A program made the translations under genes and the position numbers. From Candidatus Atribacteria bacterium (GTDB taxonomy: Bacteria > Atribacterota > Phoenicimicrobiia > Phoenicimicrobiales > Stramentimicrobiaceae), in contig JAKPKS010000049.1 in NCBI GenBank assembly GCA_029553585.1, forward strand, positions 1 through 64,000: a stretch of 64,000 bases of DNA. The letters are read 5' to 3'. Every line of letters starts with the position of its first letter. Within the stretch, counting starts at the first letter, position 1. This document shows positions 1 to 64,000 of the stretch, piece by piece. The notes under the pieces were generated by a model. The model had not been told where the DNA came from. It did not search any database and worked only from the letters and a program-made list of their open reading frames with translations.

Positions 1-466
1 ATAAATTTCTACCACTAATCTGTGCTAAGCCGGTTAAACCTGGTCTTACTTCATGTCTTCTTCTTTGATAGTCATTGTATAATTCAAGATACTGAACCAA
101 TAAAGGTCTTGGTCCTACAATACTCATATCACCCTTTAGAATGTTTAATAACTCCGGCAATTCATCAAGAGATGTTGACCTTAACATCATACCGAATTTA
201 GTTAATCTTGCTGAGTCCGGAAGAAGATTGCCATTTTCATCCTTCTCATCAGTCATTGTTCTGAATTTATATAGTATAAATATCTTCTCATTAAGACCAG
301 GTCGCTCTTGTTTGAATATAATCGGTCTTCCAAGTTTAACTCTTACTAATATTGCTAAAATTAAATAAATAGGACTTAGTATAATCATTGCAATCAATGA
401 CAAAACAAAATCCATCGGTCTCTTGATATACTTTCTATATATCCCCTTATTTTTTCTTCCCTCCAT
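1..466 (-). CDS. Undecaprenyl-phosphate sugar-1-phosphate transferase, PglC/WcaJ-like (3' end outside window)
   Basis: Initiating sugar transferase of polysaccharide synthesis: it moves a sugar 1-phosphate from a UDP-sugar to undecaprenyl phosphate at the membrane. About 155 residues are visible. They begin with a basic N-terminus (YRKYIKRPMDF) and one hydrophobic hairpin, followed by the family motifs KFRTM, LRSTSLDELPEL, GDMSIVGPRP and RPGLTG. It is a close relative of the gene at 63142-63870. The frame is open to the window edge, so the C-terminus is not seen. No strong ribosome site precedes the ATG at 466, and a terminator hairpin lies just upstream at 523-540, so it needs its own promoter or read-through. 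The family is certain; the sugar is not known. Confidence 0.92.
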   Translation of the reverse strand, partial: MEGRKNKGIYRKYIKRPMDFVLSLIAMIILSPIYLILAILVRVKLGRPIIFKQERPGLNEKIFILYKFRTMTDEKDENGNLLPDSARLTKFGMMLRSTSLDELPELLNILKGDMSIVGPRPLLVQYLELYNDYQRRRHEVRPGLTGLAQISGRNL

Positions 467-513
467 GATACTGAAGTAATCAAATGGGAATAGTGTACAT
501 TTGAAAATAGCAA

Positions 514-540
514 TAAAAAAAGCCCACCACAACGTGATGG
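514..540 (-). terminator. Rho-independent terminator
   Basis: A 7-bp stem (CCATCAC/GTGGTGG with one G-U pair, 3-nt loop) is followed on the minus strand by a run of seven T. It ends the transcript carrying the small gene at 600-773 and separates it from the sugar transferase. Confidence 0.7.
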
Positions 541-599
541 ACTGACTTCCTTCCTATTATATTAGGTCTTATCTTATCGCCTATTAAAGCATGATCTTC

Positions 600-773
600 T
601 TAGCGAGATAATATTTGTTTTAATTTCTCCTCGCCTCGCCTCTCCTTTTCAGGCGATACCAAGCTTCTATTTATTTTAAAACTTTCCTTAGGAGTGGAAA
701 TAATTCTCTCGAATGACTCCACGGCCTTCTTGGTATTCAATATAAAATTCTTATTAAAAGATGATATGGCCAA
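600..773 (-). CDS. Small conserved-looking protein, 57 aa, TTG start, function unknown
   Basis: A short open frame starting at TTG 12 nt after an AAAGGAGA ribosome site. The product is basic and ends in KERRGEEKLKQILSR. Its pattern (a hydrophobic start AISSFNKNF, then KKAVESFERII, then SPEKE and a charged tail) reminds me of short antitoxin-like proteins of Clostridia, but I cannot name the family with certainty. A terminator follows at 514-540. There is no obvious toxin beside it, so it could be a remnant of a toxin-antitoxin pair. Confidence 0.45.
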   Translation of the reverse strand: MAISSFNKNFILNTKKAVESFERIISTPKESFKINRSLVSPEKERRGEEKLKQILSR

Positions 774-935
774 TTTAAACTCTCTTTCTCCTTTTCGATT
801 GAGCTAAAACGGTTCCCTTGCTTGGAAAAATCATAAGCCTATCTGCTGAAATCCTTTTCAATATGTGTTATAGTAGAAACAGCAAAAGCGAAGTATGATC
901 CTTTACCGATGGTTTAGGATGAGCAAAGGCTTCCG

Positions 936-958
936 CCACTGGGCCAGATAACCAGTGG
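936..958. repeat. Small inverted repeat in the 774-977 gap
   Basis: CCACTGG and CCAGTGG form a perfect 7-bp stem with a 9-nt loop, and on the plus strand TAGTTTTGTTTG follows. It may be a weak terminator after the gene at 978-1208. Nothing else recognisable was seen between 774 and 977. Confidence 0.35.
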
Positions 959-977
959 TAGTTTTGTTTGCATTTTG

Positions 978-1208
978 TTAGTTAGCTTTTTTATATGCAT
1001 CTTTCATTGCTTGACTATTCTTCCTAATCATATCTTCAGTTTCAAGATATTCATCAGACAAACTGCAGTATTCATAAATTGCCTCGAAGGATACTTCTTC
1101 CCCGTTATATTCTTCAACATCCGTAACAATAACTGTTTGCACTTCGTGTTCTTCCATACAGATGAGGCAGAACTTTTTTTCACTTTTTATTAGTTTTATT
1201 TTCCTCAC
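978..1208 (-). CDS. YgiT/MqsA-like zinc-binding protein, short (76 aa)
   Basis: The protein resembles the N-terminal zinc-binding part of MqsA/YgiT-type antitoxins: a CxxC pair near residues 14-17 (FCLICMEEHEV), an acidic linker, then IYEYC and the ending QAMKDAYKK. The usual C-terminal helix-turn-helix is absent, so it is either a truncated antitoxin or a stand-alone domain. The start is GTG at 1208 behind a weak GGGGTGAGG. It lies directly downstream of the restriction endonuclease gene on the same strand. No toxin partner is seen. Confidence 0.5.
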   Translation of the reverse strand: MRKIKLIKSEKKFCLICMEEHEVQTVIVTDVEEYNGEEVSFEAIYEYCSLSDEYLETEDMIRKNSQAMKDAYKKAN

Positions 1209-1247
1209 CCCAAGCTATTTTAATCTTCTCTCCGTTTCCCTTTTCCT

Positions 1248-1988
1248 TTATCCAAGCCTGGCAGCTGTTGCAGCTATATGGCCTGCAAGGGAAGATACAA
1301 ACGACCTAATATTAGTCATATCAGATATCTGAGAATAACTGCCGTTGTCTACAGCTTCCCTTGGGGAAGCGATAACTGATGCTGTAGTATATAGCTGTTC
1401 TCTTACTAATTTTTGGCATAATATATCATAACGTTTTAGGTATGATGTATTTTCAAATTCTTTAAACACTGGAAAATGAGGAGAGGTACATTGTACTTCA
1501 GATCTTGACCCAGGAGCGTCCTCTACCAGGATCAACCATCCTGCAAAAGGTCTGGGTTGCTCTCCAAAAGCTCCTTCACGATAAGCAGTCCAAAAATCAT
1601 GAGCGGTGCCTATTGCCTCTTCTGTTCGGTTATTAAAGTTGTTCCCAAAAGAAGGCCCAACTTGGCTTTTCAACTCTATAGCTGCAACTAATTCCCCTTT
1701 ATGCATAACAATAAGATCCCATAATTTCGTTGGCCTGAAAAAGCCTGGAAGAGCCAATACAGCTCTACTCTGATGAATCTCAGCTTGGATTAACCCGTTT
1801 GCGCGAATAATATCCAGTATTAAAGCTATAAAACCATCCATGTTCTTTCCTGCAGTCACACCAGCCCTTTCTCCTTGGTCAACATTTCCGGATTCTATTT
1901 GCTTTTGTCTAGCTGCATCCCTGTTTCCCCAAAAGGCTTTCACAGCCTCTCTTACTTTAACATCATAGTTCACTAAGTCTAGCGTCAT
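1248..1988 (-). CDS. Type II restriction endonuclease, XhoI/PaeR7I family
   Basis: Cleaves double-stranded DNA; family members recognise CTCGAG. The length, 246 aa, equals that of XhoI and PaeR7I as I remember them. Family signatures include [15 protein letters not shown] (39-53), [14 protein letters not shown] (81-94), [17 protein letters not shown] (105-121) and EEAIGTAHD. The PD-(D/E)xK core is visible as Asp91 and Glu105-x-Lys107. The ATG overlaps the methyltransferase stop by one base (TAATG), so the two are translationally coupled with the methylase first, which protects the host. No truncation is visible. The specificity CTCGAG is inferred from the family. Confidence 0.9.
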
Positions 1989-3727
1989 TACTCCCCATTA
2001 CCTCCTAACGCCGATCGTTCTTCTTGATTTAATTCATATAATTTAAAGACGGCTTTATTACATTTTTCGATATCCCGTTTTTTGGCTGCATCAATAAGTT
2101 CTTGCCTAAGCTCAGGTGATACGTCCTCCCATTTGGGAATCCTTATCCTGCGCAAATACTGTGCTTGAAAACGGAGGTATCCCCCACGGATTTTAGTTGA
2201 GTAAGTGCCAATAAAAAGTTTCGCAATACTCGACAAAAGTACCGCCTGTAAGGCCCTAAGATTCCATTCTTCTGATGTAACATAATATAAATTATGATGC
2301 GGGTAATACGTCCCCGATTCATACACAATGTGGGCCTCGCCTTTAATATCTGGGATTAATAGTTTTTCTTTTGTAGTCAAGTCAGGCCAAACACGATCTA
2401 TCGTTCTGAACCAATTATCCGGAGCCTTTTTAGCAACATGCCTATTTTTGATTAGTTCTTCATGTAAATATAGAAATCTTGAAAGCTTTGGGTAATCCTT
2501 TAAATTGACAAGGCCACCATCATCATTAAATGTATTAATTACACACTGCCCGAGCCAATTGATCTCCCCGGTCTGTATATCTTTTGTTGTCACTAAAGGT
2601 ATTTTTCTATCTTCTTCAATATCTAGCTCAGCAAAATCCTGAATATAGATTTTGTCCGCTCCTGTAGCAACACCAATTCCGACTTTACAACCCACCTCTT
2701 CAAGGGTAGGATAGTTATTTTCAATTTTCCTTAGTAGATTCACTTGATCGGTTGACTCAAGCAGCCATGGTTCATTGGCATTAACTATACCGGCTACTTC
2801 TCTTACTTTTGTAGTGTCCGGTATTTTTTGACTTAGTATTTCTTTAGATAAGGATTTCAAAATTTCTTTATCTACCTTCGGACGATGACTAACCCTTGTC
2901 GGCCCCTGTTTCTCTCTACTGATTATCGTTATTGCAGGATAAACGGATACTTCCGTATGAAAGGCATCTGTTTCAACCATGTCAATATATGCCTTCAAAT
3001 TAAATCCCTTAGATACAAATTCTCTTAATGGACCACCATACCGATTTTTCATCCAACGATCAGAGCAAATAAATCCTAATGTCCCTTTAGATTTAAGCAA
3101 GCCCAGCGATTTTTCTATAAATGGAATATACAAATCCGCCCTGTCATACATGGTGCTGTACCTTAGCCGATATTCTTTTAATAAGGCTTCGGGTATTGCT
3201 TCTTGTCTTAAATACGGGGGGTTACCGATTACATAATCATAATTTCCCAGGTGATTAGCCAGTAAAAAATCCCCTTGAACTAGCCAGGAATCCGAAAGTT
3301 CAATTGCAACTTCTTCTGTTATACCAACCTCTCTTATTTTTTCTATTACGGATTTTTTCGTGTTTTCATAAGTTTCGTAGTGCAATTCTACTGCACGTAC
3401 TGATTCAGAAAGCTCTTCAAAGGCCGTGCTATTATCTCCCGAATGCTTTATCCATGATTTAAGCAGTCTATCAATTATTAATAATAAAAAGTCCCCATTA
3501 CCAAATGAAGGTTCCAAAACCCTCTTACTATATAATTTTTCTTCAGCATTATAACCGACTAAATCCAAGATAAACTCAACCACTTCTTCCCGGGTAAAAA
3601 CAGCCCCCCTATCCTCACCATTGCTTGAGGCGGCCAAGGCATCTATTGCTGCTAATACAGAACTATTCATTTGGTAGGTAGAAACTTCGATATCATCAAA
3701 TAAAGACATTTGTTCTAAACCCACCAT
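1988..3727 (-). CDS. Type II DNA N6-adenine methyltransferase, partner of the XhoI-like enzyme
   Basis: Methylates adenine in the recognition site and so protects the host from the adjacent endonuclease. The SAM-binding motif EPSFGNGDF lies near residues 72-80 and the catalytic NPPY motif near 169-172 ([10 protein letters not shown]), followed by a long C-terminal target-recognition region, as in Eco57I/PaeR7I-type methylases. I place the start at ATG 3727, because GGGAGG sits 7 nt before it; a TTG five codons upstream lacks a site. It is encoded between the XRE regulator at 3754-3969 and the endonuclease. Confidence 0.9.
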
Positions 3728-3753
3728 AATAATTCCTCCCAAAACATACCCAT

Positions 3754-3969
3754 TTAATATTCCTTTTCCCCTTTAACATAATCTACAATGTCACCAATAT
3801 TGCAATCAAGAGTATCACATATTTTCACTAGAACTTCCATGCTTACAAACTGATCTTTCCCTAACTTTGATAATGTTGTTGTGCCTATTCCGGCAGCATC
3901 CTTTAAATCAGTTCTATTCATCTTTTTATCAATTAAAATCTTCCATAATTTATTATAGCTTATAGGCAC
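3754..3969 (-). CDS. XRE-family helix-turn-helix regulator
   Basis: A 71-residue Cro/CI-type protein. The helix-turn-helix covers about residues 18-45 ([18 protein letters not shown]), with the common C-terminal ending [15 protein letters not shown]. It starts at GTG after GAGGTGGG and lies 26 nt upstream of the methyltransferase on the same strand. This suggests it controls the restriction-modification operon, as C proteins do, although it is not a classical C protein by sequence. Confidence 0.8.
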
Positions 3970-3995
3970 ATTATCCCACCTCGCTTATGATACTT

Positions 3996-4024
3996 AGTTT
4001 ATCATTGCTAAATGAATACGACAA
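3996..4024 (-). promoter_or_regulatory. Possible sigma-A promoter of the XRE/R-M operon
   Basis: On the minus strand TTGTCG and TAAACT are separated by 17 bp, about 30 bp upstream of the GTG of the XRE gene. The match is moderate. Confidence 0.4.
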
Positions 4025-4181
4025 TAAAAATCTGCATATTGATAATATTATTTCGCGTAGTAGGACAAAAACTCCTGCATGCAAAAACTGATATCTTTAT
4101 TTTTGTTATGCCTCTTGTTTTCTTTTTTAACCCCTACTAGTTATTCTTTAAAAGTGGAAAATAGTGTTCCATTATTAAAAC

Positions 4182-4206
4182 AGCCTGTGGTAAATTTACC
4201 AAGGCT
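4182..4206. repeat. Near-perfect 25-bp palindrome, candidate attachment or operator site
   Basis: A perfect 14-bp palindrome TGGTAAATTTACCA (4188-4201) is extended by AGCCT/AGGCT arms with one extra base on the left. It lies in the gene-free stretch 3970-4397, about 190 bp beyond the stop of the serine recombinase pair, where a prophage attachment site would be expected. Serine-integrase sites are imperfect dyads of this size. I found no convincing matching half at the right end. Confidence 0.35.
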
Positions 4207-4321
4207 AATTATTTTTCTCTTTCCAACAATAAATAAAAGTCGCATTAACTAGGCCAGCGCAAAGGCAATGAATCGAATCCCTTCCTTTTAAACGGGGGTA
4301 AATTTAGGCCCCAATAGAATC

Positions 4322-4356
4322 AATAAAAGCTTACCAACATACGATAAGCTTTTATT
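4322..4356 (-). terminator. Hairpin downstream of the serine recombinases
   Basis: A perfect 12-bp inverted repeat (AATAAAAGCTTA/TAAGCTTTTATT, 11-nt loop) lies 42 bp after the recombinase stop. The T content of the arms gives a terminator-like end on either strand. The rest of 3970-4397 shows only the promoter and palindrome listed separately. Confidence 0.5.
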
Positions 4357-4397
4357 AATCGCCAACATTCATTTATCAAGTTTTGAGCCTTGATTAG

Positions 4398-6062
4398 TTA
4401 TTCCAACTGAGCGCGCCGCGTACCTCCTTTTCTGGCCGGGGCCACCCTCTTGATTCCGCATTTCAAGGTAAATTCAATTGTATAGTCCTTGTTAAATGTT
4501 CCTTGTTCTATAATATCCCTAAATTTACTTACATCATTAGGCTTCTCCAAGTAATCCAGTAGCTTATTTAACTGGTTCTCTAAATATATGGATTCTTCTT
4601 CCTCTTCCTTAAGTTTTTCATATTCCTCTTTATATATTTGAGATTCATAGATAAGATTCCTAATAGTTGCATCATAAACTGGATCCTGGGTTATATTCCC
4701 TCGTAAAGACATATCGTTAATTTGTTTGCTAATTCTGTTAATGGTATCTTCTAATTCTATCAGTCGCTCTTTTTCTTCTTCCGATATACTAACTTCCTCA
4801 ATGGCCTTTCTCCCATCCATCTTAACCTTTTCTAAATCTTTTTTCATTTCATCAAGCATCAAAAAGAAGGATTCCTCTATAACCTCTTCCCAAACATATT
4901 TATTATTACAGGTAAAATCCGCTTTATATTTTTGGGATGACACCCTACAATGCCAACCCGTAAAATAATATTTTTCTTTATTCCTACTTGAAGTGAATCT
5001 TCTCCGTATCATTGGACTTCCGCATACTCCGCAGTACATGATATTGGAATACGGTGCCCGGCCACTGTAATTACTTTTATGCTTTCTATCGGCATCCCTT
5101 AGCCTTTGGCTTCTGCGGTTAAGTTCCATCTGCACCTCATTCCATTCATCTTCTGGAATAATAGCGGGGTGGTGATCTCTTATAAAGTACTGAGGTTTAT
5201 GATTATTATTTACTACCCGCCTATGGGTTAAGGGATCAAGGGTAACTGATTTTTGGCAAAGAACGTGTCCGGCATATTTTTCATTTCTTAGAATTTTTAA
5301 GACAGAATTACTAGTCCAATGGGTATTACCCCTAGCGGTTTTTATTTTATCCCTAGTCAGCCCTTTTGCTATCAACCCTGTTCCCTTACCATCAAGGAGC
5401 TCCCTAAACATTCGCCTAATTACTTTTGCTTCTTCTTCGTTTATAACTATATTTCCTTTATCATCAGTGTCATACCCCAAAAAATACGTTGTAGGGATAT
5501 GTGGTATCCCTTGAGAAAACCTCTTCTGCATAGCCCAGCTGACATTGGCACTGATGGTCCTACTTTCTTCCTCCGCAATACTGGATATTATCGATAATAA
5601 AAGTTGGGAATGGGCATCTAGGCTATCGATGTTTTCACGGTCGAAGTACACCCCGACAGGCTTTTCCAGGTCTTTTAATAGCCTAACATAGGTCAGGCAA
5701 TCAAGAGTATTTCTAGCAAAGCGGCTAATAGATTTTGTAATAATGTAGTCAAACAAACCTTCCTTTGCATCCTCTATCATTTGGTTAAATCCTATCCTAT
5801 ATTTTGTGTTGGTTCCGGTTACCCCTTCATCACTATAAACTTTGTAAAACTCCCAATCCGGACGTCTTTCAATATACTCTTTAAAATATGAAACCTGCAA
5901 ACTATAGCTTGATTGTTGCTCATCTTCAAGGGTTGATACCCTGGCGTATACAGCAACCTTTTTCTTAGGTATATTTCCTTCCGCATCATAATCAGCTTTA
6001 TTTGAAGCTACCGGAATAACCCTTACTTTTGGACTTACTATCGGTTCTGTTCTGTTTCGCAT
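4398..6062 (-). CDS. Large serine recombinase (second of an overlapping pair)
   Basis: A site-specific recombinase/integrase of 554 aa. The resolvase domain has the nucleophile Ser43 in YARVS, then YSDEGVTGT, ITKSISRFARN and IAEEESRTISANV. A recombinase domain follows around 190-330, then a zinc ribbon (CGVCG near 345 with later cysteines at WHC and FTC), and a coiled coil from about 415 to 510. It overlaps the upstream recombinase by 65 bp, so the two are co-translated. It sits at the left end of the prophage beside the lysis genes, the usual position of serine integrases in clostridial phages. Either it or its partner should catalyse integration and excision. Confidence 0.93.
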   Translation of the reverse strand: MRNRTEPIVSPKVRVIPVASNKADYDAEGNIPKKKVAVYARVSTLEDEQQSSYSLQVSYFKEYIERRPDWEFYKVYSDEGVTGTNTKYRIGFNQMIEDAKEGLFDYIITKSISRFARNTLDCLTYVRLLKDLEKPVGVYFDRENIDSLDAHSQLLLSIISSIAEEESRTISANVSWAMQKRFSQGIPHIPTTYFLGYDTDDKGNIVINEEEAKVIRRMFRELLDGKGTGLIAKGLTRDKIKTARGNTHWTSNSVLKILRNEKYAGHVLCQKSVTLDPLTHRRVVNNNHKPQYFIRDHHPAIIPEDEWNEVQMELNRRSQRLRDADRKHKSNYSGRAPYSNIMYCGVCGSPMIRRRFTSSRNKEKYYFTGWHCRVSSQKYKADFTCNNKYVWEEVIEESFFLMLDEMKKDLEKVKMDGRKAIEEVSISEEEKERLIELEDTINRISKQINDMSLRGNITQDPVYDATIRNLIYESQIYKEEYEKLKEEEEESIYLENQLNKLLDYLEKPNDVSKFRDIIEQGTFNKDYTIEFTLKCGIKRVAPARKGGTRRAQLE

Positions 6063-7656
6063 AATACTCCCTTCCTCTCATTTGGCCAACTACCGTTTCA
6101 TCGCCATCAATCCACTGAATCGTAAATAAAAAAGGTGACTCAACTTTAATGTGAATCACCCATGCTCTTATAAAAGAGATATCCAATATTTGCTTTAATG
6201 CTTTCAAATAACCATTTATTGTTTGAAGTTTTTCCAGGGAAGCTCTTCTGAAAATCTCATCTTTATCAAAGGCTTCCCAAATAGGTGTCTTTATGGCTAT
6301 TTCTTCTTCAATGGCCTTCCTTTTAATTTTTGCCTCCTCAATCCCCAAATTTTCTATAACCGCCTTGTTTTCTTCAATTAAAGCCCTCTCCAGCTCCACT
6401 CTTAGTAAATTTTGTTCTCGCTCCCTTACGGCTTCCGCGTTATTTAATTCCTTAATGAGCCTTTTTATTAGTGTCATATCAATAATATTCTCGCTAATGT
6501 TATATCTTCTTTCAAACCCCTCTTTTAAAAGGCTTTCTATTTTGTTTTCCTTAATGGTCTTTGCTTTGCACAACAAGTCACTTTTAATATTATTACTACA
6601 TTGCCAGCTATCGGCTTTTCGCCTATGGAAATTGGAACCGCAAGATGAGCAAATTACTCTGCTAGAAAGAGCTGTTGGTTTAAATATTACACTCTCTTTA
6701 GGTTTTTCTTTTTGTGCCAGGATTTCCTGAACCCTTTGAAAATCTTCCTTTGATATAATACCTTCATGATGGTCTTCAATATAATACTGAGGCTTGTGCC
6801 CATTATTAACAATTGATTTATGGGTCCTAAAGTCCGGGGTACATGTTTTTCGGCTTAGTGCGTCTCCCGCATAGCGTTCATTGGTTAATAAGCTTTTGAT
6901 GTTTTGCCCATCCCAGTCAATTCTGCCATTCTTTTTCTTGTAGCCTTTAGAAATAAAAATGCGGGCTATCTCTGTAAAGCCTCTGCCCTCAAGAAAGAGT
7001 CTATATGCTTCTTTGACCACTAAGGCTTCTTCTTTAACAATTATCCACTCTTTATTTTTCCCTATTTTATATCCCAAAATGGGATAAGCGCATATTTCCC
7101 CACTAGCAAATCTTCTTACTAAAGACCATTCAATGTTTTCCGATATGCTCCTACTTTCTTCCTCCGCAAACAAAGCGAGTACGGTTAATAATATGGAGCT
7201 AGACATCTTAGAAGTATTTATGCCCTCTTTTTCAAATATCACTGTTATTCCTTTTTCAGAAAGTGATTTTATAATATTTAAAGTGTCTACAACATTTCTG
7301 GCAAACCTTGAAATAGATTTGCAGATGATGATGTCAATATCCCCATCCATTGCTCGGCGAAGCATCCTATTAAAACCTGGTCTTTTTGACATTTCAGTGC
7401 CCGATTTGCCCCTATCTGAAAACACCCCCGCGAATTGCCAATCGGGATTTGCATGAATAAGATTTGTGTAATGAATAACCTGATTTTCCAAAGAGCCTAT
7501 CTGTATTTCCTCAGCCGTACTTACCCTGCAATAAGATGCTACCTTTAGTTTCTTAGGTTCTATTGAAGTTTGGGTAGTCTCCATTTTAGGGGCAGTACTG
7601 GTAATTTGAATTGGTGCCTTTATATTTTCTGACCCATTTATCTTTAAAACACTCAC
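5998..7656 (-). CDS. Large serine recombinase (first of an overlapping pair)
   Basis: A 552-aa serine recombinase. The nucleophile is Ser46 in YCRVS, followed by FSDRGKSGT, ICKSISRFARN and FAEEESRSISENI. The recombinase domain contains NNGHKPQYYIEDHH, matching NNNHKPQYFIRDHH of its neighbour. A zinc ribbon (CSSCG, WQC, LLC) and a coiled coil follow. The start is GTG at 7656 with GGGAGG 9 nt before it. The two proteins are clearly paralogous but diverged, which recalls two-gene recombinase systems such as ccrA/ccrB. Whether both are needed is not visible. Confidence 0.93.
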   Translation of the reverse strand: MSVLKINGSENIKAPIQITSTAPKMETTQTSIEPKKLKVASYCRVSTAEEIQIGSLENQVIHYTNLIHANPDWQFAGVFSDRGKSGTEMSKRPGFNRMLRRAMDGDIDIIICKSISRFARNVVDTLNIIKSLSEKGITVIFEKEGINTSKMSSSILLTVLALFAEEESRSISENIEWSLVRRFASGEICAYPILGYKIGKNKEWIIVKEEALVVKEAYRLFLEGRGFTEIARIFISKGYKKKNGRIDWDGQNIKSLLTNERYAGDALSRKTCTPDFRTHKSIVNNGHKPQYYIEDHHEGIISKEDFQRVQEILAQKEKPKESVIFKPTALSSRVICSSCGSNFHRRKADSWQCSNNIKSDLLCKAKTIKENKIESLLKEGFERRYNISENIIDMTLIKRLIKELNNAEAVREREQNLLRVELERALIEENKAVIENLGIEEAKIKRKAIEEEIAIKTPIWEAFDKDEIFRRASLEKLQTINGYLKALKQILDISFIRAWVIHIKVESPFLFTIQWIDGDETVVGQMRGREYYAKQNRTDSKSKSKGYSGSFK

Positions 7657-7832
7657 TTAAAAACACCTCCCTTCTTTATCCCTTTTTTCTTATCGTGGTC
7701 TTTACAAGGTAAAGCCGTTAGGGGAGAATATATCGCCTTAGCCCTTATAAATAGCGGCTTTAAAGGCTTTACGCATGTCACATATTCCCTCTAAAACGAG
7801 TATTTATCAAGTCATATTTGAGCTAAAAAGGG

Positions 7833-7870
7833 ATAAAAAAAGAGCCGATGCGTATATCACACCAGCCCTT
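7833..7870 (-). terminator. Terminator after the lysis genes
   Basis: On the minus strand a G/C-rich imperfect hairpin (GCTGGTGT pairing with the GCATCGGC side through G-U pairs) is followed by CTTTTTTTA, directly after the amidase stop. Confidence 0.6.
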
Positions 7871-7881
7871 ACAAAAATATT

Positions 7882-8859
7882 TTAATCATACTTTACATAG
7901 GCATTAAACCCGGCCAAAGTCAGTTCTTTCATTAGCTTTTCCGCGTTTTCACGATTACCAAAGGCGCCAACCTGCACCCGATAAAACTCCCTTGCCGGAT
8001 CCGTTGCTGCAGGTTCTTCTACCTTCGGGGAAATTAAACTAAGTTTGTCAATATCAACCCAAGTCATAATGCCTTCAGATGTATCACTGATTTGTTTATT
8101 AACCTTTTTCCCAAGAAGTACCGAGCGTTTACCACCTTTATAAACTTCCCTACCGCCGCTTTGAATTTGTGTTATCTTATGATAGGTGCCTTTTACCCAT
8201 GCAGGTATTGATGGCCCATTTGGATAATATTTAGTTGCCGATGCCTTTATTTCTACCACGTCCCCTACAGCGAAATCAAAGCCATCCTCCCCCTTGATTT
8301 GTTTAAGAGCCGCTTTCACGTCTGCTCTAAGACTATCCATACTCTTGCCATGCTTTGAAAACCAATGCATGGGATCGGCATGATTACTAGCTATTCCTAA
8401 TTGGTAGCCTTCATAGTGGCCGATAATATCTTTTTCAGTAAGGTTGTAAATTTCGCAGAGATATACACAAAGCTCCACTGCTTCTTTGTAGACTGCATTG
8501 AAATAAACTGGATTCACCAGGTCATCCTCGCAAATTTCAAATCCGATGTGGGTGTCATTTGCCTTGCCCCCAGCATGCCAACCCCTATAATTCCAAGGCA
8601 GGGTCTGATAGGTAGCGATAGTACCACCAGCCAACTTTCCAATAAAGGCATGGGGGCAAACCTGTCTCCCATCGGGGTAAAGCTGATTCCAGTGATTGTT
8701 ATACTGATTCTTCCCCAAAAGCCCATCATCGGGGCCAACATATCTTTTAAGATACGGGTTATTTGCCCCGGTGGAATGAACCATAATACCCTTTGGTACT
8801 ATGGTCTCCCCGGCTTTAAAACAAGCGTTATTTGTAAGTATTAATTTCCTTAAATTCAT
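7882..8859 (-). CDS. Endolysin, N-acetylmuramoyl-L-alanine amidase with SPOR domain
   Basis: Cuts the amide bond between muramic acid and the peptide to lyse the host. The Amidase_2 domain spans about residues 18-190. Zinc-ligand candidates are His28 (IMVHSTG) and the later histidines in HYEG and HADP. A middle segment (about 200-280) resembles an SH3-like wall-binding region. The C-terminus (FYRVQVGAFGNRENAEKLM) is a SPOR domain that binds stripped glycan. The stop of the holin overlaps its start, so the two form a lysis cassette at the end of the late operon. There is no signal peptide, consistent with holin-dependent release. Confidence 0.93.
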   Translation of the reverse strand: MNLRKLILTNNACFKAGETIVPKGIMVHSTGANNPYLKRYVGPDDGLLGKNQYNNHWNQLYPDGRQVCPHAFIGKLAGGTIATYQTLPWNYRGWHAGGKANDTHIGFEICEDDLVNPVYFNAVYKEAVELCVYLCEIYNLTEKDIIGHYEGYQLGIASNHADPMHWFSKHGKSMDSLRADVKAALKQIKGEDGFDFAVGDVVEIKASATKYYPNGPSIPAWVKGTYHKITQIQSGGREVYKGGKRSVLLGKKVNKQISDTSEGIMTWVDIDKLSLISPKVEEPAATDPAREFYRVQVGAFGNRENAEKLMKELTLAGFNAYVKYD

Positions 8860-9266
8860 TTAATGCTATCCTCCTTGTCCCGCAATTGAGCCAAAATATC
8901 TTTTAACTTTTCCGGTATAGGTAGGCCAATCTTGGAGGCGTTTTCCAGGACACTAACTCCCTCATTGGATAAATAAAAGAAGATGACTGCTGTACGGATA
9001 ACGCCGCCATCTCCAATAACTTGGCTATCAATGATATGACCAATGCCTACAAGGGTAAAGATTAAGACCTTTTTAAATATACCTCTGAAACCAATATCAC
9101 TGGAAAGCTTGTTTTCCAAAATTGCCAGCATTACCCCGGTAATATAGTCAAGTACTACAAAGGCTACCAAGGCATAAATAAAGCCATCAATACCACCTAA
9201 AAACCAACCTAGAAAACCACCCACTACTGTAAAAAACGCTTGGATATAAAGCCATAATTCTTTCAT
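8856..9266 (-). CDS. Phage holin, Bacteriophage_holin_4 family
   Basis: A membrane protein of 136 aa with four hydrophobic segments (WLYIQAFFTVVGGFLGWFLG, IYALVAFVVLDYITGVML, VLIFTLVGIGHII, AVIFFYLSNEGVSVL) and the family hallmark LDYITG. It makes membrane lesions that release the amidase. The start is placed at ATG 9266, 8 nt after GGGAGG; the upstream extension lacks a site. It overlaps the amidase gene by 4 bp. Confidence 0.9.
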   Translation of the reverse strand: MKELWLYIQAFFTVVGGFLGWFLGGIDGFIYALVAFVVLDYITGVMLAILENKLSSDIGFRGIFKKVLIFTLVGIGHIIDSQVIGDGGVIRTAVIFFYLSNEGVSVLENASKIGLPIPEKLKDILAQLRDKEDSIK

Positions 9267-9303
9267 CTTCATTACCTCCCTATTCTTAAAAAACTCTATA
9301 TAT

Positions 9304-9328
9304 ATAAAAAAACGCCCCCTTAAGGACG
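9304..9328 (-). terminator. Hairpin between tail genes and holin
   Basis: ACGTCC and GGGCGT pair around TTAAGG, followed by seven T on the minus strand. It may attenuate structural-gene transcription before lysis. Confidence 0.5.
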
Positions 9329-9357
9329 TCAATTTTTAATTTGAAATTTAACTGGCA

Positions 9358-10419
9358 TTAATAAGGTGCGTAATAAACATAGTCAGTGCATCTTATATAA
9401 AACCCATCTCCCGGAATATAAATAGCCCCTTCAAAGTTATCATTGGCAATAACCTTAAGCCCCGGCTGTTCAGTACCTTCCCAATAAAGACCATCTGCTG
9501 AAACATAGAGCATCTCTTCGGAAAAAATAGCATATTTACCCCAATCCTTCATCCAGATAATGTTGTTAGGATTATGGATGTTGTTATCTGCCAGGCCCCC
9601 CACATTAAATAGATTAGTTTCTGTTATTTCAGTTCCCGTATCATTTAAGAGGCAAAGCCTAGTGTGATATTTACCATCTATATAGTTATATTTCATCACA
9701 AATAGTTTTCCGCCTACGGAGCGAATATTCATGTAAGTTGTTTGGTTTAGATCCTCATAAATTGTAGTAAACCAACTTCCAGGGCTATTGGGGCTGGCCC
9801 TTGCTATTTGTCTACTGGTTTCAGTAATTCCAAAGAAGGTTCCTTTATGGGCAGTTAAATACCTAAAGGCCGGTACTGATACTCCATCAGCCCCAACCAA
9901 AGTCCATTCCGTTCTTTCTTTTAAAGAATCATAGCTATAATAAAGTGGGGTTTTATAGTACCACCAGGATACTATTCCGCAGTTATTTGAAGAATCATAA
10001 GCACCGCAAATCATCTCGTTTTTGGCGCCGTCACAAAAGCCGGCGTTATACCAAGTGATGCCATCGAAAGAAGCGATGATATTAGCAAGTCCCACAATGC
10101 AAGCTAAAAACACACCATCTCCTGCCCAGACTATATCTGGTTTTCCATGGCTCCACCAAGGGACATTTGCGATAGTCCACCGTTTAGTCGTTTTATTGTA
10201 ATAGGACATATAGGGAGTTTGGGCGAAATAGACTGCAATTTGTGCATTTCCATTATCATAAATATCAATTTGCCTTACGCCGCCATACTGACTATAACCA
10301 AAATCGTTATAATATTTCTTGCTCCAGCTTAAAGTGGGAATGGGGAGGAGGATACTTCCTCGACCGCCAAAAGCCGTCCAAATGGCTAAGGTATTATTAA
10401 AATTACGATCATAACTCAT
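9358..10419 (-). CDS. Putative tail-tip receptor-binding protein
   Basis: A 353-aa protein of unrecognised family, very rich in Trp, Tyr, Gly and Asn. It has repeated blades of the type IYVSADG/SFDGITWYN, SWWYYKTPLYYSYDS and LYVSADGLYWEG, typical of beta-propeller-like surface proteins. It lies between the tail-associated protein and the holin, where phages of this type encode their host-recognition protein. The ribosome site AAGGGGG precedes ATG 10419. Host binding is inferred from position and composition. Confidence 0.6.
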   Translation of the reverse strand: MSYDRNFNNTLAIWTAFGGRGSILLPIPTLSWSKKYYNDFGYSQYGGVRQIDIYDNGNAQIAVYFAQTPYMSYYNKTTKRWTIANVPWWSHGKPDIVWAGDGVFLACIVGLANIIASFDGITWYNAGFCDGAKNEMICGAYDSSNNCGIVSWWYYKTPLYYSYDSLKERTEWTLVGADGVSVPAFRYLTAHKGTFFGITETSRQIARASPNSPGSWFTTIYEDLNQTTYMNIRSVGGKLFVMKYNYIDGKYHTRLCLLNDTGTEITETNLFNVGGLADNNIHNPNNIIWMKDWGKYAIFSEEMLYVSADGLYWEGTEQPGLKVIANDNFEGAIYIPGDGFYIRCTDYVYYAPY

Positions 10420-10436
10420 CTTTAAATTCCCCCTTC

Positions 10437-11567
10437 CTAACCCACCTTGTTAATGGCAGTAATTCTACCGCTACTATCCGTTGCATAGGTATAATTTCCA
10501 CTAGAGCCATCCACATAGCTAACTTCAAAACTTGAAGCATCAATTAATAATGTGGATACTTCTTTTAATAAAAGTTCTGAAAATATATCCTGTAATGTAA
10601 TGGAAGTAATCCTACCACTACTGTCAGCGGTAAAGCTATACTCCGCATGGTACTGATGGCTTTCCCCTTTTTCAACTTCATAGGTGACATTGATGGTGTC
10701 CTCCACGATGGATAGCTCTTTTACTATGGTATAAGATACATGAAGATCATAAACCTGGTTTTGTAAATCATCTACAGAACTGTTAACTCCGGAGATGGAG
10801 CTTTCCATTTTATAAAAGGTATCAGAAATACTTGGCTTGTATCTTCCCACTTCAACCCGGATATTGTATCTATAAAAGGGGTTATATTCTAAAGAGATAA
10901 TCCGGGTTTTAACATTGATACCTAATGGATTAAAAACAATTTGCACATTATCACCAACGGATAAATCTAGAAGTTTGAAAAATGATATATCATAGGAGGA
11001 GCTGTTCTCCCTGGAATCATGTGATACCGACACATTAGTCACATTTCGGGAACCCATGACCGGCAGGTAATCAGTACTGCCCCGGTGCTTCCTGATATTA
11101 ATCTTGTAACCATCGTATTCAATCTCCCCCCCAAGAATAGCGATATATTGCATTAAAGCTGCCCTTCTGGAAACCCTTTGGTTTATTTTCATGGTCACAC
11201 TTTCTAGATAATCCACAACCCCGGCAGTAAAAGATGTGCCGGTTAAAAGTTCATTTAGGCCGCTTTTTGGATCCCCTGTAAAATCAAATTCACTGATATC
11301 ATACATCTCGTGATTTAGCACATAGGACACATGCTCACAAAGAACTGAGCAAATAGGCAGATCTCCTTGGATAGATTTTCTAATCTGGACGATTTCAAAA
11401 TATTGACCATCAAGCTTTGCTACCTGTCTTGTTTTTAACGCCAGGGCAGACTTGGCCAGTACCGTAAAGGACAGGGTAAATTCCCCGTCAAGGGTTTCCC
11501 TTAAATTTGCATTCATCACTTTTTTGATAGTTTGAATAAGTGTATTTCCTGCATATATTTCGATCAT
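10437..11567 (-). CDS. Tail-associated (Tal/prophage endopeptidase tail) protein
   Basis: A 376-aa tail-tip protein. The N-terminal 240 residues match the family of minor tail/endopeptidase proteins (ETLDGEFTLSFTV, YFEIVQIRK, CEHVSYVLN, LLDLSVGDNVQIVF, RYNIRVEVGRYKP). A short coiled stretch around 255-275 and a beta-rich C-terminus with two SSGRIT segments follow. It is shorter than many relatives, which carry a C-terminal hydrolase. The gene expected between it and the tape measure (Dit) is not present. Confidence 0.8.
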   Translation of the reverse strand: MIEIYAGNTLIQTIKKVMNANLRETLDGEFTLSFTVLAKSALALKTRQVAKLDGQYFEIVQIRKSIQGDLPICSVLCEHVSYVLNHEMYDISEFDFTGDPKSGLNELLTGTSFTAGVVDYLESVTMKINQRVSRRAALMQYIAILGGEIEYDGYKINIRKHRGSTDYLPVMGSRNVTNVSVSHDSRENSSSYDISFFKLLDLSVGDNVQIVFNPLGINVKTRIISLEYNPFYRYNIRVEVGRYKPSISDTFYKMESSISGVNSSVDDLQNQVYDLHVSYTIVKELSIVEDTINVTYEVEKGESHQYHAEYSFTADSSGRITSITLQDIFSELLLKEVSTLLIDASSFEVSYVDGSSGNYTYATDSSGRITAINKVG

Positions 11568-11617
11568 ACCAAGCTGCCCTCCTTTCGAGACATTACATAA
11601 CTGTTTTGAATTTGCAT
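11564..11617 (-). pseudogene. 17-codon mini-ORF, possible scar of a deleted tail gene
   Basis: Between tape measure and Tal there is only MQIQNSYVMSRKEGSLV, ending on a TGA that overlaps the ATG of Tal (ATGA). In related phages a distal tail protein of about 230-300 aa sits here. The mini-ORF could be the joined ends of such a gene after an in-frame deletion. Too short to prove. Confidence 0.3.
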
Positions 11618-11635
11618 ATCGATTGTTTTTATTAC

Positions 11636-14245
11636 TTAGTTCCCGGCTATACCCAAGTTTCTAACGGTGACAGTATTTTGGTTCCACTGTAGCTGGGCAA
11701 TAACCCTAGTTAGGATATTTCCGTCAATGGTTAGGGGGATGGTTACATCAAAGGCAGCCCCACTGCTTCCTGCTTCTACTCCGGTAACAACACTATTCAT
11801 ATCTAAATCAAAGTCTGTTGGAATAGCTTTATTCATTTCTTTTTCCACATCTCGCATAGCATCGGTAAAACCTTCACCAAGTCCAAGACCCATGTTCTGG
11901 CCAATATCAGCAAATACTTTAGAAGGGGATCTTATGCCCAGCACTCCCCTCATACTACGGACAATGCTATTAACCATGCTGCTGACCTTATTTTGGATCC
12001 AGCCAAGCATGGAGGATATTCCATTCCAAAGACCGGTCATAATATTTTTACCTACCTCAACAATGGAGATGGCAGCTTTGCCGATCCCTTGAATGATGGC
12101 GGCTACTATCTGAGGCAGAGCCGCTATTAATTGGGGTATGGCTTGCAATAAACCACCGATTAAACTGATTATTAATTGCAAGCCCATCTGTACTATCCGG
12201 GGTAGGTTTCGGGTTATAAAATCTATGATAGTTGCAATAATGGTCGGCAAGGCTTCGATTAATCTGGGCAGGGCATCTAACAGTCCTACCGCTAAAGCTT
12301 CAATAATTGCAAAGGCTGCCTCTAAAACTAAGTCCAGGTTATTAATCAAAGTTTCCACTATTAGAATAATGGCTTCTACAATAGAAGGAATCAGTTCCGG
12401 CAAAGCCTCTGCTATACCCATGGCTAGGGCCACTACTATTTGAATAGCTGCTTCAATAAGGAGGGGTAGGTTTTCTATGATGAAATCAGCCACAGTGGTG
12501 ACTAAATAAACTACCATTTCTATTAAAGGCCCAATATTAGAAGTGATTGCATTTATTAATCCTTCTAAAAGCTGGATCGCTCCCCCCAAAAGTGGAGGCA
12601 GTAAGGTGGGTAGTAGTTCCACTAAAGCATTGACTATTTCAGTAAGCATAGTGGATACCATATTAATGGCATCTGGGAGATACTCACTTATTTTACTAAT
12701 CCCTTTAACTAAAAAATCGGAGAGTTTCTCTCCGATGGCTGTAATATCTCCTTCTTGGAAACCGTCATTTAGGATGGCTGTTACATCCCTAACCAGTAAT
12801 GTTACTTCATCTACCGTATCTTGAGCCATACCGGAAAACTGCTCGCCAATGGCAATTTGAAAACCTTCATAGGCAGATTTTAAACTTCTAAGAGAACCGG
12901 CAAGACCCCCTTCCATGGTGTTTGCCATATCTTCTGCCGCACCTTTTGCGTTTTCCAGTTCCCGGTAGAGGTTTTCCATCTCTTCTCCGGTACCGGCTAA
13001 AAGAGCATTAACCCCAGCAATATCCTGCTTATTGAAGATATTGCTTAAGGCATTTAGCTTTTCTGCTTCAGATAGCCCGGATAGTTTCCCATTTAGATCA
13101 GTTAGAATATCGTTTAAATCCCGGATATTACCTTCTGAATCACTAACACTAATTCCTAAGCCTTGGAGTTCTTTGGCCGCCTTTGAAGTGGGGGAGGTTA
13201 GGGACATCACTACGTTACGGAGTTTAGTACCACCTTCGGCTCCTTTAATTCCCCGGTTGGCTAAAACCCCCAGCATGACATTTAGGGTTTCCACACTTTG
13301 ACCGGCGTTTTTCATGGTAGCACCGGAAACTAGGATTGCTTCGCCTAGTTGCTGAACATTAGTATTGGATCTTTGGGAGGTTCGGGCCATAAGATCCATA
13401 TAGTCTCCCATATCGGATATCTCAAGACCCAGGGCCGCCATGGAGTCTGTAACCAGGTCTGATGCCCTGGCTAAGTCCATGCCTCCGGCAGCAGCCAAGG
13501 TGAGCACACCGGGCAGAGCCTCAATAGCCTGATTAGCGTCATACCCGGCAAGGGCTAAATAGTTTAAAGCGTCTGCGGATTCCGATGCGGTAAATCTGGT
13601 GCTGGCCCCGGCTTCTTTGGCAGCATCTGATAATTTTTTAAAGGCTTCTTCACCTTCGGCACCGGTTAAGCCCATGGTAGCTTGGACCTGTTTCATGGAA
13701 TCCTCAAATTCAGCATAGACGCTTAGGGAGTTTCCGATAAACTTTCCGGTAGCCAAGGCCCCGGCACCGATGGCAGCCATAGCAGCGGCAGCAGCCTTTA
13801 GTCCGGCTACTAAGGTTTTCCCGGCAATATCCCCGGCTTTTTTAAGGCCATTAACTAGATCGTCAATTTTTTCCCGGTTTAGCTTTTTAACTTGTTCTTG
13901 GGATTCTTTTAGTTCCTGTTCCATGTTATTTAGTTCTGCATTGGCGTTGTTAAGCTGGGTCTGCCAGGCTAGGGTTCTTTTATCATTTTCGCCAAAGGAG
14001 TCGGCGGCATTTTTAAGTGCCCCTTCCAAGGTTTTAATCTTATCCCTTTGGGCATCTATTTCTTTATTAAGTTGAGTGTTCTTAGCGGTAATTGCCTGGA
14101 TGGATTTATCTTGTTTGCCAAACTGGGAGGTAACAAGGTTCATTTCGGAACCTAAAACTTTAAAGCTTCGGTTAATTTCTCTTAATGCGTTTTTAAATTC
14201 CTTCTCGCCCTCAATGCCTATTTTTAGGCCAAAACTATCTGCCAC
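11636..14245 (-). CDS. Tail tape measure protein, TP901 family
   Basis: An 869-aa protein that sets tail length and is ejected with the DNA. An N-terminal coiled coil (about 20-130) is followed by the TP901 core (about 175-440: FEDSMKQVQATMGLTG, AGASTRFTASESADAL, GGTKLRNVVMSLTSPT). Next come long repeated hydrophobic stretches from 500 to 730 and a C-terminal part with RSPSKVFADIGQNMGLGLGEGF. The start is GTG at 14245, 9 nt after GGAGG. A toxin-antitoxin cassette is inserted between it and the tail chaperone genes. Confidence 0.95.
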   Translation of the reverse strand: MADSFGLKIGIEGEKEFKNALREINRSFKVLGSEMNLVTSQFGKQDKSIQAITAKNTQLNKEIDAQRDKIKTLEGALKNAADSFGENDKRTLAWQTQLNNANAELNNMEQELKESQEQVKKLNREKIDDLVNGLKKAGDIAGKTLVAGLKAAAAAMAAIGAGALATGKFIGNSLSVYAEFEDSMKQVQATMGLTGAEGEEAFKKLSDAAKEAGASTRFTASESADALNYLALAGYDANQAIEALPGVLTLAAAGGMDLARASDLVTDSMAALGLEISDMGDYMDLMARTSQRSNTNVQQLGEAILVSGATMKNAGQSVETLNVMLGVLANRGIKGAEGGTKLRNVVMSLTSPTSKAAKELQGLGISVSDSEGNIRDLNDILTDLNGKLSGLSEAEKLNALSNIFNKQDIAGVNALLAGTGEEMENLYRELENAKGAAEDMANTMEGGLAGSLRSLKSAYEGFQIAIGEQFSGMAQDTVDEVTLLVRDVTAILNDGFQEGDITAIGEKLSDFLVKGISKISEYLPDAINMVSTMLTEIVNALVELLPTLLPPLLGGAIQLLEGLINAITSNIGPLIEMVVYLVTTVADFIIENLPLLIEAAIQIVVALAMGIAEALPELIPSIVEAIILIVETLINNLDLVLEAAFAIIEALAVGLLDALPRLIEALPTIIATIIDFITRNLPRIVQMGLQLIISLIGGLLQAIPQLIAALPQIVAAIIQGIGKAAISIVEVGKNIMTGLWNGISSMLGWIQNKVSSMVNSIVRSMRGVLGIRSPSKVFADIGQNMGLGLGEGFTDAMRDVEKEMNKAIPTDFDLDMNSVVTGVEAGSSGAAFDVTIPLTIDGNILTRVIAQLQWNQNTVTVRNLGIAGN

Positions 14246-14273
14246 GGTGTCTCACCTCCTTCCAAATGGGCAT

Positions 14274-14304
14274 GAAAAAAGACACCCCGGGTAAGAGTGT
14301 CTTT
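14274..14304 (-). terminator. Terminator between HEPN/MNT cassette and tape measure
   Basis: AAAGACAC/GTGTCTTT form an 8-bp stem followed by a T run on the minus strand. It closes the inserted toxin-antitoxin cassette; late transcription must read through it to reach the tape measure gene. Confidence 0.7.
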
Positions 14305-14329
14305 AAAATTCTCTTTTTTATTGCTTATA

Positions 14330-14815
14330 TTACTCTGTGTGCTTTCCTTGTATATCTAAAAAATCAAGAAATCTTTCCAATTCAGTTTTGATATCATTAA
14401 ACAAATCTGGTAATTTCTTTACTAAAGGTTCTATTCTAGCAGCAGAAAGATTAAAACTATATACATTTCTTACAATATGACGAAACCCTCTATACTCATC
14501 AAGGGTGTTTCTTGTTTCTTTAGAAATAACAGCGGGACGTACTAGCTTAATATCCACGGCCATTTGCCTTAAAAGTTCTTGATGCCAATTTTCTCCTTGT
14601 GGCTTTCCTTGATCTATTGTAGTAGCTACTAATTCAAAAACCTTTTCAAGTGCTGTATAAAAACTATGTAGATTTAATGCGACGCTATCTAAATAGAATT
14701 CATCCCCCGATTGCATTAATTGTTTCCAGCCACTTTCAATTCGGTCGATTATTATCCTCATCTCTGACAATTCTTCACGGATCCTACCAGATAGAGCGAG
14801 TTGCCTTTTATTCAT
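14330..14815 (-). CDS. HEPN-domain (HepT-like) toxin or effector
   Basis: An all-helical 161-aa protein with the motif YRGFRHIVRNVYSF near residues 109-121, characteristic of HepT-like proteins paired with nucleotidyltransferases. HEPN proteins of this kind are usually RNases. The residue after the second Arg is Asn rather than the more common His, so RNase activity is uncertain. It overlaps the nucleotidyltransferase gene by 4 bp (ATGA), with GAGGGGGT before the start. Base composition resembles its neighbours. Not a structural phage gene; it is cargo. Confidence 0.75.
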   Translation of the reverse strand: MNKRQLALSGRIREELSEMRIIIDRIESGWKQLMQSGDEFYLDSVALNLHSFYTALEKVFELVATTIDQGKPQGENWHQELLRQMAVDIKLVRPAVISKETRNTLDEYRGFRHIVRNVYSFNLSAARIEPLVKKLPDLFNDIKTELERFLDFLDIQGKHTE

Positions 14816-15195
14816 ATCTCTACCCCCTCAATTTCAAGTGCTTTCTTCAAGGAGTCCCTACAATCTATAGCATCAACCAAATCTATTTTAAAATCCGCAG
14901 TTAAAGCCGTTACTGCTCCTACCGCTGCATAAAATTTGTTTTCTGGTATTCCCCATACCGCCAAATCTATATCGGACCAAAGTGTAAATGATGGACGATC
15001 AGTCAAAGAACCAAACACCACTACTTTCGTTGCACCATAATTTGACTTTAAAATTACCGCAGCTTTTTTGGCAATTTCCCAAGCCTCCTTGTAACGCTTC
15101 GTTAGAAACGGTTCATCTTTGGTAACAGCTTTTGTGAAGGTAAAGGGATATTTTTGTTTATAATATTCGGCTAATTCTTCAGTTCTTGCATTCAT
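14812..15195 (-). CDS. MNT-type nucleotidyltransferase (MntA-like antitoxin)
   Basis: A 127-aa minimal nucleotidyltransferase with Gly62-Ser63, then SDIDLAVWG giving Asp75 and Asp77, and a third acidic residue near Asp105 (KIDLVD). In characterised MntA/HepT pairs the transferase adds AMP to the HEPN protein and silences it. It is the first gene of a two-gene operon with its own promoter at 15229-15257. The pair is likely addiction or anti-phage cargo of the prophage. Confidence 0.8.
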   Translation of the reverse strand: MNARTEELAEYYKQKYPFTFTKAVTKDEPFLTKRYKEAWEIAKKAAVILKSNYGATKVVVFGSLTDRPSFTLWSDIDLAVWGIPENKFYAAVGAVTALTADFKIDLVDAIDCRDSLKKALEIEGVEI

Positions 15196-15228
15196 TTTTA
15201 TACTCCTAACATAATTTTTCTATGTAAA

Positions 15229-15257
15229 ATTATACCACATAGGGTTTCTTATTTCAA
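15229..15257 (-). promoter_or_regulatory. Promoter and probable autoregulatory operator of the MNT/HEPN pair
   Basis: On the minus strand TTGAAA and TATAAT are spaced by exactly 17 bp. CTATGT and ACATAG form an inverted repeat across the -10 box (15219-15243), and a further CTATGTA lies nearby at about 15264. This arrangement is typical of an autoregulated toxin-antitoxin operon. Confidence 0.7.
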
Positions 15258-15327
15258 TTTATTGCTATGTAGGATCCTGGATTTATCATAACCCTTTTTA
15301 ATTTGTTTAAACCGGTCATTGTCCACC

Positions 15328-15381
15328 CCTCTTGATATTCGTGCTATCATTGCAATTATGAATAGCACGAATGTCAAGAGG
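15328..15381. repeat. Long inverted repeat with 20-bp arms
   Basis: Arms 15328-15347 and 15362-15381 pair over 20 bp with a single G-T difference around a 14-nt loop. It lies upstream of the MNT/HEPN operon in the gene-free stretch 15258-15650, which also holds a GC-rich patch (15506-15522). No T run follows, so it is not a simple terminator; it could be a mobile-element end, an operator or a structured RNA. Confidence 0.6.
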
Positions 15382-15566
15382 AGGATTTACTTCTCCCAGT
15401 TACACCCTTTGTCTTCATCAAATGTATTTTTATTGTTTAGTTTTTCTTCCTGCACTATTTTTAAAACAGGCTGAGACAATACGCCAGTTTATCCTCTGGT
15501 GTCCCTCGGGCCCGGGGGCTTTTCGTATTTTGGAACAAGGCCGGATTCATAAAATTATAGAAATTC

Positions 15567-15632
15567 AATGTAACACTTTTAGCCTTTAATGTAACAGGCA
15601 TAATGTTACATTAAAAAATTCCATGTTACATT
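15567..15632. repeat. Four AATGTAACA motifs in mirrored order
   Basis: AATGTAACA occurs at 15567-15575 and 15588-15596, and its complement TGTTACATT at 15604-15612 and 15624-15632, so the set forms a dyad centred near 15600. It lies next to the end of the tail chaperone reading frame at 15651. Possible roles are a repressor site or the end of a transposable element that brought in the toxin-antitoxin cassette. Confidence 0.5.
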
Positions 15633-15650
15633 AGCTTTGAATCTAAAAAA

Positions 15651-15860
15651 TCAGAGCCACTCAGGAATCACATCATCAATAAAACTTTCCTTTCTCGGTT
15701 TTGAGATACCAATAAACTGTTTATGGCACTCCCAAAGATCCATTAGATAACCTATAGACATCAGCCAGACTTCCTCTTCTTTTCGTTTTAATTGCACCGT
15801 CCCATAGTAAATAAGCCGGGTAAAGAGCTCCTCCTCACTTACCCGACTACCTCGTTTTTT
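15651..15860 (-). CDS. Tail assembly chaperone gpT extension, made by -1 frameshift
   Basis: The reading frame after the gpG stop lacks its own start. It encodes about 70 residues typical of the T part of gpGT (SEEELFTRLIYYGTVQL, GYLMDLWECHKQFIGI, ending DDVIPEWL). A classical slippery heptamer A-AAA-AAC (15860-15854) lies in the correct phase near the end of the gpG gene, so a -1 slip joins the two. The minor long form assists tape measure packing during tail assembly. Confidence 0.85.
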   Translation of the reverse strand, partial: KKRGSRVSEEELFTRLIYYGTVQLKRKEEEVWLMSIGYLMDLWECHKQFIGISKPRKESFIDDVIPEWL

Positions 15861-16255
15861 GATTCTTCACTCTCCACGTTTCTTTTAGTACCCTTTAGCA
15901 TCGCTGCCATTATGGCATCTTTGTAATGGGCAAGGTCAAAAGGGGTGGTTAAAAGTTCAATTTCTTCTTCTGTTAAAAGTTCCCGCTTATTATCTTTGTT
16001 TCTTAGATTATGAATCAAAATAGATTGATTTGCTAAAAGAGTGATAAGGTAAATTATCTCATCTAAGGCCATTTCAAAGTTTTCTGTTTTCATTAGCTTT
16101 TCGCCTAGGCTTTCCAAGCCTCCATAACGTTTAGCTATTTCCTTAGTTGCCTTTGTGGTAAGAATTAGTTTGTATTCCTTATCCCCTACAGTTATTTGGG
16201 TGCTTCTGTCTAAAGACGCTTCATCCAATAATATTTCTTTTTCTAAATCAGCCAT
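15839..16255 (-). CDS. Tail assembly chaperone gpG
   Basis: A 138-aa protein encoded just after the major tail protein, in the position of gpG-like chaperones, with the usual start (VGDKEYKLILTTKATKEIAKRYGGLE). It ends 4 codons after the frameshift heptamer. It should bind the tape measure protein during tail assembly together with the gpGT fusion. Start ATG with AAGGAGG 7 nt upstream. Confidence 0.85.
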   Translation of the reverse strand: MADLEKEILLDEASLDRSTQITVGDKEYKLILTTKATKEIAKRYGGLESLGEKLMKTENFEMALDEIIYLITLLANQSILIHNLRNKDNKRELLTEEEIELLTTPFDLAHYKDAIMAAMLKGTKRNVESEESKNEVVG

Positions 16256-16266
16256 GGTAATCCTCC

Positions 16267-17157
16267 TTAATCAATGGGCTCTACTTCAACAGTAGCCACG
16301 GTTGTAGTTAGGCTTTCGGCACCACTTAAGCTTAAAATGCAGTAGTAATAATAGGTGCCTTCAGTTAGTTCACTGGGTATGTCAAAACTTGCCGAAGTTT
16401 CACCGTTAATGATTTTCCCACCAGTATCGCTGTCCACTTCGTTTTCATACCATTGGTAGGTAACCGGGTTTGTGGTATTGCTGCTGGCTACTACAGAAAG
16501 GCTTTCATTAATACTTCCTTCCGTTACTTCTGTTAGGGCCGCTGGTTGAACCGTGATGGTTATAGCCGGGGTTACTTCTGTAAAATCGGGTTCATAGACA
16601 GCGGAAAACCAGCTACTAATGGTGGAAGGAGATACTCCGTTATCACCTTCTGTTACTTCAGCCTTCCAAGGATGTTTGTTTTCACTGTCTAATTTGTTTC
16701 TTCTAAAGACTGTACCTTCTATGGTGGGACTACTAAAGGTAATGGAATCCCCCTTGGTAGCAAGACTAGTGGCAGGGACACTAAAAATAACCCGGTAAAG
16801 CCAAAAGTAACGATACTTCCCATTGGACTTCTTCGCACGAAACCCAATAGCCACGGGACTCCCTCCATCTTCGCTTCTGGAAACAACCACATTATTACTG
16901 TCAATTTTGCAGCCGGTTAAATCCTGGGCTACTATAGAACCTATATCATCTACCCCAAGGCTTAAGGAGCCGCTTTTAAATTCTTTGACCACTTCCGAGG
17001 CCCCATCATCAGCATAGAGTATTGCTTCTATCAGCTCAACGCTAAGATCTGCGGTCATGGCCTTGGCCAGTATTTGGGGAATGCCATAGGTTTCATTGCC
17101 ATTGGCATCCTCGGTGATTTTAGCGTAATATAGGCTGTCTAATCCTATTGTTGCCAT
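16267..17157 (-). CDS. Major tail tube protein with C-terminal Ig-like domain
   Basis: A 296-aa phi13-type major tail protein (MATIGLDSLYYAKITED start, KEFKSGSLSLGVDDI, IGFRAKKSNGKYRYFWLYRVIF, FRRNKLDSENKHPWK). After about residue 195 a separate beta-sandwich follows (TVQPAALTEVTEGS, NPVTYQWYEN, GTYYYYCILS), an Ig-like decoration domain common on tail tubes and thought to touch the cell surface. The start is set at ATG 17157, where AAAGGAG gives good spacing; the 11-codon upstream extension has no site. Confidence 0.9.
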   Translation of the reverse strand: MATIGLDSLYYAKITEDANGNETYGIPQILAKAMTADLSVELIEAILYADDGASEVVKEFKSGSLSLGVDDIGSIVAQDLTGCKIDSNNVVVSRSEDGGSPVAIGFRAKKSNGKYRYFWLYRVIFSVPATSLATKGDSITFSSPTIEGTVFRRNKLDSENKHPWKAEVTEGDNGVSPSTISSWFSAVYEPDFTEVTPAITITVQPAALTEVTEGSINESLSVVASSNTTNPVTYQWYENEVDSDTGGKIINGETSASFDIPSELTEGTYYYYCILSLSGAESLTTTVATVEVEPID

Positions 17158-17173
17158 AATAATCTCTCCTTTC

Positions 17174-17201
17174 AAAAAATAAACCGGCAAATACGCCGGT
17201 T
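17174..17201 (-). terminator. Hairpin with T run upstream of the major tail gene
   Basis: AACCGGC and GCCGGTT pair around a 6-nt loop, then TTATTTTTT on the minus strand. It overlaps the end of the tail terminator gene and may tune the ratio of connector to tail tube mRNA. Confidence 0.6.
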
Positions 17202-17553
17202 AAATAGTTACTATATATTCCTTTGCCACATCAATGGCTAAATGATGAAAGCCGGTATCCGGTTCTTCACCGATATAGCGGCGATCGGTAATAGTAAAGT
17301 CTGCCGCTATAAGTAAATTTGTTACTTGATTTTTTCTTTCCATATAATTGCCCTTGGTAAATAAGGAAATTCGTGCCTCTGCTAAATCCATCTGGGGACA
17401 ATTATCAGCAAAGAGGTCAAAGATATCATTCATCGGGGTAATAACTAAATATTCCCTTGGAGCTTCATCACTAAAGATCCCCGTTTCAATAGGAAGTCCA
17501 GTGGCTTTTAACGTTTCTTTAATATCCCTTAAAATGCTGTTATAAATACTCAT
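17200..17553 (-). CDS. Putative tail terminator / tail completion protein
   Basis: A 117-aa protein between the HK97 gp10-like protein and the major tail protein, a slot that holds the tail terminator in HK97-like siphoviruses. Segments such as EYLVITPMNDIFDLFADN and RISLFTKGNYMERKNQV fit an alpha/beta fold of this kind. The assignment rests on gene order. ATG 17553 follows GGGAGGGGG. Confidence 0.6.
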   Translation of the reverse strand: MSIYNSILRDIKETLKATGLPIETGIFSDEAPREYLVITPMNDIFDLFADNCPQMDLAEARISLFTKGNYMERKNQVTNLLIAADFTITDRRYIGEEPDTGFHHLAIDVAKEYIVTI

Positions 17554-17566
17554 CCCTGCCCCCTCC

Positions 17567-17998
17567 CTACAATCTACTTATTTCTTCATCTAATTTTTTA
17601 GTCATAGCTTCAATACAGGCTTTTCTGCTGGAGCTTTTCGCCGGTTTTAAAAAGGGTTTAGGCGGTTGACCGGATTTACCATATTCTAAAATATTGGCAA
17701 GCTTTGCATTGGACTTTCCATCACTTCTGGGTTCATCAAAGCCCACCTTCACATCATGATTTCCCTTTTTATCAATCCCTGCAGGAGTTACGCCCAATGC
17801 TTTTATAAGTTCTCCGGTAGAGCGGGATTTTGATTTTAGATCTTTACCCACTACCTCCTGAAGATTGGATTTTACCTTATCTCTTACTACCTTGCCCCCT
17901 ACTTCAAGAACTCTTGGAATTATTTCATCAGTCTTATTCGCCAAAGTCGAAACCTTTAACAAAAAATCCTCTGGCATTTTGTAAGTAAACCTAGCCAA
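17567..17998 (-). CDS. HK97 gp10-like head-tail joining protein
   Basis: A basic 143-aa protein with the family layout: a helical N-terminus, VVRDKVKSNL, SKSRSTGELIKALGVTP, VGFDEPRSDGKSNAKLANILEYGKSGQPPKPFLKPA. The last motif (EYGxxxxPPxPFxxPA) is diagnostic. The start is TTG at 17998 with GGGAGGGG. It joins head and tail in the neck. Confidence 0.85.
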   Translation of the reverse strand: MARFTYKMPEDFLLKVSTLANKTDEIIPRVLEVGGKVVRDKVKSNLQEVVGKDLKSKSRSTGELIKALGVTPAGIDKKGNHDVKVGFDEPRSDGKSNAKLANILEYGKSGQPPKPFLKPAKSSSRKACIEAMTKKLDEEISRL

Positions 17999-18013
17999 TC
18001 TTACCCCTCCCTT

Positions 18014-18343
18014 CTAAGCCTTAGTAGGCTCTATTTTTTTAGCTAAAATCTCAAGATAAAGTCCTTTTATTTTTTCTACATTTATTATGGTATAACGCCC
18101 GGTATCGGAAACTATGACCATCCCAGCTTTAAGTTCAACACCGGGGATTATGCGTAATTGAAATAAAGCATTCGCTTCCGTGTAAGCCGATAGATTCACC
18201 CATTTCCTAGAAGGGCGGCGTTCTTCCTGATAGGCCCGCACATTGGCAATAATCCTATTTTCCTTTTCGGCGAACCCTTCTTCGTCCCGATTTATTGTGC
18301 TTTCTATTATTTCCACCAAGGTTTTCATCTTCCCAAAGCTCAT
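18014..18343 (-). CDS. Phage head closure (stopper) protein, SPP1 gp16-like
   Basis: A 109-aa beta-rich protein with the family pattern KTLVEIIES, ENRIIANVRAYQEERR, NALFQLRIIPG, GMVIVSDTGRYTIINVEKI. It plugs the filled head and docks the tail. It lies between the gp6-like connector and the gp10-like protein as expected. Confidence 0.8.
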   Translation of the reverse strand: MSFGKMKTLVEIIESTINRDEEGFAEKENRIIANVRAYQEERRPSRKWVNLSAYTEANALFQLRIIPGVELKAGMVIVSDTGRYTIINVEKIKGLYLEILAKKIEPTKA

Positions 18344-18457
18344 CTGTTTCCACCGCCTTGTCTATCACCACTTCATTTCCATGCTTCCGATTTTTTTGCC
18401 TTCCTTCCCGATAGCAGCGTTTTTGTCTTTTTCTTCTACTACGAAACCTCACCGCTC

Positions 18458-18766
18458 TCACATTTTCCACTCCTTTCCCATGCGTAAAAGAAGATGAACT
18501 GTGTTCCATACTTGCTCCGATGCTTTAATATTATCGCCAAAGAAACCACCCGTTGAGCCATCTCTGGATTCGTAAAAATGAGATGAAAGCATGATTACTG
18601 CCTGCCGGGTGATATCATCCATGGGCTTTTGTTCATAAGTTCCAAGCTCTATATGCTGAAAACTTTCTGCATAGGAAGTAGCGGCGGCGATATAAGTTTT
18701 TAAAATCTCGTCGTCTTCATCATGCTCTAAGATAAGATTAGCTTTAACCTTTTCAAGTAGTGTCAT
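18458..18766 (-). CDS. Head-tail connector (gp6-like adaptor)
   Basis: A 102-aa helical protein starting MTLLEKVKANLILEHDEDDE, then YIAAATSYAESF, TRQAVIMLSSHFYESRDG and VWNTVHLLLRMGKEW, the standard profile of gp6-like proteins that form the ring below the portal. The ATG at 18766 gives the canonical N-terminus; an upstream in-frame start at 18793 would add nine residues. Confidence 0.85.
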   Translation of the reverse strand: MTLLEKVKANLILEHDEDDEILKTYIAAATSYAESFQHIELGTYEQKPMDDITRQAVIMLSSHFYESRDGSTGGFFGDNIKASEQVWNTVHLLLRMGKEWKM

Positions 18767-18785
18767 CTCCGCCACCATCCTTTCT

Positions 18786-19142
18786 TTAATCACTTTCCAT
18801 TAATCCGGCGGCTTTTAATTTAGCAAGCAACTCATTAAAATCCGTTACTAATGCTTCTGCATCTTCTGCAGTACTTGCTGCCTGATTTTCAGCCTTAGGT
18901 ATCTCTGGAACAACCGGATAAGCCGGTATAAAAAGAAACCCTTCTTCATCAATTCTTACTGGAACAGTCTCATCTTCGGTTTTTGCTTCCGCCTTTATGC
19001 CCCCTAGAGTGGTTTCAGTAGCAGGTTCCAAATCAGGGAAAGTGACTCCAGTAATTGTGGCCCCTTCTTTAAATTCCAAGGTGCCGCCTATAACGGTTTT
19101 CTCGCCGCCTTGCTCTGTATAGTTTTTAGTGTTATAGCTCAT
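18786..19142 (-). CDS. Head fiber-like protein
   Basis: A 118-aa protein with the opening SYNTKNYTEQGGEKTVIGGTL and a proline-rich middle (AYPVVPEIPKAENQA), as in small proteins annotated as head fibers beside HK97 capsids in clostridial phages. The C-terminal DFNELLAKLKAAGLM is a short helix, often used to detect a real gene in this family. Probably decorates the capsid. Starts after AGGAGG; it is the gene after the capsid. Confidence 0.65.
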   Translation of the reverse strand: MSYNTKNYTEQGGEKTVIGGTLEFKEGATITGVTFPDLEPATETTLGGIKAEAKTEDETVPVRIDEEGFLFIPAYPVVPEIPKAENQAASTAEDAEALVTDFNELLAKLKAAGLMESD

Positions 19143-19210
19143 AATCTTTTACCTCCTAAAAATTGGGCAGGTAGCCCATTAGACTACCTACCTTTATTGC
19201 CCTCATTCCC

Positions 19211-20404
19211 TTAAGCCTTTTGCTGAAGTACCTTCACTGCTTCTGTAAGGATTAACTTAGCATCAAGACGCTGCCAAGCTAAAAAGCCCACTTGGCCATT
19301 AGCTGCATATAGTTCATTTAAACGTTTAAAAGTTCTACCCTGACGGTCTGCAATCCAGTAGTAGCTTAAATCCCCAAAGATAATGGTCTTTTCACCTGAA
19401 GCTATGGTGGGCATATATTGGGATGTTACCACCGGGCGATTTAAAATCGTATCCGGGGTGCCTTGAGTGATGGAAGGCTGCCATAGATATTGCCCCTGCC
19501 CATCCTTTAATTTACGGATTGCTTTTACTGTTGCATCATTAACTATAAAGGTAGCGTTTTTGCGGTAAGGAGCCCTTAGGCTAAAAAATAGATCTATAAC
19601 CTCCTCCATGGTTATAGAAGTAGCCCCGGCTGTTGTTACACCAACATCGGCCCCTCCGCTACTATGAAGTAACCCTGTAGGCTTGCTGCTACCATTACCT
19701 AAAAGAAAGGCCTCTTCTTCTGCTGCCCCAATTCTCCTGGCAAACTCCGTGGATACATAGCCTTCTAAATTAAAGAAAGCATCATGCAATAGCTCATCAG
19801 AGATTTTTAACATAGTCCCTAGTTTATATGCCGAAAGACTAACCTGATCAAATTTGTCATCCTCTTCCTCAAAGGGTCCTGCCTCATCCATCCAAGAAGC
19901 GCTACCATGACTGGCCACTACTGGAATCTTTCTATCCCCATAGCTTGTGGAAATTACATGACAAAGCTTTCTCATTACGTTGACTTCTTCTAAGGCCTGA
20001 ACTAACTGTGCTTCATATTCATCTGGAACCAAGTAGCCGCCATCAGAATCCTCACCTATCCTTAAAGCGTTTTGCACTGTGTGGTTTGCCCTATTTCGCA
20101 TGGCTCCCCAAAAGGCGGTTCTATATTCATCTGTGGCTCTGCCTGTTTTTTCTTCTTCCATTTTCTCGGGACGAGTGGTTAAAGGCCTATTAATAGGTGC
20201 TGACAATTCCCTGTCCATCATCTCCTGGCGCTCTAAGCGTTCTATTTCCTTCCCTAAACTCACAACTTCCTCTTCCATCTTTTCATAGACCGCAGTGTCT
20301 TCAGGAGAAATAAGGCCGTTTTCCTGACGATGATCGTCTAAAAACTTCTTAGCTTGCTCCCAAACTGTAGCCCGTTTTTCCCTTAAGTCTTGAATTTTCT
20401 TCAT
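19211..20404 (-). CDS. Major capsid protein, HK97 fold
   Basis: A 397-aa capsid protein. An N-terminal coiled-coil delta region (1-100, KKIQDLREKRATVWEQAKKF) acts as built-in scaffold and is removed by the protease. The HK97 core follows (GGYLVPDEYEAQLVQALEE, MLKISDELLHDAFFNLEGYV, EEEAFLLGNGSSKPTGLL, TFIVNDATVKAIRKLKDG). Start ATG 20404 with GGAGG 9 nt before it; the in-frame TTG at 20419 overlaps that site. No separate scaffold gene is seen. Confidence 0.95.
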   Translation of the reverse strand: MKKIQDLREKRATVWEQAKKFLDDHRQENGLISPEDTAVYEKMEEEVVSLGKEIERLERQEMMDRELSAPINRPLTTRPEKMEEEKTGRATDEYRTAFWGAMRNRANHTVQNALRIGEDSDGGYLVPDEYEAQLVQALEEVNVMRKLCHVISTSYGDRKIPVVASHGSASWMDEAGPFEEEDDKFDQVSLSAYKLGTMLKISDELLHDAFFNLEGYVSTEFARRIGAAEEEAFLLGNGSSKPTGLLHSSGGADVGVTTAGATSITMEEVIDLFFSLRAPYRKNATFIVNDATVKAIRKLKDGQGQYLWQPSITQGTPDTILNRPVVTSQYMPTIASGEKTIIFGDLSYYWIADRQGRTFKRLNELYAANGQVGFLAWQRLDAKLILTEAVKVLQQKA

Positions 20405-20409
20405 CTTAA

Positions 20410-21240
20410 CTACCTCCAATTTTTAATTAAATTTAGTCTCTTTTCTAGCTGCACAATGGGTATCTGTAAAACATTTGTTTCTGTATCTGGGTGTTCTGAT
20501 GTTTCTATAGGTTTTTGCGGCTGTTGGCAAACACCATCTAGTTGCTGCCCATCTTCCTTTATTTTTTTATTTTCCGCTAGCCCCGACATCTTTGCTTTAA
20601 GCTTCGGTAGTTTTTTTAGTAGGGTGTTTGTTACTGTTAGCTGATCAAAGATAAACCCCTGGTCTACCATTTCCATTGGGGCTGCCTCATAAAGAATCCT
20701 ATCGGCAAATTTAAGCTCAATGGCCTTATGGGCACTCATCCAGGTTTCTGCATCCATCATGTGTGATATTTTAGTCCTGGTAAGCCCTGTCTTATTTTGA
20801 TAGGCATTAATAATACTTTCTTTTACTTCACTAAGTAGATTAATGCCAACCTGTAGATCCGCCGCCTCCCCTGCAATAAACATGGCCGGATTATGAACCA
20901 TAATTACTGAAAGGGGGGAAACACACACCTCATCCCCGGCCATAGCTATAACTGATGCTGCGCTGGCAGCAAGGCCATCCACATGAATGCTGACTTTCCC
21001 GGGATACTCCATTAGCATGTTATAAATCTGAGCTGCAGCAAAACAATCCCCACCTGGCGAGTGTATTTTTACAATAATGTCACCCGCCTCCTGGCCACTA
21101 CCGTAAAGCTCCGTCTTAAATTGCTTTGGGGTAACATCATCATCAAACCAAGAAGACTCTGCAATATACCCTTCTAAATAAAGGATTCTTACCACTGGCT
21201 CCTCGGCTTCGTTTACCACCCAACGCCAAAATTTGTCCAT
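20410..21240 (-). CDS. ClpP-like prohead protease
   Basis: A 276-aa serine protease of the ClpP type that cleaves capsid delta domains during head maturation. Family residues are visible: HSPGG (60-64), the nucleophile Ser93 in GLAASAAS, His116 in MVHNPA, and the acidic residue in MMDAETWMSA. The charged, Gln-rich C-terminus (after about 200) is variable in the family. It lies immediately upstream of the capsid gene. Confidence 0.93.
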   Translation of the reverse strand: MDKFWRWVVNEAEEPVVRILYLEGYIAESSWFDDDVTPKQFKTELYGSGQEAGDIIVKIHSPGGDCFAAAQIYNMLMEYPGKVSIHVDGLAASAASVIAMAGDEVCVSPLSVIMVHNPAMFIAGEAADLQVGINLLSEVKESIINAYQNKTGLTRTKISHMMDAETWMSAHKAIELKFADRILYEAAPMEMVDQGFIFDQLTVTNTLLKKLPKLKAKMSGLAENKKIKEDGQQLDGVCQQPQKPIETSEHPDTETNVLQIPIVQLEKRLNLIKNWR

Positions 21241-21263
21241 GCCATCAACCTCCTTTTAGACAC

Positions 21264-21290
21264 AAAAAAAGACGCTATCTAAACGTCTTT
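21264..21290 (-). terminator. Hairpin upstream of the protease gene
   Basis: AAAGACG/CGTCTTT with a 9-nt loop and a seven-T run on the minus strand, between the 60-aa gene and the protease. Confidence 0.6.
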
Positions 21291-21306
21291 TAAAGGGCAA
21301 ATATTT

Positions 21307-21489
21307 TTATTTGTCTTCTGCTTTTTCTTGATTAATCTCTTTTCGAACTTCTTTAACTAAATTAACAACGTCCTTTTCGTTCCTAAGGTCTAATCGTTCA
21401 GCCTCCCCGGCAAATTCACCTTGAATTTTTTTAAGAGCTTTCATTGCGGCATCAACAGCCTTAATCTTATCTTCCTTTTTAGCCCCCAT
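21307..21489 (-). CDS. Small phage protein of unknown function, 60 aa
   Basis: A highly charged helical protein (KKEDKIKAVDAAMKALKKI, NEKDVVNLVKEVRKEINQEK) with a good GGGGGG ribosome site. It lies between portal and protease genes. I do not recognise a family. Confidence 0.6.
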   Translation of the reverse strand: MGAKKEDKIKAVDAAMKALKKIQGEFAGEAERLDLRNEKDVVNLVKEVRKEINQEKAEDK

Positions 21490-21564
21490 TAAAACATCCC
21501 CCCATTCATACTTGGATTATAACAAGTATATGCAATTGCTGGGATAAATCAAATGTATTTTGTT

Positions 21565-22797
21565 TCACTCTACATCGCCCCCACTCTCTTCCAAGGCCCT
21601 TTTGGCATAGGCCCCGGCTAATTTTAGTGGCAGCATATTTCCATTAGTAAGATATAAATCCCCTCCCTCTTCCTCGGGTATGGGGTCCATGTTCTCCATC
21701 CTTCTTACATCATTAACAGAAAAGAAGCCATTTTGAATACCGATGGCATATCCATCCATCCGGGATTTATAATCTCCTCTTAATAGAGCGGAAGCATTAA
21801 AGGAAACAAAATACTCGCCCTTTTCCTTACCCTTAAATAGCTTACGATTTATGGCCTGCTCAATTCTAACCAGCCAAGGCCTTATAGTATGAACAACAAA
21901 GCTGATGGCCATATTTTCTATATTGGAAAAGCTAGACCGGCTTAATTCGGCTACCATGTGGGGAGGCACTTGGAAAATTCGACAAATTTCTTCAATCTGA
22001 AACTTCCGTGTCTCTAAAAACTGGGCATCGGAGTTGGGCATGCTAATGGCTTGGTATTGAAGGCCATCCTCCAAAACTGCTACCTTATGAGTGTTATGCC
22101 CCCCATAGGCAGCCTGCCAAGCATCCCGAACTTTTGTGGGATCTTTTAATGTTCCGGATGTGGATAAAATCCCAGTTGGGGTAGCATTATTGGCAAAAAA
22201 TCTTCCCCCATATTCCTCAGCCGCTATATTTAAACCAATGGCATTTTTAGCCAAGGCCACTGGAGAATGGCCCATTATCCCATCAAAACCAAGTCCTGGG
22301 ATATGGAGCACTTCATCGGCGTGAAGATAATAGGCTTCACCATCCTTGCGGTAGGTGTAATACAGTTCCCCTTTAGAATCCCGGTCCACCACCATTTTAT
22401 CTGGTAACAGCGGGTATAACCCCAGTACATCCCCTCTCCCATTTCTAATGATCTGACAATAACTGTTTCCCCAAAGAAGAAGATGAGTCATCATGGTTTC
22501 TCGTAAGGAAAAGGAACTCATCTCCGGATTTGGTTCATCGTGTAAAATCCGATATAGGGGATGATCCAGCACCTTTTCTTTTCCTTCCCCATGGTAGCGA
22601 TAGGTGTGTAAAGGCAAAGAGGCCACCGTTTCAGCTATTATCCTGACACAGGCAAAAACCGTTGTGGTCTGCATGGACGTTCTTTCATTAACTACTTTTC
22701 CTGCTACACTTTGCCCCATATAAAAAACCGGTGCCCCGCTTACACTATCTGTCGGTTTATCCCTGGCCTTAAACAGCCTTTTAAATAAATTCGCCAT
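21565..22797 (-). CDS. Phage portal protein, HK97 family
   Basis: A 410-aa portal that forms the DNA gate of the head. Typical segments are VFACVRIIAETVASLPLHTY, HPLYRILHDEPNPEMSSF, LLWGNSYCQIIRNGRG, FQIEEICRIFQVPPHMVAEL and SFSNIENMAISFVVHTIRPW. It lies directly after the large terminase and before the protease, as in HK97-like head modules. Confidence 0.95.
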   Translation of the reverse strand: MANLFKRLFKARDKPTDSVSGAPVFYMGQSVAGKVVNERTSMQTTTVFACVRIIAETVASLPLHTYRYHGEGKEKVLDHPLYRILHDEPNPEMSSFSLRETMMTHLLLWGNSYCQIIRNGRGDVLGLYPLLPDKMVVDRDSKGELYYTYRKDGEAYYLHADEVLHIPGLGFDGIMGHSPVALAKNAIGLNIAAEEYGGRFFANNATPTGILSTSGTLKDPTKVRDAWQAAYGGHNTHKVAVLEDGLQYQAISMPNSDAQFLETRKFQIEEICRIFQVPPHMVAELSRSSFSNIENMAISFVVHTIRPWLVRIEQAINRKLFKGKEKGEYFVSFNASALLRGDYKSRMDGYAIGIQNGFFSVNDVRRMENMDPIPEEEGGDLYLTNGNMLPLKLAGAYAKRALEESGGDVE

Positions 22798-22832
22798 ATT
22801 TTCCAGTCACCCCATTTCTTTAGGAAGTTCTT

Positions 22833-24386
22833 TTACAAAATAATCATGTCTCTTTTATCATAAATGGAACCATCATCACTAGGTGGGTTAACAACCGCCC
22901 TGGCCAGACCCATAATCATAGCCACAATACCGTCAATTTTTTCGGCGGATTTTTCTTTGTCTACTTTGATGTTTCCAGCGGGGTCAGTTCTCACCACAAT
23001 ATTATCCGCCATCCATCTAAGTACCGGGTGATCTCCGTGGGCGATTTGCTTGCTCAAAACCAACCGCATCATATCTTTAGTAGGTGGTGACATATCTTTA
23101 AACCCCTGACCAAAAGGTATTACTGTAAAACCCATCCCCTCTAAATTTTGGCTCATTTGAGTAGCTCCCCAGCGGTCATAGACAATTTCTCTTATGTTGT
23201 ATTCCTCTCCCAGCCTTTCAATAAACTTTTCAATAAAACCATAATGGACCACATTTCCTTCCGTAAGGTTTATCAATCCCTGCCTATGCCAGATATCATA
23301 AGGCACACTGTCTTTTCTTACCCGCTGGTAAAGGGTGTCTTCCGGTATCCAAAAGTAGGGCAAGATTTCGTACTTTTCCCCTTCTTCCTCCGGTGGGAAT
23401 ACCAACACAAAGGCAGTAATATCTGTAGTAGATGATAAATCTAATCCCCCATAGCAGGTCCTACCTTTTAAAGTTTCCGGGTCTACCGGGAAGCTACACT
23501 CATCCCATTTTTCCATGGGCATCCATTTGATATCCTGCTTTAGCCACATGTTTAACCTTAACTGTTTAAAAAGAGCTAAATCTGCCGGATCATCTTTCAC
23601 CTGCTCAAAATGTTCCCTGACCCGTTCTATTGAAATGGTATGGCCAAGACTTGGATTGGCCTTGTACCAGTTTTTTTCATCTGCAATATCTGCATCATCT
23701 TCCAATCCATAAATAATGGAGAGAAAAGTTGGGTCTACTCTTTTACCTTCTAAAATATCCTTAGCCTTGCTATGCATTTCCCAGCCATAACCGGATAGTT
23801 GGTTACCGGCGGTGGTTAGATATAAAAAAAGAGGCTGGGTTCTGGCGTCCCCTGAACCTGTAGTTAACATCTTTGCTAAATCCGGATTAGGATAGGTCCA
23901 GATCTCATCTAATATTACGCAAGAAGCATTAAGCCCCGATTTGGATTTTACGTCTGAACTTAATACCTGATAGAAGCTCCCGGTCTTAGGGTAAACAATT
24001 CTTTTAGTTGAGCGCACTAGGTTGGTCACCTTGGATAAAGTTGTGTTTCCTTCCACAAAATTAACGCTGGTGTTAAAGATAATGCTGGCCTGTTGCCTGT
24101 CGCATGCGGCCACATACACTTCCGCATTAGGCTCCCCATCAGCCAAAAGCATATAAAGGGCAATGGCTGCACCTAGTTCCGATTTACCGTTTTTCTTCCC
24201 TATTTCCAAATAAGCTGTGCGATACTGCCTTGTGCCATCCTCCCGCAAAGTGCCAAAGAGCTTACTTACTAAATCCCTCTCCCAAGGTAGCAAGATGAAA
24301 GGTTGACCAGCCCATCTGCCTTTGGTGAGCTTTAATTGCTGTATGAAATTGATAGCATGATTAGCATGAGCCTCACTAAAATACAA
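22833..24386 (-). CDS. Terminase large subunit
   Basis: An ATPase-nuclease that packages DNA into the prohead. The Walker A-like GKKNGKSE sits near residue 65, and Walker B is in SCVILDEIWTYPNP. The nuclease part starts at CYGGLDLSSTTDITAF and continues with VYDRWGATQMSQNLEGMGF. I place the start at TTG 24386, 8 nt after GGGAGG; a GTG three codons earlier overlaps that site. About 517 aa, full length. Confidence 0.95.
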   Translation of the reverse strand: MYFSEAHANHAINFIQQLKLTKGRWAGQPFILLPWERDLVSKLFGTLREDGTRQYRTAYLEIGKKNGKSELGAAIALYMLLADGEPNAEVYVAACDRQQASIIFNTSVNFVEGNTTLSKVTNLVRSTKRIVYPKTGSFYQVLSSDVKSKSGLNASCVILDEIWTYPNPDLAKMLTTGSGDARTQPLFLYLTTAGNQLSGYGWEMHSKAKDILEGKRVDPTFLSIIYGLEDDADIADEKNWYKANPSLGHTISIERVREHFEQVKDDPADLALFKQLRLNMWLKQDIKWMPMEKWDECSFPVDPETLKGRTCYGGLDLSSTTDITAFVLVFPPEEEGEKYEILPYFWIPEDTLYQRVRKDSVPYDIWHRQGLINLTEGNVVHYGFIEKFIERLGEEYNIREIVYDRWGATQMSQNLEGMGFTVIPFGQGFKDMSPPTKDMMRLVLSKQIAHGDHPVLRWMADNIVVRTDPAGNIKVDKEKSAEKIDGIVAMIMGLARAVVNPPSDDGSIYDKRDMIIL

Positions 24387-24406
24387 ATGAACCACCTCCC
24401 ATTTCT

Positions 24407-24919
24407 TTAATCATCTTTTACTGTCTTTATAAAATCCTCTGCATTTGGTATCTCCGATAAAAGACTTGCCATGGCATCTCCTTCAATAACCCCACCAGTA
24501 TTGGAGATATTGAGTCTACTCCGAGCCGATGGGGTAAGCCCCAGCTCCGAGCAGAAGTTTCGCATCTGCTTTAAATTCTGCTGGGCGATAGACACTTGAG
24601 GAATTTGCTGAATATACCCCGATGCAGTTTTCAAAATGGAACCATGCTTTGAAATAAATTCTTCAGCTTCTTTCCACCTAGCGTAAGCTTGGCAGTAACC
24701 TGCAAAGGCGGCCATGTCTACCCGAGTTAAAAGTCCCATAGCTTCAAGTTCTTTAGAAAGCCTTCTCCATTCTTTCTTAGCATCAGGAAGCAGCCATGAC
24801 GGGCAGTTTGGGGCTTTTTTCTCCGGTTTGGGCTCATTTTGGTTTAATGGTCTTTTGCCGGGGTTACCCTCTAATACTTTTAATGCTGTAGGTTTTGGTG
24901 GTCTTCCCCTACCTGCCAT
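24407..24919 (-). CDS. Terminase small subunit, P27 family
   Basis: A 170-aa protein that recognises the packaging site. Family markers are AGRGRPPKPTALKVLEGNPGKR at the N-terminus, CPSWLLPDAKKEWRR and FCSELGLTPSARSRL near the C-terminus. The start ATG 24919 follows AAAGGAGG; an upstream in-frame start lacks one. P27-type small subunits with an HNH protein usually go with cos packaging. Confidence 0.93.
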   Translation of the reverse strand: MAGRGRPPKPTALKVLEGNPGKRPLNQNEPKPEKKAPNCPSWLLPDAKKEWRRLSKELEAMGLLTRVDMAAFAGYCQAYARWKEAEEFISKHGSILKTASGYIQQIPQVSIAQQNLKQMRNFCSELGLTPSARSRLNISNTGGVIEGDAMASLLSEIPNAEDFIKTVKDD

Positions 24920-24956
24920 AGGCTTCACCTCCTTTATCAAAACTTATATTTGAACA

Positions 24957-24987
24957 CAAAAAAGGAACCTCGTTTTTGAAGTCCCTT
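24957..24987 (-). terminator. Hairpin before the terminase genes
   Basis: On the minus strand AAAGGGAC pairs with GTTCCTTT (one G-T pair) and TTTTGTG follows. It divides the amidoligase module from the packaging genes. Confidence 0.5.
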
Positions 24988-25032
24988 TACTTGTAGTTGT
25001 TTTTCTTAGTTTATCTATGGCTCTTTAATCAA

Positions 25033-25248
25033 CTAACCCTTAATCCCCCTATAATTATAGTTCCCCTTTTTAATTTCTTCATGGTCAGCCTCTACCGCTT
25101 TCCTATAATCCAGCTCTTTGGTCTCTTTTTCCTTACAGCTCATACAAAGGCAATCCTCATTGAACATGGACATAATCCTTCCTCCAACTAAACTGCCGCC
25201 GCAAAGGTCACAAGTTTTCTGTGTGAAAAATCTATCCTCTTTATTCAT
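25033..25248 (-). CDS. Small zinc-ribbon protein of the amidoligase module
   Basis: A 71-aa protein with CDLCGG near residue 13 and CLCMSC near residue 35, a likely zinc ribbon, followed by a charged tail. It overlaps the preceding amidoligase-like gene by 8 bp and so is co-translated with it. Function unknown; it could be an adaptor or a substrate of the peptide-modifying enzymes next to it. Confidence 0.65.
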   Translation of the reverse strand: MNKEDRFFTQKTCDLCGGSLVGGRIMSMFNEDCLCMSCKEKETKELDYRKAVEADHEEIKKGNYNYRGIKG

Positions 25249-26059
25249 CTTCTATCACCGTCCTAAAGGCTGAACTGCCATTTAAGTGTCCGAGCATTAA
25301 TTTTCTGGTATCCTTATATTTCTCACCATTCATCCCCAAGCGAATAAGCCAAGTTCTTAAAGCATATTTGGGGTTTTCTTCTTGGGTCTGCTTAAAAGAA
25401 GTCCTTTTTAATGTTTTAGCCAAAGCGTTAATTAAGGCAGTAAATTCACTAAAGGCCTTAATAAGCTCTGGCACCAGGCTTACCCGGCTAAGCCTAAAAA
25501 CTATGGTATTTTCTACCGAATCAATTTCCAGCCCTTTGCACCTATCTTTTCCTAAGCCGCTTGCAATGTCTTTGAATTCCTCTAAAGTGTTAATCTTTTC
25601 TTTGCTCAAGTTTTCCGCAAAGGTATCATCCATAAAGGGAACCTCTGTCCTAAAAGCCAGCATTAGTAAATTCTGTTTACTGTAAAGCATGTTAACGAGA
25701 TTTTTTAGACTTAAAGCTGTATGACCTTCCAATGGAAACTTTACTTCTAGATTATCAAAAATCTGAGTCTCGTCGTTTCTAAGAGTTTCTCTGACTTCCG
25801 GATCTGGCCCTTGTTTTGGCTCCACTGATGTTTCCTCAGTAGTTTCTTCTTCCCCTACTGCCACACCTGTTGGTGGTGCATTTAAAATTTCCTCCATGCT
25901 AACTTCGCACCCATCGCTGGTGGTAATAACCCCATGCCGGTCAATAATGTAGATTTTATCTGCTGTTGTGATTTGGTAGTTAAAACTTGGCACTGATAAG
26001 TATTTCGGTTTAACACCTAAATGTTCTCCCAGCCTTTTTACTAATTCCTTCCGCGTCAT
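25241..26059 (-). CDS. Diverged amidoligase-like protein, probably inactive
   Basis: A 272-aa protein. The N-terminal 60 residues are a small separate domain (KELVKRLGEHLGVKPKY). Residues 100-270 can be aligned with the amidoligase at 26802-27728: LKNLVNMLYSKQNLL against LRNFVNIIYSRNDLL, and ENPKYALRTWLIRLG against ENPKFAMRTWLNRIG. The putative active-site features of the partner (EVEFTG, VHIHLNG, VELRGF) are replaced by EVKFPLEG and IVFRLSRV, so catalysis is unlikely. Similar proteins are often annotated virion structural protein. Probably a regulatory or scaffold partner. Confidence 0.7.
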   Translation of the reverse strand: MTRKELVKRLGEHLGVKPKYLSVPSFNYQITTADKIYIIDRHGVITTSDGCEVSMEEILNAPPTGVAVGEEETTEETSVEPKQGPDPEVRETLRNDETQIFDNLEVKFPLEGHTALSLKNLVNMLYSKQNLLMLAFRTEVPFMDDTFAENLSKEKINTLEEFKDIASGLGKDRCKGLEIDSVENTIVFRLSRVSLVPELIKAFSEFTALINALAKTLKRTSFKQTQEENPKYALRTWLIRLGMNGEKYKDTRKLMLGHLNGSSAFRTVIEDE

Positions 26060-26079
26060 ATTTTTTACCTCCCTTGTAT

Positions 26080-26121
26080 TTTGGTACTCTATACATCACT
26101 CAAAACACAAGATATATCAAG
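26080..26121 (-). promoter_or_regulatory. Leader element copy 1 (amidoligase module)
   Basis: On the minus strand TTGATA, then 17-19 bp containing TGTGTTTTGAGTGAT, then a TATA-like box and GTACC. The same element occurs before 27728 and in part before 28058. It probably is a promoter with a bound regulator. Confidence 0.5.
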
Positions 26122-26177
26122 CAATATATGCATTATCCGAGACTTTTTCTGACTAAAAAAGGGCCTTTTCATGACAC

Positions 26178-26666
26178 CTACCTCCCGTGTTTATTTCGTA
26201 AACCTATCTCTCTTTCACTAATTCTTAGTGCCATTTCAATATGTTTTTTATCAAAACCTGCCGCTTTATAGCCTGCTTTAACAGTTTCAAGATATCCCCT
26301 ACTTGGCAAGTTTAGCTCAATCCTCTCCATCACTTCATCCGTCATAATATAAACCATGGCGGTAATTACCCCACCGGTTTCAAGGTAAACCTCTAATTCC
26401 TTCTTTTCATAAAACCTTGGATACCCTTCATAGTAGTCCAGTGCCTTTTCATCACCGGGCAACAACTCCCAAACCAATACCGGCACAAAGTTTCCCTTTT
26501 TAGGTTCAATAGTAGCATAAGCGTTATTTTCTCTACCTTTAAAAAGAAGCCGATAATCTTTAATTATACCCTTGCCATAGACCTTAGCTGTTGGACAGCG
26601 ATAAGCCATTTGCTCTAAATTTAGGTTTGACCCGTAAGCTGCGTTTATAAGTTTTACCATTCTCAT
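26178..26666 (-). CDS. Gamma-glutamylcyclotransferase-like (AIG2/GGCT) protein
   Basis: A 162-aa GGCT-fold protein: the glycine-rich start AAYGSNLNLEQM, then VWELLPGDEKALDYYEGYPRFYEKKE containing the conserved acidic residue in DYYEG, and MVYIMTD. Family enzymes release gamma-glutamyl groups as 5-oxoproline. Encoded between the two amidoligase paralogues; GGCT proteins accompany amidoligases in phage operons, where they may trim or reverse the amide link. The start is taken at ATG 26666; ATG 26660 is also possible. Confidence 0.85.
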   Translation of the reverse strand: MRMVKLINAAYGSNLNLEQMAYRCPTAKVYGKGIIKDYRLLFKGRENNAYATIEPKKGNFVPVLVWELLPGDEKALDYYEGYPRFYEKKELEVYLETGGVITAMVYIMTDEVMERIELNLPSRGYLETVKAGYKAAGFDKKHIEMALRISEREIGLRNKHGR

Positions 26667-26801
26667 TACTTCACCCTTCCTTTCCAAAGAGCCTTTCTTC
26701 CCGCAATTTGCCCTTTTGTGGCCTTTGTTTTTTGACCTAGCCCTTCTACCACCTAAAGAGCGGTTTCCCGCTCTGTGGCCTTTAGGGAGCCGCTTTTTTA
26801 G

Positions 26802-27728
26802 TTATGCGGCTCTTTGAAATCTCCAGGCTGCGCTTCCTGCAAGGTGTTTTATAAGATGCTCTCGGCAGTTTTTGAATTCTTCCCCAATAAAGCCGATTCT
26901 GTTAAGCCAAGTCCTCATGGCAAACTTCGGGTTTTCAACTTGCGGCTTTTTGCTGCTAGCGCTTTTTTGGGTTAAGGCTTGCTGGTTCATGGCTAGGGCT
27001 AGAACAACAAAGCTTCTTATTTTTCCGCTATGTAGACGGCTGGCATTAAAACCCCTAAGCTCCACTGTGCCGCATCCGTTGAAGAAGCTATGAAGGTTGA
27101 GAAAATGGTACCTACTTTCGTGGTAATGCCTTGTTCGGCTTTCGCTGTAGCCTTCGTACCAAATGTCCTCTATCTGCTTAAAAGAGGTAGGCTTTTTCCG
27201 GTTCATTTTTTCTACCAAGTCCTGGTCCATCTTCTTGCAATAATGCATTCTATTTGGTTCCACCTCTAGGCTTTCATAAAGCAGGTCGTTTCTTGAGTAA
27301 ATGATGTTAACGAAGTTTCTTAGGCTTCTTGGTGTGTGGTCTGCCCCATTCAAATGGATGTGAACTCCGGTTTTATTAATTCTCTCTGAAAAAGCCCCAG
27401 CCTTCCTAAGCTTTCTGATTAGTTCCTGCAAAGTGGCCATGTCCTTTTCGTAGGTTAAAATCGGGCTGACTAACTCAACGCTGTATTCTCTTCCAGCTAA
27501 AACTTTCTCCCCATTTACTTTTCTTTGGGTGTAAATGCTGCCATCGTAGACGAATTTCCAAACCCTTCCGTCCGGGGCAGTTACCTTGTAAGTTCCGTAG
27601 GAGTCCCTAGTCTCTGTAATGGTTCCTCCTAAATGTCCGGCTGCAACCTCTGCTGCTTGCCTTCTGGTAATTCCGGTAAACTCTACCTCAATGCCAAACT
27701 TGGTTTTTAGAAAGTTTCTGTTTTCCAC
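26802..27728 (-). CDS. Amidoligase (COOH-NH2 ligase family)
   Basis: A 308-aa ATP-grasp-related ligase that would join a carboxyl group to an amine. Core motifs are FGIEVEFTG near residue 10, REYSVELVSPIL, TGVHIHLNGADHT, and GTVELRGFNAS. The start is GTG at 27728 with AAAGGGG before it; the longer frame begins in the upstream leader element. The substrate is unknown. Partners nearby are a GGCT-like protein, a probably dead paralogue, a zinc ribbon and a 70-aa protein. Confidence 0.88.
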   Translation of the reverse strand: MENRNFLKTKFGIEVEFTGITRRQAAEVAAGHLGGTITETRDSYGTYKVTAPDGRVWKFVYDGSIYTQRKVNGEKVLAGREYSVELVSPILTYEKDMATLQELIRKLRKAGAFSERINKTGVHIHLNGADHTPRSLRNFVNIIYSRNDLLYESLEVEPNRMHYCKKMDQDLVEKMNRKKPTSFKQIEDIWYEGYSESRTRHYHESRYHFLNLHSFFNGCGTVELRGFNASRLHSGKIRSFVVLALAMNQQALTQKSASSKKPQVENPKFAMRTWLNRIGFIGEEFKNCREHLIKHLAGSAAWRFQRAA

Positions 27729-27752
27729 CTGTATTTCCCCTTTCGTGTGTTT

Positions 27753-27795
27753 TTTTGGTAGTCTATATATCACTCAGAACACACATAATAGCAAG
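27753..27795 (-). promoter_or_regulatory. Leader element copy 2 (amidoligase module)
   Basis: On the minus strand CTTGCTATTATGTGTGTTCT, then GAGTGATATATAGACTACC. It matches copy 1 over about 35 positions and sits right before the amidoligase ribosome site. Confidence 0.5.
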
Positions 27796-27845
27796 TCATT
27801 TATCGAAGAAATACAGCCTTATTTAAAGCTTTTTTAGTTTAAAAC

Positions 27846-28058
27846 CTACTCCACATCTACATATTCCATAATGATGCTTAAGGCTTCATCATAAGAGCCT
27901 GAAGCCATAACCCGATCGCTGACCTCCTGGACTTTGTCATTTTGGCCATCAGCTTTTAAAGTTTGACGAACCCTACCAAGGATAAAGAATATGTTTCCAT
28001 CCTCACCGATTAATTTGCATTTAGGTTTTGATTCATCTGAAATTTTTTTACCGCCCAT
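27846..28058 (-). CDS. Conserved 70-aa protein linked to the amidoligase module
   Basis: A small protein with a Lys-rich start and the motif KCKLIGEDGNIFFILGRV, then helices (NDKVQEVSDRVMASGSYDEALSIIMEYVDVE). I have seen this family in phages and plasmids of Firmicutes but know no function. As the first gene of the module it is a candidate substrate or carrier for the ligase. The ribosome site AGGAGG is 8 nt from the ATG. Confidence 0.7.
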   Translation of the reverse strand: MGGKKISDESKPKCKLIGEDGNIFFILGRVRQTLKADGQNDKVQEVSDRVMASGSYDEALSIIMEYVDVE

Positions 28059-28081
28059 AAAAAAATCCCTCCTAAAAAGAT

Positions 28082-28138
28082 AGTCACACCATATATCCCT
28101 TAAAATGCTAATAATAGCAAGGGAAATTTAGTGTGACT
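28082..28138 (-). terminator. Terminator-like hairpin overlapping leader element copy 3
   Basis: AGTCACAC (28082-28089) and GTGTGACT (28131-28138) pair as outer stem, and AAGGGA pairs with TCCCTT inside. On the minus strand ATCTTTTT follows. The inner part (CTTGCTATTATTAGC, then GGGATATATGG) resembles leader copies 1 and 2, so termination of the methyltransferase transcript and a new start may be combined here. Confidence 0.5.
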
Positions 28139-28159
28139 CTATTGCGAAAAAGTAGGCCG

Positions 28160-29401
28160 TTAGCCAATTGCCAAATCCTTATATTGAATCTTTTTTCCTT
28201 CTCTGAGCAAGTAGACATCTTCATCACTACCTACATGTTCGATAAATCTTTTAACCCCAACATCCACAAAGCGTTCTTCTAATTCTATAGCAAAACAAAT
28301 TCTATCTATCTGCTCGCAGGCTATGAGGGTTGAAGCGCTGCCGGAGAAGGGATCCACAACAATAGCGTTTACGGCTGTGCTGTTTTTAATGGGATAAGCC
28401 ATTAAGGGCACTGGTTTCATGGTGCTATGGAGCTTATTTTTAGAAGGTTTATCAAACTCCCATATAGTCGTTTCAGCCCTTCCTGCATACCATTTATGCT
28501 TCCCCTTCTTCTTCCAGCCAAAAAGGCAGGGTTCATTTCGCCATTGATAGGGTGAGCGACCCATTACCAAGGATTGCTTAACCCACTGGCAGACCCCAGA
28601 TAAATAAAATCCGGCATCTTCAAAGACCTTTCTAAAGATTAAACCTTTTGTATCTGCATGAAATACATAAATGGACGCATCGTCAGCCATTATACTTTCC
28701 ATGTTTTTAAAAGCGCTTAGTAAGAATTGATAAAATTCTTCACCTTGCAGATTGTCATTTTTAATGGTTCCCTGACTTCCCTCATAGGAAACCCCATAAG
28801 GGGGATCCGTTAATACCAGATTGGCCTTCTTCCCATCCATTAACTTTTCATAGGTTTCGGCTTTAGTGCTATCCCCACACATCAGGCGATGCCTTCCCAG
28901 TAACCAAATGTCACTTGGCTTTGAAATTAATTCTTCCTCTAGGGCCGCATCCATATCAAAATCATCATCTGTGACATCCTTATCGTGTACCCGGCTAAAT
29001 AGATCCTCTATCTCCGCTGCATCAAAACCCGTTAGGCTTAAATCAAAGTCCTGTTCATTTAAATCGTGAAGCAAGTCAGCTAAAGCCACAATCTCCCAAT
29101 CACCGGTTACTTTGTTAAGGGCCAGATTAAGGGCTTTTTCTTTATCGGAAGGAAGATTCACTACTACGCATTCAACTTCTGTATGGCCTGCTTCTAATAA
29201 AATCTTATATCTTTGGTGACCACCTACAATGTTACCGGTTTCTTCATTCCAGATAATTGGCTCAACATAGCCAAACTCGCTCATGGACCTTTTAAGCTTT
29301 TCGTAGGCCGGATCTCCCGGTTTTAGGTCTTTTCTTGGGTTATATTTTGCCGGATTAATATTTAAGACCGGCACTTTTCTTATATCCATATTTTCTTTCA
29401 C
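28160..29401 (-). CDS. ParB-domain DNA methyltransferase fusion (orphan phage methylase)
   Basis: A 413-aa fusion. Residues 1-100 form a ParB/sulfiredoxin-like domain (NPAKYNPRKDL, GGHQRYKILLEAG). From about 165 a DNA methyltransferase follows with DPPYGVSYEG (motif IV) ahead of DPFSGSASTLIACEQ (motif I), the beta-class order. It starts at GTG 29401 after GGAGG. No nuclease is adjacent; such methylases protect phage DNA from host restriction. The target sequence is unknown. Confidence 0.92.
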   Translation of the reverse strand: MKENMDIRKVPVLNINPAKYNPRKDLKPGDPAYEKLKRSMSEFGYVEPIIWNEETGNIVGGHQRYKILLEAGHTEVECVVVNLPSDKEKALNLALNKVTGDWEIVALADLLHDLNEQDFDLSLTGFDAAEIEDLFSRVHDKDVTDDDFDMDAALEEELISKPSDIWLLGRHRLMCGDSTKAETYEKLMDGKKANLVLTDPPYGVSYEGSQGTIKNDNLQGEEFYQFLLSAFKNMESIMADDASIYVFHADTKGLIFRKVFEDAGFYLSGVCQWVKQSLVMGRSPYQWRNEPCLFGWKKKGKHKWYAGRAETTIWEFDKPSKNKLHSTMKPVPLMAYPIKNSTAVNAIVVDPFSGSASTLIACEQIDRICFAIELEERFVDVGVKRFIEHVGSDEDVYLLREGKKIQYKDLAIG

Positions 29402-29574
29402 TGGACTACCTCCGTTTCTTTTTTGTATTAAAAAAGCCCGAAGACCTAAGTCTGCGAGCTGGTGACCCCCCCCTTGCGAATTATGCGATTTTTTACGCGT
29501 TGCCCTGGCGCGTTGTCGTTTCGGGGTTTCCCGTAAGATGTCTACCCCCTAGGGGCGCTAATTGTAAAATCAAT

Positions 29575-29603
29575 TTGACAACTGTTCCCTAAAGCTTTAC
29601 AAT
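29575..29603 (+). promoter_or_regulatory. Strong promoter of the plus-strand AbrB/RelE pair
   Basis: TTGACA, 17 bp, TACAAT. This is nearly consensus and points against the rest of the prophage. The stretch 29402-29574 before it contains GC-rich runs but no gene. Confidence 0.85.
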
Positions 29604-29604
29604 T

Positions 29605-29632
29605 TAAGTAAGGAACTTTGTTTCCTTACTTA
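29605..29632 (+). promoter_or_regulatory. Operator palindrome of the AbrB/RelE pair
   Basis: TAAGTAAGGAA and TTCCTTACTTA form a perfect 11-bp inverted repeat two bases after the -10 box, covering the transcription start. The likely ligand is the antitoxin itself. Confidence 0.7.
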
Positions 29633-29662
29633 TGCATTTTTAGTTGAAAGGAGCATAAAATA

Positions 29663-30052
29663 ATGTTAACAACAAATATAAATGCAGGAGATGGACAAAT
29701 GGAAAAACGCCGGATTAATATCTCCAGTAAAAGACAGATCACTATCCCCGCAAAATATTTTGATTCCTTAGGTTTAGATAAAGAGCTTGACTGTATCTAT
29801 TCTAAGGATATGTTAATCCTTTTGCCTGTGAAAAAAGAAGATCCCGCTTTTGCTGAGGAGATCTTACAAGATCTAATCGAGCAAGGTTTTTCAGGTGAAA
29901 AGCTATTAACCGAGTTTAAAAAAGCCAATCGTAAAGTTAGGCCTGCTGTTGAAAAGTTAATCGAAGAAGCTGATGAAATTGCAAAGGCAGCCTCTGTAAA
30001 TTATATAGATCCAACAGACGATATCTTTGGCGATGAAGAAACGGAGGCTTAA
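29663..30052 (+). CDS. AbrB/MazE-type antitoxin
   Basis: A 129-aa protein. A swapped-hairpin AbrB domain lies at about 16-60 (RRINISSKRQITIPAKYFDSLGL), followed by an acidic helical tail (DLIEQGFSGEKLLTEF, PAVEKLIEEADEIAKA) that should wrap the toxin. It starts after AAAGGAG, and its stop lies 2 bp before the toxin start. A second in-frame ATG at codon 13 is a possible alternative. It is one of two genes on the plus strand inside the prophage. Confidence 0.88.
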   Translation: MLTTNINAGDGQMEKRRINISSKRQITIPAKYFDSLGLDKELDCIYSKDMLILLPVKKEDPAFAEEILQDLIEQGFSGEKLLTEFKKANRKVRPAVEKLIEEADEIAKAASVNYIDPTDDIFGDEETEA

Positions 30053-30054
30053 TA

Positions 30055-30348
30055 ATGCTTCCTGTAGTCTATACCCCAATGGCAGAAAAGTATTTTAAAA
30101 AGCTTAAAGACAAGCAGCTAAAGAATTCATTCAAGGAAGCAATTGTAAGTATAAGAACAAATCCCCAAATAGGAGACGCCAAATCTGGCGATCTAAAAGG
30201 TATTTATAGCCTCGATATTTACTATAATCGTACGAATTATGAGCTTGCCTATAGGATATCTCAACTCGAAAATGGCGAAATGGTAGTCATCATCATGGCT
30301 GGCACTAGGGAAAACTTTTATAAAGAACTAAAAAGATATATGAAGTAA
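30055..30348 (+). CDS. RelE/ParE-superfamily toxin
   Basis: A 97-aa basic toxin with the family layout: VVYTPMAEKYFKKLKDKQLKNSF, DLKGIYSLDIYYNRTNYELAYRI, VVIIMAGTRENFYKELKRY. The last segment resembles RelE toxins that end in HREvYk-type motifs. It probably acts as mRNA interferase or gyrase poison; the family does not tell which. Paired with the AbrB antitoxin. Confidence 0.85.
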   Translation: MLPVVYTPMAEKYFKKLKDKQLKNSFKEAIVSIRTNPQIGDAKSGDLKGIYSLDIYYNRTNYELAYRISQLENGEMVVIIMAGTRENFYKELKRYMK

Positions 30349-30365
30349 TGCTAAGTTAGTCCTTT

Positions 30366-30716
30366 CTAAATATTTCCAAAGCCGCCATCTTCTTCAGCAG
30401 TCTTCTTACTGTGACAACTTTTACAAAGGGGCTGCCAGTTCTTTCTGTCCCAGAAGAGTTTTCTGTTCCCGCCGTGGGGAATGATATGGTCCACCTCTGT
30501 TGCCGGAGTAAGCCTTCCTTCTTTTTGACATTGAACACACAAAGGATTCTCATTTAAAAAAGTTTTACTCGTCTTACGCCATTGGTAAGTGTAAAGCCTG
30601 GAGCTTTTAAGGTTTTGTTCTTTTGTTACCCGTTTCCTGTGCTTCTCGCAGTACCTGTCATTAGTTAATGCCTGGCACCCGGGGTAGCTACAAATAGTTT
30701 TTGGTTTCCGAGGCAT
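30366..30716 (-). CDS. HNH endonuclease (packaging-associated)
   Basis: A 116-aa HNH nuclease. Two zinc pairs are visible (CSYPGCQAL with CEKH; CVQC with CKSC) and the core is EVDHIIPHGG, FWDRKNWQPLCKSCHSKK. Phages with P27-type terminase use such a protein for cos cleavage. It opens the late operon; here it is separated from the terminase by inserted accessory genes. Confidence 0.92.
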   Translation of the reverse strand: MPRKPKTICSYPGCQALTNDRYCEKHRKRVTKEQNLKSSRLYTYQWRKTSKTFLNENPLCVQCQKEGRLTPATEVDHIIPHGGNRKLFWDRKNWQPLCKSCHSKKTAEEDGGFGNI

Positions 30717-30912
30717 CAGTCTTCACCTTCCTCTCCCCTTGGTCACAGCCAGACCAGGAGATCCGTTTATGTTTATCGCCGTTTTCGGAAATGTTAATTA
30801 AGGATTTATGATATTCGCTTTCTGGATTGCTGCATTCATAAGCTTTCCAATCCCTATCGCTGGCTGATTCATCAATAGTAGCAAAGCGACAGGATATACA
30901 TTTGATTTTCAT
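30688..30912 (-). CDS. Small cysteine-containing phage protein
   Basis: A 74-aa protein with CISCRFATID near the start, YECSNPESEY and SWSGCDQGE, suggesting one zinc site. ATG 30912 follows GGGGAGG; a longer frame has no site. It overlaps the HNH gene by 29 bp. Function unknown. Confidence 0.7.
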   Translation of the reverse strand: MKIKCISCRFATIDESASDRDWKAYECSNPESEYHKSLINISENGDKHKRISWSGCDQGERKVKTDASETKNYL

Positions 30913-30933
30913 AAGACACCTCCCCGTTTTGGG

Positions 30934-30976
30934 CATAAAAAAAAGCCCCGATAACAAATTAAATGTTTCAGAGCTT
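30934..30976 (-). terminator. Terminator-like hairpin at the head of the late operon
   Basis: On the minus strand AGCTCTGA pairs with TCGGGGCT (with G-T pairs), followed by eight T and then ATGCCCA. Confidence 0.6.
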
Positions 30977-30985
30977 TTCCACTAT

Positions 30986-31049
30986 ATTAAATTAGGTAGG
31001 TGGCCTAAAACCACCCTAGGAAATCCAGTGTGCCCAACCAGATGCTGGG
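30986..31049. repeat. Two small hairpins in the late-operon leader
   Basis: GGTGG/CCACC (about 31000-31016) and GCCCA/TGGGC (about 31034-31052) form short stems. This leader, together with 31053-31154, shows no gene. In cos-type phages the packaging site often lies beside the HNH gene, so this stretch is a candidate, but no overhang can be named. Confidence 0.3.
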
Positions 31050-31154
31050 CTAAATAGTTTTTGCCAATACCCAATCAGAATTTTAATGTATTATAAAACA
31101 GGCCGTTCAATCCATTTTCAGATAAATGAAAGCCTATTACTGCGCCGAAAAACG

Positions 31155-31194
31155 CCTAAAAATAAAAATACGAGATGGTGCAGGCACCTTCTCG
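31155..31194 (-). terminator. Strong intrinsic terminator in the late leader
   Basis: CGAGA and TCTCG plus GGTGC and GCACC form a stem of about 10 bp with a 2-nt loop (31171-31194), followed on the minus strand by TATTTTTATTTTT. It lies about 30 nt after a short first hairpin at 31197-31216. Confidence 0.85.
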
Positions 31195-31223
31195 CTAAAA
31201 ACTCCTACGAGTTTTTGTTCATT
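31157..31223 (-). ncRNA. Candidate short two-hairpin RNA or antitermination leader
   Basis: From the promoter at 31230-31259 a transcript should begin near 31223. It would contain the hairpin AAAAACTC/GAGTTTTT (31197-31216) and end in the terminator at 31155-31194, giving about 65 nt. Two hairpins at the 5' end resemble put-type antitermination RNA or a small regulatory RNA. It precedes the late operon. Confidence 0.5.
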
Positions 31224-31229
31224 GCTAGA

Positions 31230-31259
31230 ATTATATACATAGACTACAAAAATAGTCAA
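31230..31259 (-). promoter_or_regulatory. Likely late promoter
   Basis: TTGACT, 18 bp, TATAAT on the minus strand. GACTA/TAGTC form an inverted repeat across the -35 side (31243-31258). A second TATAAT lies about 45 bp upstream (31278-31283). The late regulator gene at 31499-31939 is just upstream. Confidence 0.7.
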
Positions 31260-31323
31260 TGGTTTTGCCATAAAAGTATTATATCAGATTATGACAAAAT
31301 TCTGCTTATATGTTTTGGGCATA

Positions 31324-31357
31324 GAAAAAGCCCTTAAGGATTTAATCCCTGAGGGCT
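31324..31357 (-). terminator. Terminator of the early/replication operon
   Basis: On the minus strand AGCCCTCAGGGAT pairs with ATCCTTAAGGGCT, then TTTTTC and ATGCCCA. It ends transcription after the late regulator gene. Confidence 0.8.
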
Positions 31358-31361
31358 CTAT

Positions 31362-31440
31362 ATCAAGAATGCTGCGTTTCCCGGGAGTCGTGGTCGATCT
31401 ATCCCTAGGGCCTATTCAAACAGCATCTGGTGTTCTTGAT
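31362..31440. repeat. Structured element with bulged 13-bp stem
   Basis: ATCAAGAATGCTG (31362-31374) pairs with CAGCAT (31421-31426) and TTCTTGAT (31433-31440), leaving CTGGTG as a bulge. The interior holds CCCGGG and CCCTAGGG. It lies in the 3' untranslated part of the late regulator. It could be an RNA element or DNA site; unknown. Confidence 0.4.
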
Positions 31441-31498
31441 TTTCTATACCATTACACTTTATAGTATAGCACGGGTTGGCTGTTGCTTCTTGTTGTTT

Positions 31499-31939
31499 TT
31501 ATTGCTTTTTGTTGCTTTTTGATGCGTGTTTCATTTTTTTCTCGATTTCTTTTAAAGCACTACCATGCAAACGTGAAATCCAACTCCTATCAAATCTTAA
31601 TTCCCCGGCTACAGCTTCCCAAGACCAACCGTTAACATATCTCATCTCCAACAGCAACTGGCAAATAGGATCATCCACCTGGCTAATAGTATCCATGATT
31701 TCTGCCTTCACACCCACCAGACGGTTAATGTCCCGATTAATTTCTTTTTCTAAATCCACAATTTTGGCTATGGTATTTTCCATATGGCTTTTTGTATTTT
31801 TGCCGCCGGACACTTTTTCCTCTGTAAGATTAACACTTACCTTCATAGCCAACGCTCTTAAAGTTTCTAATAGCTCCAGTTTGCTATTAATCCGCTGATC
31901 AAGCCACAAGGCTTGAGATAAATATTCCTTAGCGCCCAT
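31499..31939 (-). CDS. Sigma-70 region 4-like late transcription regulator (ArpU/RinA type)
   Basis: A 146-aa protein with a helical N-terminus (LSQALWLDQRINSKLELLETL) and a C-terminal helix-turn-helix (LEMRYVNGWSWEAVAGELRFDRSWISRLHGSALKEI, about 95-130). Such proteins end the early block of Firmicute phages and switch on late genes. The adjacent control region 31155-31283 is its likely target. The tail is Lys/Ser rich. Confidence 0.8.
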   Translation of the reverse strand: MGAKEYLSQALWLDQRINSKLELLETLRALAMKVSVNLTEEKVSGGKNTKSHMENTIAKIVDLEKEINRDINRLVGVKAEIMDTISQVDDPICQLLLEMRYVNGWSWEAVAGELRFDRSWISRLHGSALKEIEKKMKHASKSNKKQ

Positions 31940-31942
31940 GCT

Positions 31943-32134
31943 TTACACCTCCATCTTGTAATACTTTTCAAAGATGTGTTTTTGCTTCTTAGCATCTAAA
32001 CCTCGAATTCTCTCCAATGCTTTTTCTTGGTCCAGTAAATATTGCTCCTTGGTTTTATAGAAACTGCAGCCTTCACATTGTTTTTCTTTCAAAGCTATGC
32101 AGCTATTTCGTTTATAAGCAAAGCAGTCTTTCAT
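31943..32134 (-). CDS. Small cysteine-rich phage protein
   Basis: A 63-aa protein: CFAYKRNSCIALKEKQCEGCSFYKT near the N-terminus, with four cysteines for a zinc knot, then a helical charged tail. The ATG at 32134 overlaps the TGA of the previous gene (ATGA), which fixes the start and excludes the 53-codon longer frame. Function unknown. Confidence 0.7.
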   Translation of the reverse strand: MKDCFAYKRNSCIALKEKQCEGCSFYKTKEQYLLDQEKALERIRGLDAKKQKHIFEKYYKMEV

Positions 32135-32577
32135 CTTCTTTGACCCCCAATCTCCCCGTATTCCCTTTGTCCTGTCATCTCCCGGCATTCCGTTGTGAAA
32201 TATCGAATCGGGATATTCCACTTCTTTGCTCTTCTCACTTCTGCCGCCATTCCGGTTGAAAGCTCTCGTCCAAAAACCCATAACTCCTGACACTTGCTTA
32301 AAAGGATTAGTCCCATTTCCATTCCCAGCTTTCTTTCCTCCGGATCATTTTCTTCTAAAAATTGTGGATACATGAGATGCGGGATGATCGGAACAACGTT
32401 TTTGGTTACGGCGAAACGTCCATACCTTCTTGCTCTTATAGTGTTTAGCTCCAAATCCCCGGCAAAGGGGCTGCAGATGAACACTATCTTTTTTCTTCTT
32501 TCTCTCTCAATATTAGTTAAAGCCTCATGGGCCGTTGGATCCAGGTATCCTTCTTGGTTATATAAACTCACTCCCAT
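32131..32577 (-). CDS. DUF4406 / nucleoside 2-deoxyribosyltransferase-like protein
   Basis: A 148-aa Rossmann-like protein with KIVFICSPFAGDLELNTIRARRYGRFAV, PIIPHLMYPQFL, ELWVFGRELSTGMAAEVRRAKKWNIPIRYF. The layout (ICSPF, PHL, GxSxGMxxEI-like) is that of DUF4406 proteins found in phage replication blocks, probably nucleotide-related enzymes. Substrate unknown. Confidence 0.75.
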   Translation of the reverse strand: MGVSLYNQEGYLDPTAHEALTNIERERRKKIVFICSPFAGDLELNTIRARRYGRFAVTKNVVPIIPHLMYPQFLEENDPEERKLGMEMGLILLSKCQELWVFGRELSTGMAAEVRRAKKWNIPIRYFTTECREMTGQREYGEIGGQRR

Positions 32578-33968
32578 GCTAATGTTTCCTCCCCTTCTTT
32601 TTGATTGGCTTTAAGCCTGGCTCTCACTGCCTCAATCAAGGCGCTTTGGCCGGTATCTTTATTATCAAGAGCCGTCATTACTCTGTGATCGATAGTACCT
32701 TTGGTTAAAATGTGATGGATGACTACCGTTTGTTTTTGACCCTGCCGCCACAGCCTGGCGTTCGCTTGCTGGTAAAGTTCCAGGCTCCAAGTAAGGCCAA
32801 ACCAGATGATAGTGGAGCCACCTTCCTGCAGATTTAGGCCATGCCCTGCTGATGCCGGATGACAAAGGGCTAACTGCATGTCGCCCCGGTTCCATTTAGC
32901 AATATCCTCTGAGGTGTTAATCTCACCGGCACTAAAGCGTTTTCTGATCCGATCCCTTTCATGCTTAAAGGCATAGTAGACCAGAACCGGTTTTCCATTG
33001 GCCGCCTCAATCAAGTCCTCTAAGGCTTCCAGCTTTCTTGCATGAATCAAGTGTGCATCTCCATATTCGTCGTATACTGCTCCACCCGACATTTGCAAAA
33101 GCTTGTTCGATAATACTGCAGCATTGGCGGCATCTACATCGCTATTCTCAAAGGGTAACAGCAGATTCCGTTCTAACTGCCGATAAAGCTGCATCTCCTT
33201 TTCCGATAACTCTACTTCCACTTTGTTAAAGATGATCTCCGGCATTTTCAAATACTCTAGAGCCTTCATGCTAATGCAAATGTCAGATATCTTCTCATAG
33301 ATCTTTTCTTCCGCACCTTCGTTAATTGCATAATCAGCAGGTATGCCACCGTTAATATATTTTTGTGGATGAAAGTATCGGCTGCGGTAGCCGCTATAGG
33401 TTCTTCCCAATCTCTCCCCACCATCCAAAAGATAGATCTGACTCCATATATCCAAAAGGCCATTAGGAGCAGGAGTTCCGGTAAGCCCCACAATTCTCTT
33501 GATTTTGTGGCGGACTTTTTTTAGAGCTCGAAAGCGTTTAGCAGATGGAGATTTAAAGCTTGATAACTCGTCAATGATGACGGTATCAAAATCCCACTCT
33601 TTAGTTTTTATAAGCCATTCAACATTTTCACGATTTATAACATAAATATCCGCTTTAGTATAAAGGGCCATTTTTCTTTCCTTCTCACTGCCAAGAACCT
33701 TAGATATGGTAAGTCCTTTTAAGTGCTCCCATTTTTCGCATTCCCGGCCCCAGGTATCTCGGGCCACCCTTAATGGTGCAATTACCAATACTTTAGTAGC
33801 ATCAAAATAGTCATATAAAAGAGCCAATATGGCGGTTAAGGTGATTACTGTTTTGCCAAGTCCCGGTTCTAAAAAAAGCCCTGCTGCTTTATGGTTTAAA
33901 ATAAAATTTGTAGAAAATGTTTGATATTCATAGGGTTGATACTCACACCGTTTTACCGGCAATGCCAT
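32568..33968 (-). CDS. SNF2-type DNA helicase/translocase
   Basis: A 466-aa superfamily 2 protein: Walker A EPGLGKT near 35, Walker B IIDELSSFKS, LTGTPAPNG, and the C-terminal helicase part with VYYAFKHERDRI, GHGLNLQEGG and QANARLWRQGQKQTV. The start is ATG 33968, 8 nt after GGAGG; it overlaps the VRR-NUC gene by 26 bp. SNF2 plus VRR-NUC is a standard pair in phage replication modules. Confidence 0.92.
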   Translation of the reverse strand: MALPVKRCEYQPYEYQTFSTNFILNHKAAGLFLEPGLGKTVITLTAILALLYDYFDATKVLVIAPLRVARDTWGRECEKWEHLKGLTISKVLGSEKERKMALYTKADIYVINRENVEWLIKTKEWDFDTVIIDELSSFKSPSAKRFRALKKVRHKIKRIVGLTGTPAPNGLLDIWSQIYLLDGGERLGRTYSGYRSRYFHPQKYINGGIPADYAINEGAEEKIYEKISDICISMKALEYLKMPEIIFNKVEVELSEKEMQLYRQLERNLLLPFENSDVDAANAAVLSNKLLQMSGGAVYDEYGDAHLIHARKLEALEDLIEAANGKPVLVYYAFKHERDRIRKRFSAGEINTSEDIAKWNRGDMQLALCHPASAGHGLNLQEGGSTIIWFGLTWSLELYQQANARLWRQGQKQTVVIHHILTKGTIDHRVMTALDNKDTGQSALIEAVRARLKANQKEGEETLAWE

Positions 33969-34230
33969 CCACCACACCTCCGATCTCCTCCGGATCGTCT
34001 AGGCAATACACCAAAAACCCTAGCGATTCCAGCTCTTTTTTTCTCTTTATCTGGTTGAGCCGCATCTTCTTCCCCGGTGCTTTGACTTCTACAAAACCAG
34101 CCCTACCATAAGGCAAAAGCACCAGCCGGTCAGGCACCCCATTTATACCAGGAGAGATGAATTTATAGGCTCTCCCGCCTCTTCTTTTCACTTCTTTAAC
34201 AAGCATCAGCTCCAGTTCTTTTTCAGTCAT
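33943..34230 (-). CDS. VRR-NUC domain nuclease
   Basis: A 95-aa stand-alone VRR-NUC domain with ELELMLVKEVKRRGG, FISPGINGVPDRLVLL, FVEVKAPGKKMRLNQ. The PD...ExK catalytic set is complete. It is likely a junction-processing nuclease working with the SNF2 helicase. Start ATG 34230 with GGAGG; the longer frame has no site. Confidence 0.92.
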   Translation of the reverse strand: MTEKELELMLVKEVKRRGGRAYKFISPGINGVPDRLVLLPYGRAGFVEVKAPGKKMRLNQIKRKKELESLGFLVYCLDDPEEIGGVVDGIAGKTV

Positions 34231-34325
34231 TTCTCTCGCCCTCCACGATTGATTGCGTTCCATGGTTAAATAAAGGCCAATCTGTTATTACATTTCATAC
34301 AGTTTTACATTCCATCTTTATTTCC

Positions 34326-34579
34326 GTAATTAATTCTGTAATTATCATTGTAATTAAGGCTTTAAAACTCTTACGCGCGTATAGGTGCGTAATTATCTCT
34401 ATATCGGTATATATTAACTACTACTACTCCATTAGATTATTTTGATTTCATAATTACCAATTACCTATAAACCCTTATAATTACAGCGTTTCAGCCCGTA
34501 ATTATATCTTGTAATTATCTTTTGCATGATTTCATCAATTTCAAAACGGGTGTAATTATGTTTAGGGTCTTTGTAATTC
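34326..34579. repeat. Iteron-rich putative phage replication origin
   Basis: The gene-free stretch 34264-34585 is very AT-rich and carries about ten copies of GTAATTA or its complement. Three direct copies at 34326, 34338 and 34350 are spaced exactly 12 bp. Others lie at 34389, 34451 (inverted), 34478 (inverted), 34498, 34511 and 34552. It lies right after the primase-helicase gene, where origins are common. Confidence 0.6.
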
Positions 34580-34585
34580 ATAACG

Positions 34586-37063
34586 CTATTTAATTTCCTT
34601 GGTTAATTCTGAATTGTAATACTGGTGATCGGGACTTCTCTTTTGAGGTAATTCTTCCTCACTACTTTTAACCCTACAAAATGTCTTCTGGTTTCCGTAA
34701 ATCGGGAATCTAGTCTGCCCTTGCTTATTACCGGCATAGGTTTCCCATCCGCCAATACGCATCAAAACCCCGATAATTTCAAAAGAATCCTGGCGTCTTA
34801 AATTGGACTTGTCTTTTCCAAGGCACTCGCACCATATTTCGTGTACACATACTCTCTCACGTCTAATTGTTCCAACAGGAAACTCAGTTCCAAACTCACT
34901 CTGGCCAGCTAGAAAACTCCTTCTTTCATAGAGATCCATCAAATCCCATTTCTCAGGTAAAAGTGTCTCAAGATAATCTTCAATAAGGCCCTCTCTATCA
35001 TCTGACTCCATTGCATCCCGTTGCTCTTCGAAGGCAATCTTTTCTTCCTCCGGTGAAAGGATTAAAGATTCACCATCTTGATAACGATAAAATGCCTCAG
35101 CCCAAATTTGGTCCACATCTGTCATATCCCATACACTTTTCTTTCCACCATTGACTCTTACCGGCCAAAATCTTCTGTTTCCTGTGATATCTCTTAAGAA
35201 ACCACTTATATTATTGGTGCTTCCCACAATTATGCATTGTCTCGGATGACTCTCAACATTTACCCCATAGCTTTGGCGAAACTTATCATCTGTTCTTGTA
35301 ATGAAAGATTTTACTGTCTCTACATCGACCTTTCGAAGTCCCGCAAGCTCTCCCATCTCCAGAATCCAGTAGCCCTGCAACTTCTCTGCTGCAGATTTAT
35401 CTCGCATATCGGAAACTGTCAAGCTATCGGAGAACCACTTGCCACCAAGCTTTGCGAAAAAGGTGGACTTTCCTATTCCTTGGGGACCATTGATAACAAG
35501 AATATAATCAAACTTGATGCCGGGTTCATATATTCTCGTAACTGCAGCTACTAAAGTTTTTCTCATAATAGCCCTAGTGTAACGGTTATCCTCTGCTCCA
35601 AGATAGTCGATAAGAAGGGTATCCACTCTCTCAGTACCGTCCCAAACCGGCAATCCTTCCAGATAATCTTTGATGGGGTGAAATATTCTCTCCGATGCTG
35701 CTGTTAAAAGCGCATCTTTTATCTTTGTAGGTGACCAGATGCCGTAATGTCTATCAAAGTACATCTTGAGATTTGCCAGGTCTGCGTCATTCCACCCTGG
35801 TTTTACCTGTTTCCAAGGAAGTTTCTTGTTCACATCAATAAGATGAGTCATCTGGTTGTAGGCAACCCCCTGTATCCTCGGATCATTTCTCATAATGGTT
35901 AAGATATTTGTGGGCGTATCTTTTACTGAACCATTTTTATTTAGCTCCAAGGTTAATTGCCAGGTAAGATCTTCTTCCTCGACTTCTTCATTTAAATCCC
36001 CGTCTTCATCTAATTTTTCAAATTCCTCTCTTAAGTCATCCTCCCGTTCCTTTGCCAGCTGTTTCTTTACTTCCTTATCTTCGGTGCAAAACTCCAGCAT
36101 TGCTTTATAGGATGGTGGCTGTTTCTTCTCATCCGCATCTTCATCCAGCTCCCCAAACCGATGGATCCGCACCAGGTCAAAGGCATTGCATAACTTTCCG
36201 CAAGCCGGGTCTGTAGCATGATGAGAATAGGCATACTTGTTATCATAGATAACCACCCCGGCGGTAGAGTCGGCAGGGATATAGTCGTAACGTTCCGGCA
36301 TAACACTGGGTTCATAAACTTCCGAAAGAAACTTTTCTATAACTTCCTCGATACTATAGCTCCGGCAAAATGCCCCTACTAAACCACTCTTACTAAGTGG
36401 ATCCGCCTGCTTTTTAAGAAGCTTATTAAGTAAAGTGGTTTGCCTAGAAGATACCGGCCAGGAGGAAGAATCCTGCCAGTTTTCGTAAAGCTTTAATATC
36501 TCATCTGGATTCAGATAGCCACCTTCTATAGCTCTAAAAAAATACTCTCCATCCGATGAAGTGCTGGGCCAATACATCAATCTATTAGGCTCATAGGTGG
36601 TATCATCAAATAATTCAATACCGATTTCCTTGGCCAGCCTTCTGCTTACGGCTTGGTACTCATCTGCCGATACCGGCCTCGATAGAGGGATTATTAGCCT
36701 CAGCCTTGGTTTTTCCGGTGTATGTTTATGGGTGGAATAGATGCAGCAAGCATACCCATATAGGAGTTCCATATTTTCAGCAATACCTTCTGCATCATCG
36801 GCATAGTCCATATCCAAAGTCAGCATGGATCTATTAATGACACTATCTTTTCTGCGCCGACCGTCTTTTAACTTACCGGCTACAAAACCACCCACATCTT
36901 TCACATTGTCCTGCTGATATTTCTTCATTTGGCGATATTCTTGTTGCGTTTCACTGGTGACGGTAGTTCGGGAGAGCCTTTTTACAAACTCCTCCCAAGA
37001 CACCGTCTGTTCTTTCCAAAATTTATCTTTACGGCTGTTGCCGGTGGAAATAACAAACTTCAT
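34586..37063 (-). CDS. VapE-like primase-helicase
   Basis: An 825-aa replication protein. The N-terminal third resembles a PriCT/primase-polymerase-like part (LTLDMDYADDAEG, YSTHKHTPEKPRLRLIIPL, PNRLMYWPS). An acidic linker lies around 330-370. The VirE/VapE helicase has Walker A NGPQGIGKSTFF and the ending SFITRTDDKFRQSYG, IIVGSTNNISGFL, NRRFWPV. Start ATG 37063 after GGGG. It is the initiator candidate for the iteron region beside its 3' end. Confidence 0.92.
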   Translation of the reverse strand: MKFVISTGNSRKDKFWKEQTVSWEEFVKRLSRTTVTSETQQEYRQMKKYQQDNVKDVGGFVAGKLKDGRRRKDSVINRSMLTLDMDYADDAEGIAENMELLYGYACCIYSTHKHTPEKPRLRLIIPLSRPVSADEYQAVSRRLAKEIGIELFDDTTYEPNRLMYWPSTSSDGEYFFRAIEGGYLNPDEILKLYENWQDSSSWPVSSRQTTLLNKLLKKQADPLSKSGLVGAFCRSYSIEEVIEKFLSEVYEPSVMPERYDYIPADSTAGVVIYDNKYAYSHHATDPACGKLCNAFDLVRIHRFGELDEDADEKKQPPSYKAMLEFCTEDKEVKKQLAKEREDDLREEFEKLDEDGDLNEEVEEEDLTWQLTLELNKNGSVKDTPTNILTIMRNDPRIQGVAYNQMTHLIDVNKKLPWKQVKPGWNDADLANLKMYFDRHYGIWSPTKIKDALLTAASERIFHPIKDYLEGLPVWDGTERVDTLLIDYLGAEDNRYTRAIMRKTLVAAVTRIYEPGIKFDYILVINGPQGIGKSTFFAKLGGKWFSDSLTVSDMRDKSAAEKLQGYWILEMGELAGLRKVDVETVKSFITRTDDKFRQSYGVNVESHPRQCIIVGSTNNISGFLRDITGNRRFWPVRVNGGKKSVWDMTDVDQIWAEAFYRYQDGESLILSPEEEKIAFEEQRDAMESDDREGLIEDYLETLLPEKWDLMDLYERRSFLAGQSEFGTEFPVGTIRRERVCVHEIWCECLGKDKSNLRRQDSFEIIGVLMRIGGWETYAGNKQGQTRFPIYGNQKTFCRVKSSEEELPQKRSPDHQYYNSELTKEIK

Positions 37064-37093
37064 TAGCTTCAACCCCTTTGTAAAAGTCTTAAT

Positions 37094-39049
37094 TCATGAT
37101 TTTTGGTAAAATTCACACTCATATCCATCTGCGGTTAAGGGCAGGCCTTGAGCCCACTTTGGTCCCTTGCTCATAAATGAACAGATCTCTTCTACCGAAG
37201 ATTTACCCTCTGGCACCTCACAGATGACCTCATCATGGACGTGAACCACGATAGCAAAGCCTGCCCGATCCAGTCTTAGCATGGCATCTGCCAACAGATC
37301 CCGGGATGTGGCCTGCACAATGTTCTCTACAATCTTGGGGCCATAAGTTTCAATGCGCTCCCATTTCTTAGTAGCACCGATTCCTTCGTAAGTAAGACCT
37401 TCCCGGCCAAATTTATTGAGCATCAGCTTGGGCTTTACATACACTAGATTTCTACCTGAGGGGAGAGTCACAAAGAGCATGCCGCTTTGGTAGGTAAAAA
37501 TAATCCCATGGGTACGGGTTTTAGTTCTTTCCTTAACAGCGGTAATGGCAGCTTTATCAACCTCCCACCAAAAATTAACGATACGCGGATTGGCAGTTCT
37601 CCAGTTATCTATTAAGCCCTGCAGCTCATCTTCTTCTACTCCCATTTCTAAAGCTCCCATGGCTTTTAGTGCTCCTACTCCGCCCCCATAGCCACAGGCC
37701 AACTCTGAGATTTTACCTTTTTGCCTTAGGGGACTCCCCTTAGTCACTTCTTCTATGGGTACATGAAACATCATGGAAGCAGCTGCTTCATAGATCTTCC
37801 CGTGGGAAGCGAAAACCTCCAGCCGCCACTTCTCCCCGGCCAGCCAGGAAATCACTCGGGCTTCAATAGCTGAAAAGTCCGCCACTATAAACCGATGGCC
37901 TTCTTTGGGTACAAAGGCGGTTCTAATCAATTCCGATAAGACACCAGGAGTATTGCCAAAGAGTAGTTCGATATCTTCAAACCGTCCTTCTTTCACCAAA
38001 TCCCGGGCCAGTTTTAAATCTTCAAGATGGTTCTGAGGAAGATTTTGCACCTGCACTAAACGCCCGGCCCAGCGTCCAGTTCGGTTAGCTCCATAGAATT
38101 GCAGGAGTCCATGGACCCGCCCATCTGAGCACACCGCCCTCTCCAGTGCTTCATATTTTCTAACACTGGTTTTGGCCATGAGGAGCCGGAGTTTAAGTGC
38201 CTCTTTCACTTCCCCTTTCGTTTCCCCCACCAGTTCTTGCACATTTTTCTTAGACAAACTCTCTACCTCAACACCCCGACTGACCAGCCAATCTTTAAGC
38301 TGCGCCACCGAGTTAGGGTTTTCTAAACCGGTAAGTTCATAAGCTTTTTCGGTTGCCGCCACACTAAACTGTCTATCGCAGGTTATGGCCTGCATCACAA
38401 AATTCATATCCGCCTGAAAGCCTCGGTCGTTGATTTTTTGATCCAGGACATATAAATCATGTTCTGTTTCCGGTATAGGATACTTCTCTAGCTTTTTCCT
38501 GATCGCCAGTTCCACTTCAACATCCCGGATATTGTAGGCTTTAAACTGCTCCCACTTTTCCGGTGCATCAGAGGGTAGGTTCCTTGTCCTACCCCCATTA
38601 GCTGCAGTGGGCTTACAAGGCATACAGAAATAGCGGATGAGGGCTTTACCTTCTGACATTTTCTGTTCTTCCAGCTGTAGTACCTGAGCTACCCCTTCCA
38701 GGTGGAGAGGAAGTCCAAGCATGGCCGCCTGAACTTCACTGCACCGCCAGGAGCTTGGGTCAAGATACACTTCTTTACCTAAAACTCGACAAAGATATTT
38801 CATTAAACACACTCGTTCAAAGTTGGCATTAAAAGCTGTCTTGATAATACTTGCATCCATTAAAGCATTTATAATTTCTTCCGGGAGTATCTCACCACTG
38901 GCCAGATCAATCAGTTTAATCTGCCCGTCATCGATACTGTAGGAAAAGAGCAAAATATCAAAGCTGGGGCTTTCGGCATAGCGGTAAACCCCACACTTGC
39001 CTAGGTCTATATCAGAGAAGGTTTCTATATCGATGCTGATAACATGCAT
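37094..39049 (-). CDS. Phage family A DNA polymerase
   Basis: A 651-aa polymerase with proofreading domain. 3'-5' exonuclease motifs are IDIETFSD (6-13), FNANFE and YNIRDVEVE. Polymerase motifs are GANRTGRWAG, VADFSAIEARV (motif A), RQKGKISELACGYGGG (motif B) and VHVHDEV (motif C). It is the usual phage type lacking the 5' nuclease. It replicates the phage genome with the VapE helicase. Confidence 0.95.
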   Translation of the reverse strand: MHVISIDIETFSDIDLGKCGVYRYAESPSFDILLFSYSIDDGQIKLIDLASGEILPEEIINALMDASIIKTAFNANFERVCLMKYLCRVLGKEVYLDPSSWRCSEVQAAMLGLPLHLEGVAQVLQLEEQKMSEGKALIRYFCMPCKPTAANGGRTRNLPSDAPEKWEQFKAYNIRDVEVELAIRKKLEKYPIPETEHDLYVLDQKINDRGFQADMNFVMQAITCDRQFSVAATEKAYELTGLENPNSVAQLKDWLVSRGVEVESLSKKNVQELVGETKGEVKEALKLRLLMAKTSVRKYEALERAVCSDGRVHGLLQFYGANRTGRWAGRLVQVQNLPQNHLEDLKLARDLVKEGRFEDIELLFGNTPGVLSELIRTAFVPKEGHRFIVADFSAIEARVISWLAGEKWRLEVFASHGKIYEAAASMMFHVPIEEVTKGSPLRQKGKISELACGYGGGVGALKAMGALEMGVEEDELQGLIDNWRTANPRIVNFWWEVDKAAITAVKERTKTRTHGIIFTYQSGMLFVTLPSGRNLVYVKPKLMLNKFGREGLTYEGIGATKKWERIETYGPKIVENIVQATSRDLLADAMLRLDRAGFAIVVHVHDEVICEVPEGKSSVEEICSFMSKGPKWAQGLPLTADGYECEFYQKS

Positions 39050-39078
39050 GGGTTACCACCGCCTTCCCTTACCACGTG

Positions 39079-39621
39079 TTAGGCTAAAAAATCATCATCT
39101 TCTTCTATTTCAAAGTCATCTTCTGCCCTGCTGCGTCCGCCAAGGGATTCTCCGTCCCTAATTTTCTGCACATTGCCCAAATAGGCACCGATGCCGCGGT
39201 TTCCATTCACATTGAATGCATATAGAGTCATACTTACCTTCCCGTAGCAACCGCTATAAACTTCACTTCTATCCAGTATTGCTTGGACGTTTTTATCTAC
39301 TATTTCGGGAGCTTCCTTTGAGTTAGCATTAATAAAGTAGCAATTGGCGTAATTAGGATCATCGGGACGGTCAATATCACCATCTCTCAAAGGAGTCTTT
39401 AGGTTAGCGGGGATCTTACCACCAAACTTGGCAACTCCTTCTTTCTTCGCTTCTTCCGTAGCTTTCAAAATGGCATTGACAGTATTTTTATCATTCTTAG
39501 GGATGATCAAGGAAAGACTATATTTAGGGTCGCTGCCGTTCACACTTTTCGGCTCCCATAAATTCACAAAGCTAAATCTTCCGGGGACTACAACTTTCGT
39601 ACTCTTCGTTTTTTTACTCAT
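39079..39621 (-). CDS. DUF2815 protein, probable single-strand DNA-binding protein
   Basis: A 180-aa protein: GRFSFVNLWEPKSVNGSDPKYSLSLIIPK, DGDIDRPDDPNYANCYFINA, YSGCYGKVSMTLYAFN, and a very acidic tail (EDDFEIEEDDDFL), as in ssDNA-binding proteins that recruit partners. Always found beside DUF2800 and the polymerase in such phages. Function inferred from fold-like features and context. Confidence 0.85.
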   Translation of the reverse strand: MSKKTKSTKVVVPGRFSFVNLWEPKSVNGSDPKYSLSLIIPKNDKNTVNAILKATEEAKKEGVAKFGGKIPANLKTPLRDGDIDRPDDPNYANCYFINANSKEAPEIVDKNVQAILDRSEVYSGCYGKVSMTLYAFNVNGNRGIGAYLGNVQKIRDGESLGGRSRAEDDFEIEEDDDFLA

Positions 39622-39658
39622 GATAAAATCCTCCTAATTTTTTTATATAAAGGGTGGA

Positions 39659-40795
39659 CTACTCTTCCACTTGAAACTCGACACTAATGGGGTCTACTGC
39701 TTCCCGTTTGTCCGTCTCCGGAACCAGGGTTAGTTTGCCTTTGGGTTTTTCCACCAGGCCGCCCAAAATTTCTTTAAACTTGTTCTTGCCCATGAGCTTT
39801 TCCATCTCGCCAATGCCGATAAGGGTTTCTTTGAAAATATCATTATATCCGGCAGCTTTAGCTGCTTTTGCTACAGCAACTTCATTAGTGTATTTCCTGT
39901 TGGTCCTTCCTTCCACCAGCTTAAAGCCCTCCCAGTGTCGGCCTTCGTTAATGGCCAAAGCTGTAGCATAGGTGTAGATATCACTGGCCCATTTAGATAG
40001 CTCCTGGGACAATCCAATAATTTCGGCAATCTCGTCATCAGTTAAAAGGGCTGGATCCTGGAATTCATACTTTAAAAGCTCCAGGTTCTTAACCGCTCTG
40101 GCCCGGCACTGATTTTTCGCCCGGCAGAACCTGCAATGATCTCCGGCACAAAACTCGCCCCCGCCGGTACTGGCTAATAGTGCTTTGGGTTTTAGCTCTT
40201 CTTCCGCCCAAGCAAGTAGCTCGTCTACTGTTATTTCATAGGTAGAAAAGTTATCTATCCGGGGCTGTACTATGTGCATGGTAACCTTCTTGATGTCATA
40301 AAGCATGTCAAAAAGGGATAAGCTCGCTAATGCGTAAAGCATCATCTGAGGATTTTTCTCAGCAGAAATCTCTATGCCACGACCGTATTTTAAATCCACC
40401 ACATGAAGGATGCCGTTGCCTACCACCACCAGGTCACCGGTTCCAAAGCCATCAGGTACATAGTCACTAAAATCCAGCTTCTGCTCGATTAAGATCTGCG
40501 GGTCCAGGCAGCTCTCTTTGGCTTTTTCAATAAGTCCTAAACAGTACTCCACATAAAGGTCCGTCATTTCATCCATCTCATCAGATTGGTAAGAGCTGGT
40601 AGGCTTCTTAGAACGGATCTTCAAAGCCTTCTTTAATTTGTGCTCTGCCAGATCATGGGCAGCGGTGCCTTCCTCTGCATAGGTGCTGGTTTCATCCGGA
40701 AACTGCTGCTCCAACAGTGCCGATGGCGGGCAAGCCATCCAGCGATGAGCACCGGAAGCGGAATAGATAGAGTGCGCATTATTGGATCCGCTCAC
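39659..40795 (-). CDS. DUF2800 protein, Cas4/RecB-like nuclease
   Basis: A 378-aa PD-(D/E)xK nuclease: AHRWMACPPSALLEQQFPD, EGTAAHDLAEHKL, VVVGNGILHVVDLKYGRGIEI (catalytic D and K), and a C-terminal cysteine set CAGDHCRFCRAKNQCRA for an iron-sulphur cluster. Starts at GTG with a 4-bp overlap to the preceding gene. Likely recombination/replication exonuclease working with DUF2815. Confidence 0.88.
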   Translation of the reverse strand: MSGSNNAHSIYSASGAHRWMACPPSALLEQQFPDETSTYAEEGTAAHDLAEHKLKKALKIRSKKPTSSYQSDEMDEMTDLYVEYCLGLIEKAKESCLDPQILIEQKLDFSDYVPDGFGTGDLVVVGNGILHVVDLKYGRGIEISAEKNPQMMLYALASLSLFDMLYDIKKVTMHIVQPRIDNFSTYEITVDELLAWAEEELKPKALLASTGGGEFCAGDHCRFCRAKNQCRARAVKNLELLKYEFQDPALLTDDEIAEIIGLSQELSKWASDIYTYATALAINEGRHWEGFKLVEGRTNRKYTNEVAVAKAAKAAGYNDIFKETLIGIGEMEKLMGKNKFKEILGGLVEKPKGKLTLVPETDKREAVDPISVEFQVEE

Positions 40796-41175
40796 TTTAG
40801 CTCACCTACTTCCTTCATCGCTTGGGCGTAATACTCCGGGTCCATAGAAGAAAGGTTATTGGCTCCGAATTTTTGAATGATGGCTTTCACCGCCTCCCTG
40901 TGGCCATTCCGGTTCTTTTCTGCCATAGCTGCTCTTAATTCTTCCAGGGTTGGTTGATTTTCCTCGACTGAGGTTGCCTCCGAAGTTGTCTCATTCAACT
41001 TTGATTCTTCCGTTGGTTTTGCACTTGTTTTTTTCTTTGTTTCCTTAGCCTGTTCATCACCGGCTTCAAGACCTGTAGGTCCATTTGTTTCCATGGCATG
41101 AACCAGAGTTTCTATACTTTTAGCCAATGTCCTAAGATCATTAACAACATCTAAAGCGAGCTTAATTCTGCTCAT
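40792..41175 (-). CDS. Phage replication-module protein of unknown function
   Basis: A 127-aa protein. The N-terminal helix (LALDVVNDLRTLAKSIETLVHAM) is followed by a low-complexity Lys/Thr/Glu linker and a C-terminal helical domain (HREAVKAIIQKFGANNLSSM, YYAQAMKEVGEL). Relatives have often been misannotated as Rrp5. Start ATG 41175 with AAAGGAG; it overlaps the previous gene by 14 bp. Confidence 0.7.
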   Translation of the reverse strand: MSRIKLALDVVNDLRTLAKSIETLVHAMETNGPTGLEAGDEQAKETKKKTSAKPTEESKLNETTSEATSVEENQPTLEELRAAMAEKNRNGHREAVKAIIQKFGANNLSSMDPEYYAQAMKEVGELK

Positions 41176-41428
41176 CTTTTGGCACTCCTTTCCATTGTTC
41201 ATCTGCTTTTTTCAACTCATGGACTTCCATTTCAGTAATGGAAATGGTATTTACACTCTCTCCGGGTACCAATACAACCAAGTTGTGGCCACGGCCAAAG
41301 ATGGCATTTAAGAAGCGGTCACGAAGCCGGACTTTCCTAGCCGCTAACACTTGACTGGGATCAGACTTTTTAATACCGATTTCCATGTGGTGCTTGGTCT
41401 TGGGCTTAATAAGGGCCTTTTTACTCAT
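41162..41428 (-). CDS. Small basic phage protein, 88 aa
   Basis: A Lys-rich N-terminus (KKALIKPKTKHHMEIGIKKS), then a beta segment (NLVVLVPGESVNTISITEMEVHEL). No family recognised. First gene before the replication nuclease block, so probably early. Confidence 0.65.
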   Translation of the reverse strand: MSKKALIKPKTKHHMEIGIKKSDPSQVLAARKVRLRDRFLNAIFGRGHNLVVLVPGESVNTISITEMEVHELKKADEQWKGVPKDEQN

Positions 41429-41545
41429 TTGCTTTCACCTTCCATTTCTGTTAGAATTGAGGCCAAATTTGATGTGAAGCATTTATAGAATTTTTTTTGG
41501 TCTCTGTATATAAGTCATGGCAGAGCCAAGAGTAAACCCCCTAAC

Positions 41546-42091
41546 TCAAAAATCTTTTAAATTTTCCTGAAGGCGCTTAATAATTTTTTTCATCCTATTA
41601 GTGACGGCCATTTTGCTCACCTTATCTCGTCTGGCAACAGCAGCCATGGAAAGACCTCGGTAATATACGTCCAATACCAGTTCCTGCTGCGGGGGGTCCA
41701 GAGAGCGGATTGCCTTCCTTACAGTATCCTTTTCTATTGAGGATAGAAGATGATCCAGCGCATCCTCGCCTGAAGTCAGCATTTCAGATTTGTCGTTTTG
41801 GTCAGAACAACTGCGCTGGCGGCGTGTTTCTGCCTGGTCGTTGTTATATTCCAAGCGGTCTTCTCCCCGACTAATTACTAACCACATCCACGGCTCAATC
41901 TCGTCTGTGCCCGAAAGCATGTCCTCTGTGATGACAAACTTTTCTTCTTCTCCCACGAACCTATAGGTAAAGGAATCGCATTTACTAAGGTCGAAGGTGG
42001 TCTTTTTCTTTCCTACTGAATAAATCGCTTTACCTTTTTCGGTAATCTCAATAGTGATATCGCCTTCCTGGGTTTGGAATTTTTTTAACAT
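41546..42091 (-). CDS. Sigma-70-like early regulator
   Basis: A 181-aa protein. The C-terminal 60 residues form sigma region 4 (DTVRKAIRSLDPPQQELVLDVYYRGLSMAAVARRDKVSKMAVTNRMKKIIKRL). The N-terminal half is a beta-rich phage-specific part (GDITIEITEKGKAIYSV). Start ATG 42091 with AAAGGAGG; a 30-codon extension upstream would run through a terminator and is rejected. It may drive the replication genes. Confidence 0.78.
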   Translation of the reverse strand: MLKKFQTQEGDITIEITEKGKAIYSVGKKKTTFDLSKCDSFTYRFVGEEEKFVITEDMLSGTDEIEPWMWLVISRGEDRLEYNNDQAETRRQRSCSDQNDKSEMLTSGEDALDHLLSSIEKDTVRKAIRSLDPPQQELVLDVYYRGLSMAAVARRDKVSKMAVTNRMKKIIKRLQENLKDF

Positions 42092-42162
42092 GTTTGTTCC
42101 TCCTTTGATTTTTTGTGGCTTTAAATAGCCAAGGTGGTAGAATTGGGGGTAAAAATGGGCAT

Positions 42163-42203
42163 AAAAAAACCGCATAACCACTGAAAAACCAGTAATTATG
42201 CGG
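42163..42203 (-). terminator. Terminator upstream of the sigma-like gene
   Basis: CCGCATAATTACTG pairs with CAGTGGTTATGCGG (14 bp, one G-T pair), then seven T and ATGCCCA on the minus strand. Confidence 0.85.
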
Positions 42204-42270
42204 TCTAAGGTAATTCGCTGATTCCTAACTCGCTATAATCGGAAAGTATTTTTATTGAGTTTGTAAAAAC

Positions 42271-42320
42271 AAAAAAAAGGGCCAGATTACTAATAAAGTT
42301 AATTATTAGCTATCTGGCCC
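42271..42320 (-). terminator. Terminator of the zinc-ribbon gene
   Basis: GGGCCAGAT...ATCTGGCCC with a second AATA-rich inner stem, followed by eight T on the minus strand, 20 bp after the stop of the gene at 42340. Confidence 0.85.
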
Positions 42321-42339
42321 TTAAGGTAGCTCTATGACT

Positions 42340-42627
42340 TTAGGCTCCTTCTCGTCTCAGTAAAGCTTTCTCAACATTTTCACTATTTATTGGTTGCCAT
42401 TTCCCCGTTGCTATATCCAATTTAAATTTCGTGATGGGGGTTTTATCCGCTTTACCTCCCTTCCATGTAATTGTTTTTGTTGTATAATTTAAATCCCAGT
42501 AGCGTTTACATACCCTACATTTATGCTGCAGCTTGCCCGTTACTATTTCTCCCTTATATTTAGCTACAATCGTATTAGCGCATGCGGGGCATACGATGTT
42601 AATCAATTCCTCCTCATTTTTCTTCAT
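42340..42627 (-). CDS. Zinc-ribbon protein, 95 aa
   Basis: CPACANTIVAKYKGE with CRVCKRYW gives one zinc ribbon (residues 13-45), then a basic beta-rich C-terminus. Good GGGAGGAG ribosome site. It has its own terminator and lies just after the lysogeny genes. Function unknown; a Com/Mom-like or transcription-associated ribbon is possible. Confidence 0.65.
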   Translation of the reverse strand: MKKNEEELINIVCPACANTIVAKYKGEIVTGKLQHKCRVCKRYWDLNYTTKTITWKGGKADKTPITKFKLDIATGKWQPINSENVEKALLRREGA

Positions 42628-42757
42628 AAGCTCCTCCCATAATTAATTTTTGATATATTTAAATAAATAGCTTAAACTCTTACTTTCTTTGTATTACTCT
42701 TATTTAGCCAAATTGCGTAATTGTCAGGCAAAAAAATAATCTTATTTTGTGAATCTG

Positions 42758-43585
42758 CTAAAAAATCCGCAGCTGCTTTTTCTCTTTGTTAACGTTTTCA
42801 TGGTCAACTACAAATCCGGTTTTTCTTAATTTCACATAGGCCGCTGTCCTTGAAACTCCATAGGTTTCCGATATAATATCCGGAAGTATTTCTTTAGCCA
42901 AAAAATCTTCCTCGAAACCCGTATCCTGTATAATTTGGCCATCTGTTATCCCCTGAGATTTTAAAATCTCTTGTACTAACGGGAAAAATGTAGCATTCGG
43001 CATAGCAATAGCAGATGCAAAATAATCTGCATGGTGCTCCCGCCACTGTTCCGCGGTCCGATAGCCACCCTTCCTTCCGAAATTTTCAATATCCGTTCTT
43101 CTACAGCAAGTAACTGGTTTTAATTCAGCATCGTGTCCGAATAAAGACATCTGCATTTCATTTCTTGCATAAACACCTTGATGCATCCATAGATGCCCGC
43201 CCTCATGCAGACCGGTAAAAAGTTCTAAACCCTCCCTGCCCTCTTCTGTCACATAAAAATCTAAAACAATGGAGTTTTTCTTCAATTTGACCGTATCCAG
43301 ACACATTTTTTCCTGATCAAAAACCGGTAGCTTTTCCCGGTTGTTGAAAGATGTTACTCCAAGAATTCTCCCTTCATCTTCTTCATAATATATGTGCCTA
43401 TAATCTAGGTTAGCCCCAAGATAAGATTCAAGGAAATGCTCATATTTTACTTTTCTGGGCTCTTGTAAAAGCTGCGGCTTATAGTCTCCTAATATTATTT
43501 CAGCTAACTCATCTATTTCAGCATCGCTTATAATAGGTGTATTATTATTCCTTTTATCCACCCTGTTCCATCTGAATTCGATCAA
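42758..43585 (-). CDS. ImmA/IrrE-type metallopeptidase
   Basis: A 275-aa protein with the zinc site HEGGH in LFTGLHEGGHLWMH, the downstream HHADYFASAIAMP and a C-terminal helix-turn-helix-like end (YGVSRTAAYVKLRKTGF). In ICEBs1 and related phages ImmA cleaves the neighbouring XRE repressor to induce the element. The start is TTG at 43585. It forms an operon with the repressor at 43628-44017. Confidence 0.88.
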   Translation of the reverse strand: MIEFRWNRVDKRNNNTPIISDAEIDELAEIILGDYKPQLLQEPRKVKYEHFLESYLGANLDYRHIYYEEDEGRILGVTSFNNREKLPVFDQEKMCLDTVKLKKNSIVLDFYVTEEGREGLELFTGLHEGGHLWMHQGVYARNEMQMSLFGHDAELKPVTCCRRTDIENFGRKGGYRTAEQWREHHADYFASAIAMPNATFFPLVQEILKSQGITDGQIIQDTGFEEDFLAKEILPDIISETYGVSRTAAYVKLRKTGFVVDHENVNKEKKQLRIF

Positions 43586-43627
43586 TAATCTTCACCGTCC
43601 TTTCGGTACTAAGTTAATACAAGTTTT

Positions 43628-44017
43628 TTACTCTTGATTCTTGCTCGTTTTTCGGATAAACTGTTTCCAATCTTCTTCACTGATTTCACCAGAATTTGAT
43701 TTCCTCAGGGCCAAACGGGCCATTTCGCCAATTTCTCCATACATCATAATATCTTCAATATCAGACGGCACTTCTTTACGATCCCTGGCAGCCAAATCAA
43801 ACATGGTTGCCTTTTCCTCCTCTGTAAGACCTAGTTTTTCAGCAAACATTTCAATCTTGTCTTTGTCAAAGGGTTTTCGTCTGTTATTTTCAACATCACT
43901 TAAAAAAGAAAGAGATATACCGAGCATTTTTGATACTTCTTTGAGAGTCAATTCATCTGGATGATTTATTCTCTTCTTTTTAATGAAATCCCCGAATCTC
44001 ATGTATTGTTCCTTCAT
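43628..44017 (-). CDS. XRE-family prophage repressor
   Basis: A 129-aa protein with helix-turn-helix at about 20-55 (LTLKEVSKMLGISLSFLSDVENNRRKPF) and an acidic C-terminal region (EIGEMARLALRKSN) probably read by the peptidase. AAGGAGG precedes the ATG and the promoter is at 44122-44150. It is transcribed in the same direction as all early genes, so the classic divergent cro gene is absent. Confidence 0.85.
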   Translation of the reverse strand: MKEQYMRFGDFIKKKRINHPDELTLKEVSKMLGISLSFLSDVENNRRKPFDKDKIEMFAEKLGLTEEEKATMFDLAARDRKEVPSDIEDIMMYGEIGEMARLALRKSNSGEISEEDWKQFIRKTSKNQE

Positions 44018-44121
44018 CTGTTACACCTCCTTCCACTGCTATGGGGTGATTGTTGAAAATAAACGTTCCAAGTAACAATTTATGCTTTTACCCTTATCCG
44101 CTTATTTCACCTTATAGCGTA

Positions 44122-44150
44122 ATTATAGAGCAAAAAAATATCTGCGTCAA
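44122..44150 (-). promoter_or_regulatory. Lysogeny promoter (repressor-immA operon)
   Basis: TTGACG, 17 bp, TATAAT on the minus strand, about 105 bp before the repressor start. The leader is AT-rich without clear operator dyads. Confidence 0.8.
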
Positions 44151-44186
44151 GCATTATTTTCCAATTTGTATTAATATCTTAGTATA

Positions 44187-44495
44187 TAATAATCAGGCAA
44201 GCTAGATTTCATTATTTCAAATTAACCTTGGGGAGGATATGGATCGTTGCCATGTGAGTCTTTTCTTTGAATTTTTCCGTCTTTTCCGTGAATAATTAGC
44301 TCTGTGCCCTGATTTTTACTTATACCTCTTGCTATCTTTTCTGCTTCTGCCTTTGTGTCTGTGTGATGACTAGCTTTTTGACCTCCACCTCTTTTGACAT
44401 TCCAACCACCATCTGGATTTGGTACTACATGGTGTGTATCCTGTTTTGCCATTTAAGACCTCCTATCACTGGCATATATGCTTGCCTGATTATTA
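44187..44495. repeat. Perfect 16-bp inverted repeats flanking the DUF2188 gene
   Basis: TAATAATCAGGCAAGC at 44187-44202 is repeated as its exact complement at 44480-44495. The 277-bp interior holds a single complete gene with its ribosome site. The layout fits an invertible or mobile cassette or a paired regulator site. Confidence 0.6.
44222..44452 (-). CDS. DUF2188 protein
   Basis: A 76-aa protein with the family pattern HHVVPNPDGGWNVKRGGGQKASHHTDTKAEAEKIARGISKNQGTELIIHGKDGKIQ. DUF2188 proteins are small beta-hairpin/helix proteins of unknown role, frequent in mobile elements. The gene sits exactly between two inverted repeats. AGGAGG precedes the start. Confidence 0.9.
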   Translation of the reverse strand: MAKQDTHHVVPNPDGGWNVKRGGGQKASHHTDTKAEAEKIARGISKNQGTELIIHGKDGKIQRKDSHGNDPYPPQG

Positions 44496-44512
44496 CCGTA
44501 TTTGTTTATCAA

Positions 44513-45139
44513 CTATTCATCCATCGCCCTATGCGCCACATTAGCTTCATCAACCCAATCTTCCTCCACATACACCATCCCGCCCCGGCCTTCAACTTTC
44601 CTATTTGGCCCTGCTTTATATAATTTGCAACTTAACGGTCCATAGCAGAATGTTTCAAACCGATACTTCCTCCTACCCCTCGGGTTCCAATTATCAACTA
44701 TAATTTCTACCGGCATCCTAGCACCCCACATGCAACTACTGCATTTACTATCATAAGTTCTGGCAGCCAGTCTCCGATGTCCTCTTTCCCGATAAACCTC
44801 CAGCTCAGGTGCTACTAATTCCCAAGGAGCCGATAAACTTCCCTGCTTCCCTTCTGCTACCTTAGCTAACTTAGATACTTTATAATAATCCACCGGCTCC
44901 ATGTCCGGATCCGGAACAGGAAGGCATGCACCAGAGATAATGTCATTAACTCTGAAGTTTAATTTAGCTTGGGCGGCTTTGCCGATACCGATGGAAAAAG
45001 TGACTTGCTGGTTATCGAGTTCGCCAGTTAGTTTTATGGCATAACCTAAATATGTATGAGAGGCTTCATCAAATGAACGGATTAGCCTTATTCGTGGTTG
45101 GATTGATGTAACTTTACCAGAGAAAATTAACTTGTCCAT
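44513..45139 (-). CDS. Unknown 208-aa protein with a cysteine cluster
   Basis: The N-terminal half is beta-rich and OB-like (DKLIFSGKVTSIQPRIRLIR, YLGYAIKLTGELDNQQVTFSIGIGK). The second half has CSSCMWG, RFETFCYGPLSCKLYKAG, a possible metal site. I do not recognise the family. Its position at the lysogeny end of the prophage suggests a gene expressed from the prophage, for example in defence or host fitness. Confidence 0.6.
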   Translation of the reverse strand: MDKLIFSGKVTSIQPRIRLIRSFDEASHTYLGYAIKLTGELDNQQVTFSIGIGKAAQAKLNFRVNDIISGACLPVPDPDMEPVDYYKVSKLAKVAEGKQGSLSAPWELVAPELEVYRERGHRRLAARTYDSKCSSCMWGARMPVEIIVDNWNPRGRRKYRFETFCYGPLSCKLYKAGPNRKVEGRGGMVYVEEDWVDEANVAHRAMDE

Positions 45140-45168
45140 TGGATGGGTGACCTCCTTTGATAATTGAT

Positions 45169-45552
45169 TTATCTAATTAATTCTCTCATAAATGCTCCTG
45201 CTATTGAAGCTGCGACCGTTCCATATGTCTCAATAGTCTGCGGTAGGTTCTTTTTCTTTACTTCTTGTTCTGTTTGATTCCATGTTTCGTCACTTCTAAT
45301 CAACTCAAGGTAATCATATCCTTTATTAGTTAAATTACCTATACTAAATGATAGAAGCATATTCCCTCTTCCGCCTCTATTAGGTTTAAATTCTTTTATC
45401 AAACCTGCCTGAAATAATAACTCACAATGATCGCCAATTACTTTCATTTCATAACCTTCTATTGGTAAACCATGTAACAAACCTTGTCCTGGTTCAAATC
45501 TTTCTTCGATTTCAAATAATATCTTTCTTATTAGCTCCATATCTCTTTTCAT
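45169..45552 (-). CDS. DUF2513 protein
   Basis: A 127-aa winged-helix-like protein starting MKRDMELIRKILFEIE, the family hallmark, then GYEMKVIGDHCELLFQAGLI, LTNKGYDYLELIRSDETW. DUF2513 genes sit at prophage and mobile-element ends and probably bind DNA. I choose ATG 45552 (GTGAGG upstream) over the longer frame from 45618. Possibly the last prophage gene on this side. Confidence 0.82.
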   Translation of the reverse strand: MKRDMELIRKILFEIEERFEPGQGLLHGLPIEGYEMKVIGDHCELLFQAGLIKEFKPNRGGRGNMLLSFSIGNLTNKGYDYLELIRSDETWNQTEQEVKKKNLPQTIETYGTVAASIAGAFMRELIR

Positions 45553-45761
45553 TTTGCACCTCACCCCCCCCAATTTATTACGTCCGAATTGTTTCTCCAA
45601 ATATTCTGACTTCTCCATCTGGTTAAAAACGAGTAATCTTTCTATCCAAATTCATGCCCATGACGCTGTAGTATCAGTCGAAATAACTAACTTATGAACT
45701 GGCTTGCAAACCAGCTTTCCAAGGTTCCTTCATAAATTAAACACCCTTAGTTCTTGTCCAC

Positions 45762-46475
45762 TTAATGTTCTTTATCTATAAAATCAGCTATTGTTGTTTT
45801 ATCATATTCGTATTCAATCAGCTTGATTTGATGATTAGGTATAATAACCCTCTTGTCACTTTTGCTTTCATAAATCACTACATAATCGTCTAGGTTTGCT
45901 AACTCCATCGATTCGTATCTATTTCCATCAATAGTAATAACTGCTATTCTCTTGTAACTTCGTGTTACGCCCCATTTAAAATATTGTCTAAGGTTAAATA
46001 ATGTAGCATAAAAAAGAAATGAAAATAAATATGCTATGTATGTTGCCCTATCGCCAAAACTTTCTATGAAAAATATGACCCCAAAAGTAAAAAACCAGAT
46101 AACCAATATAAATATCGATATTAGAATCAACCTTAATTTTGTTTGTTTATTCCGAAAAGTATCTATCAAAAATGATTTATGAAATCTCAAATGACCATAA
46201 GTAAAGAATATTATCCCTGCGCCAAATAAAATCATTAAAGGCCATCTATAATTAATATCCAGATTTATACCGGCGATGTTTAAAGCCATAATAAATGAAA
46301 GAGAAGAATTAAAGAAAATGGAGTCAATAATCCTTATCCTATCATCATTAAATGACAGATGCTCAATTGTTTTCCTTTTTCTATCTTTCATATAGCTAAT
46401 AAAAAAGGTAGTACCAGCGGCAGTTAATATACTTATTAAAATAGTTACAATATGCTTTAATATCTCGCCTGGCAC
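45762..46475 (-). CDS. Polytopic membrane protein of unknown function
   Basis: A 237-aa protein with about five membrane segments (near 7-27, 53-70, 77-95, 112-137 and 146-165). A cytoplasmic C-terminal domain of about 65 residues follows (RIAVITIDGNRYESMELANLDDYVVIYESKSDKRVIIPNHQI), SH3-like or SMODS-like in look. It starts at GTG. It lies between the prophage end and a galE relic next to Thoeris; it could be a defence accessory, but nothing proves it. Confidence 0.6.
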   Translation of the reverse strand: MPGEILKHIVTILISILTAAGTTFFISYMKDRKRKTIEHLSFNDDRIRIIDSIFFNSSLSFIMALNIAGINLDINYRWPLMILFGAGIIFFTYGHLRFHKSFLIDTFRNKQTKLRLILISIFILVIWFFTFGVIFFIESFGDRATYIAYLFSFLFYATLFNLRQYFKWGVTRSYKRIAVITIDGNRYESMELANLDDYVVIYESKSDKRVIIPNHQIKLIEYEYDKTTIADFIDKEH

Positions 46476-46481
46476 TGTTTA

Positions 46482-46628
46482 TCAATCCTCTAAATTATTC
46501 TTCTCAAACCTCCAAGCAATATCTTCTATCCCTAACCCGGCTTTCCGGCCCAGTTCCTGTTCTGCCTTACTTGCATCAGCAAAAGTTATCGCAATGTCTC
46601 CGGACGTCTGACGACAATTTTTTAATTT
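46482..46628 (-). pseudogene. C-terminal relic of a GalE-type epimerase
   Basis: The minus-strand frame before the stop at 46482 reads SGDIAITFADASKAEQELG, then IEDIAWRFEKNNLED. This matches the end of UDP-glucose 4-epimerases (GDIA-CYADPSKA-ELGW, then W-W-KNNP). No start and no N-terminal part exist, so it is a leftover of a polysaccharide gene cut by the arrival of neighbouring genes. Confidence 0.7.
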
Positions 46629-46683
46629 AACTTTCAAAATCCGTGTAACAATTTTTTAACATCCCTATCGGATACCGTGACTC

Positions 46684-47181
46684 CTAATAGGTTCCTTTAT
46701 TATCAATTGCTCTTTCAATATAATCGCCTAAATTCTCCTTAATGTCATTATAAACATAGGTGCTGGTGGAATGCGGTGGATCATAACATTCAACGTAATT
46801 CGAAAGCCGATGACCATCTTTATTGTAAAGACTATAAAACGGATTTGCTCCTTTAGTTGTCTGATTACCATCAGCATCTTTTAAGCCGTGAATATAAACA
46901 CCCACAATTCCTTTGCCTAGTTCATATGCTTTTTCAATTTCATATTTGACCCATTTTCTTGTCGATGTAGATTTCCCAATTAACACAACAACACAGGAAC
47001 GCTTGGCCATCTGCCCATCTATCCACTCTTTAATTTTAGCATCTGATTTATAGCGAACTTCTTCCCAGTCATTAGATGACCATGTAGATGAATTGTCAAC
47101 GATACCCATGTTTTTTACTTGAGCAGCACGCCAATTATCGGGTGTGTAGTGGAAACTAAAAAACACTTGCCTTTTCGCCAT
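46684..47181 (-). CDS. thsB: Thoeris ThsB, TIR-domain sensor
   Basis: A 165-aa TIR-like (DUF1863) protein: QVFFSFHYTPDNWRAAQVKNM at the start, DWEEVRYKSDAKIKEWIDGQM, CVVVLIGKSTSTRKWVKYEIEKAYELGKGIVGVYI. Glu81 or Glu83 after Trp77 is the likely catalytic acid. In type I Thoeris, ThsB senses phage and converts NAD into a cyclic ADP-ribose isomer that activates ThsA. It lies directly downstream of thsA, with AAAGGAG before the ATG. Confidence 0.92.
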   Translation of the reverse strand: MAKRQVFFSFHYTPDNWRAAQVKNMGIVDNSSTWSSNDWEEVRYKSDAKIKEWIDGQMAKRSCVVVLIGKSTSTRKWVKYEIEKAYELGKGIVGVYIHGLKDADGNQTTKGANPFYSLYNKDGHRLSNYVECYDPPHSTSTYVYNDIKENLGDYIERAIDNKGTY

Positions 47182-47211
47182 ATCATTTTTCTCCTTTACA
47201 TTTATTTGAAT

Positions 47212-48627
47212 TTAATATCTCACCGAATCAACTATCTTAACGGTTAGATTAACCAAATCTTTTGGGTTAACAGTTGATTCTAAGTCTAAAATGTAATCTT
47301 TCAAATATGAGAAATCATTGATATTTTTTTTAATATCTTCTAATATTTCTTTTGCCACATATCCCGTGCAACTTAATGGAATTATTATCTTTCCCAATGA
47401 TTTAGCGATTTCATATTCTTCCCAGCATCCATCTGCGTTTATAATCATCCCGTCTTTTTCCTTGTTTCCAAACATAAATATTGCTATCCCTACCTGAGTG
47501 AGCATCTCTTGTCGATATTTTGTAAATAAAGTTTTCCTTTCATCCGGATTAATAATACCTTGTGGAAAGGGTCGCAAACATAGATATTCATCTATATGTT
47601 TATATTTAGTTGTATATATCTCATTAAGTGCCCCATTTATAATAGAAGAACCAATCCCCAAACCAAAACCCGTTGTAATTTTATAATTTCTCTTCACTAA
47701 TTCCTTAGCTAACTGAAATGCAAAATTCCCAGATTTTACATTATCCCAAGGCGAATCAAACTGTTCCACACTACCGGAAATAAAAATGTTATTCTTATAT
47801 ACGGATATCTCTATCTCCCTAAGAATATCTGTTATCTCCTCATATTCGTTTATAAAAATAGCCTGAATACCATATCTCTTTAAGTCTTTCTCCCGAAGAT
47901 CTTGCTTTACTTTTCGGTAAACAAAATCCTCCTCGCTCTCACCTTGTTCTTTTTGAACACGTTTAAAGAAGCAATAATGATCACGTTTATTTTCATCAAG
48001 CAAAGTATGTATTCGACTAAGTATATAATCTAAGTTTGGATCTTCAAAGCTAAAACCTACAAAGAGAAATGTTTTAGAAATTAAGTCGCCCTGTAATGCA
48101 GTTCGAAATAGTGGCCGCTTCATATCATATCTTTCATAATCGTCCTTTGTTAAAACTGCATCCGCTGGTCTTTCAACATCCCCATGCATTTTGTACAAAA
48201 CAGCATCTCTATTAGGGAGTGTAATGGCTAACTGATCCTTATCTATCTTTACTTCAACTTTCCGGTTATTCCCTCGCAATCCATCCTCCAATAGTTGATC
48301 ATAATTAGTAGTCCAATAAGTATTTATGGGAAGTCTTGTGAGAATGTTTATGTTCTCATTATCTTCAGTCCCATTATTAAATGTTTCTATAATTGCTTGG
48401 TTAATTGATGCCCTAGTTCCTCGTTCATTCCTGTGATATTGGGCAACCGCTAGAAGATCATCTTCTTTTTCAATATTTAAACCAATGTCGCGAGCCAGTG
48501 GTTTCAATAAAGTCTTCCAATCTACAAATCCTGAGGCTCTTGATAACCCAGCACCAGCAAAAACTGCTGCGTATCCCTCCCGTACTGCCTTAGAATAATT
48601 TCTAATTAATTCATTTACTGAAACCAA
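47212..48627 (-). CDS. thsA: Thoeris ThsA, SIR2-SLOG NADase effector
   Basis: A 471-aa two-domain effector. SIR2 NADase (1-280): FAGAGLSRASGF (23-34), TTNYDQLL with Asn108, YKMHGDVERP with His148; these fit the Asn/His pair required in the Bacillus cereus protein. SLOG domain (290-471): IFISGSVEQFDSPW, ITTGFGLGIGSSIINGAL, which binds the signal made by ThsB. On activation it depletes NAD and aborts infection. It starts at TTG 48627 behind GGTG. Full length compared with known ThsA. Confidence 0.95.
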   Translation of the reverse strand: MVSVNELIRNYSKAVREGYAAVFAGAGLSRASGFVDWKTLLKPLARDIGLNIEKEDDLLAVAQYHRNERGTRASINQAIIETFNNGTEDNENINILTRLPINTYWTTNYDQLLEDGLRGNNRKVEVKIDKDQLAITLPNRDAVLYKMHGDVERPADAVLTKDDYERYDMKRPLFRTALQGDLISKTFLFVGFSFEDPNLDYILSRIHTLLDENKRDHYCFFKRVQKEQGESEEDFVYRKVKQDLREKDLKRYGIQAIFINEYEEITDILREIEISVYKNNIFISGSVEQFDSPWDNVKSGNFAFQLAKELVKRNYKITTGFGLGIGSSIINGALNEIYTTKYKHIDEYLCLRPFPQGIINPDERKTLFTKYRQEMLTQVGIAIFMFGNKEKDGMIINADGCWEEYEIAKSLGKIIIPLSCTGYVAKEILEDIKKNINDFSYLKDYILDLESTVNPKDLVNLTVKIVDSVRY

Positions 48628-48663
48628 CCAATATCACCATCCTTTCCTTTTCACAATTAAATA

Positions 48664-48703
48664 TAGGGTCGCATTTTTTATTTCTTTCATTAACCTGACC
48701 CTA
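48664..48703. repeat. Inverted repeat upstream of thsA
   Basis: TAGGGTC and GACCCTA, 7 bp each, separated by 26 bp in the gap before thsA. It could be a regulator site. No clear promoter box was found here. Confidence 0.3.
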
Positions 48704-48761
48704 CAGTCCTCTTTCATATTGATAAAATTTGATTTTCATATATCAACATCCCAATGTCCCA

Positions 48762-48831
48762 CTATAAATTTTCCCGATACCACTCAATCGCAGCCTCGAT
48801 CCCCTGCTCAAAACTCCACTCCGGCTCATTT
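48762..48831 (-). pseudogene. C-terminal relic of an NDP-sugar epimerase/dehydratase
   Basis: A frame without start reads NEPEWSFEQGIEAAIEWYRENL and stops. This is the typical end of RmlB-like and other short-chain NDP-sugar enzymes (W-P-FEEGI--TIEWY-EN). It overlaps the capG end by 6 bp in another frame. So a polysaccharide gene once stood here and was lost. Confidence 0.75.
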
Positions 48832-49959
48832 CTTTTTCCTCCATACCATCCGGTTAACTATGCCGGTATAGCTCTGAATTATCTTCACAACCTTGGTACT
48901 CACATTCTCGTCCACATAGTCTGGCACTGCAACTCCCAGATCATCGTTCTCACCCATCGTTACAACCAAATTTACAGCCTGCAGCACCTGTTCCGCAGTA
49001 ATGCTTCCGATAACAAAATTACCTTTATCCAATGCCTCTGGTCGCTCTGTGCTTGTCCTAATACAGACTGCAGGGAATTTGAAATAGGATGCCTCTTCCG
49101 GTAAGGTCCCACTGTCTGATACCACACAAAAAGCATTTAGCTGCAAGTGATTATAATCAGAAAAGCCAAAGGGTTTTAAGCTCCTCACATTGGGGTGAAA
49201 CTTGAAGCCTCTTTGCTCGATAAAATTAGCACTCCTGGGATGGGTGCTATATATAACTGGCATGTCATATTCCTCTGCCATGGTATTAACGGCACTCATT
49301 AAAGCAAAGAAATTCTCCTCAATATCAATATTCTCTTCACGATGTGCTGAAAGCAATATGTATTTGCCTTTCTCCAATCCCAGCGTTTCCAGCACTTTGC
49401 TGTTCTTTATCTTCTCTATATTGGCAGTCAGCACCTCAGCCATAGGAGAACCAGTTACAAAAGTACGTTCTTTGGCTATGCCCTCATAATTTAGATAGCG
49501 CCTTGCATGTTCACTGTAGCAGAGGTTGACATCAGCTATATGATCAACGATCCTCCGGTTGGTTTCCTCAGGCAGATTCTCATCAAAGCAACGATTTCCG
49601 GCCTCCATGTGGAAAATAGGTATTTTTAATCTCTTGGCAGGGATAGCTGATAAAGCTGAGTTCGTATCTCCCAGTATTAATAAAGCATCCGGCTTAACCT
49701 CGCTTAAAACTTTATAACTCTTCGCTATGATATTTCCGATAGTCTCGCCTAAGTCCTCTCCCGCAGCCTCCAGATAATAATCAGGTTCCCTTAACCCCAG
49801 ATCCTCAAAGAAAATCTGGTTAAGAGTATAATCCCAATTCTGTCCGGTGTGAACTAATATATGTTCAAAATATTTATCACATTTTTTGATAACCTCTGAT
49901 AGTCGAATAATCTCCGGTCGGGTACCAAGTATAGTCATCAATTTTAGTTTCTTTGTCAT
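48826..49959 (-). CDS. capG: UDP-N-acetylglucosamine 2-epimerase-like CapG/FnlC
   Basis: A 377-aa WecB-family enzyme: TILGTRPEIIRLSEVI, HTGQNWDYTLNQIFFEDLGL, GDTNSALSAIPAKRLKIPIFHMEAGNR, SAHREENID, VSDSGTLPEEASYF. With CapE and CapF it forms the route UDP-GlcNAc to UDP-L-FucNAc; CapG does the last 2-epimerisation. Two bases separate it from capF. The WecB family is certain; the CapG role comes from context. Confidence 0.92.
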   Translation of the reverse strand: MTKKLKLMTILGTRPEIIRLSEVIKKCDKYFEHILVHTGQNWDYTLNQIFFEDLGLREPDYYLEAAGEDLGETIGNIIAKSYKVLSEVKPDALLILGDTNSALSAIPAKRLKIPIFHMEAGNRCFDENLPEETNRRIVDHIADVNLCYSEHARRYLNYEGIAKERTFVTGSPMAEVLTANIEKIKNSKVLETLGLEKGKYILLSAHREENIDIEENFFALMSAVNTMAEEYDMPVIYSTHPRSANFIEQRGFKFHPNVRSLKPFGFSDYNHLQLNAFCVVSDSGTLPEEASYFKFPAVCIRTSTERPEALDKGNFVIGSITAEQVLQAVNLVVTMGENDDLGVAVPDYVDENVSTKVVKIIQSYTGIVNRMVWRKKK

Positions 49960-49961
49960 GG

Positions 49962-51071
49962 TTAAACCTCCAGGAAATATGTATCTGGCTTCTCAGGATC
50001 AAAACACTCATTTGCCCACATAATAGTTACCATGTCCGAATTACCTAAGTTCTCTATATTATGTGTATAACCGGTGGGTATATCTACTACCTCTAATTTT
50101 TCCCCACTGACATGGTATTCGATAACCTTATCTGAACCAACTTTGCGGAAGCGAATAACTCCTCGCCCGCTTACCACCAGGAACTTTTCATTTTTAGTAT
50201 GGTGCCAATGGTTACCCTTAGTGATGCCAGGCTTGGAGATATTAACTGAAACCTGGCCACGTTCTGGAGTGCGTATCATTTCCGTAAAGCTTCCTCTGTT
50301 ATCTTCGTTCATCTTCAGCGGATAGCTGAACTGATCTTCCGGTAAGTAACTAAGATAGGTGGCATATAACTTCTTGGTAAAAGCGTCTGCCATATTAGGA
50401 ATAGAAAGTTCACTGCGGCTATTCTTAAATGAATTTATTAACTCTACGATTTCCCCCAGCTTGATGGTGTGTACTATCGGTACAATGCAGAAATTACCTT
50501 CACGGGTTTCCTTGCCATTTAAAGCCCTAATCAGATCTTCCACCACATCATCTATATAAACCAGGTTCATCACCACATTAGGGTCATTCACATTAATCGG
50601 TAAATCATGAGCAATATTATGACAGAATGTTGCTACTGCACTGTTATAGTTGGGGCGACACCATTTTCCGAATACATTAGGTAAGCGATAGACTAAAACC
50701 TTGGCTCCAGTCTCTTTTCCGTATGAAAACAGTAGGTCTTCGCCAGCCTTCTTACTCTTACCATAGGGGTTGTCAAGATCTGCCTGAATTGATGAAGTTA
50801 TTAAGACGGGACATTTATTATGGTTATTCTTCAGTGAATTCAACAGCTCCGATGTGAAGCCAAAATTGCCCTCCATAAACTCTTCAACATTCTGAGGACG
50901 ATTCACGCCAGCCAGGTGGAATACAAATTCACAATCCTTAGTATATGTGTCTAAAAGTACCGGATCAGTGTCAATATCGAACTGATAGATTTCCAAATCC
51001 TCTAATCTTTCAAGGGTAACGATCAAATTTTTACCGATAAATCCTTTCGCTCCTGTAATTAGTATCTTCAT
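49962..51071 (-). CDS. capF: CapF/FnlB bifunctional epimerase-reductase with cupin domain
   Basis: A 369-aa enzyme. N-terminal Rossmann domain (ITGAKGFIGKNLI, YGKSKKAGEDLL) and C-terminal cupin from about 245 (GQVSVNISKPGITKGNHWHHTKNEKF, PTGYTHNIENLG) that carries zinc in the S. aureus protein. It epimerises C3 and then reduces the keto-sugar to the L-talose intermediate in UDP-L-FucNAc synthesis. Domain order and length agree with CapF. Confidence 0.95.
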   Translation of the reverse strand: MKILITGAKGFIGKNLIVTLERLEDLEIYQFDIDTDPVLLDTYTKDCEFVFHLAGVNRPQNVEEFMEGNFGFTSELLNSLKNNHNKCPVLITSSIQADLDNPYGKSKKAGEDLLFSYGKETGAKVLVYRLPNVFGKWCRPNYNSAVATFCHNIAHDLPINVNDPNVVMNLVYIDDVVEDLIRALNGKETREGNFCIVPIVHTIKLGEIVELINSFKNSRSELSIPNMADAFTKKLYATYLSYLPEDQFSYPLKMNEDNRGSFTEMIRTPERGQVSVNISKPGITKGNHWHHTKNEKFLVVSGRGVIRFRKVGSDKVIEYHVSGEKLEVVDIPTGYTHNIENLGNSDMVTIMWANECFDPEKPDTYFLEV

Positions 51072-51164
51072 ATTTTATAACCATTCCTCTCTTAAGGCAT
51101 GAAAAAATTCACTTATGCCTCCCGGTTCTCCTACTGCTTTTCTAATAGTTCTAATCTTTTGGTG

Positions 51165-52193
51165 TTACTTGCCTGTTTTCTTCCAGTTATTCAGCTCATT
51201 ATTTATGTAATCAAGCTGTAGTAACTTATCCTTTATCTCTTCGACATTTAAGCGATAGGTATTATGGGAGTTATATTCTTCTGAAGTGGAAAGGCAAACA
51301 TTACCCTCCACAAAATACTTATCATAATTAAGATCCCGCTTATCAGCAGGGACTCGGAAAAATCCTCCCATATCTTCGGCTTTTATGTATTCTTCCTTGG
51401 TCAGCAGGGTTTCATATAGCTTTTCACCATGGCGGGTTCCAATAATTCTTATTTCATTATCAGCGTCAAACAACTCTAAAAGAGCCTGAGCTAAATCCCC
51501 TATAGTACTGGCTGGGGATTTTTGCACCATGATATCACCCGCCTGGGCATTAGCAAAAGCAAAGACCACTAATTCCACCGCTTCCTCCAGGCTCATTAGG
51601 AACCTAGTCATGTCAGGATCAGTAATGGTCAGTGCTTGTCCGCTTTTAATCTGTTCTACAAAAAGAGGTATAACTGATCCCCTGGAAGCCATCACATTCC
51701 CATAGCGGGTACCACAAATAGTTGTCCTATCCGGTGACACAGTCTTTGATTTAGCCACCAAAACCTTTTCCATCATTGCTTTTGAAATACCCATAGCATT
51801 AATAGGATAAGCTGCCTTGTCGGTAGATAGACAAATTACTTTATTAACCCCTTTATTGATAGCAGCAGTTAGAACATTATCCGTACCAAGTACATTAGTC
51901 TTCACCGCTTCCAGCGGAAAGAATTCACAGGAAGGAACCTGCTTTAAAGCAGCTGCATGAAATATGTAATCAACCCCATGCATAGCATTCTTCACACTCT
52001 GTATGTCACGTACATCTCCTATGTAAAACTTAATCTTGTCGTTTTTGTATTGTTTACGCATATCATCCTGTTTCTTCTCATCACGGGAGAAGATACGGAT
52101 TTCCCCAATTTCAGTTTGAAGAAAACGGTCCAGGACTGCATGACCGAAACTGCCGGTGCCGCCGGTAATCAATAAGGTTTTGCTTTTAAACAT
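51165..52193 (-). CDS. capE: CapE/FnlA UDP-GlcNAc 4,6-dehydratase (5-epimerising)
   Basis: A 342-aa short-chain dehydrogenase: LLITGGTGSFGHAVLDRFL, FHAAALKQVPSCEFFPLEAVKTNVLG, CLSTDKAAYPINAMGISKAMMEK. The hallmark Met-x-x-x-Lys in MGISKAMMEK is typical of inverting 4,6-dehydratases. It starts the L-FucNAc pathway. It is first of three genes, with a 93-bp gap to capF. Confidence 0.95.
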   Translation of the reverse strand: MFKSKTLLITGGTGSFGHAVLDRFLQTEIGEIRIFSRDEKKQDDMRKQYKNDKIKFYIGDVRDIQSVKNAMHGVDYIFHAAALKQVPSCEFFPLEAVKTNVLGTDNVLTAAINKGVNKVICLSTDKAAYPINAMGISKAMMEKVLVAKSKTVSPDRTTICGTRYGNVMASRGSVIPLFVEQIKSGQALTITDPDMTRFLMSLEEAVELVVFAFANAQAGDIMVQKSPASTIGDLAQALLELFDADNEIRIIGTRHGEKLYETLLTKEEYIKAEDMGGFFRVPADKRDLNYDKYFVEGNVCLSTSEEYNSHNTYRLNVEEIKDKLLQLDYINNELNNWKKTGK

Positions 52194-52365
52194 ATGACTA
52201 TCTCCCTGTAGTTTTTTATATATTTTTAGTTAAATTATTAAAAGACCCTAAAACACAAAAATACTCCAAACTTCGAAACAATGCACAACTAAATGTTACA
52301 TTAAATCGACCCGTCTGAGAAGGTAATGAAGAATTTTTTAGGAAGCTCTTGCAAATATACGTCAT

Positions 52366-52428
52366 AGCGAATCGATTGAGAAAGGCATGCTCGAAACTGC
52401 TAGCACCGCCTGTGATAAGTGGCTTTCG
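52366..52428 (-). pseudogene. Relic of a CapE-like N-terminus
   Basis: In the gap 52194-52452 the minus strand reads KPLITGGASSFEHAFLNRFA, which matches TLLITGGTGSFGHAVLDRFL at the start of capE, then decays. A second, older copy of the gene probably stood here. The rest of the gap is AT-rich without genes. Confidence 0.6.
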
Positions 52429-52452
52429 TTATGCACATGTGTCATTTATTAG

Positions 52453-53688
52453 CTATTCTTTCTGTAAACCATCCATAGTTTCTAGTATCTTTTTTGCTTG
52501 TACGATTGCACTTTTCTGTGTTGTAACATAATTTACAGCGTTATTTGCTCTATTTATAGCAGCATCATTGTTGTTTTCTAGAACATCAACTATTTTCTCA
52601 GCTAAGGATTCTGCTGTTGCTTCCTTAAAATAATTAATGTACTTATCATAATCATCTGGAATTCCATCTAACTTATAACCAATCATTGGTGTGCCTGACG
52701 ATAGATATTCAAGATTCTTTGATGGAAAGCTATATTTTGTAAATCTGCCACAATTAACGCGAGGATTTATTAATAAATCTGCACCCTTTTCTACGCTAAG
52801 TAAGTCTATCCTATCTATTTCACCCTTAAACCTTATTCTAGGGTCTATTGCTGCTTGTCTAACAATTTCTCCCTCTAACGAACCCCTTCCGAACAAAATC
52901 AACCTATAATTAGGATTCTTAAGATAAGAAAATGCATCTAACAGTAATTTCACTCCATAGTCAGCATGTAACCCTCCGGCGTATACAATTATTTTTTCTT
53001 TTTCTGAATAATCTCGCCTTGCTTCAACAATGGTAAAACCCTCTGTTGCCAACCCTTCAAAAACACAAAAATGCTTAGCATTTATTTTTTCTTGCATATG
53101 CTCTGAGAAAAAACAATATGCATCAACATACTTCGATAAATAATTAATCTTATTATCTATAATACTTATGGCAATTCTATTTTTAGTTTTTGTAAAACCA
53201 TTTTCAGAATTAATATACGTATAATTTGGTATATCTGGAACGATAATGCATGTTTTTATTCTGGGGTTTTTCTTTTTCGCATACCTCATGGCCTTAAGAG
53301 AATATGTTGTTAATGCATAAGCAACTAAATACTTCTCTTCTTCTTCTTCCAAAATCCATCTATGTATGTACTTTCTTGCTCCCCAAAATAACGATGTGGA
53401 ATGTAAAAACGGTATATTTATGTATGGAAATATTATATCCTTTTTATTCAACCCGCTGGCATGCTCAAAATTCCCAGTCGTAATTAAAGGTTTTATATAA
53501 CCCTTTTTATATAATGGAACTAAAAGCTTGTTAATTATATGAACTCTATTACCAATGTTTTCTTCAAAACCCTTAATCAATTCATTTTGAATAAAAGATA
53601 TATTCTGGCTTCTGTGCTTAGTAACATATTTATCATATGTTGTACTTGAGTTTGGATATAAAATTGACAAAAAGCAAACATCCTTCAA
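52453..53688 (-). CDS. Glycosyltransferase, GT4-like
   Basis: A 411-aa GT-B enzyme. The donor half has IVYAGGLHADYGVKLLLDAFSYL, RLILFGRGSLEGEI, RIRFKGEIDRIDLL, and FPSKNLEYLSSGTPMIGYKLDGIP, the usual nucleotide-sugar-binding pattern. It adds one sugar of the repeat unit at the cytoplasmic face. The start is TTG 53688 with GAGG. Acceptor and donor unknown. Confidence 0.88.
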   Translation of the reverse strand: MKDVCFLSILYPNSSTTYDKYVTKHRSQNISFIQNELIKGFEENIGNRVHIINKLLVPLYKKGYIKPLITTGNFEHASGLNKKDIIFPYINIPFLHSTSLFWGARKYIHRWILEEEEEKYLVAYALTTYSLKAMRYAKKKNPRIKTCIIVPDIPNYTYINSENGFTKTKNRIAISIIDNKINYLSKYVDAYCFFSEHMQEKINAKHFCVFEGLATEGFTIVEARRDYSEKEKIIVYAGGLHADYGVKLLLDAFSYLKNPNYRLILFGRGSLEGEIVRQAAIDPRIRFKGEIDRIDLLSVEKGADLLINPRVNCGRFTKYSFPSKNLEYLSSGTPMIGYKLDGIPDDYDKYINYFKEATAESLAEKIVDVLENNNDAAINRANNAVNYVTTQKSAIVQAKKILETMDGLQKE

Positions 53689-53716
53689 TTCAACACCTCA
53701 TATTTGAATTTCATTC

Positions 53717-54000
53717 TTATTTTTGATTGCTAAAAAAGAGTAAATGGTTTCTTTCATATAAAATAAGAATCATTGTTAAACTTTCTAGATACCCTTCCTT
53801 ACGTATTGAATCGTTAGCACAAAAAGTTAAAACTCCGAAAATATTTCCCTCTACACTTGCTGTAAGAACAAATCCACTTTTTCACTCACTGGTAGTAAAT
53901 AACCGTTATTAATTTGTGTCAGAAAATTGCATAGAATTTCTTTGTTAAATAAGCTCTCTTCTAATATTTTTATTTCTACAACTTTTGTATCATTAATCAA
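53717..54000 (-). pseudogene. Frameshifted GNAT acetyltransferase remnant
   Basis: Two overlapping frames together resemble the start of capsule-locus acetyltransferases. The first reads VVEIKILEESLFNKEILCNF and then GYLLPVSEKVDLF. After a shift near 53865 the second reads ASVEGNIFGVLTFCANDSIR, then KEGYLESLTMI. The C-terminal acetyl-CoA part is missing. The first frame begins at TTG 54000 and overlaps the flippase end by 8 bp. Confidence 0.65.
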
Positions 54001-55462
54001 AATGTTTTCCTCCCTTAATTCCCACAATATCTATGAGTGTTGTAAGCAAATATCTAAAACACTCGAGTTTGAAAACCCATGCCATCGCTACATATAAAAT
54101 AATGCCAACACATACCTGAATAATTAAAGTAAATATTACTGACATGCCCAACCATTTTATACTGTAAACTACAACTCCCATCACTATTGACAACAACAGC
54201 GAGGGGTAGATATCACTCCATTGCTCCTTGTAACTATAATGAAGTAAATCCTTGTTTGGATAAGCATTTATGAAAGAAGCAATGATTTCACTCACAACCA
54301 TACCTAAAGCAATCGCATATACACCATAAAATACAGTTACTGCCAATATTGACAGACCAACGATTTTCTTAATGATTTCGAGTTTCAAATAAATATCACT
54401 GCGCCCTAACGCCTTTATCGCCTGTAGATTCGCTGTATATATCGGCATTAACGCATAGCTAATACAAAATATCTGTAAAAAAGGTACACATGGCAGCCAT
54501 TTATCGGTTAGTAACAACTTGACCAACGGCTCAGCTGTAACAGCTAATCCCACCATCATAGGAAAAATTATAAAAGAGCTGGTAACGATTGTACGCCTCA
54601 TCATTTCTTTTACCCGTGGTCTATTATCCTGTTGGGATGCCAGAACTGGTAGCATCACCGACTGTATAGATCCATTAATGTTAGAAACAATAAATGTTGG
54701 AAACTGCTGCCCTCTATTATAAAAACCTAACATCGCAGGATTATACATTTTACCAATAATAAGACTGCTTAAATCCAGATAAACAGCATTTATTAAAGCT
54801 GACACCAACATCTTCCATCCGAATGAGAAAAGACCGTTCACCCTTTCCAATGAAAAAAGCAAACGCGGTCTCCAATTCAATGTAAACCATAAAATCAGCA
54901 TTACAAATAGTTGATTGCATAACTGTTGCCCAACCAGAGCCCATACTCCATAGCCTGTATAAGCCATATAAATACCAACTGTACCAGATATCAATATAGC
55001 CCCTGCACTGCTGAAAAAAAGCTTTTTAAACTGTAGATTTCTTGCTATAACAGCATTCTGAATCGAATTAAATACACCAAAGAATAAGGTAATGGACAAT
55101 ACTCTAAACACTAATGTGATCTCAGGTACTCTATAAAATGCAGCGATGAGCGGTGCAGCAAAAAATAAAACTATGTAAATCAAACAAGCTATCAATAAGC
55201 TCAAAAAGAATACTGACGAAAAATCAACTTCATCGGCATCTTTCTTTTGAATAAGAGCTGTATTTAAACCGCTCTGGACAAATACACCTGCAATTGAAGT
55301 AAATATCACGACTAACGCTATAATTCCATAGTCTTCTGGAAGAAGCAGTCGCGCTAGAATAATCTGAACAAGAAATTGTATTCCCTGGCTGCCCCCCCGC
55401 TCCATAAGCTTCCAGAACAGTCCTGACAAGACCTTTTTTTTTATGGTTTGAGCTTCTTTCAT
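53993..55462 (-). CDS. Wzx-like flippase (MOP superfamily)
   Basis: A 489-aa membrane protein with about 12-14 hydrophobic segments and the family start KKKVLSGLFWKLMERGGSQGIQFLVQIILARLLLPEDYG. It flips lipid-linked repeat units across the membrane. Encoded in the same direction as the Wzy-like polymerase. Full length. Confidence 0.92.
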   Translation of the reverse strand: MKEAQTIKKKVLSGLFWKLMERGGSQGIQFLVQIILARLLLPEDYGIIALVVIFTSIAGVFVQSGLNTALIQKKDADEVDFSSVFFLSLLIACLIYIVLFFAAPLIAAFYRVPEITLVFRVLSITLFFGVFNSIQNAVIARNLQFKKLFFSSAGAILISGTVGIYMAYTGYGVWALVGQQLCNQLFVMLILWFTLNWRPRLLFSLERVNGLFSFGWKMLVSALINAVYLDLSSLIIGKMYNPAMLGFYNRGQQFPTFIVSNINGSIQSVMLPVLASQQDNRPRVKEMMRRTIVTSSFIIFPMMVGLAVTAEPLVKLLLTDKWLPCVPFLQIFCISYALMPIYTANLQAIKALGRSDIYLKLEIIKKIVGLSILAVTVFYGVYAIALGMVVSEIIASFINAYPNKDLLHYSYKEQWSDIYPSLLLSIVMGVVVYSIKWLGMSVIFTLIIQVCVGIILYVAMAWVFKLECFRYLLTTLIDIVGIKGGKHFD

Positions 55463-55540
55463 TTAATTTCCTCGTTTAATTATTTAGTGCCAAGTATATG
55501 TTTGATATTAAGTCTGTGAAATAATAACTTCCGAACATAG

Positions 55541-55684
55541 TTATAATATATACATTAATCTATCTGCTAATTTAGGTTTGAATAAATGCGTGAATACTGC
55601 AGTTATTAGTTTAGTAACTTGAGGTTTTATCGATGAAATATCACAATAGTCATTGTCATTAGGAATTGCATCAATAAAATTCAT
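55541..55684 (-). pseudogene. 47-codon leftover frame, possible gene end
   Basis: The gap 55463-55767 contains one short frame (MNFIDAIPNDNDYCDISSIK, then QVTKLITAVFTHLFK) without a ribosome site. It looks like the C-terminus of a lost capsule gene, but I cannot name it. Confidence 0.3.
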
Positions 55685-55767
55685 TTGTTCATCAAATTTT
55701 TGCCCTCTCGGTTTAACTCATTAAGGGATAAAACTCAACTGTGGTTACGGGGCTATAGAGAAAAGAT

Positions 55768-57018
55768 TTATTTGACTCTACATATTATATCGCTGAATCG
55801 TTCACTATTGTTTTTTATAGAATGATTTACTGTCGCGAGCAATATCGCATTTGATACGTAACTGTAGCGGTAATTAAAATCGTAAATGCATTTGCGCAAT
55901 ATGACATTCAATTCATTGCTGTCCCCCGCAATAATTGCCGCTTGGTGCTTTGCCAAATACTCAACAAATGGATATTTGCGTGAAGCGTATACAAGAAATG
56001 GTCTTCCACTAGAAAGAGAATCGGCAATTTTTGTTGAAAATGCAGTGCGAAGATTCTTTAATCTTTTGGGATTCTCGCAGTGCAACAGCATGCTGCTTTT
56101 TTGCATCAGTTCCGGTATTTGCTCATAAGGTACAATACCCTTATAAATAACATTTTTATTTTGGCAGACCATATCCTGTTCTTCTTTTGAAATAAACCTA
56201 CCATAAATAATCAGCCGGGCAGACAGGTCGACATTTAATAAGACTTGCGCAACCTCACAAAGCATTTCTGCCCTACCCACACCCAAATTTCCGCAGTAAA
56301 GAAGAGTAAACTCTCCTGTCTCAGTTTCAGGTCTGCTAATTGGCACAAATTCACTTGATGTGTATATAGTAGCGCTTTTCGTAGTACTTGGATAACGAAT
56401 TCGATAATCATTTTCAAGAACTTCTGTATTATATACACAATATGAAACGGATTTCATCAGTCTCGCATGTTGCCGTCTAAGCAAGCATTTTAAAAGCAAA
56501 TGCCATGGAGAGTATCTTTTTGCACTGCTAAATAATTTGTCCTTTAGCACGTAGTTTTCAGTACTGAAAAGAATCACTGGTATCTGAAATTTTATTCTGA
56601 TTCGCTCAACTATTTTATACATAAACGGCGAATCCCCCGCCTGAAAAATGATCACTTCAGGGCGAAAATCCTCCAGAAAGACATCAAAACTTTTATTCCA
56701 CCATCTAAAACTACTCCAAACAATATTTCTTAAAACTAATAAAAAGCAGGTACGCTTCTTTTTGGAGATAGCCGGTTTGGATTGAGAGTTTTCTCGTTTT
56801 TCATTTTTTACTTTCCTGCCTAGGAAAGCGTTTAAAGCATCAGTGTCTGATACGCAAAAGCAGTTCATGCAAATTGAGTAATTTTGCTCACCATGTAAGT
56901 AGAAATGAGCAATTTGCTCAGCATCATAAGATTTCAAGAGTTTTGCCATGGTTCTGCCATTAGAAGACGACTCAGCAAGACCCTCATTTGATATCAGTAG
57001 TACTCTAGGATTACCCAT
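55768..57018 (-). CDS. Glycosyltransferase, GT4-like
   Basis: A 416-aa protein with a Rossmann start (RVLLISNEGLAESSSNGRTMAKLL), a basic loop near 75-100 and the C-terminal half FTLLYCGNLGVGRAEMLCEVA, ARLIIYGRF, NVIYKGIVPYEQIPELM, and FSTKIADSLSSGRPFLVY. It overlaps the LicD gene by 8 bp. Part of the repeat-unit assembly set. Confidence 0.85.
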   Translation of the reverse strand: MGNPRVLLISNEGLAESSSNGRTMAKLLKSYDAEQIAHFYLHGEQNYSICMNCFCVSDTDALNAFLGRKVKNEKRENSQSKPAISKKKRTCFLLVLRNIVWSSFRWWNKSFDVFLEDFRPEVIIFQAGDSPFMYKIVERIRIKFQIPVILFSTENYVLKDKLFSSAKRYSPWHLLLKCLLRRQHARLMKSVSYCVYNTEVLENDYRIRYPSTTKSATIYTSSEFVPISRPETETGEFTLLYCGNLGVGRAEMLCEVAQVLLNVDLSARLIIYGRFISKEEQDMVCQNKNVIYKGIVPYEQIPELMQKSSMLLHCENPKRLKNLRTAFSTKIADSLSSGRPFLVYASRKYPFVEYLAKHQAAIIAGDSNELNVILRKCIYDFNYRYSYVSNAILLATVNHSIKNNSERFSDIICRVK

Positions 57019-57907
57019 TTCCCGTCAGATTCCTTTCACCGTACTTCATTTCATTTAATACGTCTCTATCAATCTGTATTTCTAAATAATTATGTGGTTG
57101 CTTCTGCTTTTCAACAGGTGGTTCCTCCATATAATCATCACCAAACACTTTACGTAAAAAAGCATCCGTATTCTTTGGGATACAAACCCTCATGCCGCAA
57201 AATTCGCTATATGTTCCTGTGCCAAATATTTCTATCGGATGAATCTGTTTCCTCCATGGATAATTATGGAGATATAAGACTCCATATTTTTTCGTACCAT
57301 GGTTCTCCTTTGTACAAAGTCTTTCAATCTGATCGTCTATTGTACTGCTCTTAGCAAATACAAGCAGAAGCTTTATAATTCGCTTAAAAATTTTATATCT
57401 GTCGCTATTATATCCAGCTTTAATTGTTCTGAGCGTCATAAGTTTACGAATCCGCCATGCTCTAAAATTCATCTCTCTAGTGTACAAATGATTCACATAG
57501 TCAATTGGAAATATATCTATATAAATACCATCGTGCATTTCTATCCCTGCGCATGCCTTCTCAATAATATGGGTTTTATCCATTCTAAGCTTCAAAATAC
57601 AACGAGAAAACAAGTGGTCGGTTTTTGCACTTTGGAGAAAAAAACCTTCTAATGGTTTTTCATTCCACAATCTTTGAAATTTTTCGTAATCCTCCCTGAA
57701 CATGGCTACGTCAATATCGTTATCCCAGGGTATAAATTTCTTATACCTTGCTGTACCAAGTAATGCTCCGCCAATCAGATAATAAGTCAACCCGTTATTC
57801 TTGCAATAAGTTGAAAACGCTCTTAATATATTTAGTTCTGTTTCTTGAAGCTCTTTTAAAGTAGCCTCATCCACTACAGATTTTTGTGCTAGCGATTGCA
57901 TAGTCAT
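57011..57907 (-). CDS. LicD-family phosphotransferase (1)
   Basis: A 298-aa protein with YYLIGGALLGTARYKKFIPWDNDIDVAMFREDYEKF, the LicD/nucleotidyltransferase-fold core including the acidic DND-D pair, and GIYIDIFPIDYV. LicD enzymes transfer phosphocholine, ribitol- or glycerol-phosphate from CDP donors to sugars. The ATG overlaps the Wzy stop (ATGA). With tagD at 61806 a glycerol-phosphate donor is plausible. Confidence 0.9.
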   Translation of the reverse strand: MTMQSLAQKSVVDEATLKELQETELNILRAFSTYCKNNGLTYYLIGGALLGTARYKKFIPWDNDIDVAMFREDYEKFQRLWNEKPLEGFFLQSAKTDHLFSRCILKLRMDKTHIIEKACAGIEMHDGIYIDIFPIDYVNHLYTREMNFRAWRIRKLMTLRTIKAGYNSDRYKIFKRIIKLLLVFAKSSTIDDQIERLCTKENHGTKKYGVLYLHNYPWRKQIHPIEIFGTGTYSEFCGMRVCIPKNTDAFLRKVFGDDYMEEPPVEKQKQPHNYLEIQIDRDVLNEMKYGERNLTGNG

Positions 57908-59124
57908 CTCCCTCTCTCACCCTTATTACTCAATATTGCATTCCGAACATACATAGGAATCACAAGCGTGAAAACGGTCAGTATTGTGCTGTCAACAGGC
58001 GAATAGAAATAAACGGTTGTATTACTGACCATGAACGCTGCACCCATAAGTGCGAATGCGGAAAACACAGCACCCCAGAATTTATCGATTCTAATAAATG
58101 AAATCCCTGATGATATGTTGTATATAATAGCCGAAAAAAGCAAAAGCAACCCACAAATTCCGTTAGTTACTAATACTTGAATATAAGCATTATGTAGGCT
58201 CGAGTGACCAGTGCTTAAATTAATTATCTCCTGAGCATTTATATATCCGTGTCCGAATATTTTTTGAAGTGTATTACCTTCCTTGAATATTTCTATCCCT
58301 TGATTGAATAGGAATTCACGTCCAGAATTAAAGTCCGCCCTAATTACAATTCTATCTATAAAACTTTTTAACTCAGGCAATGAGAAGTATAGTAGAAGTA
58401 AAATTCCCGCAGTCAACAAGATTCCTATCATCAGCTTTCTTTTACCAGACAAAAGTGCAATTACAACAAAAAATGCAATGCAAGCAATCTGTGCTGTTCG
58501 TGAAAAAGTAAATACCAAATTGATGATAAATATTGACAACGCGAAAAGATAGAATATTTTTTTTGTGTGCGATCGAGAAGCCTTTTGATAACACAACACA
58601 CAAGCGATGATTCCAAAGACAAGGTACATCGCATACTCATGATTACTAACGAAAAATGATGACAGCGCATTTCCATATGCACTTGTGATTGAACTGGCTC
58701 CCAGAAAGTATTCTGTACGAAATACAAAACTATAGAGTGCCATGTATAACACAGCGTATATAATCCATTCCAAATACTTTAGATACTCTTTTTCAGAGAT
58801 TTTCATTCGATTTCCTACACAAAATGTCAAAAAGAACAACAGTATGGGGAATGTGTAAGAAACCAAACCACCTGCCGTAAAACTCCAGTTAGATATAGCA
58901 GTCCCAAGCATACACAAAATTAACACTATGAGCACGCTGAAATTGCCTATAGTTCGCTTTCCAGAATACTTAAAAAACTGTGTCCCCAGAAATATAATCA
59001 ATACTACTTTTATTGCAATATCAATGGATGATCTGGCAGAATATGTCTGTATATTTTGCCAGATAACCATCACGATCCAATATGTAAATAACGCCTTATG
59101 TATGCCTGTATTCTTTGTTATCAT
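57904..59124 (-). CDS. Wzy-like polymerase / O-antigen ligase family protein
   Basis: A 406-aa membrane protein with about ten to eleven hydrophobic segments and a large loop containing RADFNSGREFLFNQGIEIF and STGHSSLHNAYIQVLVTNG, where the H-x-x-x-H-N pattern is typical of the family. It polymerises repeat units outside the membrane. One such gene per locus, as expected. Confidence 0.85.
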   Translation of the reverse strand: MITKNTGIHKALFTYWIVMVIWQNIQTYSARSSIDIAIKVVLIIFLGTQFFKYSGKRTIGNFSVLIVLILCMLGTAISNWSFTAGGLVSYTFPILLFFLTFCVGNRMKISEKEYLKYLEWIIYAVLYMALYSFVFRTEYFLGASSITSAYGNALSSFFVSNHEYAMYLVFGIIACVLCYQKASRSHTKKIFYLFALSIFIINLVFTFSRTAQIACIAFFVVIALLSGKRKLMIGILLTAGILLLLYFSLPELKSFIDRIVIRADFNSGREFLFNQGIEIFKEGNTLQKIFGHGYINAQEIINLSTGHSSLHNAYIQVLVTNGICGLLLLFSAIIYNISSGISFIRIDKFWGAVFSAFALMGAAFMVSNTTVYFYSPVDSTILTVFTLVIPMYVRNAILSNKGERGR

Positions 59125-59127
59125 GTC

Positions 59128-59955
59128 TCATCCTTGATTATCTAAATATGTCTCAACATAGTCATTAAACGACATCATCATTCTGTATGCCTTTCTTCCA
59201 TGCTGCATCCATTTCCATCTATCGCTTAACTTAATGCTTCCGCTCTTTATCGTCCTGATCCAAAAATAGGTCATCCAAACATAAACTGTCCTTTTATGTG
59301 CAGCCTCATAAAATGCTCCTTTTCCAAAAAAGAACCGCTCATCATAACCAGTAAACCAACTTGATGTGTCAAAGGATATTTTACCGATACACTCCTTGGA
59401 AACATAAAAAGTTAGCCCTTTCCTTTTAGCTTCCCTCAGCCACATGCTGTCCTCACCAGATGGGAAAAGACACCCTCCTCCAAATAGAGTTGTAAACCAA
59501 ACATTCGCCTTTTTTATCGAGTTTAATCTAACTGCAATTCTAATCCCACCCCAAGGCATTCTTTCCCATGCATGACACCTACGAGTTCGGGGGTATTTTT
59601 TTTGCATTCTTAATTCATCATATGTATCTAAGTGAAATATAATTATATCTGCATCAGGATGTGCATCAAATTCCAATAATATTTTTTGTTCAAGATCATC
59701 TATATAACACACATCGTCATCGGCGAATAAACATATCTCAGCATCTGCATAGGTCAAGGCAAGATTACGATTAACGCCAACTCCTCGGGTAGCAGTAGTA
59801 ATCATCCTAGCATGGTGACCATCGAACTCCGTTTCTTCATAAGATGTAACATCTGCTTGATTTGCAAATATTACATCAGAGCATATATTCATCTCTTTGA
59901 TTTTTGAGAAGTCTTTCTGATGCATGGTAACGCATAATATCTGAAATCTACTCAT
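59128..59955 (-). CDS. Glycosyltransferase, GT2-like
   Basis: A 275-aa protein with GVGVNRNLALTYADAEICLFADDDVCYIDDLEQKIL, where DDD is the metal/donor site of a GT-A fold, and a helical C-terminus (WMTYFWIRTIKSGSIKLSDRWKWM). The start of the protein (QILCVTMHQKDFSKIKEMNI) differs from typical GT2 enzymes but is known from capsule loci. Donor unknown. Confidence 0.82.
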   Translation of the reverse strand: MSRFQILCVTMHQKDFSKIKEMNICSDVIFANQADVTSYEETEFDGHHARMITTATRGVGVNRNLALTYADAEICLFADDDVCYIDDLEQKILLEFDAHPDADIIIFHLDTYDELRMQKKYPRTRRCHAWERMPWGGIRIAVRLNSIKKANVWFTTLFGGGCLFPSGEDSMWLREAKRKGLTFYVSKECIGKISFDTSSWFTGYDERFFFGKGAFYEAAHKRTVYVWMTYFWIRTIKSGSIKLSDRWKWMQHGRKAYRMMMSFNDYVETYLDNQG

Positions 59956-60073
59956 ACATAAATCCCCTCAATTACTAACCACTTATTAAGATAAGATGCA
60001 ATTACGCTTAATGGCGTATCATATATAATAATCATGATAGTAGCTATGCTCAAAAAACAGAATACAGCTTGAT

Positions 60074-60898
60074 TCACAAAATATACTCCCTATAATCCTT
60101 GCTAATATCAAAAACTTCTGCATGCACAGCTGCTTTTCTTGATTCTTCACTAGGCAACTTCATATAATCGCCATATCTCAACTCCAGATACTTTTTAATA
60201 TCCGTAGGACCCATTAATAAGATATCTTCAAACGTTACATCAACTGGTTCTCTAAACATCTCTTTATCAAATATCCCTTGATGAAATTTTGCCTTGGTTA
60301 TCCAGTAACAGTAGGCATATTCACGCTTTAAGTCTTCATACTTATAAATTCGCTTGTAACATAGATTGGACAGTATACTATTAGGTAGGATTTTTAGCAT
60401 TTTAAGTGCTACCTTTTGTAGTCCAGTTTTAGGCTTCCAGTTTCTCTGTGAAAGCGCAACCAATGTAACGAACTTTGATTCATAGTATATGATTTTTTGC
60501 ATAAATCTGCTGGTCGGGCATTTATGTAGAATCATGATATCAACATATATACCATGGTGCATTTCTTTTCGATCTTTAAATACTTCTTCAATAAATGTAG
60601 TACCGTTCATACGAACTTTGGCATATTCCAAGAAATTTTCAGTAATACTCCACTCCTGAAGGACAAACTGGTCATTGTTAATAGTATTGAATACGTTTTT
60701 AAATTTTTCATAATTATCCGGGGTCATAAAGATATCTAGATCATCATCCCAGGGAATGAAACCTCCATGTCTTGCAGCCCCCAGTGCCGTCCCCCCCATA
60801 ATGTAATAAACAATCTGATGTTCACGGCAGATTTTATCTATGAATACCATTATTTCCAATATTTTATTTTGTACATCTTTAATTGATTGTTGATTCAT
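60074..60898 (-). CDS. LicD-family phosphotransferase (2)
   Basis: A 274-aa LicD protein: YYIMGGTALGAARHGGFIPWDDDLDIFMTPDNYEKF, MHHGIYVDIMIL. The ATG at 60898 with GGAAGG upstream gives the standard N-terminus (NQQSIKDVQNKILEIMVFID); an in-frame TTG 21 codons upstream is less likely. It is the second LicD of the locus, only moderately similar to the first, so the two may decorate different sugars. Confidence 0.9.
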   Translation of the reverse strand: MNQQSIKDVQNKILEIMVFIDKICREHQIVYYIMGGTALGAARHGGFIPWDDDLDIFMTPDNYEKFKNVFNTINNDQFVLQEWSITENFLEYAKVRMNGTTFIEEVFKDRKEMHHGIYVDIMILHKCPTSRFMQKIIYYESKFVTLVALSQRNWKPKTGLQKVALKMLKILPNSILSNLCYKRIYKYEDLKREYAYCYWITKAKFHQGIFDKEMFREPVDVTFEDILLMGPTDIKKYLELRYGDYMKLPSEESRKAAVHAEVFDISKDYREYIL

Positions 60899-60972
60899 AC
60901 AACCAAACCTTCCATCTAAATTCCGGCGCTGGTTCCTCTTTTTTAGATCTATTTCTGGCAATCTACTCTACT

Positions 60973-61806
60973 TTATAGTTTTTTAGCCAAATAGTAGAAC
61001 CTTTCCATAAGCTTCTTCATAAAAGGTATTTGAAGCATCGTTTTTGCCATCGCTTTAATACCTTTAAATACAGCGTTTTTAGTTTTAGCTATTATAGCGT
61101 TACTGTTCCATCTATGGGGATGAGTGCTTAGAATAACTGACGAACCGTTTTCCATGACCCCTAGTACATCATCTAACGTATCAAGAGTAATATTTTTATC
61201 ATCACTATTTACGATATCGTTTTTTTCGGGATCGTAAATGATTTTCCATCCATATCCAGCGTCAGAAATATATTTATACTCTCTTCCAAGCCGCGGTTTA
61301 AAATTGACCATGATTTCAGTAATATGTTTATATCTTGCAGCTATGTTGGTATCACGGAAGAAGTCCCTATTAGAAGTATATCCCCTTCGTTCAACTACAG
61401 GGTTCCCATGCTGGCATACCGTTTGTACAGAAAAGCCATAATGCTCAAATATCTCAACATTTCTTTGAAACTCATTAACAGCTTTTAGAATATCACCTTT
61501 ATTGCTATCCATTACGTCATGGTGATAAGAAACCTCATGACCAAGTTCCTGGATACGCTTTAGGACCGCAATGTTTTTACTACTATTAAGCAAATAGGCT
61601 TGTACATAATACGTTCCTATTAAAGAATACTTATTTTCAATCAGAGCCAAGTACAAAGCTTTCTTTGGATTGGTTTCTACATCATGCTTCAGTAAGACAA
61701 ACTGACTGTCGGGCTTCTCATTTAATAGCATTGATGCCGTTAAGTTAGTAAGTCCTTTCTTGCTCAATATCTTACAAAAATCATCCCACTGCTTATGAAG
61801 AAACAT
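60973..61806 (-). CDS. NodB-like polysaccharide deacetylase-fold protein
   Basis: A 277-aa protein with FVLLKHDVETN (Asp-His region), ELGHEVSYHHDVMD (second metal motif), and VILSTHPHRW near the end. These fit the NodB metal-dependent deacetylase fold seen in sporadic capsule genes. It starts on TAATG, overlapping the tagD stop by one base. Substrate unknown; it might remove an acetyl group from an amino sugar. Confidence 0.75.
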   Translation of the reverse strand: MFLHKQWDDFCKILSKKGLTNLTASMLLNEKPDSQFVLLKHDVETNPKKALYLALIENKYSLIGTYYVQAYLLNSSKNIAVLKRIQELGHEVSYHHDVMDSNKGDILKAVNEFQRNVEIFEHYGFSVQTVCQHGNPVVERRGYTSNRDFFRDTNIAARYKHITEIMVNFKPRLGREYKYISDAGYGWKIIYDPEKNDIVNSDDKNITLDTLDDVLGVMENGSSVILSTHPHRWNSNAIIAKTKNAVFKGIKAMAKTMLQIPFMKKLMERFYYLAKKL

Positions 61807-62258
61807 TATTTAACGCCTTTATTATCTTCATAGATTTTATTTAATACCCCATTTAAGAGTGTCGAAGAAACATTTTTAGTATAGGGTAGGTATTCTACAC
61901 ATCCACCACGCTCACGCATATGCTCATCAACTTTTTCAAATACGTCGCTACCCTTCCAGTCGTCACCAACAAACATTACATCGAAGTGGTACTTTTCATA
62001 TGCTGAGATTTTATCTCTATTGGTTTGTGGAACCACTTCATCCACATATTTAATAGCCTCAACTATGGCTTTACGTTCATCAAAAGGTATTACTGGTTTT
62101 TTATTTTTGTATTGTTGTACCAATTCATCAGTACTAATGGCAACTATTAAATAGTCGCACTGCTCCTTCGCGCGCCTTAAAAGGTTAAGGTGACCTATAT
62201 GGAATAGATCGTAGACACCTGCTGTATACCCTACTTTGTATTTCTTTTCCTCTTGCAT
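61806..62258 (-). CDS. Glycerol-3-phosphate cytidylyltransferase-like (TagD family)
   Basis: A 150-aa nucleotidyltransferase: GVYDLFHIGHLNLLRRAKEQCD with the HxGH motif, IPFDERKAIVEAIKYVDEVV, VMFVGDDWKGSDVFEKV, and KNVSSTLL (the family end S-T motif). It makes CDP-glycerol or a related CDP-alcohol. Together with the two LicD genes it points to alcohol-phosphate groups on the polysaccharide. Confidence 0.88.
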   Translation of the reverse strand: MQEEKKYKVGYTAGVYDLFHIGHLNLLRRAKEQCDYLIVAISTDELVQQYKNKKPVIPFDERKAIVEAIKYVDEVVPQTNRDKISAYEKYHFDVMFVGDDWKGSDVFEKVDEHMRERGGCVEYLPYTKNVSSTLLNGVLNKIYEDNKGVK

Positions 62259-62273
62259 TCTACCTGTCCTCCA

Positions 62274-63095
62274 CTATTCTTTAGTACGTGCAAACTTTTG
62301 AAAAATAAACCCACGCAAGTTGTTCGGCATTACTACCTGGACTATGAATCTTATAATTACATTAAATAAATATCTTTGAATACCAATTATTTTATTTTGC
62401 AACATATACTTTTGTAATCTTGCTTCACTTCTAAAGTATTGCCATCCGCCACGCCGCTGGTACATATCGCTGCCAACTCTAACGTAACATAGTAATTCAT
62501 TGACATTTCTAAATTTAAAGCCTTTTTGCATCATCCTGATCCAGAGATAATAGTCTTCTTCACAATACCAATCGATATAGCCTCCAGCTTCCAGTACATC
62601 ATCTTTCTTAAACATTACTGTCACTTGATTAAATGGACATCGTTTTTTTAGGTATTGTTTAATGTCCGAATCTTCCTCAGGGACTTTACGAATTCCAACG
62701 GTGTTGCCAATATCATCGACAAATTCTACTATGTTCCCACCCACAACACTTAATCCGGCTTCTTTTCTAAAGCATTGAATTTGTTGTTCAAACCGATCAG
62801 ATACGCATATATCATCTGCATCCATAATAGCTATCAGGTTATGCGTACATTGATCGATACCAGTTCGGCGAGCCTCACCATGTCCCACATTTTTTTTCAG
62901 ATACACAACTTTGAGGTATTCACACTTATTTTGAATAACGTCAATAGCTTTTTGAATTGAATCAGGGATAGGCCCATCAACAACTAAAACAATTTCATTT
63001 GGTGGAATTGTTTGATTTATAATGCTTTCCATTGCTGTTTTGAAATGATTCGCATTATCTTTGCCATAAACACATATTGATACTGAAAATTTCAT
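62274..63095 (-). CDS. Glycosyltransferase family 2
   Basis: A 273-aa GT-A enzyme: SVSICVYGKDNANHFKTAMESI, VLVVDGPIPDSIQKAI, GEARRTGIDQCTHNLIAIMDADDICVSDRFE with the DADD metal site, and YCEEDYYLWIRMMQKGF. Similar to amylovoran/AmsE-type transferases. It acts directly after the initiating transferase. Confidence 0.93.
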   Translation of the reverse strand: MKFSVSICVYGKDNANHFKTAMESIINQTIPPNEIVLVVDGPIPDSIQKAIDVIQNKCEYLKVVYLKKNVGHGEARRTGIDQCTHNLIAIMDADDICVSDRFEQQIQCFRKEAGLSVVGGNIVEFVDDIGNTVGIRKVPEEDSDIKQYLKKRCPFNQVTVMFKKDDVLEAGGYIDWYCEEDYYLWIRMMQKGFKFRNVNELLCYVRVGSDMYQRRGGWQYFRSEARLQKYMLQNKIIGIQRYLFNVIIRFIVQVVMPNNLRGFIFQKFARTKE

Positions 63096-63141
63096 ATGCT
63101 CCTCTTTTTAAAAATAAATATTTTATTTCCTTGCTTGACTG

Positions 63142-63870
63142 TTATTGACCTATTATGGCTTTATACTCATCTAAACAGGCAGCATATTCATCGACTGTAA
63201 TCCTTTTATCACGTAACAAGTAATCTCCATAATCTTCTGCAGTATCCATACCTTCTGCACTAACGCCATCTCTTTGGAAAACTTTAGCGACTGTCATAAA
63301 AATAATCTTCCAATCCTTTAGGAAGGTAATTGTATCTATATATTCTGAATCTAGTAAAAGCTTTTCTTCCCATGTTATCCCATTACGCCCATTAACTTGT
63401 GCCCATCCAGTTAGTCCCGGTAATACAGAATGTCTCTTCCTTTGCTCTGGCGTCATAAAAACCATATCTCTAACAAGCTGTGGCCTAGGCCCAACAATAC
63501 TCATATCACCCGTTAAAATATTGAATAACTCGGGTAGTTCATCAAGCGAAGTGCTTCTGAGCAATTTGCCAAACTTAGTAAGCCTCTCTGAGTCTGGAAG
63601 TAGTTCCCCATTGTCATCTCTCTCATCCGTCATTGTTCTGAACTTATACATAGTAAATATCTTCTCATTTAAACCGGGGCGTTTCTGCTTGAACAGCACT
63701 GGGCTACCTAGCTTTACTCTTACTAATACTGCTATTATCAGCAGACAAGGAGCTAACACAATAATTGCGCATAAAGACAAAATAAAATCCATTGGTCTTT
63801 TTATGTATTTTCTATACACCCCGCCATTATTAACTAGCTGAACACTATTTGTTCTGACCTCAGTTTGCAT
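63142..63870 (-). CDS. Undecaprenyl-phosphate sugar-1-phosphate transferase, PglC/WcaJ-like
   Basis: A 242-aa initiating enzyme: YRKYIKRPMDFILSLCAIIVLAPCLLIIAV (membrane hairpin), KFRTMTDERDDNGELL, LRSTSLDELPELFNIL, GDMSIVGPRPQLV, RHSVLPGLTGWAQVNGRN, DSEYIDTI. A C-terminal extension of about 40 residues follows. It is a paralogue of 1-466. It lies just after a DegT-type aminotransferase, so the first sugar may be an amino sugar. Confidence 0.94.
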   Translation of the reverse strand: MQTEVRTNSVQLVNNGGVYRKYIKRPMDFILSLCAIIVLAPCLLIIAVLVRVKLGSPVLFKQKRPGLNEKIFTMYKFRTMTDERDDNGELLPDSERLTKFGKLLRSTSLDELPELFNILTGDMSIVGPRPQLVRDMVFMTPEQRKRHSVLPGLTGWAQVNGRNGITWEEKLLLDSEYIDTITFLKDWKIIFMTVAKVFQRDGVSAEGMDTAEDYGDYLLRDKRITVDEYAACLDEYKAIIGQ

Positions 63871-63875
63871 CTACA

Positions 63876-64000
63876 TCACCATAAATTCTTTATTAACTCA
63901 CATACTCTCTTCAAATCCCCATCTGTCATCTTCGTATCACTCGGCAGACATATACCATTTTCAAAGATCTTTTCACTTACATCTCCGCCGATATAATCAT
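63876..64000 (-). CDS. DegT/DnrJ/EryC1-type aminotransferase, 3' end only
   Basis: The last 41 codons are visible: GGDVSEKIFENGICLPSDTK, then TDGDLKRVCELIKNLW. This is the characteristic C-terminus of PLP-dependent sugar aminotransferases (E-LFE-GLCLPSG-L---DLERV---I). The start is outside the window. Five bases separate its stop from the sugar transferase ATG. Confidence 0.8.
   Translation of the reverse strand, partial: DYIGGDVSEKIFENGICLPSDTKMTDGDLKRVCELIKNLW

Follow-up and report, generated by a model that had tools for sequence, protein, structure and literature searches.

Between a DNA methylase gene and the terminase genes of a prophage, the 64-kb stretch of DNA analysed here (the window) carries five consecutive genes, two of which are related to amidoligases, and this arrangement raises the question of whether the five genes form one functional system or only lie side by side. 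The preliminary description of the locus favoured a single system composed of an enzyme, a dead partner and a small target protein. All five open reading frames were found on the minus strand between methylase and terminase, in the order given there, and the locus comprises the following features, in the direction of transcription:

28160-29401, minus strand: ParB-N/N6-N4 DNA methyltransferase, the commonest neighbour of P
28079-28122, minus strand: weaker copy of the control element upstream of T70 (profile score 17.3), the third member of repeat family D1
27846-28058, minus strand: T70, a 70-aa phage protein of PHROG 1933 (match at 4.4e-20), likely a bystander
27753-27796, minus strand: control element before A (profile score 55.0)
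26802-27728, minus strand: A, an amidoligase (Amidoligase_2, Pfam 1.4e-68) of 308 aa when read from GTG 27728
26178-26687, minus strand: G, a gamma-glutamyl cyclotransferase-like protein (Pfam PF06094, 4.2e-13)
26079-26122, minus strand: control element before P (profile score 53.2)
25241-26059, minus strand: P, a predicted pseudo-amidoligase of 272 aa (PHROG 2443, 5e-48), a near-core Heliusvirales gene
25033-25248, minus strand: Z, a zinc-ribbon protein (PHROG 27033) with an 8-base overlap with the end of P
24407-24940, minus strand: terminase small subunit (TerS), bordering the five-gene interval
22833-24940, minus strand: terminase large and small subunits (Pfam), flanking the locus

The prophage occupies approximately 7.9-45 kb of the window, and its gene order and core genes match those of Ca. 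Heliusvirales, with PV036459 and PV036453 as the nearest phages. Heliusviridae are defined by nine core genes, and P, A and G lie outside that set (PMC9226167). We tested for all nine (DUF2800, DUF2815, PolA, VRR nuclease, SNF2, TerL, portal, Clp protease and capsid) and could recognise eight of them in the prophage, DUF2815 appearing as PF10991 under its present name; the candidate for the VRR nuclease is a protein of 106 aa without a Pfam match. The window also contains a HepT-like and nucleotidyltransferase gene pair within the phage tail gene region (14330-15195), a Thoeris-like pair adjoining the prophage (46684-48627; ThsA, 7e-194, and ThsB, 2e-74) and an XhoI-type restriction endonuclease with an Eco57I-type methylase (1248-3742).

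P has no Pfam match of its own and shares with A membership of PHROG 2443, a family named 'amidoligase enzyme'. Comparison of the P and A profiles gave a probability of 99.9% and an E value of 7e-36 over 231 columns, which places their homology well beyond chance; PF12224 was touched by 11 of 31 P members at E values up to 0.1, the best being 3e-4. The preliminary description had called P an apparently dead amidoligase paralogue that keeps the shared C-terminal ENPK(Y/F)A-RTWL block and has lost the EVEFTG, HIH and ELRGF features, and both observations hold for the window protein and family-wide. E29, E31, H138, H140, E238 and R240 are present in all 27 A proteins. At these positions P mostly has N or K, N, E/V/T, K/E/Q, T/R/S and P/K, respectively, and on the point that mattered most for that description, a possible full set of active-site residues in P, none of the 32 P proteins keeps H138, H140 or E238. 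Eleven P proteins retain the first strand, which in some reads KINYNVTG, with N-x-N where A has E-x-E, and the position of E31 is there occupied by N in nine, by G in one and by K in one; translation of the window P begins just past this strand. The E100 strand is absent in 28 of the 32. The structural model of P (pLDDT 84) is confident apart from a disordered acidic linker, and its best viral structure match is an Arthrobacter phage amidoligase, matches to PDB entries being weak.

Median dN/dS was 0.156 for P, 0.087 for A and 0.108 for G, as calculated from the first 401 qualifying pairs, which are not independent of one another, and the value for P indicates that it is maintained by selection. 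Being a true homologue that lacks the catalytic residues and is under selection, P is confirmed, as judged from sequence, as a conserved pseudoenzyme family and the presumably catalytically dead sister of A. For the many Firmicutes prophages in which members are annotated as 'amidoligase enzyme' or 'virulence-related protein', this amounts to the testable statement that the whole branch is a pseudoenzyme. The C-terminal residues N281, R287, G294, G297, R304 and G313 are invariant in A and are kept in at least 31 of the 32 P proteins. As judged by eye, the C-terminal domain is apparently absent from Arthrobacter and Bacillus phage amidoligases, and a form of it is carried by a Faecalibacterium phage amidoligase; this pattern suggests that P arose by duplication within the C-terminally extended amidoligase subfamily.

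A itself is an intact amidoligase, as had been proposed, since it matches Pfam Amidoligase_2 over profile positions 3-244 of 245 and has all family motifs. The E-x-E, E100, H-x-H and E-L-R residues are invariant in 27 of 27 A relatives, with the exception of L239 (24 of 27). Its open reading frame is open from GTG 27773, which falls within a conserved intergenic element, and the likely start is GTG 27728 further downstream. Among solved structures, the best matches to the predicted fold of A (pLDDT 86) include glutamine synthetase and YbdK, none of the matches having an E value below 0.001. At one related locus (L084:42-6273) the A gene is apparently split by ~5 kb of inserted DNA. G is likewise intact, as the preliminary description had it: in addition to its match to PF06094, it keeps the YGSNL loop and the catalytic-Glu region LDYYEG, both of which are covered by the alignment to human GGCT.

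In the fetched loci, the next family gene after A is G in 148 of 155 cases. Among 106 P-centred loci flanked by 4 kb or more on either side, which are not a random sample, 47 carry both A and G, 51 carry neither, seven have A alone and one has G alone; on the P tree, G follows the gain or loss of A in approximately 11 of 13 independent comparisons (p ~0.001). A is thus paired with G, and these data support the view that A+G is an optional enzyme pair and a real evolutionary unit. With this pair separated from bystanders, an experimenter knows what to co-express.

P has a different distribution. Single-protein scanning of viral contigs with P gave no match, and an alignment query recovered its relatives; in the window's own class (24 genomes), only the window's own genome matched. 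Of the 106 P loci, 100 have the methylase within 4 kb of P, 54 have A, 48 G, 40 Z and 32 T70. Among the P loci flanked by 6 kb or more on each side, 46 lack A, and a tree of 119 P proteins implies at least 19 gains or losses of A. In Streptococcus, Erysipelothrix and Gardnerella phages, P has the methylase and a SAM synthetase-like gene as neighbours, and the annotation shows neither A nor G in the vicinity. Other Heliusvirales carry A+G but not P. P is therefore a near-core gene of Heliusvirales that is inherited separately from A+G. Many relatives (L005, L089, L257 and others) have a SAM synthetase-like gene (MetK) between TerS and the methylase; it is missing from this place in the window.

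The presence of the small proteins T70 and Z shows no significant association with that of A (Fisher p 0.29 and 0.23, respectively), and both remain mostly unchanged in the 13 independent comparisons in which A comes or goes. Relatives of T70 were found in 166 phage records, mostly from the unrelated Mycobacterium and Listeria phages. Independent inheritance makes T70 and Z poor candidate targets, and we rejected the suggestion that either is modified by A+G. In the viral family PHROG 27033, G is matched by the N-terminal part and Z by the C-terminal part, which suggests a natural GGCT-zinc-ribbon fusion. The expectation that the five genes co-occur in other genomes was borne out in part: 52 loci contain all five genes, but these follow three different orders and are separately inherited pieces, the window's order being the rarest (4 of 52). 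With P often present without A+G, A+G present without P, and T70 and Z independent, the data do not support a single system in which an enzyme, an inactive partner and a small target act together.

What A and P do have in common, in addition to their ancestry, is a conserved element upstream of the gene. Allowing at most three mismatches, TGAGTGATRTATAGASTACCAAAA was found twice in the 64 kb, where none is expected, and both instances lie directly upstream of A and P. A profile built from instances at related loci gave 468 hits on the coding strand and nine on the opposite strand in 3.75 Mb (~240 loci). The element precedes 173 of 210 P genes (82%), 114 of 162 A genes (70%), 6 of 166 G genes and 1 of 225 TerL genes, and the same scan gave no hit before any MTase, TerS, portal, HNH, SNF2 or sigma-like (DUF1492) gene. 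Because sites before P and A contributed to the profile, the percentages for these two genes are somewhat favoured, which does not apply to the zeroes for the core genes. The element is also used by small accessory families and by some serine recombinases, one of which, in L308, has a full copy in front; in the window a weak copy (7769-7812; score 5.8) lies upstream of a serine recombinase gene. The consensus consists of CTTGcTATt, a spacer of 8-10 nt, TTtAGAGTGATatATa.ActacC and an A-rich stretch, followed by a Shine-Dalgarno sequence and the start codon, which is mostly 21-26 nt past a fixed point of the element.

The arms of the element pair better with their own than with swapped partners (z 8.6, 0 of 5000), a test used in place of a consensus fold because pairing registers vary; RNAalifold on one MAFFT alignment of the element returned no consensus pairs. 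An uninterrupted stem of at least 6 bp is present in 54% of instances compared with 36% in the swapped control, and of 45 clear stems, 36 have a 3' arm that overlaps the Shine-Dalgarno sequence or lies directly next to it. In the window, the copy upstream of P folds into a hairpin with z -2.1, and the copy upstream of A folds no better than shuffled sequences. A known RNA family was rejected, as an Rfam search of the locus returned no family at E values up to 5, and a simple sigma-70 promoter was not supported, as a sigma-70 scan did not call the element a promoter. The data show that the element is conserved, consistently placed and has co-varying arms, and it is probably a promoter inside a translation-blocking hairpin. 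It is apparently undescribed and had no place in the preliminary description; with more than 400 hits in the fetched loci, the majority of them upstream of accessory genes in a widespread order of gut phages, it is directly testable and is perhaps the more useful result of this work.

Our best overall explanation, which we hold with about even confidence, is that an optional A+G pair, a separate dead P and a shared promoter-in-hairpin element are found side by side, so that the methylase-to-terminase interval of Heliusvirales would consist of three separately inherited pieces. Going by its family, A is most likely an ATP-using ligase of the glutamine synthetase fold that couples an amine to a carboxylate, probably the gamma-carboxyl of glutamate, and G would remove the gamma-glutamyl group as 5-oxoproline. 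P, apparently derived from an amidoligase of the C-terminally extended subfamily, no longer has the metal/ATP site and would be retained as a binding protein, its conserved part being the C-terminal domain common to A and P. Since the adenine methylase is the steadiest neighbour of P, we weakly prefer a function of P in the modification or packaging of phage DNA to one in regulating A, and the association with the methylase may be plain conserved gene order. In a single case, Clostridium fessum (L173:5144-9621), an element-bearing P lies directly downstream of a type IIG restriction-methylase, with an AbiEi-like gene nearby and outside a recognisable prophage. A and P would each carry their own copy of the element, with a putative promoter CTTGCTAT...GTGATATAT inside the hairpin. 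The 3' arm would reach the ribosome-binding site, so that read-through transcripts would be poorly translated, and transcripts begun inside the hairpin loop would be translated. More tentatively, the element could be a mobile promoter-hairpin cassette that plugs accessory genes into the head operon with separate timing, with A and P as its main users and P recruited to DNA modification or packaging.

A role of A and G in altering the surface of the host cell or its peptidoglycan precursors, for example to block superinfection, would fit their optional, cargo-like spread, and a cell-surface or peptidoglycan proposal has been repeated in the literature for the amidoligase of phage phiEco32 (PMC11318856, PMC10580990). 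However, no envelope gene was identified in the locus, where the neighbours are DNA modification and packaging genes, and we consider this reading somewhat unlikely. The C-terminal domain and control element common to A and P, together with the position of P beside A in 41 of 48 A-centred viral loci, could alternatively mean that P, the dead sister, regulates A or acts together with it, and that the target of A is a phage peptide or protein, for instance T70 or Z. Yet P occurs without A in about half of the P loci and A without P in 7 of the 48, on which grounds an obligate partnership was rejected, and neither small protein tracks A; a looser partnership is unlikely. We regard it as distinctly improbable that A amidates a modified DNA base made by the neighbouring methylase as part of a hypermodification pathway: the methylase and often MetK adjoin A, and there is a precedent in CmoY, a known phage DNA amide ligase homologous to asparagine synthetase (PMC12783734), but CmoY works with CmoA/CmoX, neither of which was identified at the locus, MetK does not track A (p 0.76), and A is also found in phages with no methylase annotated within the few kb shown. 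A remaining enzymatic activity of P, with different chemistry in a rebuilt site, is very improbable: K4, Y20, P24 and Y28, among other residues, are conserved across P, but the lost site has not been replaced by any conserved acid, histidine or cysteine, the E100 strand is mostly gone and the linker is disordered.

Compared with known systems, A and G of the window belong to established families, the Amidoligase_2/PHROG 2443 phage amidoligases and GGCT, and amidoligase-GGCT pairs have been annotated in Arthrobacter, LUZ24-like, C. clostridioforme and Tn6164 elements. Unlike the amidoligases of PHROG 2443, P, which is lumped with them or labelled 'virulence-related protein', is without an active site. 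The locus resembles the CmoX/CmoY system in having a probable ATP-dependent amide ligase, the ligation by A being expected from its family, next to ParB-linked DNA methylases, but the ligase families are unrelated and CmoA was not identified at the Heliusvirales locus. The closest parallel to the element is provided by the T4 genes with a late promoter in a hairpin (e, soc, 49 and I-TevI), which likewise have a hairpin adjacent to the ribosome-binding site and promoter-like sequence on its 5' side or loop; for e and I-TevI, long early transcripts hide the ribosome-binding site in the hairpin, and those made from the late promoter, being without the 5' arm, are translated (PMC3014915). The Heliusvirales element differs from these in sequence and in phage order and, in contrast to the T4 genes, is reused before many unrelated accessory genes.
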